Shown here piece by piece: positions 1 to 22,369 of a stretch of 22,369 bases of DNA. Each line of letters starts with the position of its first letter. The stretch's first letter is position 1. The position numbers and the translations under genes are program-made. Origin of the DNA: a virus; IMG/VR virus record IMGVR_UViG_3300007363_001465, positions 1 to 22,369 of that record, one strand, 5' to 3'. The notes beneath the pieces were generated by a model. That model was not told the origin of the DNA. It was given only the letters and a program-made list of their open reading frames with translations, and searched no databases.

Positions 1-258
1 AGCTTCTAGGTTGAAGCGGTCCCAATATCCTCCATCATCTTCTAAATAACCAACAGGTAAGGCCATTTGTCTAGCATACTCAGCTTGATGAAATGCTTTA
101 GTTGACTCTCCAGGGGTGTGGTAATGGTCCGACTTCCCCTCGTACAGTAGGTGGTTAAAGACTATCCAGCCAATTCCACCTGCAATATTCTTAATTCGCT
201 CAATCGTTTTCTCTACTCTAGGAAAGATTATGTATCTTTCGGGCCAGCCATTTTCCAT
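1..258 (-). CDS. Unrecognised phage protein, partial (C-terminus beyond the left edge)
   Basis: An open frame starts at the ATG at 258-256 and runs without a stop to the window edge, giving 86 visible residues beginning MENGWPERYIIFPRVEKTIE. It starts four bases before the end of the preceding 31-codon gene (260-355), the overlap style used throughout this window, which supports it as real. The visible part is rich in aromatic and charged residues and has no signal peptide or membrane segment. It contains a His/Tyr cluster (DHYHT) and an acidic run (EDDGGYW). I do not recognise the family. Its place after the holin suggests a late or accessory gene at the end of the lysis cassette. Confidence 0.6.
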   Translation of the reverse strand, partial: MENGWPERYIIFPRVEKTIERIKNIAGGIGWIVFNHLLYEGKSDHYHTPGESTKAFHQAEYARQMALPVGYLEDDGGYWDRFNLEA

Positions 259-259
259 T

Positions 260-355
260 TCATTTCTCCATTATTAAAAGAAGCCCTGCACAATACAAGT
301 ACAGGACTCCTGCTGCTATTCCGAGATACATAACCCAGAATACCAAGTTTTTCAT
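260..355 (-). CDS. 31-residue single-pass membrane peptide
   Basis: A short ORF encodes MKNLVFWVMYLGIAAGVLYL followed by YCAGLLLIMEK. Almost the whole chain (residues about 3-28) is one hydrophobic helix with basic or charged residues only at the two ends. It begins 4 bases after the holin stop and ends overlapping the ATG of the next gene. Its ribosome-binding site is weak, so it probably depends on translation of the holin gene. Such miniature membrane proteins beside holins often tune lysis timing or act as a second holin or antiholin. That role is inferred from position and composition only. The ORF is short enough that a chance ORF remains possible. Confidence 0.45.
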   Translation of the reverse strand: MKNLVFWVMYLGIAAGVLYLYCAGLLLIMEK

Positions 356-359
356 CACA

Positions 360-539
360 TTATTCTTGTGTGCGAACGCTCAAAATGACGTTCCAAACGG
401 CTGAGATACCAGCAGCTACGGCTGCAAATAGAGCCGCTTTAGCACTATCCCAATTAGTTACGTTTGCCACTGATACAGCGATTGCTGCTAGGAACGCTTG
501 TACAAAAGTTTTTAGCGCTCGTACGATAATATCGTTCAT
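360..539 (-). CDS. Holin, phage r1t-like
   Basis: This 59-residue protein begins MNDIIVRALKTFVQAFLAAI. The N-terminal arrangement (acidic/basic start, RALKTFVQAF) and two predicted hydrophobic helices (about residues 8-27 and 34-54), separated by a short turn NVTNWDSAK, match the layout of the small r1t-type holins of phages of Gram-positive hosts. A holin oligomerises in the cytoplasmic membrane at a set time and releases the endolysin to the wall. The start is well supported: a strong AAAGGAG Shine-Dalgarno lies 6-7 bases upstream, between this gene and the HNH gene. It pairs functionally with the M23 endolysin two genes upstream. The family call is from pattern recognition, not a search. 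Confidence 0.75.
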   Translation of the reverse strand: MNDIIVRALKTFVQAFLAAIAVSVANVTNWDSAKAALFAAVAAGISAVWNVILSVRTQE

Positions 540-551
540 TTAGTTCTCCTT

Positions 552-1157
552 TTAAATTTGTTTAAACAGGGTTTGTTCAGCCCGTAGGCGTGCGCCCTGT
601 GCTTCTTCAATTGTTTTGAAATAGCCTAAAAATATATGTTTTCCAGATTTCTGAATCTGGGCGTACCACTTGTTTCTTCTTTTGTCCTTAGAAACTCCCC
701 GAACACCACTCGTGTTGTTTTGGGCAATGGGCAGGTTGTACATATTCTGGTTGTGGGTAACGTGCCGTAGGTTTGAGCGCCTATTGTCTAATCGGTCAAT
801 GTTTATGTGGTCAATTTCTTTGCCCGCTTTTTTACCCAGTAGCAGTTGGTGCATTAAAACGTACTGGCCGTTAACACGTGCCTGAACGTATCCAATGGTT
901 GCTAGAGACCAGTTATATTTATCTATCCAAGCATCCTCTGTACTTACGAGCGCATAACCGTCTTTTGCATTTATCCCAAGCGGGATTTTAGCCATGTTGC
1001 CCTTAATCACTGCTGGTCTACGGTCAAATCTTGTAATCATTGGCTTACCGTGTTTTCTAACTTGGTCGTAGTGTTTGTTGCAGTATTGCCTAGTCTCCTG
1101 TCTTGTCCCGCAGGAGGATATATTAGACGCTTCACAGTGGCTGACCTGTCTTCTCAT
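552..1157 (-). CDS. HNH endonuclease with N-terminal zinc finger and C-terminal AP2 domain (homing-type)
   Basis: From the ATG at 1157 (the ATGA overlaps the endolysin stop) the protein has 201 residues; an in-frame ATG at 1169 would add four. Three parts are visible. An N-terminal Cys/His cluster (C8, C16, C26, H29, in YCNKHY) resembles the zinc knuckle common in phage HNH nucleases. A central HNH_3 core (about residues 100-135) has MHQ, IDHIN and LDNRRSNLR, giving the first His, the Asp-His pair and the Asn. A C-terminal AP2-type DNA-binding domain (about 144-198) carries NNTSGVRGVS, NKWYAQI and LGYFKTIEEA. Free-standing enzymes of this build are usually homing endonucleases that cut phage genomes lacking the gene. 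It lies between endolysin and holin genes, which normally adjoin, consistent with insertion. Confidence 0.85.
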   Translation of the reverse strand: MRRQVSHCEASNISSCGTRQETRQYCNKHYDQVRKHGKPMITRFDRRPAVIKGNMAKIPLGINAKDGYALVSTEDAWIDKYNWSLATIGYVQARVNGQYVLMHQLLLGKKAGKEIDHINIDRLDNRRSNLRHVTHNQNMYNLPIAQNNTSGVRGVSKDKRRNKWYAQIQKSGKHIFLGYFKTIEEAQGARLRAEQTLFKQI

Positions 1158-1801
1158 ACAGTAGTCCATCCCTCTATTCTTGAGCCATTAACCATATAAA
1201 GAGCGACTGCTACTCCATTTCCTAGTGAAGCTGAATTGACTAAGATGCGGTTTCCATATACAGGGTCATATCCCCTGACAACTCTGATGTCGGCTGGTAG
1301 TGTTCCAGCGACAGTAGTAGTACCAGCTTTGAAAGCAGTACGGTTAATTGTGAATCTAACGCTTGAGCCTACAGGTGGCATTTTGCCAGTGGTGGGTGCG
1401 CTTGGTGGTGTAACGTAAAGTAGTGGGTTTACATACTTACCATTGATAGATAAGTACCAGTGAACGTGTGGGCCAGTAGTGAATCCAGTGTTACCTGATT
1501 TGGCTACGGCTTGACCCTCACTTACCATTTGACCTGCTTTAACTTGAATTACAGAGTTGTGTAATAGACGTGTCTGCATATTGCCAGATACTATTCTTAC
1601 TTCATTACCTGCTGAACCGTTAGGGCCAGCGAATGTTACCTTACCGCCGTGTGGTGCTACTACTTGAGTACCTACAGCGCAAGGATAGTCTTGTCCACCG
1701 TGTCTAAAACCAAAGACTGTTCCGTCTGGGTTTATTATCCTGAGTGGATAAGGTGTTGCACCAAACGGGTAGCCTGGCTTTACTTGTACGGGTTGCCTCA
1801 T
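1154..1801 (-). CDS. Endolysin: M23-family metallopeptidase with C-terminal SH3-like domain
   Basis: A 215-residue protein whose N-terminal half is a LytM/M23 peptidase domain (about residues 25-130). The zinc-binding set is complete: H34 and D38 in RHGGQD, then H112 and H114 in GPHVHW; H81 in LLHNS is a likely catalytic histidine. M23 enzymes cut peptide cross-links of peptidoglycan. Residues about 138-215 form a separate beta-rich domain ending in GWTTV that resembles SH3-type wall-binding domains. There is no signal peptide, so release by the holin at 360-539 is expected. An AAAGGAG Shine-Dalgarno precedes the ATG by 9 bases. The stop overlaps the following HNH start as ATGA. A virion-associated wall hydrolase is the alternative, but the lysis-cassette position favours an endolysin. 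Confidence 0.88.
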   Translation of the reverse strand: MRQPVQVKPGYPFGATPYPLRIINPDGTVFGFRHGGQDYPCAVGTQVVAPHGGKVTFAGPNGSAGNEVRIVSGNMQTRLLHNSVIQVKAGQMVSEGQAVAKSGNTGFTTGPHVHWYLSINGKYVNPLLYVTPPSAPTTGKMPPVGSSVRFTINRTAFKAGTTTVAGTLPADIRVVRGYDPVYGNRILVNSASLGNGVAVALYMVNGSRIEGWTTV

Positions 1802-1805
1802 ACTC

Positions 1806-2258
1806 TTACTCCTTTACGTTAAAATTATTGCTCGTGAATATGTATTGATAGTTTCTAGTAAGTAGGGGCAGGACTTGGACTGTGTAGTTGGCGGTGGTTT
1901 CAATGCGACACTCTGATTGTGGGATAAAGTCTGGTATCTCTTTATAGGGGAATGAGTATTTAACTGGTACATCTTGTTCGGATACGTTTAGCTCTATGTA
2001 GTCGTAGGGATATTTAATGTTGTTACAAATTAGGCGAACATCAAAGGTGGCGGGGCTGTTAGTGTTTGTCCAGGTTTCGCCCGACACCGTTACCCTTTCA
2101 CCATGAGAATAAGTTGTTTTATCTGTTTTCATTGGGGTAGCAGAGCGTATTATTTTTCTTGGGTAAAACCAGAAAATCATACCAACCAATACGAATACAG
2201 TTATGCCGTAAAACACAGCAGTCAGTGAGCGTACTAAAAGTCGTTCGACATCTCTCAT
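1806..2258 (-). CDS. Membrane-anchored protein with extracytoplasmic beta-sandwich-like domain
   Basis: This 150-residue protein has one strongly hydrophobic segment (about residues 14-32, FYGITVFVLVGMIFWFY) after a basic N-terminus, then a 115-residue hydrophilic, strand-rich domain. That domain reads like an Ig-type sandwich (TDKTTYSHGERVTVSGETW) and holds two cysteines, in LICNN and SECRI, that could form a disulfide outside the membrane. The layout is that of a signal-anchor protein with its C-terminus outside. It overlaps the XhlA-like gene by ATGA and is followed 4 bases later by the endolysin. I do not recognise a named family. A lysis accessory or superinfection-exclusion role is possible from context only. 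Confidence 0.7.
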   Translation of the reverse strand: MRDVERLLVRSLTAVFYGITVFVLVGMIFWFYPRKIIRSATPMKTDKTTYSHGERVTVSGETWTNTNSPATFDVRLICNNIKYPYDYIELNVSEQDVPVKYSFPYKEIPDFIPQSECRIETTANYTVQVLPLLTRNYQYIFTSNNFNVKE

Positions 2259-2503
2259 TTAACCAGCCATCTTCCTGCGACTATAGCGCTCAATGCTAAG
2301 GCAATAAATGTACCCACCGCCCCATAAACCAGGTTCTTTAAATACTTAACGTCATCTTTAACTGAAGCCATCTCAACTTCATAGGTATCTTTATTAACAA
2401 AGTTGTGGTCAATCTTCTTGTCTATATCTACCAGTTTTTTATCTATAGAGTCTAAGCGGTAGGTTACTAGTTCTGAGTTGTTTTCTTTCTTGGTAGGAGT
2501 CAT
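2255..2503 (-). CDS. XhlA-like small coiled-coil and C-terminal membrane protein
   Basis: This 82-residue protein has a charged heptad-like N-terminal region (about residues 10-55; RLDSIDKKLVDIDKKID) and one C-terminal hydrophobic helix (about 58-78; VYGAVGTFIALALSAIVAG). Length and layout match XhlA-type proteins, which sit beside holins and endolysins in Bacillus phages and prophages and assist lysis at the membrane. The start has an AAAGGA Shine-Dalgarno 7 bases upstream. It heads the lysis cassette directly after the fibre gene and overlaps the next gene by 4 bases. A 12-codon ORF with a stronger ribosome-binding site lies immediately upstream in the same frame. The assignment rests on architecture, since such short coiled-coil/TM proteins evolve fast. 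Confidence 0.65.
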   Translation of the reverse strand: MTPTKKENNSELVTYRLDSIDKKLVDIDKKIDHNFVNKDTYEVEMASVKDDVKYLKNLVYGAVGTFIALALSAIVAGRWLVK

Positions 2504-2506
2504 TGG

Positions 2507-2545
2507 TCATTCCTTTATTCTGGTAGGTACTTTTTTATCTTCCAT
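2507..2545 (-). CDS. Possible 12-residue leader ORF upstream of the XhlA-like gene
   Basis: The ORF reads MEDKKVPTRIKE then TGA. It has a near-perfect Shine-Dalgarno (AAGAGGTGAACA before the ATG), better than that of the gene behind it. Its TGA is followed by a single CCA codon and then, in the same frame, the ATG of the XhlA-like gene. It may be a translated leader that delivers ribosomes to the next start, or the N-terminus of a minor TGA read-through product. It may also be a remnant of a longer N-terminus lost to a stop. Nothing but the ribosome-binding site and the frame supports it. Confidence 0.3.
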   Translation of the reverse strand: MEDKKVPTRIKE

Positions 2546-2555
2546 TGTTCACCTC

Positions 2556-4091
2556 TTAGACATATAGAAGTTCAACTGTTATGTTTGCAATTAAATCATC
2601 ACCATCATATCCGTAAGAAACAGCGGCATTCCCTGTTTTTCCAATTCCGTAGTATGTAGTTGCTGTAGTTGGTTGAAGATATTTAACTATTTCGTAATTT
2701 GCTCTAGCTAAGACGGCTGGGTCATTATTTATCCTGATATTAGCGGTACCATCTCCACTATCAACAGCAGAGGTTGAAGTTGATATAGCATAGTCCGCTG
2801 CCGTTCCTGTTGCACTTGCACTTGCATAAAAAGGTATCCTAGCTACCATTCGCCAACTACCAGTCGGTACTATTAGCTGGTCGCCGTAAAATTGTGCGTA
2901 GGTTGTGTTGGTTTTTTCGGTTTGTTGAACCCTGTAGTATGAGCCGACTACCCATTTACTTCTATCAGCAACAAAACCATAAGGTATTGCTTGTGTACTA
3001 TAAGAAACTGCACTCACTCCACCACTTGTAGGTATAGCGTAACCTTCTGGTACTTGTACTGTAAGAGTGGTGTCTGTAGAGAATGTGTTGGCAGTGATTA
3101 TTCCGTATTCAGTAGTGCCTGTAGCTCCACCAGCAAAAGGTGTATCTGTAGCGGTAGCGGTGGCTGAACCGTTGGCTGATAGGTTATTGGCATTGGCGTT
3201 AGAGTCGTTGGCATCACCGTTGAATTTAAAGCAAGCTACGTTGGTTGATTCTGCACCAGAAAGGGTTTGAGAAGCGTAAGAAGCGATAGTGGCTGCGGAG
3301 AGTACAGATGAGAATACAGCAGCTTGAGCTATTTTTCCGTCAAATGGATTAGTTCCTGCTGATTTTTCAGCACCCACCACTAAGGCAGTAGTACCTTGTA
3401 CTATAGCTGTAGCAGTTCCATTGGTTGTTACAGAGTTAGGAACGCTGACTCCGTCAAAGTAGGTTGTAGCAACTCCAGTAGACATAGTTATAGATGCGGC
3501 AACGTGTACCCACTTATTTAGTGGTAGTGATTGATAAGTAACAACTTGTCGGTTGTTGGCTGCAATTCTTAAACCATATAATTCAAGCTGTCCTGATACG
3601 TTGACCTGCATTGACCAACCTTCTGTGTCGGCATTTCTACGAGCTATAATGCCGCCCCTTGTGTAACTTTCTAATTTAACCCAAGCCATACAAGTATAGG
3701 TGTCTGTAAAAGATAATCCTGCTGGTGAAGTCTTAGACCAGTATTGTGAACTCCCACTCTCTAAGTCAGTACATTGAGTAGGAGCTGTTACTGTACGGGT
3801 GAGTTTAAGTCTCATACCGTTGGAAACATCACCTGTTAAATCTGTGGAGTTAAAAACCAAATCATAACTTCTATTACCGTTATAGGTGACTGTATCTGGG
3901 GTGTCGCCCAAACTCTCCCACCCATCAGTAAAGCCAGATATTTTAGACCTATCTATAGCTGCATCAGAAGCTATATTAGAATTATCTAAGTTACCATTTA
4001 TCTCACTTACTATAGTGTTTATTGGTGTGTTGTAGTCGGCGGCATCTATTGTCTGGCCGTCACTTGGTAATGAAACTGATACTGTACCCAT
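2556..4091 (-). CDS. Tail fibre/receptor-binding protein with LamG-type lectin domain
   Basis: A 511-residue protein. Residues about 12-55 (DGQTIDAADYNTPINTIVSE, then NLDNSNIASDAAIDRSKISG) match a phage tail-fibre N-terminal pattern thought to attach fibres to the tail. Residues about 105-290 form a concanavalin A/LamG-like jelly roll: TCMAWVKLE, WSMQVNVSGQLELYG, LNKWVHVAASI, ATTYFDGV and FDGKIAQAAVFSSVLS are hallmark strands. The remaining 200 residues are Ser/Thr/Ala-rich beta structure ending ITVELLYV. LamG folds bind sugars or proteins, so this is a good candidate for host recognition. An AAGGAG site precedes the ATG by 10 bases. It follows the candidate ejection-protein genes and closes the tail module before lysis genes. 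Confidence 0.8.
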   Translation of the reverse strand: MGTVSVSLPSDGQTIDAADYNTPINTIVSEINGNLDNSNIASDAAIDRSKISGFTDGWESLGDTPDTVTYNGNRSYDLVFNSTDLTGDVSNGMRLKLTRTVTAPTQCTDLESGSSQYWSKTSPAGLSFTDTYTCMAWVKLESYTRGGIIARRNADTEGWSMQVNVSGQLELYGLRIAANNRQVVTYQSLPLNKWVHVAASITMSTGVATTYFDGVSVPNSVTTNGTATAIVQGTTALVVGAEKSAGTNPFDGKIAQAAVFSSVLSAATIASYASQTLSGAESTNVACFKFNGDANDSNANANNLSANGSATATATDTPFAGGATGTTEYGIITANTFSTDTTLTVQVPEGYAIPTSGGVSAVSYSTQAIPYGFVADRSKWVVGSYYRVQQTEKTNTTYAQFYGDQLIVPTGSWRMVARIPFYASASATGTAADYAISTSTSAVDSGDGTANIRINNDPAVLARANYEIVKYLQPTTATTYYGIGKTGNAAVSYGYDGDDLIANITVELLYV

Positions 4092-4092
4092 C

Positions 4093-6096
4093 TTAATATG
4101 CTCCTTGTAGTTGCGTCATAGCGTCACTTAAGTTGCCAGAACTTTGATTGCCATTGGCTGCGTTTATAATTACTGAAAATGCTTGGTTTAATTGCTGAAT
4201 TTTACGGGCCACAGTTTCTTCGCTATCTCCAGCTCTAGGTATCATCTGGGATTGTAGGTTTCTTATTTCTGATTCATTAGCTTGAGCACCAGTTTCAATC
4301 CTAAGTAGTGAGCTGGCTATGTTGTAACCGATTGCGTCAAAGTCACCAGTACCAGCAGCGTTGCTTATGAAACCACCAACGATAGGTAGTTTACGTCCAG
4401 GAGTTGCGGTGCGGTTAAGAACGTCAGGGTTTTCTTGTAGTAGTTGAGTCATTTGTTGTAGAGCTTGTTGACCACGCTGTGCAAGGCTGTACTGTTGAGC
4501 AGTAACCTTAGTAGTATCTGGGCCATTTGATTGTCCCTTTTGGTCCATAAGTGCCTTAGCATATTGTAGGTAAGAAGATGGTGATTCATTTGGGCCAAGT
4601 AAACCGTAGGCATCACTTAAGGCTTGTTCTAGACCATACTGCTGAGGAGTTTCGGCTCCACCAGTAGCAGCACCACTTAGAGCACCATTACCAAATAATC
4701 CTTCTGAAGATAACATTCCGACACCACCCACATCTTGATACTGATTCTGTTCTACTGGTTGACCTTGGTCTTGTGGGAATATCATATTATTAGCCAAACC
4801 ACGAACTGCTGTACCTTTTGCTAATCGCATTGGCAATCCAGTGTTAGCCCCAGCAGCGAGATTACCGCCACCTTCAATCATTCCACCAAGCTTAGCTTCC
4901 GCCTTCCTTACTGGGGCTGAGGTCATAACTCTAGCAACTACTCCTGATTTGTCGGCTTGTTTAGAAGCGGTGCGTAGGAGTGTGTCAGCAGTTTTAGCAT
5001 TGCTATATATGGCACGGGTATCAACAGCCTCTTTAACCACATCATCTAATAGGGCACCAGTCTCTTCTCTTATAATCCGTGCTACAGCTTCTCGGTCAAC
5101 CAACTTGGCACTGGTGTTCTTGCCGAAGTTAATACTATTGCCCAATAGCTTTTGAAACTCCCAAACCTCAGATGGCGAGCGTTTATTGCCCAACAGCTGG
5201 AGTTGCCTAATCAGTTCGTTTTCACCCCTTTTATTTAAATTGATAGATGGGTCTTTAATAATTCTGTTTAGTATTCTATCTAACACAGGGGATGTCTGTT
5301 CGCTGGTAATCTTTACACCAGATTTAGCATATATATCGGCTAACTCAGCACCAGTTTTTTTCATTATTGGCTCAAGAGCACGTTGTACTTGTTCGGGATT
5401 ACCCCGTTTAAGTCCTAGTTTTTGAGTTAAAGTTTTTAATAATTCATCACTTTGTTGAGCTCCAAGATTATCAATGCCAGAGGCTTTAGCGCCCTGACCA
5501 ATGCCCATTGCATTAGTAGCAATGCCACGACCACTTTTTTGTAGTGCATTAAGGCTTTCTCCACCATTTGCGATAACTTTGCCAGTTTTCTTACCTCCCT
5601 TGAGAATAGCTTTAGTTAAGTCGTCTGAGCTATTTGTGATTGCCCTTAACTCATTAACTCCACCAGCAGCCTTAATCCCTCTAAATGCTGAAACACCAGT
5701 ACCCACACCGCCAAGTACTCCCGATAAAACACCCTCACCTAATGCTGATTTAGCAGAACCACCAGCACCTAAAAAGTTTTGGTCATCTCGTACTTTGTTT
5801 TCTACACCTCGTCCAGCTGTTCCACCTAGAAAACCACCAATTCCAGCACCAAGTACACCACCAATAGCTGTACCCAGAACTGGCACTACTGAACCCACAC
5901 TAGCACCAACCGCTGCACCACCCGCTGCACCACCCGCTGCACTACCTTCAGATATAAGAGATGATAGAAAACCACCTCTGCCTTTTGGTTTACCTTTATC
6001 TAAAACATATCGTCCATTAACATATTTAACACTACCCCCCCTATTAGTTGGGGCTGCTGCGTTAGCTCGTAGTAAAGCTATTGTATTAGCGTCCAT
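4093..6096 (-). CDS. Large internal virion/DNA-ejection protein candidate
   Basis: A 667-residue protein. A basic N-terminus is followed by a Gly/Ala-rich hydrophobic segment (about residues 48-98; SSVVPVLGTAIGGVLGAGIGG-like pattern) resembling glycine-zipper membrane inserts. The middle (about 200-420) is charged and helical. The C-terminal third is Gln/Asn-rich and helical, ending SDAMTQLQGAY. Podoviruses carry internal proteins that are ejected with the DNA and form a conduit through the envelope, and a large, helical, late-encoded protein with one membrane-active stretch next to tail genes fits that role. This is inferred from composition and position. A tape-measure protein is the main alternative, although its length would then imply a fairly short tail. 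Confidence 0.6.
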   Translation of the reverse strand: MDANTIALLRANAAAPTNRGGSVKYVNGRYVLDKGKPKGRGGFLSSLISEGSAAGGAAGGAAVGASVGSVVPVLGTAIGGVLGAGIGGFLGGTAGRGVENKVRDDQNFLGAGGSAKSALGEGVLSGVLGGVGTGVSAFRGIKAAGGVNELRAITNSSDDLTKAILKGGKKTGKVIANGGESLNALQKSGRGIATNAMGIGQGAKASGIDNLGAQQSDELLKTLTQKLGLKRGNPEQVQRALEPIMKKTGAELADIYAKSGVKITSEQTSPVLDRILNRIIKDPSINLNKRGENELIRQLQLLGNKRSPSEVWEFQKLLGNSINFGKNTSAKLVDREAVARIIREETGALLDDVVKEAVDTRAIYSNAKTADTLLRTASKQADKSGVVARVMTSAPVRKAEAKLGGMIEGGGNLAAGANTGLPMRLAKGTAVRGLANNMIFPQDQGQPVEQNQYQDVGGVGMLSSEGLFGNGALSGAATGGAETPQQYGLEQALSDAYGLLGPNESPSSYLQYAKALMDQKGQSNGPDTTKVTAQQYSLAQRGQQALQQMTQLLQENPDVLNRTATPGRKLPIVGGFISNAAGTGDFDAIGYNIASSLLRIETGAQANESEIRNLQSQMIPRAGDSEETVARKIQQLNQAFSVIINAANGNQSSGNLSDAMTQLQGAY
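5910..5945. repeat. Three tandem 12-bp units (coding minisatellite)
   Basis: The plus-strand unit CCGCTGCACCAC occurs exactly twice (5910-5921, 5922-5933) and a third time with one change (5934-5945, CCGCTGCACTAC). On the coding strand it adds Gly-Gly-Ala-Ala blocks at the start of the glycine-zipper segment of the 667-residue protein. Each unit keeps the frame, so slippage would change the segment length by four residues without breaking the gene. Confidence 0.85.
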
Positions 6097-6837
6097 TTAG
6101 AAACTCACTGACCCGCCATTAGCTGTGGCGGCTATTGGTATACTTGCTCCGAATAAATCTGGGCGAGCCCTGTGATAAAGTTCTATTTTTAGTTTATCTC
6201 GAGCATTACCGTACTGAGCACTCTTTAATGTAGCGTTATAGTCGTTAACAAGTGATTGATTATCCCATTCTGTTCCATCGGGTTTTATGAATACTTGGTT
6301 GTATAGAGACTGTAGTTTGGGGTCGACATTCCCTAATGCACCGCCACCCGCACTCTGAGTGGAAGCACCTTTAGTAGTACCACCAAAGCCACCGAAGCCA
6401 CTCGATGCAGAACGGGCAGCAGCTTCTCTAGCAGCAGCTTGCTGTTGCTCCCATCGACGTTGTTCTTCTTCACGATTGTATTCAGTATTCCAGATGTCTT
6501 GAGCATCGCCACGTTGTTTAGCAGCTAATTCAGCTAGAGCCAGGCTAAGGCTGTTACGATTACCTTCAAAGCGTCCTTTTAGATTAGCAACAGCAGGTAG
6601 GTATGTAGAACCTAAGTATTTAGCTTGTTCAGCTAAAGGAATACCACCGAAGGCTACACCACGACGATTAGCTCCAGTTACTATTTGGTCGAAAGAATCG
6701 GTCTTGGCCGCTTCTAGACCTTTTAGTTCAGCTTCCTGTTGGCCAGGTAGGGCTTCTAATGATTTGTTATAAACGTCTCGTTGAGGATTGTAGACGGTGT
6801 TGAGCTCTTGGATTATTTGTTCTAATGCCCGTGGCAT
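6097..6837 (-). CDS. Helical internal virion protein candidate
   Basis: A 246-residue protein. Residues about 1-145 are almost entirely helical and charged, with a Glu/Arg/Gln-rich run (YNREEEQRRWEQQQAAARE) that suggests a coiled coil. A flexible Gly/Ser linker follows (about 146-168, SSGFGGFGGTTKG). The C-terminal part is compact (VDPKLQSLYNQVFIKPDGTE onward). No enzymatic motif or membrane segment is visible. The ATG has an AAGGA site 9 bases upstream. It directly precedes, with no gap, the 667-residue candidate ejection protein, and pairs of helical internal proteins are usual in podovirus late operons. The function is inferred from that position. A chaperone or tail-assembly protein would look similar. 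Confidence 0.55.
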   Translation of the reverse strand: MPRALEQIIQELNTVYNPQRDVYNKSLEALPGQQEAELKGLEAAKTDSFDQIVTGANRRGVAFGGIPLAEQAKYLGSTYLPAVANLKGRFEGNRNSLSLALAELAAKQRGDAQDIWNTEYNREEEQRRWEQQQAAAREAAARSASSGFGGFGGTTKGASTQSAGGGALGNVDPKLQSLYNQVFIKPDGTEWDNQSLVNDYNATLKSAQYGNARDKLKIELYHRARPDLFGASIPIAATANGGSVSF

Positions 6838-6893
6838 GTTTTTATTTCCTTATGTGGGGACTCAGTTAGTTTAATTTTGTCAAATAGTCAACC

Positions 6894-7442
6894 CTAAGTC
6901 AATAGGAGGGCTTTGTAATAATACAGGCTGATGTCGTTATTGGCTGTTCCTGTGCCCGTAAACACTATGTCTAAATTGGTACCGAGATTCTCGGATGAGG
7001 TATTAGTTTCGATGACGGGGCTTCCACCATTTCGATTAAATTGTCCCCAAGTAATCTGTGAGGTAGAACCGTTACCAACTATTTCAGCCTGAAAAGACCA
7101 GTCAACATTATTTAAAGCCAGGGCTCCAGAAGTAAATACTGTAGTGTTACCTAAGTTTAGTTTGAATGTTTTATTATTGGCGTTGGCGGCGGTTGTCCCA
7201 CAGGCGTAGATTAGGATGGAAGAGCCAACATTAGATAGGGTGTTAAAGTTTAATTGAAAACTCATTAGGTCTGATTCGGCAGCTCCAACATTACCAACTG
7301 GGCCATTCTGTGTAGATAACCTATATGGAGCAGCAGTTAGTTGACCGTCTAAACGAGAAAAGGTATTTAATAATTCGGTGCGCAGTTGAGCGGAGCCAGT
7401 ATTAACTGTAATACCAGGTGTAATGCTTCTAAAACCACTCAC
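6894..7442 (-). CDS. Small beta-rich minor tail protein
   Basis: A 182-residue protein starting with GTG, whose first base overlaps the last base of the tail-hub stop; an AAGGA site lies 8 bases upstream. The N-terminal 45 residues include a short helix (AQLRTELLNTFSRLDGQL) that could trimerise or attach the protein. The rest (about 55-182) is a predicted beta sandwich with regular strands (MSFQLNFNTLSNVGSSILIY, KTFKLNLGNTTVF, WSFQAEIVGNG, LDIVFTGTGTANNDISLYYY). This resembles jelly-roll tips seen on phage tail or fibre proteins. No catalytic residues are visible. It is probably a minor tail or decoration protein linked to the hub gene. I do not recognise an exact family. Confidence 0.6.
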   Translation of the reverse strand: MSGFRSITPGITVNTGSAQLRTELLNTFSRLDGQLTAAPYRLSTQNGPVGNVGAAESDLMSFQLNFNTLSNVGSSILIYACGTTAANANNKTFKLNLGNTTVFTSGALALNNVDWSFQAEIVGNGSTSQITWGQFNRNGGSPVIETNTSSENLGTNLDIVFTGTGTANNDISLYYYKALLLT

Positions 7443-9400
7443 TACTCAGTCCTTCTAACTCTAATCTGCATTAAGTAACTAAGGATTTCAACAGGAGTGT
7501 CAACACCATTTCGTTCAAATCTAATCTGGTGCCAGTAAGCCTCGGTGCCAACTAAAGTTTCTGGAACTGATACTACCTGTGAGCCCCAGGTTGTACCATC
7601 ACCAAACTGAGTACCGTCACCGTACTCTGCTCCAGAAGCCTGAGCATCTACCTGGTAACTTATAGAGTTAGTGTTGCGTTGGTCAATATCTATGTAAACA
7701 TTAAGTGAGTAGGGTTGGGTCTGTAGGCGTAGGGAAAGTATTAACCTTCTAAGGAATATCTTGCGCAAACCATCGCCGTAATACTTAGTCCAGTAAATGA
7801 AGTCTATTGGTTTACCCATATCTGAATAAGCCTGTTCTGCTCTAAATACTGCACCCATTACCGAGCTACCCTCTATTAAGTTGTTTTCTTCATCTACAAA
7901 GGGTTTATCTATATAAGTATCGGTATCTCTCAGCCAGAAGTTATTTAGTGTGTCCCAGAGAATACAGGCATCATTAACTACCGAAGTGGTGCGTGGGTAG
8001 TAAAGGCGGTAGTAGTTACCCTGAACTACGGCAGCACACTTAGTTTTATCTTCTATATTATCGGTCTCGGTCTGGACTGAATCAGACATTAGTTCGTCTT
8101 GTGAACCATTAAATCTGTAGACTCCATCATCTGATAAGAAGTAGATGTAGTTCGGGTCACTCTTGATAACAGCGTTATTAACAGCACCCTTTTTACCAGA
8201 GGCTTGTCGTAGCACGAAATTACCTGGGTCATCACCAAACAGGATGTACTTAGTGTTACGGGTAAAGATAACCAGGTTGTCTTGGAAGACCGTCATACCA
8301 GTGATTGGGTCGCCAGTCTTAGATTGAGGTACATACACGAAGCCAGTAGAGCTCCAAGTTTCGTAATCAGCAAAGTCTGACCAAGTTAGTTTAGTCGGGT
8401 CGCTCTGCCCCGCTAGAAATAGTCTACCTTTATGAAAAGCCAAATACTTAGCAATCGGTGGTGAGCCAGCTACTGTTGTGACTGTAGCCCCATCCCACTT
8501 ATAGAGAGCATCATAGCCATTACACCAATAAAGATTATCGCTTGCCTGAGCAAAGTTGTACTCGGTAGCTGAAGCATTGAGAGCAGATTTAATGGAAGTG
8601 GTTGTGCCGTCAACTTCAGAAACACTGTAGACATTAGTACCGTGAGCGATAACTGTTTTAGCCGTAGCATTTGATGGTGTGTAGCGTGTACCGCCCAAGA
8701 GTGGACTGTTAGTAGAAACATAGGTTTTCCAGTTTAATCCATAGCTAGTAGCAGACCATGAACCACCTGAGTTGCTGGAAGTTTTGGCAGTAGTCACTGA
8801 GGTGTTAGAAGACCACAACCAGCTACCAGAGCCACCATTTTGCATATAAGCGACAACCCAGTAATCAGTAGCAGCAGATACTTCAGGAGCTTCAATAAAT
8901 CTAGCGGTTAGGTAGGTGTAGCTGGATGTTATGCTACTGGATAAAATACTGGAAGTTGCTAGTAGTGAACCTGGCGAACCGCCACTGTTAGTATAGATAG
9001 CCACCATAACGTGTTGGGTGGGAGTAGTACCAGTTTTTAGGTTTAGAGATACTTTAGTTAATCGGCCAGCAGTATTGTTAGTAAACTTATCAGCCACCCA
9101 GCTAGTTGTAGTAAGTGTAGCATCGGATGCGCCAGTAGTTGAGGTAACCTGAGCGTCTAGAGTTTCTCCCAGTGGAACAGAATAGAAGCCTGGCCCTTTT
9201 CTAGTAGCCACAGCTACACGTCGGTCATCAGACTTTCTAGCGTATAGTCGGACATTATAAAAAGAAGGGCTTTCGCCATCTTTAAGCTGAGTATATGGGA
9301 AAGTGGTGTTGAGCCCAGCAAAAGGTGAACCACTACCACCAACTGATATTTCTTTAACCCTACGTCCCGTGAACTGTTGGGGTCCTCTGCGTAGTTTCAC
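7442..9400 (-). CDS. Tail hub/nozzle-like protein with propeller-like region and inserted beta-sandwich
   Basis: A 652-residue protein with a GTG start, GAGG site 7 bases upstream and a 1-base overlap with the adaptor stop. The N-terminus (GLNTTFPYTQLKDGESPSFY) and a series of short blade-like repeats between about 240 and 470 (NVYSVSEVDG, NLYWCNGYDALYKWDG, KGRLFLAG, NLVIFTRNTKYILFGDD, YIYFLSDDGVYRFNG) resemble tail-tube or stabilisation proteins that follow adaptors in podoviruses. Residues about 80-235 look like a separate inserted domain with LTKVSLNLKT, MVAIYTNSGGSPGSLLATS and TDYWVVAYMQ, a pattern known from surface-anchored beta sandwiches. The C-terminus is beta-rich. It probably extends the tail tube beneath the adaptor and may contribute to surface binding. 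Confidence 0.65.
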   Translation of the reverse strand: MKLRRGPQQFTGRRVKEISVGGSGSPFAGLNTTFPYTQLKDGESPSFYNVRLYARKSDDRRVAVATRKGPGFYSVPLGETLDAQVTSTTGASDATLTTTSWVADKFTNNTAGRLTKVSLNLKTGTTPTQHVMVAIYTNSGGSPGSLLATSSILSSSITSSYTYLTARFIEAPEVSAATDYWVVAYMQNGGSGSWLWSSNTSVTTAKTSSNSGGSWSATSYGLNWKTYVSTNSPLLGGTRYTPSNATAKTVIAHGTNVYSVSEVDGTTTSIKSALNASATEYNFAQASDNLYWCNGYDALYKWDGATVTTVAGSPPIAKYLAFHKGRLFLAGQSDPTKLTWSDFADYETWSSTGFVYVPQSKTGDPITGMTVFQDNLVIFTRNTKYILFGDDPGNFVLRQASGKKGAVNNAVIKSDPNYIYFLSDDGVYRFNGSQDELMSDSVQTETDNIEDKTKCAAVVQGNYYRLYYPRTTSVVNDACILWDTLNNFWLRDTDTYIDKPFVDEENNLIEGSSVMGAVFRAEQAYSDMGKPIDFIYWTKYYGDGLRKIFLRRLILSLRLQTQPYSLNVYIDIDQRNTNSISYQVDAQASGAEYGDGTQFGDGTTWGSQVVSVPETLVGTEAYWHQIRFERNGVDTPVEILSYLMQIRVRRTE

Positions 9401-10050
9401 TAGAAACCTCCGATTCGTCGCCTTGCGCCTGGAACTATAACCTGATTATCTACCTGCCTCATACCATATCGAGTAATAAAAGATTCTAATAAATCAGCAT
9501 AACGATTAGTAAATTGTCCAGCGTAATCAAAGTCTTCTTTTTGCTCGTAGATTCTCATTTTAGCTCCAAGCATCAGTAATTCTTTAAAAGATTCAGGCAC
9601 AACTGGTACATCAGCGTCGGCAGTTAGAATTGGCACAGACTTAATGTAATCAATTGATAGGGTGTAATCTTCAGCGGCCAGAGTAGAGAAGATAATACTG
9701 GTGTAGTATGTCCAGTCTTGGAGTGGGCCAGTTGTATAGACCGATGGGTATAAGGTGCGGAAGTTCTTGGGTGATAAGTAGAAGTCGGTCAGGTCACAGG
9801 CTTGAGCGGCAGGAGAACTAATGTACAAAGAATAAACCCTCTGAAAATCACTCGGTAAAGCAGAAGTTAAACTGTTAGCTCCAGCCGCTACAGTGTTTGA
9901 TTGGGTACCAGAGTTGAGGGTTAAATCAAAGTTGTTAAATATAGCTTGTTGAGCATCATTAATAGCATCACCAGCCAGGGTACTATCTAGGTTAGAGTCC
10001 CCAACTTGGGACTGTAGCTTTGTCTTTAAATCTGAAAATTGGTAGCTCAA
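9400..10050 (-). CDS. Head-to-tail adaptor (connector) protein
   Basis: A 216-residue, mostly helical protein. Its pattern matches adaptor proteins that dock under the portal: an N-terminal helix (LKTKLQSQVGDSNLDSTLAG), helix DAINDAQQAIFNNFDL, a beta-strand region with DFYLSPKNFRTLYPS, and long C-terminal helices (VVPESFKELLMLGAKMRIYE, then FTNRYADLLESFITRYGM). The start is TTG with an AGGA site 7 bases upstream, since no ATG is available in frame nearby. It lies directly before the tail-hub gene, the usual podovirus order. It follows a short intergenic gap holding an extended -10 promoter candidate. Other head-completion proteins have a similar helical layout, so the exact subfamily is open. 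Confidence 0.68.
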   Translation of the reverse strand: MSYQFSDLKTKLQSQVGDSNLDSTLAGDAINDAQQAIFNNFDLTLNSGTQSNTVAAGANSLTSALPSDFQRVYSLYISSPAAQACDLTDFYLSPKNFRTLYPSVYTTGPLQDWTYYTSIIFSTLAAEDYTLSIDYIKSVPILTADADVPVVPESFKELLMLGAKMRIYEQKEDFDYAGQFTNRYADLLESFITRYGMRQVDNQVIVPGARRRIGGF

Positions 10051-10078
10051 GGTATTATCCTATCACTCAGTTATTCTG

Positions 10079-10087
10079 ATTGTACCA
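10079..10087 (-). promoter_or_regulatory. Extended -10 promoter candidate before the adaptor/tail operon
   Basis: The minus strand reads TGGTACAAT, a TGn extended -10 with TACAAT (five of six consensus bases), about 30 bases before the TTG start of the adaptor gene. It sits in one of the few true gaps of the window (10051-10116), which is AT-rich. No convincing -35 is placed upstream, as is usual for extended -10 promoters. Confidence 0.4.
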
Positions 10088-10116
10088 TAATATTGATATT
10101 TTTTGTTTAGGTAAAA

Positions 10117-10338
10117 CTATACTTCGTTAGCGGTTCTACTAAACAATGTATAGCCCATTAGCTCCATAGCGTTCACAGGTTTCTTTTCGCCATCGCCAGT
10201 GTCGCCCTCAGATACTAAGTAATCGTTCTTAATCTCCACAACTCCATGGATATACTTCTTATCACCTTTATCGTTCCAGATAATATCCCCTTTTTGAAAA
10301 TCCATAGGGTAAATATATGCTTTATCTTGAAATTCCAT
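10117..10338 (-). CDS. Hypothetical 73-residue protein
   Basis: This small protein starts immediately after the stop of the SGNH tail gene, with a GAGG site about 9 bases upstream inside that gene's end. It is acidic and hydrophilic, with alternating strands (DKAYIYPMDFQKGDIIWNDK, KKYIHGVVEIKNDYLV) that suggest a small SH3- or OB-like barrel. There are no cysteines, signal peptide or membrane segment. I do not recognise a family. Being last in the operon segment before a new promoter candidate, it may be a tail-assembly factor or a small virion component. That is inference from position only. Confidence 0.55.
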   Translation of the reverse strand: MEFQDKAYIYPMDFQKGDIIWNDKGDKKYIHGVVEIKNDYLVSEGDTGDGEKKPVNAMELMGYTLFSRTANEV

Positions 10339-12825
10339 TTAAAAGTACCTCGGTTTCCTAAATTTAAGCCACACATAAGGTATTGGGCCAGCGTCAGATA
10401 CAGGCGTTGCCGAACTTGGGCAGTTACTACTCACACCAGTTTCAGCAAAGAAAGTGTTTAACGCTACACCCGTATTCACAGATGATACATATTGCGGAGA
10501 AAACGGCACCATGTTTGCACCCGTTACTGTTCTAACACCACCTGCGGTTGTGCCCTGGTTGACCACGCTTATCCAGTAAATGCCAGGCTCTAAGACAACA
10601 TGCGTTGTAACTTCTCTTGATGAGGTGGTGGCTGTGGTTGCAGATGTTCCAAGTTCTCGTACTAAATCGCCAGGAGTAGAGCGGTCAATACCTGGTGTAT
10701 ATAAGCCAAACCTTACGTTGGTAGATGTACCAGCAGATGTACCAGTAACAATCGCCACTCCTGCCAAAATCACCCTCTCAGGCACTCTAAAAGGCCAGTA
10801 CCACTGCTTATCTTTAGTAAATGTAGTGTTAGCAGTTAAGTTACCGCCTGTTGGGGCTTGTTGCCACCAGTTATCGGTTACGCCAAAGTGGGTATCGTGA
10901 GCGTCTTGGGTTGAGCTTGAAGAAGCTGCTGCCTCGCCATATTCACTATAGTAAGGAGCGCAAGCTGCGAAAGCGTCATAGATTATATCTGCTCTAACAA
11001 TAGCACCCTCAGAGTTAGGGTGAACATGGTCAGAACTCATCCAGGTCATGTCGCCCATTATTGAAGTTGTTGGGTGACTAGACTTAGTAGTTCCGTTATA
11101 CCCTCTGGTAACAGTGATTGAAAAGGTAGAGCCAGACACTAAGGTGTTAGCAGTAACTAGCATATCCTCGGCAAAACCAGTTAATAGCCAGCCAGTGCCT
11201 AGTGCTGCAAAAGTTGTCGGGTCGTTAGCAGTAACGCTCACAGTAGTAGTAGCGTCAGTGTTGTTCATTGAGCTCTGTGGGTAGCAAGTCCGCTTGTAGA
11301 AAGCCGAGCTTACATCAGCTATTTGAATTAGGTTGTCAAACTCGGCTACAACAGTAGCGGTATCAGCGTTTAGGTTGTCGTAGTCGGTTACTGAGTTAGC
11401 AGTATAGCCGCTGTAACCTGCTGCATTGTGCCAGCTAGTTGCGTTCTCTATTACGCAAGGATTGGGCTTATTAGTTTCCAGCCACACAGCGTCAAACTGA
11501 GCTTTAGTATAGGTATCTGAGGCTACTATTCCAGATATTGTAGCTCTGATAGTCTTGCCAGCGTCAGCAGAGGTGCAAGCAAACCTTGTAACTACACAGA
11601 CTGGAGAACCCATAGCTCCCTGAGATTGCAGGGTAGTAGTGCCAGTTATTGAGGCGTTTGAACCGCTTGTAGACCAAGTAGCAATTAGACCAGTGTCCAT
11701 CATGGTTATTTGCTCACCGCTTGCGTGGGTGGTTTTAGAAGTGCCATTAAAGCCTCTAGTTACTGTCCAGTTGTTAGTGCCTTGTCCTGCGGTTACTAGC
11801 ATTTCTTCGTTTGAACCAGACATCTTTATTCTAAAATTGCCACTAGCAGGAAAAGTTGTTGAGCCGTCAGCCACAGTTATAGCGGTAGTAACATCTGTAT
11901 TGTTCATTGAAGCGGTTGATAGAGTCGTCTTGCCATTTAATTGAGATATAAAAGAGAAAGCAAAAGTGCCACCCACAAAGTCTGAGGGTATGGCAAATTC
12001 TACATAATCGGTATTGGTAGCAGTGGCTTTGCGAAACGGCCCAGAAGCACCACCCAACTCTTTATCCGTTGGGCTTACTGTTTGGTCGCTCCATGTACCA
12101 CTAAATGTCAAACCAGAACGCCAGGTGGCTGCAGCACTTCCGTTATAGTAGCTGCCCCACTCGTTACCGCTTCGGTGCTTAGATAGCACTCCTCGCATAG
12201 CGTGTTTCCAGGCGTTTCTAATTTGTAGCTTGGTAAGTGACGATGTGCCAGTTGCTCCATAATAGCCAATATCGTTAATACCATGCGTTATAAGCAACGG
12301 CCAGGGTTGAGCAACAGCAGGGTGTGTGTAGTAAGTCTGAGATAGGCTATAAAAGTTATAAGAAGAATATGGCCCAAAGAAAGCAAACATGCCACTCCAG
12401 CCAGAATAGGGTGAGTTAAAGCTAGAGGTAGTTCTTGCTAAGTATGAACCAGAAGTGGCTATTGGTTTAAGGTTTTGCTCTGGCACTTGAAGCATACCAG
12501 CCAAGCGTCCAATAAAGCCTTGCCTTTGGAATTGCGGTATACCAGTGGTTGCTATACCAAAACCTGCGGTAAAAGAGTGTCCTAAATAAGCCAGCCCACC
12601 AACTTTGATAGCACCCAGTTCGGTTACATCTGCTTTAGTTTCCATTTCGTCATAAACAGCATTTTTTGATGGTGCTACATCAGTAACTCCGTTCCAACTT
12701 GAACCGTAGGCTGTATCTGAAACTGAGTCACCAGAACTGCTTGAACTACCACCAGCCATGATAGTAGTATTCTCTTCGACAACAGAGATGCCGTTAGGTG
12801 CTAGTGGGTTAAGCCTGAATCTCAC
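10339..12825 (-). CDS. Tail protein with SGNH/GDSL-type hydrolase domain and duplicated inserted module
   Basis: An 828-residue protein with a GTG start (GAGG 7 bases upstream). The N-terminal tail motif SWNGVTDVAPSKNAVYDEME lies at about 44-62. SGNH catalytic blocks are present: G82-H83-S84 (GHSFTAG, with Ser84 as nucleophile), G126, G182-I-N184-D185, and D599-H-V-H602 (DHVHPNSEG). The core is split by about 400 residues holding two copies of a 70-residue module (about 306-374 and 519-592). A beta-rich C-terminal domain (about 670-828) follows. SGNH enzymes remove acyl or acetyl groups, so this may de-esterify a host surface polysaccharide during adsorption. Its place after the glycan cassette and before the adaptor fits a tail spike or fibre. 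The substrate cannot be told from the sequence. Confidence 0.78.
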   Translation of the reverse strand: MRFRLNPLAPNGISVVEENTTIMAGGSSSSSGDSVSDTAYGSSWNGVTDVAPSKNAVYDEMETKADVTELGAIKVGGLAYLGHSFTAGFGIATTGIPQFQRQGFIGRLAGMLQVPEQNLKPIATSGSYLARTTSSFNSPYSGWSGMFAFFGPYSSYNFYSLSQTYYTHPAVAQPWPLLITHGINDIGYYGATGTSSLTKLQIRNAWKHAMRGVLSKHRSGNEWGSYYNGSAAATWRSGLTFSGTWSDQTVSPTDKELGGASGPFRKATATNTDYVEFAIPSDFVGGTFAFSFISQLNGKTTLSTASMNNTDVTTAITVADGSTTFPASGNFRIKMSGSNEEMLVTAGQGTNNWTVTRGFNGTSKTTHASGEQITMMDTGLIATWSTSGSNASITGTTTLQSQGAMGSPVCVVTRFACTSADAGKTIRATISGIVASDTYTKAQFDAVWLETNKPNPCVIENATSWHNAAGYSGYTANSVTDYDNLNADTATVVAEFDNLIQIADVSSAFYKRTCYPQSSMNNTDATTTVSVTANDPTTFAALGTGWLLTGFAEDMLVTANTLVSGSTFSITVTRGYNGTTKSSHPTTSIMGDMTWMSSDHVHPNSEGAIVRADIIYDAFAACAPYYSEYGEAAASSSSTQDAHDTHFGVTDNWWQQAPTGGNLTANTTFTKDKQWYWPFRVPERVILAGVAIVTGTSAGTSTNVRFGLYTPGIDRSTPGDLVRELGTSATTATTSSREVTTHVVLEPGIYWISVVNQGTTAGGVRTVTGANMVPFSPQYVSSVNTGVALNTFFAETGVSSNCPSSATPVSDAGPIPYVWLKFRKPRYF

Positions 12826-13645
12826 GGATAGCCTCGTTTAACAATCTATATACATGGCCATTAAAACTCTTCCAAGCTGTACGGTAATTCTTAACACCGA
12901 ACTTGTATCTGAGTGAATTGCCAGCAATATCATTTTCTATTATGTACCAGCTCCCGTTAGGGGCTACAAAACCGACGTATTGAAAAGTATCGTCCCCAGC
13001 TAAGTCCTGAGCTTTGTACTGTTCAAGGTCTATGCTCTCGGTTGGTCTACTGCGGTCAATAGCATCGGCTACAGGTTTCAAATCAACGGGGGGTACGGAA
13101 ACCATCGGACTATCAACAACAATATTTGGTGCCCAATTCTTACTGTTAATAGCTTGTAGTAATGCAGCAAAGTCTTTAGAGTAGTCTTTTTCTGGCTGTT
13201 TGGTTAGTTTATTGGCTAAGCCATTGATAGCTGTCGCTAACTTTTCGTTGGCAGAGGGTAGGTCGTTTATCTTGGAGCCCTTGAAATCTTCACCCGCCTG
13301 AGCAATATCTCGTAGTAATGTTTCTAAGCCTTTGGCGGTCTCTATAAGTGCTGGGTCTTTGGCTACCACCGTTGCTAGGACTAGGTTGTTGAGAGCATCG
13401 GATAAGGTGTTATTGGAGCTTTGAATAGCCTCCATTACAGTAGAGCCTGATTCTTTAAGCTCCTTAGCTAGTTCTTCGGTAGATTTTTTATTAGCAGCCA
13501 TAATAGTCGCAGCTGTCATTTTCGAGCCACTTCTAATGGTGCTTACTACGTCATCAGTAGCAGCCCTCTGCCTTTTTATCCTGTCTTGTTTTTCTTGATT
13601 AACTTGTTGTTGTTTACGGTACTGTTGAATTTTGTCTAGGTCCAT
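12809..13645 (-). CDS. Coiled-coil tail/fibre protein
   Basis: From the ATG at 13645 (AGGA six bases upstream) the product has 278 residues; a GTG at 13660 would extend it by five but has no better ribosome site. The N-terminal 50 residues are highly charged (QQYRKQQQVNQEKQDRIKRQ). Long amphipathic helices follow (about 45-165; KSTEELAKELKESGSTVMEA), suggesting a trimeric stalk. The C-terminal 70 residues contain a compact beta motif (DDTFQYVGFVAPNGSWYIIE, then YRTAWKSFNGHVYRLL) of a type seen in phage structural proteins. It overlaps the start of the SGNH tail gene by 17 bases, so the two are probably made together and may interact. No enzymatic motif is visible. Confidence 0.6.
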   Translation of the reverse strand: MDLDKIQQYRKQQQVNQEKQDRIKRQRAATDDVVSTIRSGSKMTAATIMAANKKSTEELAKELKESGSTVMEAIQSSNNTLSDALNNLVLATVVAKDPALIETAKGLETLLRDIAQAGEDFKGSKINDLPSANEKLATAINGLANKLTKQPEKDYSKDFAALLQAINSKNWAPNIVVDSPMVSVPPVDLKPVADAIDRSRPTESIDLEQYKAQDLAGDDTFQYVGFVAPNGSWYIIENDIAGNSLRYKFGVKNYRTAWKSFNGHVYRLLNEAIREIQA

Positions 13646-13679
13646 TGTTATTCCTAACACTTCAGTTGGTTAAATAATA

Positions 13680-14366
13680 TCATTTAATGAGCCCGTTTGC
13701 ACATTTTATAACACCAGCGTCAGTATTGTCATGGTAGTGCTGAAGATTCCTGGCCATACCTCCGTGGATTGTTTCGCTTCTGGGATGGTACTGGTGTAGT
13801 CCTTTTATCTCGTCTACAACTTCAAATGGCAGACCAGCCCTAACCCATCTATCGCCAAAGTCATTGTCCTCATAAGCGTAGCCCTTCATAAATTCTTCAT
13901 CCCAACCATTTATCTTCTCAATGTCCGATTTTTTAAACATCGCTAGAAAGTACATGGCGGGAGTCTCGGCCCTAAATATCTTACATACTAGAGTCGTGTG
14001 TTCGCCCCCAGGTTCTACTTCATCAAATACCTGGCAGACAATGTTCTTGCCTATAAAACCTTCGAGCTGGCCCAGTACATCGGTCAATGGCTTAACTTCG
14101 GGACTTGTAATGATAATGTTGTCGTACTTAGCTTTCTTTACTCCAAGATTAAAGGCTCGACTAGGATTGAAGCCTTCTTTTACTTTATAGGGGAATAGCC
14201 GAACATCTTTCATTAGCTTGTGGTTGTCTAGGTAACGCCCCACCTGGAACTCTTCTCTAGTAAAAATAATAAACTCCTTGGTCTGAGGCATCCTGTCATA
14301 GAGCCGTTTAGTAACTGTAAATTGTTCTAGTCGGTTGCTATCCATGGGGAATACAAATGAAAACAT
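13680..14366 (-). CDS. Glycosyltransferase, GT-A fold (galactosyltransferase-like C-terminal motif)
   Basis: A 228-residue soluble protein. The strongest signature is the acceptor/nucleotide-sugar region at about 138-176: MYFLAMFKKSDIEKINGWDE then GYAYEDNDFGDRW. The GWDE and ED-D motifs (W155, D156, E167, D168, D170) are typical of GT-A enzymes of the GT2/GT7 type. A usual DxD is not obvious; the matching position reads ITSPEV, so metal binding may differ. NPSRAFNLGVKKAK (about 67-80) matches the helix following the nucleotide-sugar site in family 2. It overlaps the methyltransferase stop by one base (GGAG site six bases upstream) and is the last gene of the glycan cassette. The donor and acceptor are unknown. 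Confidence 0.75.
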   Translation of the reverse strand: MFSFVFPMDSNRLEQFTVTKRLYDRMPQTKEFIIFTREEFQVGRYLDNHKLMKDVRLFPYKVKEGFNPSRAFNLGVKKAKYDNIIITSPEVKPLTDVLGQLEGFIGKNIVCQVFDEVEPGGEHTTLVCKIFRAETPAMYFLAMFKKSDIEKINGWDEEFMKGYAYEDNDFGDRWVRAGLPFEVVDEIKGLHQYHPRSETIHGGMARNLQHYHDNTDAGVIKCANGLIK

Positions 14367-14905
14367 TACTTACTCCATTCCGCCATAATGGCGTAATATG
14401 GTTCACCGTGTTGTGAGGTATCGCCAGCTTTAATTAAAATCTTGAAACCTAGGTCTTGTAATTCGTCGGAGGTCCAGCCGCTAAGATGCAGTTGGAAATG
14501 GTCGGCACCTTCGATGCCCCAGGCGTTGTGCGGTTCGTTCTTAAGATAACCGTCCTCACCTGGGCCTTGAGGCGTAAACAGTAGTATCTTCTCCCTAGCT
14601 ACACGTTTCATCTCTTTAATTAACTTTACACCCGTCTTTTTATCCATGTGTTCTATACCATCAATAATTGATATAACATCTACAGAGTTGTCGGGTTGTT
14701 TCTTGGTATATTCTAAAGCATCACTAACAACTGTCTTAACGCCACTAATTCGCTTTTCTAGAGCTTCAAGGTACTGTGGAGCTAAGTCAACCGCTGTAAC
14801 ATCCTGAGTATCTAGATTGTTCAGTTCTAGACCAATGCCAGCACACAGCGATAATAAACTCTTACCCCCTTTTACAGCTTCTTGCACATAAATGTATGGA
14901 TTCAT
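14366..14905 (-). CDS. SAM-dependent methyltransferase (class I, Methyltransf_11-like)
   Basis: A 179-residue protein with a Rossmann-type SAM site: motif I LLSLCAGIGLELNN (about 17-30), acidic residue D40 in VTAVDLAPQYLEALEK that would hold the ribose hydroxyls, a DALEY segment and motif IV-like SVDVISIIDGIEHM (about 74-87). A strong GGAGGAGGTC site precedes the ATG. It lies between the CapF-type cupin and a glycosyltransferase, so a sugar or glycan O-methyltransferase is the simplest reading. Methylated terminal sugars are a common cap on phage and bacterial glycans. The substrate cannot be read from the sequence, and protein or small-molecule methylation is not excluded. Confidence 0.75.
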   Translation of the reverse strand: MNPYIYVQEAVKGGKSLLSLCAGIGLELNNLDTQDVTAVDLAPQYLEALEKRISGVKTVVSDALEYTKKQPDNSVDVISIIDGIEHMDKKTGVKLIKEMKRVAREKILLFTPQGPGEDGYLKNEPHNAWGIEGADHFQLHLSGWTSDELQDLGFKILIKAGDTSQHGEPYYAIMAEWSK

Positions 14906-15274
14906 TTAGACCTCCTCCCTAAAGGTGTCTGGTTTTTTATAATCAAATAAGGTATCTACCCAAACAATAAATATACAGCCATCACTACCTGATGTAATAG
15001 AGTGGGTATGATTGGGTGGTACGGAAACTACCATTGGATTATCACCACCAAGTTCTACTCTAACTACTCCCTTATCTTTGCGGTCTCTAACTTTCATCAA
15101 AGCCGAGCCATAGACTACTAGAAAGTGCTCAGTTTTAATCTTGTGATAATGATTACCTCTGGTCTGATTAGGTGGAGCTACGACATAGAATAGCTGGCCA
15201 TCGGTGGGAAACTTAAAGGCTTCTACAAGCGTACCCCTATCGTCAGAGAAGGTTTCTAGTTTTTTGTAGTCCAT
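14906..15274 (-). CDS. Stand-alone CapF/WbjC-type cupin (UDP-hexulose C3-epimerase-like)
   Basis: A 122-residue protein matching only the C-terminal cupin of CapF (WbjC), whose usual length is about 370 residues because of an N-terminal SDR reductase. The match is motif by motif: DDRGTLVEAFKFPTDGQLFY, PPNQTRGNHYHKIKTEHFLV, VPPNHTHSI, and the ending VDTLFDYKKPDTF. Metal ligands appear as H42, H44, E49 and H91. In the UDP-L-FucNAc route the CapF cupin inverts C3 of the 4-keto sugar made by CapE before the SDR half reduces C4. No reductase half is encoded here. It has a strong AAGGAG site and overlaps the CapE-type gene by 19 bases. A dTDP-hexose 3,4-isomerase (FdtA-like) is less likely because the GNHxH motif is CapF-like. 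Confidence 0.75.
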   Translation of the reverse strand: MDYKKLETFSDDRGTLVEAFKFPTDGQLFYVVAPPNQTRGNHYHKIKTEHFLVVYGSALMKVRDRKDKGVVRVELGGDNPMVVSVPPNHTHSITSGSDGCIFIVWVDTLFDYKKPDTFREEV

Positions 15275-16173
15275 AGCAACTCCTTGATTTGTTCAATGTT
15301 TAACTGTTTGGTGTTGGCTGAGGTGTAGGCGGCTTTCGGAGTGGTCGTCTGACCTTCTACGAAATACTGGTCATAATTCATATCTCTAGAGTCGGCCTTT
15401 ACTCTATAGTAATCACCCATATCTTCGGCTCGGTACATCTCTTCCTCGGATATAAGAGATTCGTGCATTTTCTCACCATGACGGATGCCTATAATCTGGT
15501 GGTGGTCGCTGATAGCAGTTGCTAGGTCTAGCATAGTACAGGCGGGTGCTTTCTTTACAAAAGTATCTCCAGGCTGGCCATTCTCTAAGGCAAACATAAC
15601 GAGGTTAATAGAGTCTTGGAGTGATAATAAGAATCTAGTCATGTTGGGGCTGGTTATGGTTAGCGGCTCGCCCTTCTCAGCAGCAGCTTCCCAAATAGGA
15701 ATAATTGAACCCCTGGAGCGCATAACGTTACCATAGCGAGTTACTACTGCACCCTTAGATACAGCTAAACGTTCCATCATAGCCTTAGAAATACCCATAG
15801 CGTTTATGGGATAAACTGCCTTATCGGTTGATAAACATACTACCTTAGCACCAGCTCTCTGCCCTGCGTCTATAACGTGTTCTGCGCCAAGTATGTTGGT
15901 CTTGACGGCTTCAAAGGGGAAGAACTCGCAACTAGGTACTTGTTTTAGGGCAGCAGCGTGAAAGACATAATCGTGGCCGTTAATAACTTCTCCAACCCTA
16001 GCCCTGTCTCTAATATCGCCTATCTCATATCTGGCGTTAGGATAGAGCTTTCTCATCTCAAATTGTTTATTTTCGTCTCTACTAAAGACAGTTAAGTCGT
16101 GGCTGGTGTAGTATCTCTTTACAAAGGCATTACCAAAACTACCCGTACCCCCAGTTATAACTATTTTCGCCAT
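15256..16173 (-). CDS. capE: UDP-GlcNAc 4,6-dehydratase/5-epimerase (CapE/FnlA/WbjB-like)
   Basis: A 305-residue extended SDR enzyme. It has the NAD(P)-binding loop GGTGSFGNAF (8-17), acidic VFSRDENKQFEMR (29-41) and GDIRDRARV. The catalytic block is LSTDKAVYPINAMGISKAMM, in which the usual Tyr of YxxxK is Met126 with Lys130, the Met-x3-Lys signature of this family, and D117/K118 serve dehydration. IRHGEKMHESL near 230-240 is another family hallmark. CapE turns UDP-GlcNAc into UDP-2-acetamido-2,6-dideoxy-L-arabino-4-hexulose, the first step to UDP-L-FucNAc or UDP-L-QuiNAc. It overlaps capG by 13 bases and the cupin gene by 19, so the three are translationally linked. PseB-type dehydratases are the main alternative; the neighbours favour CapE. 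Confidence 0.85.
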   Translation of the reverse strand: MAKIVITGGTGSFGNAFVKRYYTSHDLTVFSRDENKQFEMRKLYPNARYEIGDIRDRARVGEVINGHDYVFHAAALKQVPSCEFFPFEAVKTNILGAEHVIDAGQRAGAKVVCLSTDKAVYPINAMGISKAMMERLAVSKGAVVTRYGNVMRSRGSIIPIWEAAAEKGEPLTITSPNMTRFLLSLQDSINLVMFALENGQPGDTFVKKAPACTMLDLATAISDHHQIIGIRHGEKMHESLISEEEMYRAEDMGDYYRVKADSRDMNYDQYFVEGQTTTPKAAYTSANTKQLNIEQIKELLWTTKN

Positions 16174-17258
16174 ACCACTCGATTCACGTAGCCTGTATAG
16201 CCAAGTATTACTTTAAGCACTCGTTCAGAACAGTTCTCAATAAAGTAGTCTCCAGGAGCCATCACTGGTTCCTTTACGGCATCTAGACAGAGTAGTATGT
16301 TTTCCTTGTCTACCCCGGTCATCAAAATAGAGCCGTGGTCGATAGCTTCAGGTCGTTCTATAGCATTTCTGATGGTAATAGCGGGGAAGCCTAAGATAGC
16401 TGACTCCTCGGCAATCGTGCCACTGTCACTAAGCACACAGCGAGCATAAGTCTGTAGGTTTAGGTAGTCGAAGAATCCAAAGGGTTTCATTACCCTAACT
16501 CTATTATTAAAGATTATCTTCTTATCGCTTATTTTCTTTTGGAGCCTTGGATGTGTGGACAGGATGATGTCTGATTCGTATTTCTCGGCGATTGTATTGA
16601 GCGTATCTACTAAAATATCCAGGTTCTTTTGTATCTCAGTGCTTTCATCTCGGTGGATGTTTACTAGAAAGTAAGGAACACTGCGTAAATTTAAGCGGTC
16701 CAATATGTCGGTATTGTCTAAGTGGCTGTTGGCGTTAGCAATCACTTCTGCCATTGGGCTACCCATTAAAAAGATTCTGTCCTTTGCTACACCCTCTTGA
16801 ATTAAGTAATGTCGTTGGGCGTCGGTGTAAACCATGTTGACATCAGAGATATGGTCTAGAATACGACGATTAATTTCTTCGGGAACATTATCATCGAAAC
16901 AACGATTGCCAGCCTCTAGGTGGAATAGTGGTATTTTCATTCGTTTAACTATGATTCCAGCCAAAGCTGAGTTAGTATCACCGAGTATTACTACGGCATC
17001 GGGCTTTTCTGATTTTAGTAGTTTCTCTACACCCACCATTACATGTCCAACTGTTTCTGCTAAACTACCACCTTTCCAGTTCAGAAAGTGGTCTGGTTTG
17101 CGTAGCTCTAGGTCTTTGTAGAATATCTCGTTTAACTCGTAGTCATAATTTTGGCCTGTGTGTACAAAGATATGATTAACGTGTTTATCTAAAGTTTTAA
17201 CTATCTCGGACATTTTAATTAGTTCGGGCCTGGTGCCGACTATGCTCATAACTTTCAT
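16161..17258 (-). CDS. capG: UDP-N-acetylglucosamine 2-epimerase family (CapG/FnlC/WecB-like)
   Basis: A 365-residue protein of normal family length (about 370) with all landmarks: GTRPELIKMS (8-17), HTGQNYDYELN (33-43), GDTNS (93-97), HLEAGNRCFDDNVPEEINRR (113-132), NIHRDES (200-206) and SDSGTIAEES followed by RNAIERPEA near the C-terminus. The fold is GT-B and the active site lies between two Rossmann domains. Wording such as NYDYELNEIFYKDLELRKPD and AGNRCFDDNVPEEINR fits CapG, which does the last C2 inversion giving UDP-L-FucNAc, better than the ManNAc-forming WecB. Its pairing with capE and a CapF cupin supports that. GAGG lies five bases before the ATG, and it overlaps its neighbours on both sides. 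Confidence 0.85.
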   Translation of the reverse strand: MKVMSIVGTRPELIKMSEIVKTLDKHVNHIFVHTGQNYDYELNEIFYKDLELRKPDHFLNWKGGSLAETVGHVMVGVEKLLKSEKPDAVVILGDTNSALAGIIVKRMKIPLFHLEAGNRCFDDNVPEEINRRILDHISDVNMVYTDAQRHYLIQEGVAKDRIFLMGSPMAEVIANANSHLDNTDILDRLNLRSVPYFLVNIHRDESTEIQKNLDILVDTLNTIAEKYESDIILSTHPRLQKKISDKKIIFNNRVRVMKPFGFFDYLNLQTYARCVLSDSGTIAEESAILGFPAITIRNAIERPEAIDHGSILMTGVDKENILLCLDAVKEPVMAPGDYFIENCSERVLKVILGYTGYVNRVVWRK

Positions 17259-17503
17259 ACTGCCTCGTAGATTTCCTTGAATGATACTTGATTACAGGGG
17301 TAAACTTCGTTGCGTTGAGTTTTAATAATATAATCTCCCTCTTGCGCAGACATATAGCCATTGAGGCTCATTAGTCTTATGGTGCCATCTACAGTGGTAA
17401 TCGCCACCTTATCAGCCTCTTCTACGAAAGCGCTAACCTCTGAGTAATTATTGCCCGTCCATTGGATAGCCTCTATGGTTACGGGTTTTTTTTGATACTT
17501 CAT
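17255..17503 (-). CDS. Small phage protein of the EAIQW/GDYIIK type
   Basis: An 82-residue protein with the pattern shared by many short phage proteins of unknown function: YQKKPVTIEAIQWTGNN at the start, a strand/turn core (IRLMSLNGYMSAQEGDYIIK) and RNEVYPCNQVSFKEIYEAV at the end. It is soluble with no membrane segment. A very strong AAGGGGGG site precedes its ATG, so it is probably well expressed. It sits between a glycosyltransferase and capG, overlapping each by 4 bases, although elsewhere this family appears in unrelated phage contexts. No function is known to me; a link to sugar metabolism is only positional. Confidence 0.7.
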   Translation of the reverse strand: MKYQKKPVTIEAIQWTGNNYSEVSAFVEEADKVAITTVDGTIRLMSLNGYMSAQEGDYIIKTQRNEVYPCNQVSFKEIYEAV

Positions 17504-18213
17504 TTGACCCCCCTTATTTTTAAAACGTTCTCATCATAACCACGGTCATAAAAAGTCTTCTCATAATATTCAGGGTAGTCTTTCCAGTTACTTTCGTCAG
17601 CAAATGTCCAGCTTAATCGTTCATCCATGTGGCCAACTAGCCAGCCCTCTTTAAGTACCTGGCGAGATAATTTAGAATCTTCTTGAAGTTTGGAGCGACT
17701 ACCTTCCCACGGTGTTTCGTCATATCTGAGGCCACCATCCCATATTGTGCGACGTAGGATATTTGGCCCACCAACGCACCCAGGCCACTCTATCAAGCCC
17801 ATGCCATTATAAAATTGGGGTACTTTATTCTCACCACCATCAAAATCTAAACCGAGTTGACCCAGTCGGTCTATGTTTTGGAAGTATTCTTGAGCTCGCA
17901 AATCCCAGCCTCGCTCAAAGTGCATATCATTGTCTAGTCGCATTAAATGCGTAGCTTGAGGATAGAACTCTAGAGCACGTTGCCAACCCAAATTACAGGC
18001 TTTACCTGGATAAAGATTTGTAGTGCTGGGTATGAAATCGTTTAATCTTCCCCGTTCTAGTAGACTACTCAGGTATTCTTGAGTTCCATCAGTAGAGGCA
18101 TTGTCTACAGCTACTAAGTAGTAGGGGACTTCTATAGTATCTAAAAGACTTCTAATAGTTTTTTTGGTGTAATCTAATCGGTTGTGGGTTACTAAACAAA
18201 TAGCTAGTTTCAT
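17500..18213 (-). CDS. Family 2 glycosyltransferase
   Basis: A 237-residue GT-A enzyme with classic family 2 features: N-terminal LAICLVTHNRLDYTKKTIRS (3-22), AVDNASTDGTQEYL (35-48) for UDP binding, NLGWQRALE (74-82), and the metal-binding D94-N-D96 in MRLDNDMHFE. The second half carries an acceptor region (GPNILRRTIWDGGLRYDETP), then a candidate base region (EDSKLSRQVLKEGW). No membrane segment is visible, so it acts in the cytoplasm on a soluble or protein acceptor or a membrane-attached lipid carrier. GGAG lies 9 bases upstream of the ATG, and the gene overlaps both neighbours by 4 bases. The donor could be the nucleotide sugar made downstream in the same operon; this is inference. Confidence 0.85.
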   Translation of the reverse strand: MKLAICLVTHNRLDYTKKTIRSLLDTIEVPYYLVAVDNASTDGTQEYLSSLLERGRLNDFIPSTTNLYPGKACNLGWQRALEFYPQATHLMRLDNDMHFERGWDLRAQEYFQNIDRLGQLGLDFDGGENKVPQFYNGMGLIEWPGCVGGPNILRRTIWDGGLRYDETPWEGSRSKLQEDSKLSRQVLKEGWLVGHMDERLSWTFADESNWKDYPEYYEKTFYDRGYDENVLKIRGVK

Positions 18214-19067
18214 ATCTCTACGTCTCCATCATCAATTATGGTATGTCGTTTTGGGGGGTAGGTAGCCAAGCCTTGAGCCACTAAGTTATCGGCGTGTTTT
18301 TTGCTAGTTGAAACTGCTCCCGTAGGAGTGTCTACCACCACCAATTTGCCCTTAGCTCCCGTAGCTAGAGGTTGTCTTTCTATAGCTTTTAAACGCATAT
18401 CTTTTTTAATCTTTGTCCATTTTTCTATCTTATGAGCGCCGTCATTAGAACCAGCTTTACCCCATGCCAGTAATTTACGTTGTCCTAACTTAACAGGTAA
18501 AGTTTTAATAATAACTCCTGTCTTCCAGAGTTTCATGCAAAAGGTAATGTCATGTAGTCCATAACCATCTAGTTTAGTGGCTTCACTGGCTACCAATTTA
18601 ATGGCACTACCATAGTTGAGCATTGTCCAACGCACCTTGTCTGTAAAGTACGGGGTCTTAATAGAATCAAAAACACTTCGCTTAACTAGCAAACAACCTG
18701 TACCACAGAACACTACCGAACCACCACGGTCAAAGAATACTGAACCACGGCCCTCTTTATTGGTGGGGTAATCACAGGTAACGGCGTTGGCGTTCTCTTG
18801 TATCATCTTTAACAGTAGGCCGTCGGGTAGAATCATATCGTCTTCTACAAACCATAGGTGGGTAATGGAATCATCTTTTAGGGCTCGTTGAGTTGGTTCT
18901 TCAAAACAGTTTGGAATTGGTTGGCCGTGTGAGAAGAAGAACTTGTGTGGAACCTGTTTAACGTTTTGGAGTATTTCGTCGGCTGTCTGCGAGAATATCA
19001 GCCCACGGGATGGTAGAATAACGGCTACTTTTATTGGTTTATTGGACGACTTCATATTTCCGCCCAT
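18210..19067 (-). CDS. GT-A glycosyltransferase-like protein, tandem paralogue B
   Basis: A 285-residue protein (an alternative ATG at 19055 gives 281 and has a slightly better upstream GGCGG). It aligns along its length with the next gene upstream: VAVILPSRGLIFSQT (14-28), CFEEPTQRAL (54-63), VEDDMILPDGLL (74-85, where E-D-D is a DxD-like metal site), CGTGCLLVKRSVF, GYGLHDITFCMKLWK, and GQRKLLAWGKAGSNDGAHKI. HDITF holds the likely acidic base. The C-terminal 70 residues (TGAKGKLVVVDTPTGAVSTS) are not shared with paralogue A. It overlaps paralogue A by 29 bases and the family 2 enzyme by 4. The substrate is unknown. Confidence 0.72.
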   Translation of the reverse strand: MGGNMKSSNKPIKVAVILPSRGLIFSQTADEILQNVKQVPHKFFFSHGQPIPNCFEEPTQRALKDDSITHLWFVEDDMILPDGLLLKMIQENANAVTCDYPTNKEGRGSVFFDRGGSVVFCGTGCLLVKRSVFDSIKTPYFTDKVRWTMLNYGSAIKLVASEATKLDGYGLHDITFCMKLWKTGVIIKTLPVKLGQRKLLAWGKAGSNDGAHKIEKWTKIKKDMRLKAIERQPLATGAKGKLVVVDTPTGAVSTSKKHADNLVAQGLATYPPKRHTIIDDGDVEI

Positions 19068-19881
19068 CGTTTAAATATGGTTGATTGTCTTCGTCATAAG
19101 AGATGAAAGGGGGGATGTCTTCCCAAAACTTAACTCGTTTGACTCGGTTCAGGGCACCTCGGAACATATTAGCGTTTTCGGGGTTAATCATGCCAGATAC
19201 TAGGTCTCTGCCAACCACTGTTAATTCTTCTATCCTGTGAGCTCCATTATTAGAGCGAGCATCACCCAGTTGTACTAATTTACGTTGTCCAGCCGTTTTA
19301 GCCATAGGTTTGACTGGTAGACTGGCTGAATAAAGAACTAGGCCAAAGTTTAAGTCGTGTAGTCCGTAGAATACCTTGTTTAGTTTGCGGGGCCAGAAGT
19401 GCAGAGTATCTTTATCAATAAATGGGTCAAAAGTTCTGTCGGTCCTCCAAATAGGCTTTTCTACCTGTTCTAATACCTGTCGAGCTACCAGTAGGAAACC
19501 AGTACCAGACCAGTAAGCCATCCCCTGTGGGTCGTGTAATACTGTAGCGTCACCATTCTGTTGAAACGGGTAGTCTAGGGCTACTACTGGATAACCCTCA
19601 GCAAACATGTCTTTCAAGATGCCTTTAGGGATAATCATGTCATCCTCGCAGAAAAGAATAGCGTAGACATCAGGGTCAGCTAAAGCACGCTCTGTGGGCT
19701 CATTAAAGCACTCTGGAAGGCTTTTAGCGTGCGCCCAGTATATTTCGTAATCAAAGTCAGAAAGCTCGTTAAGCAGCTCCTCTAGCGTTTGGCTGAACAT
19801 CAACCCTCTGGATGGTAAAACAACTGCTAACTTAGCTCTAGACTGACTCGGTAATTTCGCCCGTGATGTCTGGGTTTTCAT
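19039..19881 (-). CDS. GT-A glycosyltransferase-like protein, tandem paralogue A
   Basis: From the ATG at 19881 the product has 280 residues; a TTG at 19896 would add five. Neither has a clear Shine-Dalgarno. Shared blocks with paralogue B are LAVVLPSRGLMFSQT, CFNEPTERAL, CEDDMIIPKGIL (DxD-like metal site), WSGTGFLLVARQVL, FYGLHDLNFGLVLY and AGQRKLVQLGDARSNNGAHRI. This is a GT-A nucleotide-diphospho-sugar transferase pattern with a predicted cytoplasmic location. The start lies well inside the preceding 111-codon gene, an unusually long overlap of 44 bases that cannot be shortened without losing the first strand of the fold. Conserved active-site residues in both copies suggest both are functional, perhaps adding successive sugars. 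Confidence 0.72.
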   Translation of the reverse strand: MKTQTSRAKLPSQSRAKLAVVLPSRGLMFSQTLEELLNELSDFDYEIYWAHAKSLPECFNEPTERALADPDVYAILFCEDDMIIPKGILKDMFAEGYPVVALDYPFQQNGDATVLHDPQGMAYWSGTGFLLVARQVLEQVEKPIWRTDRTFDPFIDKDTLHFWPRKLNKVFYGLHDLNFGLVLYSASLPVKPMAKTAGQRKLVQLGDARSNNGAHRIEELTVVGRDLVSGMINPENANMFRGALNRVKRVKFWEDIPPFISYDEDNQPYLNDGRKYEVVQ

Positions 19882-20173
19882 CTCTGAGTTCTTCAATCAT
19901 TTTTTGTATCATCAAGATGCCACCAGTAAATTGCTGTACCTGGTTTTTGTGTTCCAACATATTGTTATTGCCCTTGGTCTGGAGTGCTTCAATAGGACTC
20001 TCTTGTAGTCTTTTAGCGTGAACTACATCTACCCTAGCTCTCCACGCCATACTCTTAAGTTCGTGGAGTTGATTCTCTAGGAAAGCTAGTTTTTGCCTAG
20101 GGTGAAGTTCAGCCTCTGGTGGGATGTTGAACTCTTTTACTGTGTCTTTATCTACTTGTAATGGACTTTTCAT
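19838..20173 (-). CDS. Hypothetical helical protein at the head of the glycan operon
   Basis: A 111-residue charged, mostly helical protein. Residues about 25-60 (HPRQKLAFLENQLHELKSMA) look like a short coiled coil, and about 70-105 (QFTGGILMIQKMIEELRDEN) a second helix, giving a possible helical hairpin. There is no signal peptide, membrane segment or enzymatic motif. It is the first gene after the terminator following the capsid gene and after the promoter candidate at 20198-20227, with an AAGGA site 8 bases before the ATG. Its last 44-59 bases are overlapped by the next gene. It could be a small virion or head-completion protein or a partner of the glycosyltransferases; nothing in the sequence decides. 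Confidence 0.6.
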   Translation of the reverse strand: MKSPLQVDKDTVKEFNIPPEAELHPRQKLAFLENQLHELKSMAWRARVDVVHAKRLQESPIEALQTKGNNNMLEHKNQVQQFTGGILMIQKMIEELRDENPDITGEITESV

Positions 20174-20197
20174 TGTTTGTTCCTTGTTTATGGTTAT

Positions 20198-20227
20198 ATA
20201 TTACCAATAACGTACAAAAAAAAGCAA
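20198..20227 (-). promoter_or_regulatory. Promoter candidate for the glycan operon
   Basis: The minus strand has TTGCTT (20227-20222) and TAATAT (20203-20198) separated by 18 bases, with an AT-rich spacer and a T-run. It begins about 20 bases past the intrinsic terminator and lies 25 bases before the next ATG, so a fresh start of transcription is expected here. The match to consensus is moderate (three and four of six). Confidence 0.4.
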
Positions 20228-20245
20228 CAGTATTGTTATAAATAC

Positions 20246-20270
20246 AAAAAGCCCTTGAGATTAAGGGCTT
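20246..20270 (-). terminator. Intrinsic terminator after the capsid transcription unit
   Basis: On the minus strand an 8-bp perfect stem AAGCCCTT/AAGGGCTT (plus-strand arms 20249-20256 and 20263-20270, 6-base loop) ends in a run of five T bases. It follows the stop of the 34-codon gene by 4 bases. There is no T-run on the plus-strand side, so it works in the direction of the genes. Confidence 0.8.
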
Positions 20271-20274
20271 AATG

Positions 20275-20379
20275 TTAGACGTTGAAACCTTCGTCGTTTA
20301 CAGGAGGTACTAAACTGATTGGTACAGCTACTTCCTCGACAACAACGGGTGTTTCTACTACTTTTTTGGGTTTAGCCAT
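20275..20379 (-). CDS. 34-residue proline/valine-rich small protein after the capsid gene
   Basis: This ORF encodes a 34-residue peptide starting MAKPKKVVETPVVVEEVAVP and ending NDEGFNV. It has an AGGA site seven bases before the ATG. It lies in its own slot between the capsid gene with its UUCG hairpin and the terminator, which strongly suggests it is real despite its size. The basic N-terminus (AKPKK) and alternating Val/Pro/Glu stretch suggest an extended, unstructured chain, such as a small head decoration or cement peptide. I do not recognise a family, and that role rests on location next to the capsid gene. Confidence 0.6.
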   Translation of the reverse strand: MAKPKKVVETPVVVEEVAVPISLVPPVNDEGFNV

Positions 20380-20399
20380 AATAGTTCCTATCTATGGAT

Positions 20400-20421
20400 G
20401 GAGGACGCCGAAGCGCCCCCC
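20400..20421 (-). other. G:U-containing RNA hairpin with cUUCGg tetraloop downstream of the capsid gene
   Basis: In the minus-strand transcript nine base pairs form between GGGGGGCGC (20421-20413) and GCGUCCUCC (20408-20400) around the loop UUCG (20412-20409). Seven pairs are Watson-Crick and two are G:U. In plus-strand RNA those two would be A:C mismatches, so the structure belongs to the minus-strand mRNA. No U-run follows, so it is not a standard terminator. It may stabilise or define the 3' side of the capsid message. Confidence 0.7.
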
Positions 20422-20430
20422 TTTTGGTTT

Positions 20431-21300
20431 TTAGTGTTTTAGCACGAAGCCAAAACCTGAGCGAAGTGGCATTATGCCGTAGAGGACATCTACTGTTACA
20501 AGCCAGCCAAGGTGTTCTTGTTTGTACTGTGCTTGAGTTCGAGGTGTCAACTGCATAGCTACTGCAAATGCTTCCTTGTGGAAGAATAGAGAGCTATATT
20601 CGTCAGTTGCGGTGTCTAACCAGTATAAGTTCTGGCTCATGTAGACATCAGCGCCGTAGATGCGTCCGATTTTACCGTTTTTAATGCTGTTCTGGTCGCC
20701 ACCTACACCAAGTGCGTCGTAACGAACATACTTGTCGATAGCTAACATTTCAGCTTCACCTTTAGGGTGAACTACGATTGAACGGTCAGAGCGTGGTGCT
20801 TTGTTCTCGCTCAAGTATCGGTTTACGGTTAGGATTAGGTTGTCGTTTAGGGCTGTGCCGTAAGCGCCGTAACCAGTCCAAGCTGTGGTCATGTAACGAG
20901 CGATGTCGTTGTCAACTTTTTCAGCGATTGCGTAAGCAGCAGCTTGTGTGTAGTCGCTTCTTAAGTCGTATGCAGATTGGATTTTTACTAGGTCTTCTAC
21001 TAAGAATGAGCTTTCGTAGTGCTTGTTCAAAGTAATAGTAGTTTTGGTTTCTGTGTTGTAGTTCAAAGTAACTACAGTGTTTTGTGATTTTAGGTTTGCA
21101 GAAATGGTTGTAACGTTTGGAATTTCCAAAGTTTGGCCTGAGCTCTGCACGTCAGCGTCGTAGTGTTTGATGAGTGGAAGCAAAACTAGGTTGCTTTTTA
21201 CAAACATCAAAACTTCACGACTCCAGATGTTAGGTCGGAAAACGTTAGCAGCTGTTGCGCCAATGTTCACGTTTCCAGAGTTAAATGCTCCAGTTGTCAT
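20431..21300 (-). CDS. Major capsid protein (HK97-fold type)
   Basis: A 289-residue protein with the profile of small tailed-phage capsid proteins: an N-terminal segment FRPNIWSREVLMFVKSNLVL, a P-domain-like region with LVEDLVKIQSAYDLRSDYTQ and AAAYAIAEKVDNDIARYM (spine helix), SIVVHPKGEAEMLAIDKYV, GRIYGADVYMSQNL, and a C-terminal strand LVTVDVLYGIMPLRSGFGFV. These blocks are typical of podovirus-type coat proteins of the HK97 fold. It follows a scaffold-like gene by 22 bases, the usual order, with AAAGGA about 12 bases before the ATG. No cleaved N-terminal delta domain is apparent, consistent with the separate scaffold. It is bounded downstream by a UUCG hairpin and, one small gene later, by a terminator. 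Confidence 0.85.
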   Translation of the reverse strand: MTTGAFNSGNVNIGATAANVFRPNIWSREVLMFVKSNLVLLPLIKHYDADVQSSGQTLEIPNVTTISANLKSQNTVVTLNYNTETKTTITLNKHYESSFLVEDLVKIQSAYDLRSDYTQAAAYAIAEKVDNDIARYMTTAWTGYGAYGTALNDNLILTVNRYLSENKAPRSDRSIVVHPKGEAEMLAIDKYVRYDALGVGGDQNSIKNGKIGRIYGADVYMSQNLYWLDTATDEYSSLFFHKEAFAVAMQLTPRTQAQYKQEHLGWLVTVDVLYGIMPLRSGFGFVLKH

Positions 21301-21322
21301 TGTTTTATTTGTCCTTTGTTAT

Positions 21323-22141
21323 TTATTTACCAGAGATTGCTTTGTTAATAGCTTCGTAGTTCTTTTCGTACCACTTTTGGTCATTCTTATCTACCAGTTC
21401 AAAGACGTTTTGAGGCGTAATGTTCTGGGATTCAAAGACTGCACTATTAGTAGCAGCAGCTTCTGGGGGTATTGCTTGTTGTTTCTGAGCGAGGTTTTGA
21501 AGAGCTTGCTTGCCACCTTCAGCCTTTAGTTTGTCTGTTCGGCTAGGGTCTGCTAAGAAATGAGCTTTGATGTCGTCCATGTCAGTTAGCCATGGTCGCT
21601 GTTGAGCAATTTCTTGTAGTTCGGTGCGGTGGTCCTTCATATCAGGATTAGCCTCGAACCAGTCTCTAACGTACATCCGTAGTTCAGTCTGATTTTGTCT
21701 TTCAACTACTTGGTCGATGTTTGGGTCGCCTGTAATTGGGATTTCTTCAGGTGGTGTAACTGCTGGCCGTTGGTTTGCTTGGTGCATTTTACGTTCAGCT
21801 TCGAGCTGCATACGAGCTAAGTTCACTTCATTCGGGTTATCGGGGTTAAGTTTAATCCCCTTCTTCTCCGACCAAGCGAGTATCTCGTCGTCAGTCTTGT
21901 CTGCTGCGTATTCAGCTTGTGTCTCTTTTGTTTCTGTTGAGTCTTTAGACTCTGTTTCGGAAACGGCTTCGTCTGCACTTTGGGTGGGTGCTTGCGATGA
22001 AAGAGGTTGTAGTGAAGGTGTACCGTTCTCGTCAGTTGATATGACTTGTTCGTTGCCTTCTATAGCCTCGTTCGAGCCCGCTTCGTCTATTTGTGGTTGT
22101 GCTGTAATAGCGCCACTGTCCGAAGTTGTGGTTTCGTCCAT
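21323..22141 (-). CDS. Capsid scaffolding protein
   Basis: A 272-residue, strongly acidic protein. The first 100 residues are low-complexity and disordered (Ser/Thr/Glu/Gln). Helical stretches follow (EVNLARMQLEAERKMHQANQ; ELRMYVRDWFEANPDMKDHR), and a charged C-terminal helix (DQKWYEKNYEAINKAISGK), the part that usually binds the coat protein. Composition, length and place directly before the capsid gene are those of tailed-phage scaffolds, which organise the procapsid and then leave. A strong TAGGAG site lies 6 bases upstream of the ATG. The upstream region contains interleaved inverted repeats that may control translation. No protease motif is visible, so it is probably not a fused protease-scaffold. 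Confidence 0.78.
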   Translation of the reverse strand: MDETTTSDSGAITAQPQIDEAGSNEAIEGNEQVISTDENGTPSLQPLSSQAPTQSADEAVSETESKDSTETKETQAEYAADKTDDEILAWSEKKGIKLNPDNPNEVNLARMQLEAERKMHQANQRPAVTPPEEIPITGDPNIDQVVERQNQTELRMYVRDWFEANPDMKDHRTELQEIAQQRPWLTDMDDIKAHFLADPSRTDKLKAEGGKQALQNLAQKQQAIPPEAAATNSAVFESQNITPQNVFELVDKNDQKWYEKNYEAINKAISGK

Positions 22142-22165
22142 CTTTTTCTCCTATTTTTTTAAGGT

Positions 22166-22222
22166 ACGCTCAGGGGTAGAGGAGCAAGGTAACTGAGCGT
22201 GTTTATTTTTGGGTCTTGCTCC
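22166..22222 (-). promoter_or_regulatory. Two interleaved inverted repeats (pseudoknot or alternative hairpins) before the scaffold gene
   Basis: In the minus-strand transcript the order is A (GGAGCAAG, 22222-22215), B (ACGCTCAG, 22200-22193), A' (CTTGCTCC, 22188-22181), B' (CTGAGCGT, 22173-22166). A pairs with A' and B with B', each 8 bp and perfect. The interleaving allows either a pseudoknot or two competing hairpins. A lies inside the end of the upstream gene, whose stop is at 22205-22203. B' ends 13 bases before the scaffold Shine-Dalgarno. No U-run follows. Confidence 0.5.
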
Positions 22223-22369
22223 CCTCGTCCTTGGGCGTAACTGCTCGGAACTGCAAATGTTCTATAGCCTTTATAACACCTCCCGCTTCTTTAAGCAAGC
22301 CAAAGGCAGCTTCCGCTGTCTCTTGCTGGCTGGCTTCATCTAAACACTTCTGTTTAGTGGCGTTAAGGT
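22203..22369 (-). CDS. C-terminal end of an unidentified phage gene (start beyond the right edge)
   Basis: The last 54 residues are visible, ending at a TAA at 22205-22203. They are charged and helical (ATKQKCLDEASQQETAEAAF, then LLKEAGGVIKAIEHLQ) and end in a flexible tail PKDEGSKTQK. Being just upstream of the scaffold and capsid genes, it could be the C-terminus of a portal protein or of a small protein between portal and scaffold. The visible part has no decisive motif. The frame is open to the window edge, and its 3' end carries one arm of the inverted-repeat structure. Confidence 0.6.
   Translation of the reverse strand, partial: LNATKQKCLDEASQQETAEAAFGLLKEAGGVIKAIEHLQFRAVTPKDEGSKTQK

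Follow-up and report, generated by a model that had tools for sequence, protein, structure and literature searches.

The stretch of DNA analysed here (the window) is a 22369-base viral record whose genes lie on the minus strand, which is therefore the mRNA strand. A small ORF with its stop codon at 22205-22203 is followed, 61 nt from its end at 22203, by a scaffold-like ORF of 272 aa (21323-22141) and then by the major capsid protein gene (20431-21300), which matched phrog_267 with an E value of 3.1e-42. The scaffold-like ORF had no PHROG or Pfam match, and the name 'scaffold' rests solely on its position ahead of the capsid gene. Its likely ribosome-binding site is AGGAG at 22148-22152. In a near-identical contig (L003, the same over the 140 nt compared), the small ORF is complete, 76 aa in length, and comes after a 622-aa ORF; the ORF at the position of the latter in the relative L212 encodes a portal protein (Pfam SU10_portal). 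The window also carries an SU10_adaptor match at 9400-10050 (E 3.1e-16), and the adaptor and portal matches together suggest a head-to-tail connector of the SU10/kuravirus type. A block of sugar genes occupies 14366-19896, with Pfam matches to UDP-GlcNAc 2-epimerase (PF02350), Polysacc_synt_2 (PF02719) and a methyltransferase, and ORFs beside this block resemble glycosyltransferases.

Immediately 5' of the scaffold-like ORF, the first gene downstream, two inverted repeats interleave on the mRNA strand in the order A-B-A'-B', the order of a pseudoknot. Perfect 8-bp stems are formed by 22166-22173 with 22193-22200 and by 22181-22188 with 22215-22222, and the second stem lengthens to 11 bp, including one G-U pair (22215-22225 with 22178-22188). 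Arm A (22215-22225) is made up of the last codons of the small ORF and pairs with A' (22178-22188). The stop codon lies between A and B (22193-22200), which begins 2 nt past the stop and pairs perfectly with B' (22166-22173) to create the pseudoknot. The two 8-bp pairings, and the placement of A within the upstream coding sequence and of B a few bases past its stop, had been the substance of the preliminary description, and both hold for the window. A third arm, Z (22229-22239), was absent from that description. It lies within the upstream coding sequence and pairs with B' and its tail, prolonging hairpin A, so that B' is a common strand for which Z and B compete. The minimum-energy fold of the window's mRNA strand pairs UACGC (22239-22235) with GCGUA (22169-22165), CA (22233-22232) with UG (22172-22171) and GG (22230-22229) with CC; this Z-containing fold has a z score of -2.57, with 1 of 200 shuffles equally good. 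The AGGAG motif is outside all of these helices.

Across the entire window, this was the only place where two perfect Watson-Crick stems of 8 bp stood in A-B-A'-B' order inside 70 nt, and any such pair was present in 6 of 200 dinucleotide-shuffled windows. The pseudoknot score of the 150-nt leader was equalled by none of 200 shuffles. Searches of Rfam 15 gave one chance match, below the gathering threshold, for the window stretch and no match in 13 relatives, and no intrinsic terminator (a GC-rich hairpin followed by a T run) was detected between 21900 and 22369. A literature search of open-licence papers found no description of the element.

Relatives were collected by capsid searches (67 and 80 loci, overlapping), by a scaffold search (64 loci) and by a search of a genome collection, which gave three loci, two of them in one Candidatus Saccharibacteria metagenome-assembled genome (MAG). 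The 99 loci with a usable start reduced to 78 distinct upstream regions, each 110 nt or longer. The element was assigned, by reading alignments, in 48 of the 78 distinct gaps ahead of the scaffold gene, where it takes three forms. In the compact form (G1; 15 regions, including the window) A lies in the upstream coding sequence, and in the extended form (G2; 30 regions) A and B lie mostly 3' of the stop codon; three regions have an intermediate form (G3), which L054 also fits. An automatic pseudoknot finder gave results matched by none of 60 shuffles in 31 of the 78 regions, and because it often chose non-homologous arms the member counts rest on the reading of alignments. The element is kept across capsids of 53-88% identity to that of the window. 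In cyanophage A-4L, a distant relative, the portal and scaffold genes overlap, and there is no gap for the element.

Two other arrangements were seen among the relatives. In a distant capsid clade of about 50-54% identity (L132, L133-L137, L138-L139 and L142), a hairpin upstream of the scaffold gene has a loop, GCACC(T), complementary to (A)GGTGC about 55 nt 3' of it, with a sigma-70-like promoter between the two; this predicted loop pairing is invariant. In L047, L052, L061, L143 and L145, what lies immediately ahead of the matched portion of the capsid gene is not a scaffold ORF. The ORF in L047 and L145 begins with an AYLAGLVDG- or DYVAGLIDG-like sequence, and we take it to mark a likely intron with a LAGLIDADG-type endonuclease; a search for group I introns in these five loci and in L041 gave no Rfam match.

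Comparison among related phages found the pairings both conserved and compensated. In the 30 extended relatives (alignment A3), changes on both sides were seen at 14 of 14 pairs of helix A, and 91.6% of cells were paired. Helices A and B together were 87.1% paired, in an alignment where B is off by one in the CCCTGCC rows, which lowers its share of the count; their covariation score was 0.647 against 0.216 in shuffled alignments (0 of 500 as high) and at most 0.190 when slid. RNAalifold, which cannot return pseudoknots, recovered a Z+A hairpin from the alignment alone, with 21 pairs, 17 of them changed on both sides. We then compared each arm with its own B' by permutation, using one representative for each of the 13 distinct inner B' words. 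With its register fixed, Z paired at 42 of the 52 inner positions, where permutation gave 31.6; B paired at 41 of 52, where permutation gave 29.2, with a mild bias from its register being picked for best pairing with its own B'. Neither value was reached in 20000 permutations. B' co-varies with both Z and B, so two mutually exclusive folds are conserved, and on this comparative evidence both helices look to be under selection. B pairs at 8 or 9 of nine positions in 26 of the 30 extended relatives and is weak in four (six positions in L110, L199 and L207, seven in L130), and the GGGC of B' is invariant in all 30.

The compact clade gave a similar result for helix A, with 128 pairs against 113.6 expected (0 of 20000 permutations), counted in an alignment where A' is still off by one in some rows. 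B is near-invariant in this clade (GCCCAG/CTGGGC) and its covariation was not significant (2608 of 20000); the window itself carries a compensated variant, GCTCAG/CTGAGC. A MAFFT alignment of the compact clade (A4) set B in the wrong register, and no counts were taken from it. The comparison thus supports a predicted long imperfect hairpin, in which Z-A pairs against A'-B', and an apical-loop arm B complementary to B', which would form a pseudoknot that excludes Z. Being conserved and compensated across relatives, the element does not appear to be a product of chance.

A covariance model of the 30 extended sequences (R1) was run on 49 sources, and located the right place in seven outside the training set (L128, L007, L025, L024, L040, L166 and L033; E 7e-7 to 0.26). 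With default filters it missed the window and ten other carriers (L010, L029, L030, L043, L044, L152, L168, L210, L211 and L212). When run unfiltered on 2369 bases of the window, which had no part in building it, R1 gave its best match at 22178-22225 on the minus strand (E 0.017), that is, at A and A'. L041 and L219, also outside the training set, scored 77.4 bits directly 5' of the scaffold-like start, and across 12 viral records matches were seen in seven, at one place each. A motif pattern found 15 stretches in viral contigs; seven of these, outside the family sets, were run with R1 and only L219 was positive, with E values of 0.29 or worse for L218, L221, L223, L225 and L228 and no match for L222. 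Scores on the opposite strand were far below those on the mRNA strand (for example, 27 versus 83 bits in L005), indicating that the mRNA strand is the folding strand. Across 379 genomes from the phylum of the probable host, R1 gave a single weak match (L213), which scored nearly equally on the other strand and was rejected as an ordinary hairpin.

The relatives that lack the element frequently have a promoter in the same gap. A sigma-70-like promoter (p at most 0.05) was found in 0 of 48 element gaps versus 15 of the 30 others (Fisher 3.6e-8, with L054 counted among the others), and in 1 of 49 versus 13 of 22 once L054 was moved and seven regions that do not adjoin the scaffold gene were removed (Fisher 1.0e-7); the rows behind all of these values are related rather than independent, and kinship is ignored. 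The promoter label requires five changes on the capsid tree against a shuffled mean of 10.2, so the exchange between element and promoter has seemingly happened more than once. The sisters L060 and L212 (100/99) have identical leaders between TGGGCGAGC and the start codon; the element is present in L212, and L060 has TTGTTT-18-TATAAT exactly in its place. Between L060 (1742-3168) and L212 (1705-4139) the scaffold genes are nearly identical, and the upstream ORF is lectin-like in L060 and the portal in L212. The scaffold-capsid module would thus appear to have moved and acquired a promoter. We do not propose an account in which a terminator is paired with a promoter, as neither the gap in the window nor three relatives of the promoter type had an intrinsic terminator fitting the tool's pattern. 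A search of 11 viral records and one MAG for a phage-type RNA polymerase was negative, a weak result given that control genomes gave no match either. By this comparison, the element and a sigma-70-like promoter alternate at one place in evolution. The frequent presence of a promoter at that spot in element-less relatives suggests that the element probably sets the amount of capsid protein.

Phages need many copies of capsid and scaffold proteins from operons that also encode the portal, of which a dozen copies are required. We propose that, in this uncultured phage group, the element is a conserved mRNA structure marking where the portal/small-ORF message gives way to the scaffold-capsid message, and it is quite likely that it acts at the RNA level on scaffold and capsid expression. 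Our preferred reading of its function, a tentative one to which we give a little less than even weight, is that it serves as an RNA-level boundary element that raises or stabilizes scaffold and capsid expression. The hairpin would be the resting fold. By a rough estimate with a pseudoknot penalty of 9.6 kcal/mol, it beats the pseudoknot in 28 of the 30 extended relatives, by a median of 10.6 kcal/mol, so the pseudoknot may be rare. Z could be removed by a ribosome at the upstream stop, by a nearby endonuclease cut or by a 5' exonuclease such as RNase J. The loss of Z costs a median of 21.0 kcal/mol in the extended relatives and B:B' is worth 20.8, again as rough estimates. With Z gone, B' would re-pair with B in a compact pseudoknot just 5' of the scaffold ribosome site, and the scaffold-capsid part of the polycistronic mRNA would gain a 5' boundary of its own, either protected or used efficiently. 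An RNA boundary of this kind may do the job of the internal promoter in related phages, allowing capsid and scaffold to be produced in many copies although their message also carries low-copy portal genes.

A more specific version of this proposal holds that once Z has been removed, whether by a nuclease or by a ribosome, a B:B' pseudoknot is locked in place and blocks 5'-to-3' decay, giving an exonuclease-resistant boundary that has been swapped with a promoter in evolution. We regard this version as unlikely. The host is probably a member of the Saccharibacteria, an assignment based on two phage contigs of the group (L210 and L212) within one MAG, MGR_bin358, which could be a binning error. 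RNase J was present in 57 of the 59 genomes from the phylum of this MAG, RNase Y in two of two MAGs and RNase III in two of two, in one case as a partial gene below the cut-off. The presence of these genes makes a block to 5' decay possible, though it does not thereby demonstrate one.

A translation-coupled switch is conceivable, if doubtful. A ribosome terminating on the upstream gene would cover Z (the stop plus about 12 nt) and free B' for B, so that scaffold initiation is tuned or handed over, and the hairpin would also bring the stop near the scaffold ribosome site. The conservation of both B' pairings agrees with this account, as does the placement of the upstream stop, which starts at -4 to +1 of the first base of Z in 26 of the 30 extended relatives. 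In those 26, the linear distance from stop to scaffold start is 89-121 nt, but Z's partner ends just 13-40 nt (median 18) before the start in the extended clade, with the ribosome site free. However, the stop position could follow in part from the sequence of Z itself. In the compact clade, including the window, both Z and A are coding and the loop holds the stop, so that the arms hidden by a ribosome at termination would be A and B. Which arms are masked would therefore differ between the clades, and the lack of a common masking logic weighs most heavily against an account based on translation coupling alone. The scaffold ribosome site is also free in both folds, and a simple opening and closing of it by upstream ribosomes is thus not indicated. 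The preliminary description had envisaged that a ribosome masking A, and possibly B, would change which fold forms, and that the outcome could be either coupling to upstream translation or mRNA processing. The two alternative folds have stood up, and the processing suggestion is still live, whereas the location of A within the upstream gene is confined to the compact clade.

The element could alternatively be an operator bound by an RNA-binding protein of the phage, for instance the scaffold protein, the capsid protein or a single-strand binding protein, that turns scaffold translation down or up. The invariant GGGC of B' in the extended relatives would suit a protein-binding site, and the layout of pseudoknot, ribosome site and A/U-rich unstructured stretch is that of the T4/RB69 gene 32 operator (PMC535899). 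Nevertheless, the arm sequences vary freely, the candidate protein is purely hypothetical and autoregulation does not predict mutual exclusion with a promoter, which makes an operator distinctly unlikely. Still less probable is an RNase III site, where cleavage of the imperfect Z-A hairpin, of roughly 24 bp, would separate the portal and capsid messages. The length and internal mismatches of the hairpin suit RNase III, and both MAGs carry the gene as noted above, but A alone is 11 bp in the window, and cleavage does not account for why the loop arm B has stayed complementary to B'. Finally, the inverted repeats might be fortuitous, or might form an operator or recombination site that works as DNA and has no function as RNA. 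The near-invariance of GGGC/GCCC, which a DNA operator would show, could be cited here, but these readings are very improbable given the compensating changes at every pair of A, the much lower score of the opposite strand (expected where G-U pairs form on the mRNA strand only), the fixed position at one gene boundary and the rarity of such a pair in whole-window shuffles.

The boundary element that we favour would be an RNA structure with a truly shared strand, standing where related phages often have a promoter. The L060/L212 pair offers a natural comparison for the interchangeability of RNA structure and promoter. If the assignment to Saccharibacteria is right, the element would also open a way into the gene control of phages of a group in which few members have been cultured.

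Several known systems share features with this element. T7-like phages have internal promoters before the scaffold and capsid genes for high output. The genomic place and the presumed need for high scaffold and capsid output are the same here, but the feature is an RNA element rather than a promoter. In the repZ gene of plasmid ColIb-P9 (IncI-alpha), a hairpin loop pairs with a strand 5' of the next ribosome site, in a manner tied to translation of an upstream ORF. The element likewise has competing pairings of a strand near the downstream gene (B' with Z or B). Unlike repZ, it has no known antisense RNA, it does not sequester the ribosome site and, in most relatives, its arms lie past the upstream stop. 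The gp32 protein of phage T4 regulates translation of its own mRNA. As in T4 and RB69 gene 32, our element is a pseudoknot upstream of the ribosome site; the gene 32 pseudoknot lies 5' of the ribosome site, which an A/U-rich unstructured stretch follows, and the 5' part of the T4 pseudoknot overlaps an upstream reading frame (PMC535899). It differs from T4 gene 32 in having scaffold-like and major capsid genes downstream instead of a single-strand binding protein gene, and in its longer stems, its competing arm Z and its lack of a known protein ligand. The function that we propose most resembles the selective RNA processing and stabilization of the cip-cel operon of Ruminiclostridium cellulolyticum, in which intergenic stem-loops set the stoichiometry of a complex via processing and stability (PMC10311766). 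Processing is hypothetical in the phage and, in contrast to the cip-cel stem-loops, the phage element would be a two-state structure that alternates between hairpin and pseudoknot.
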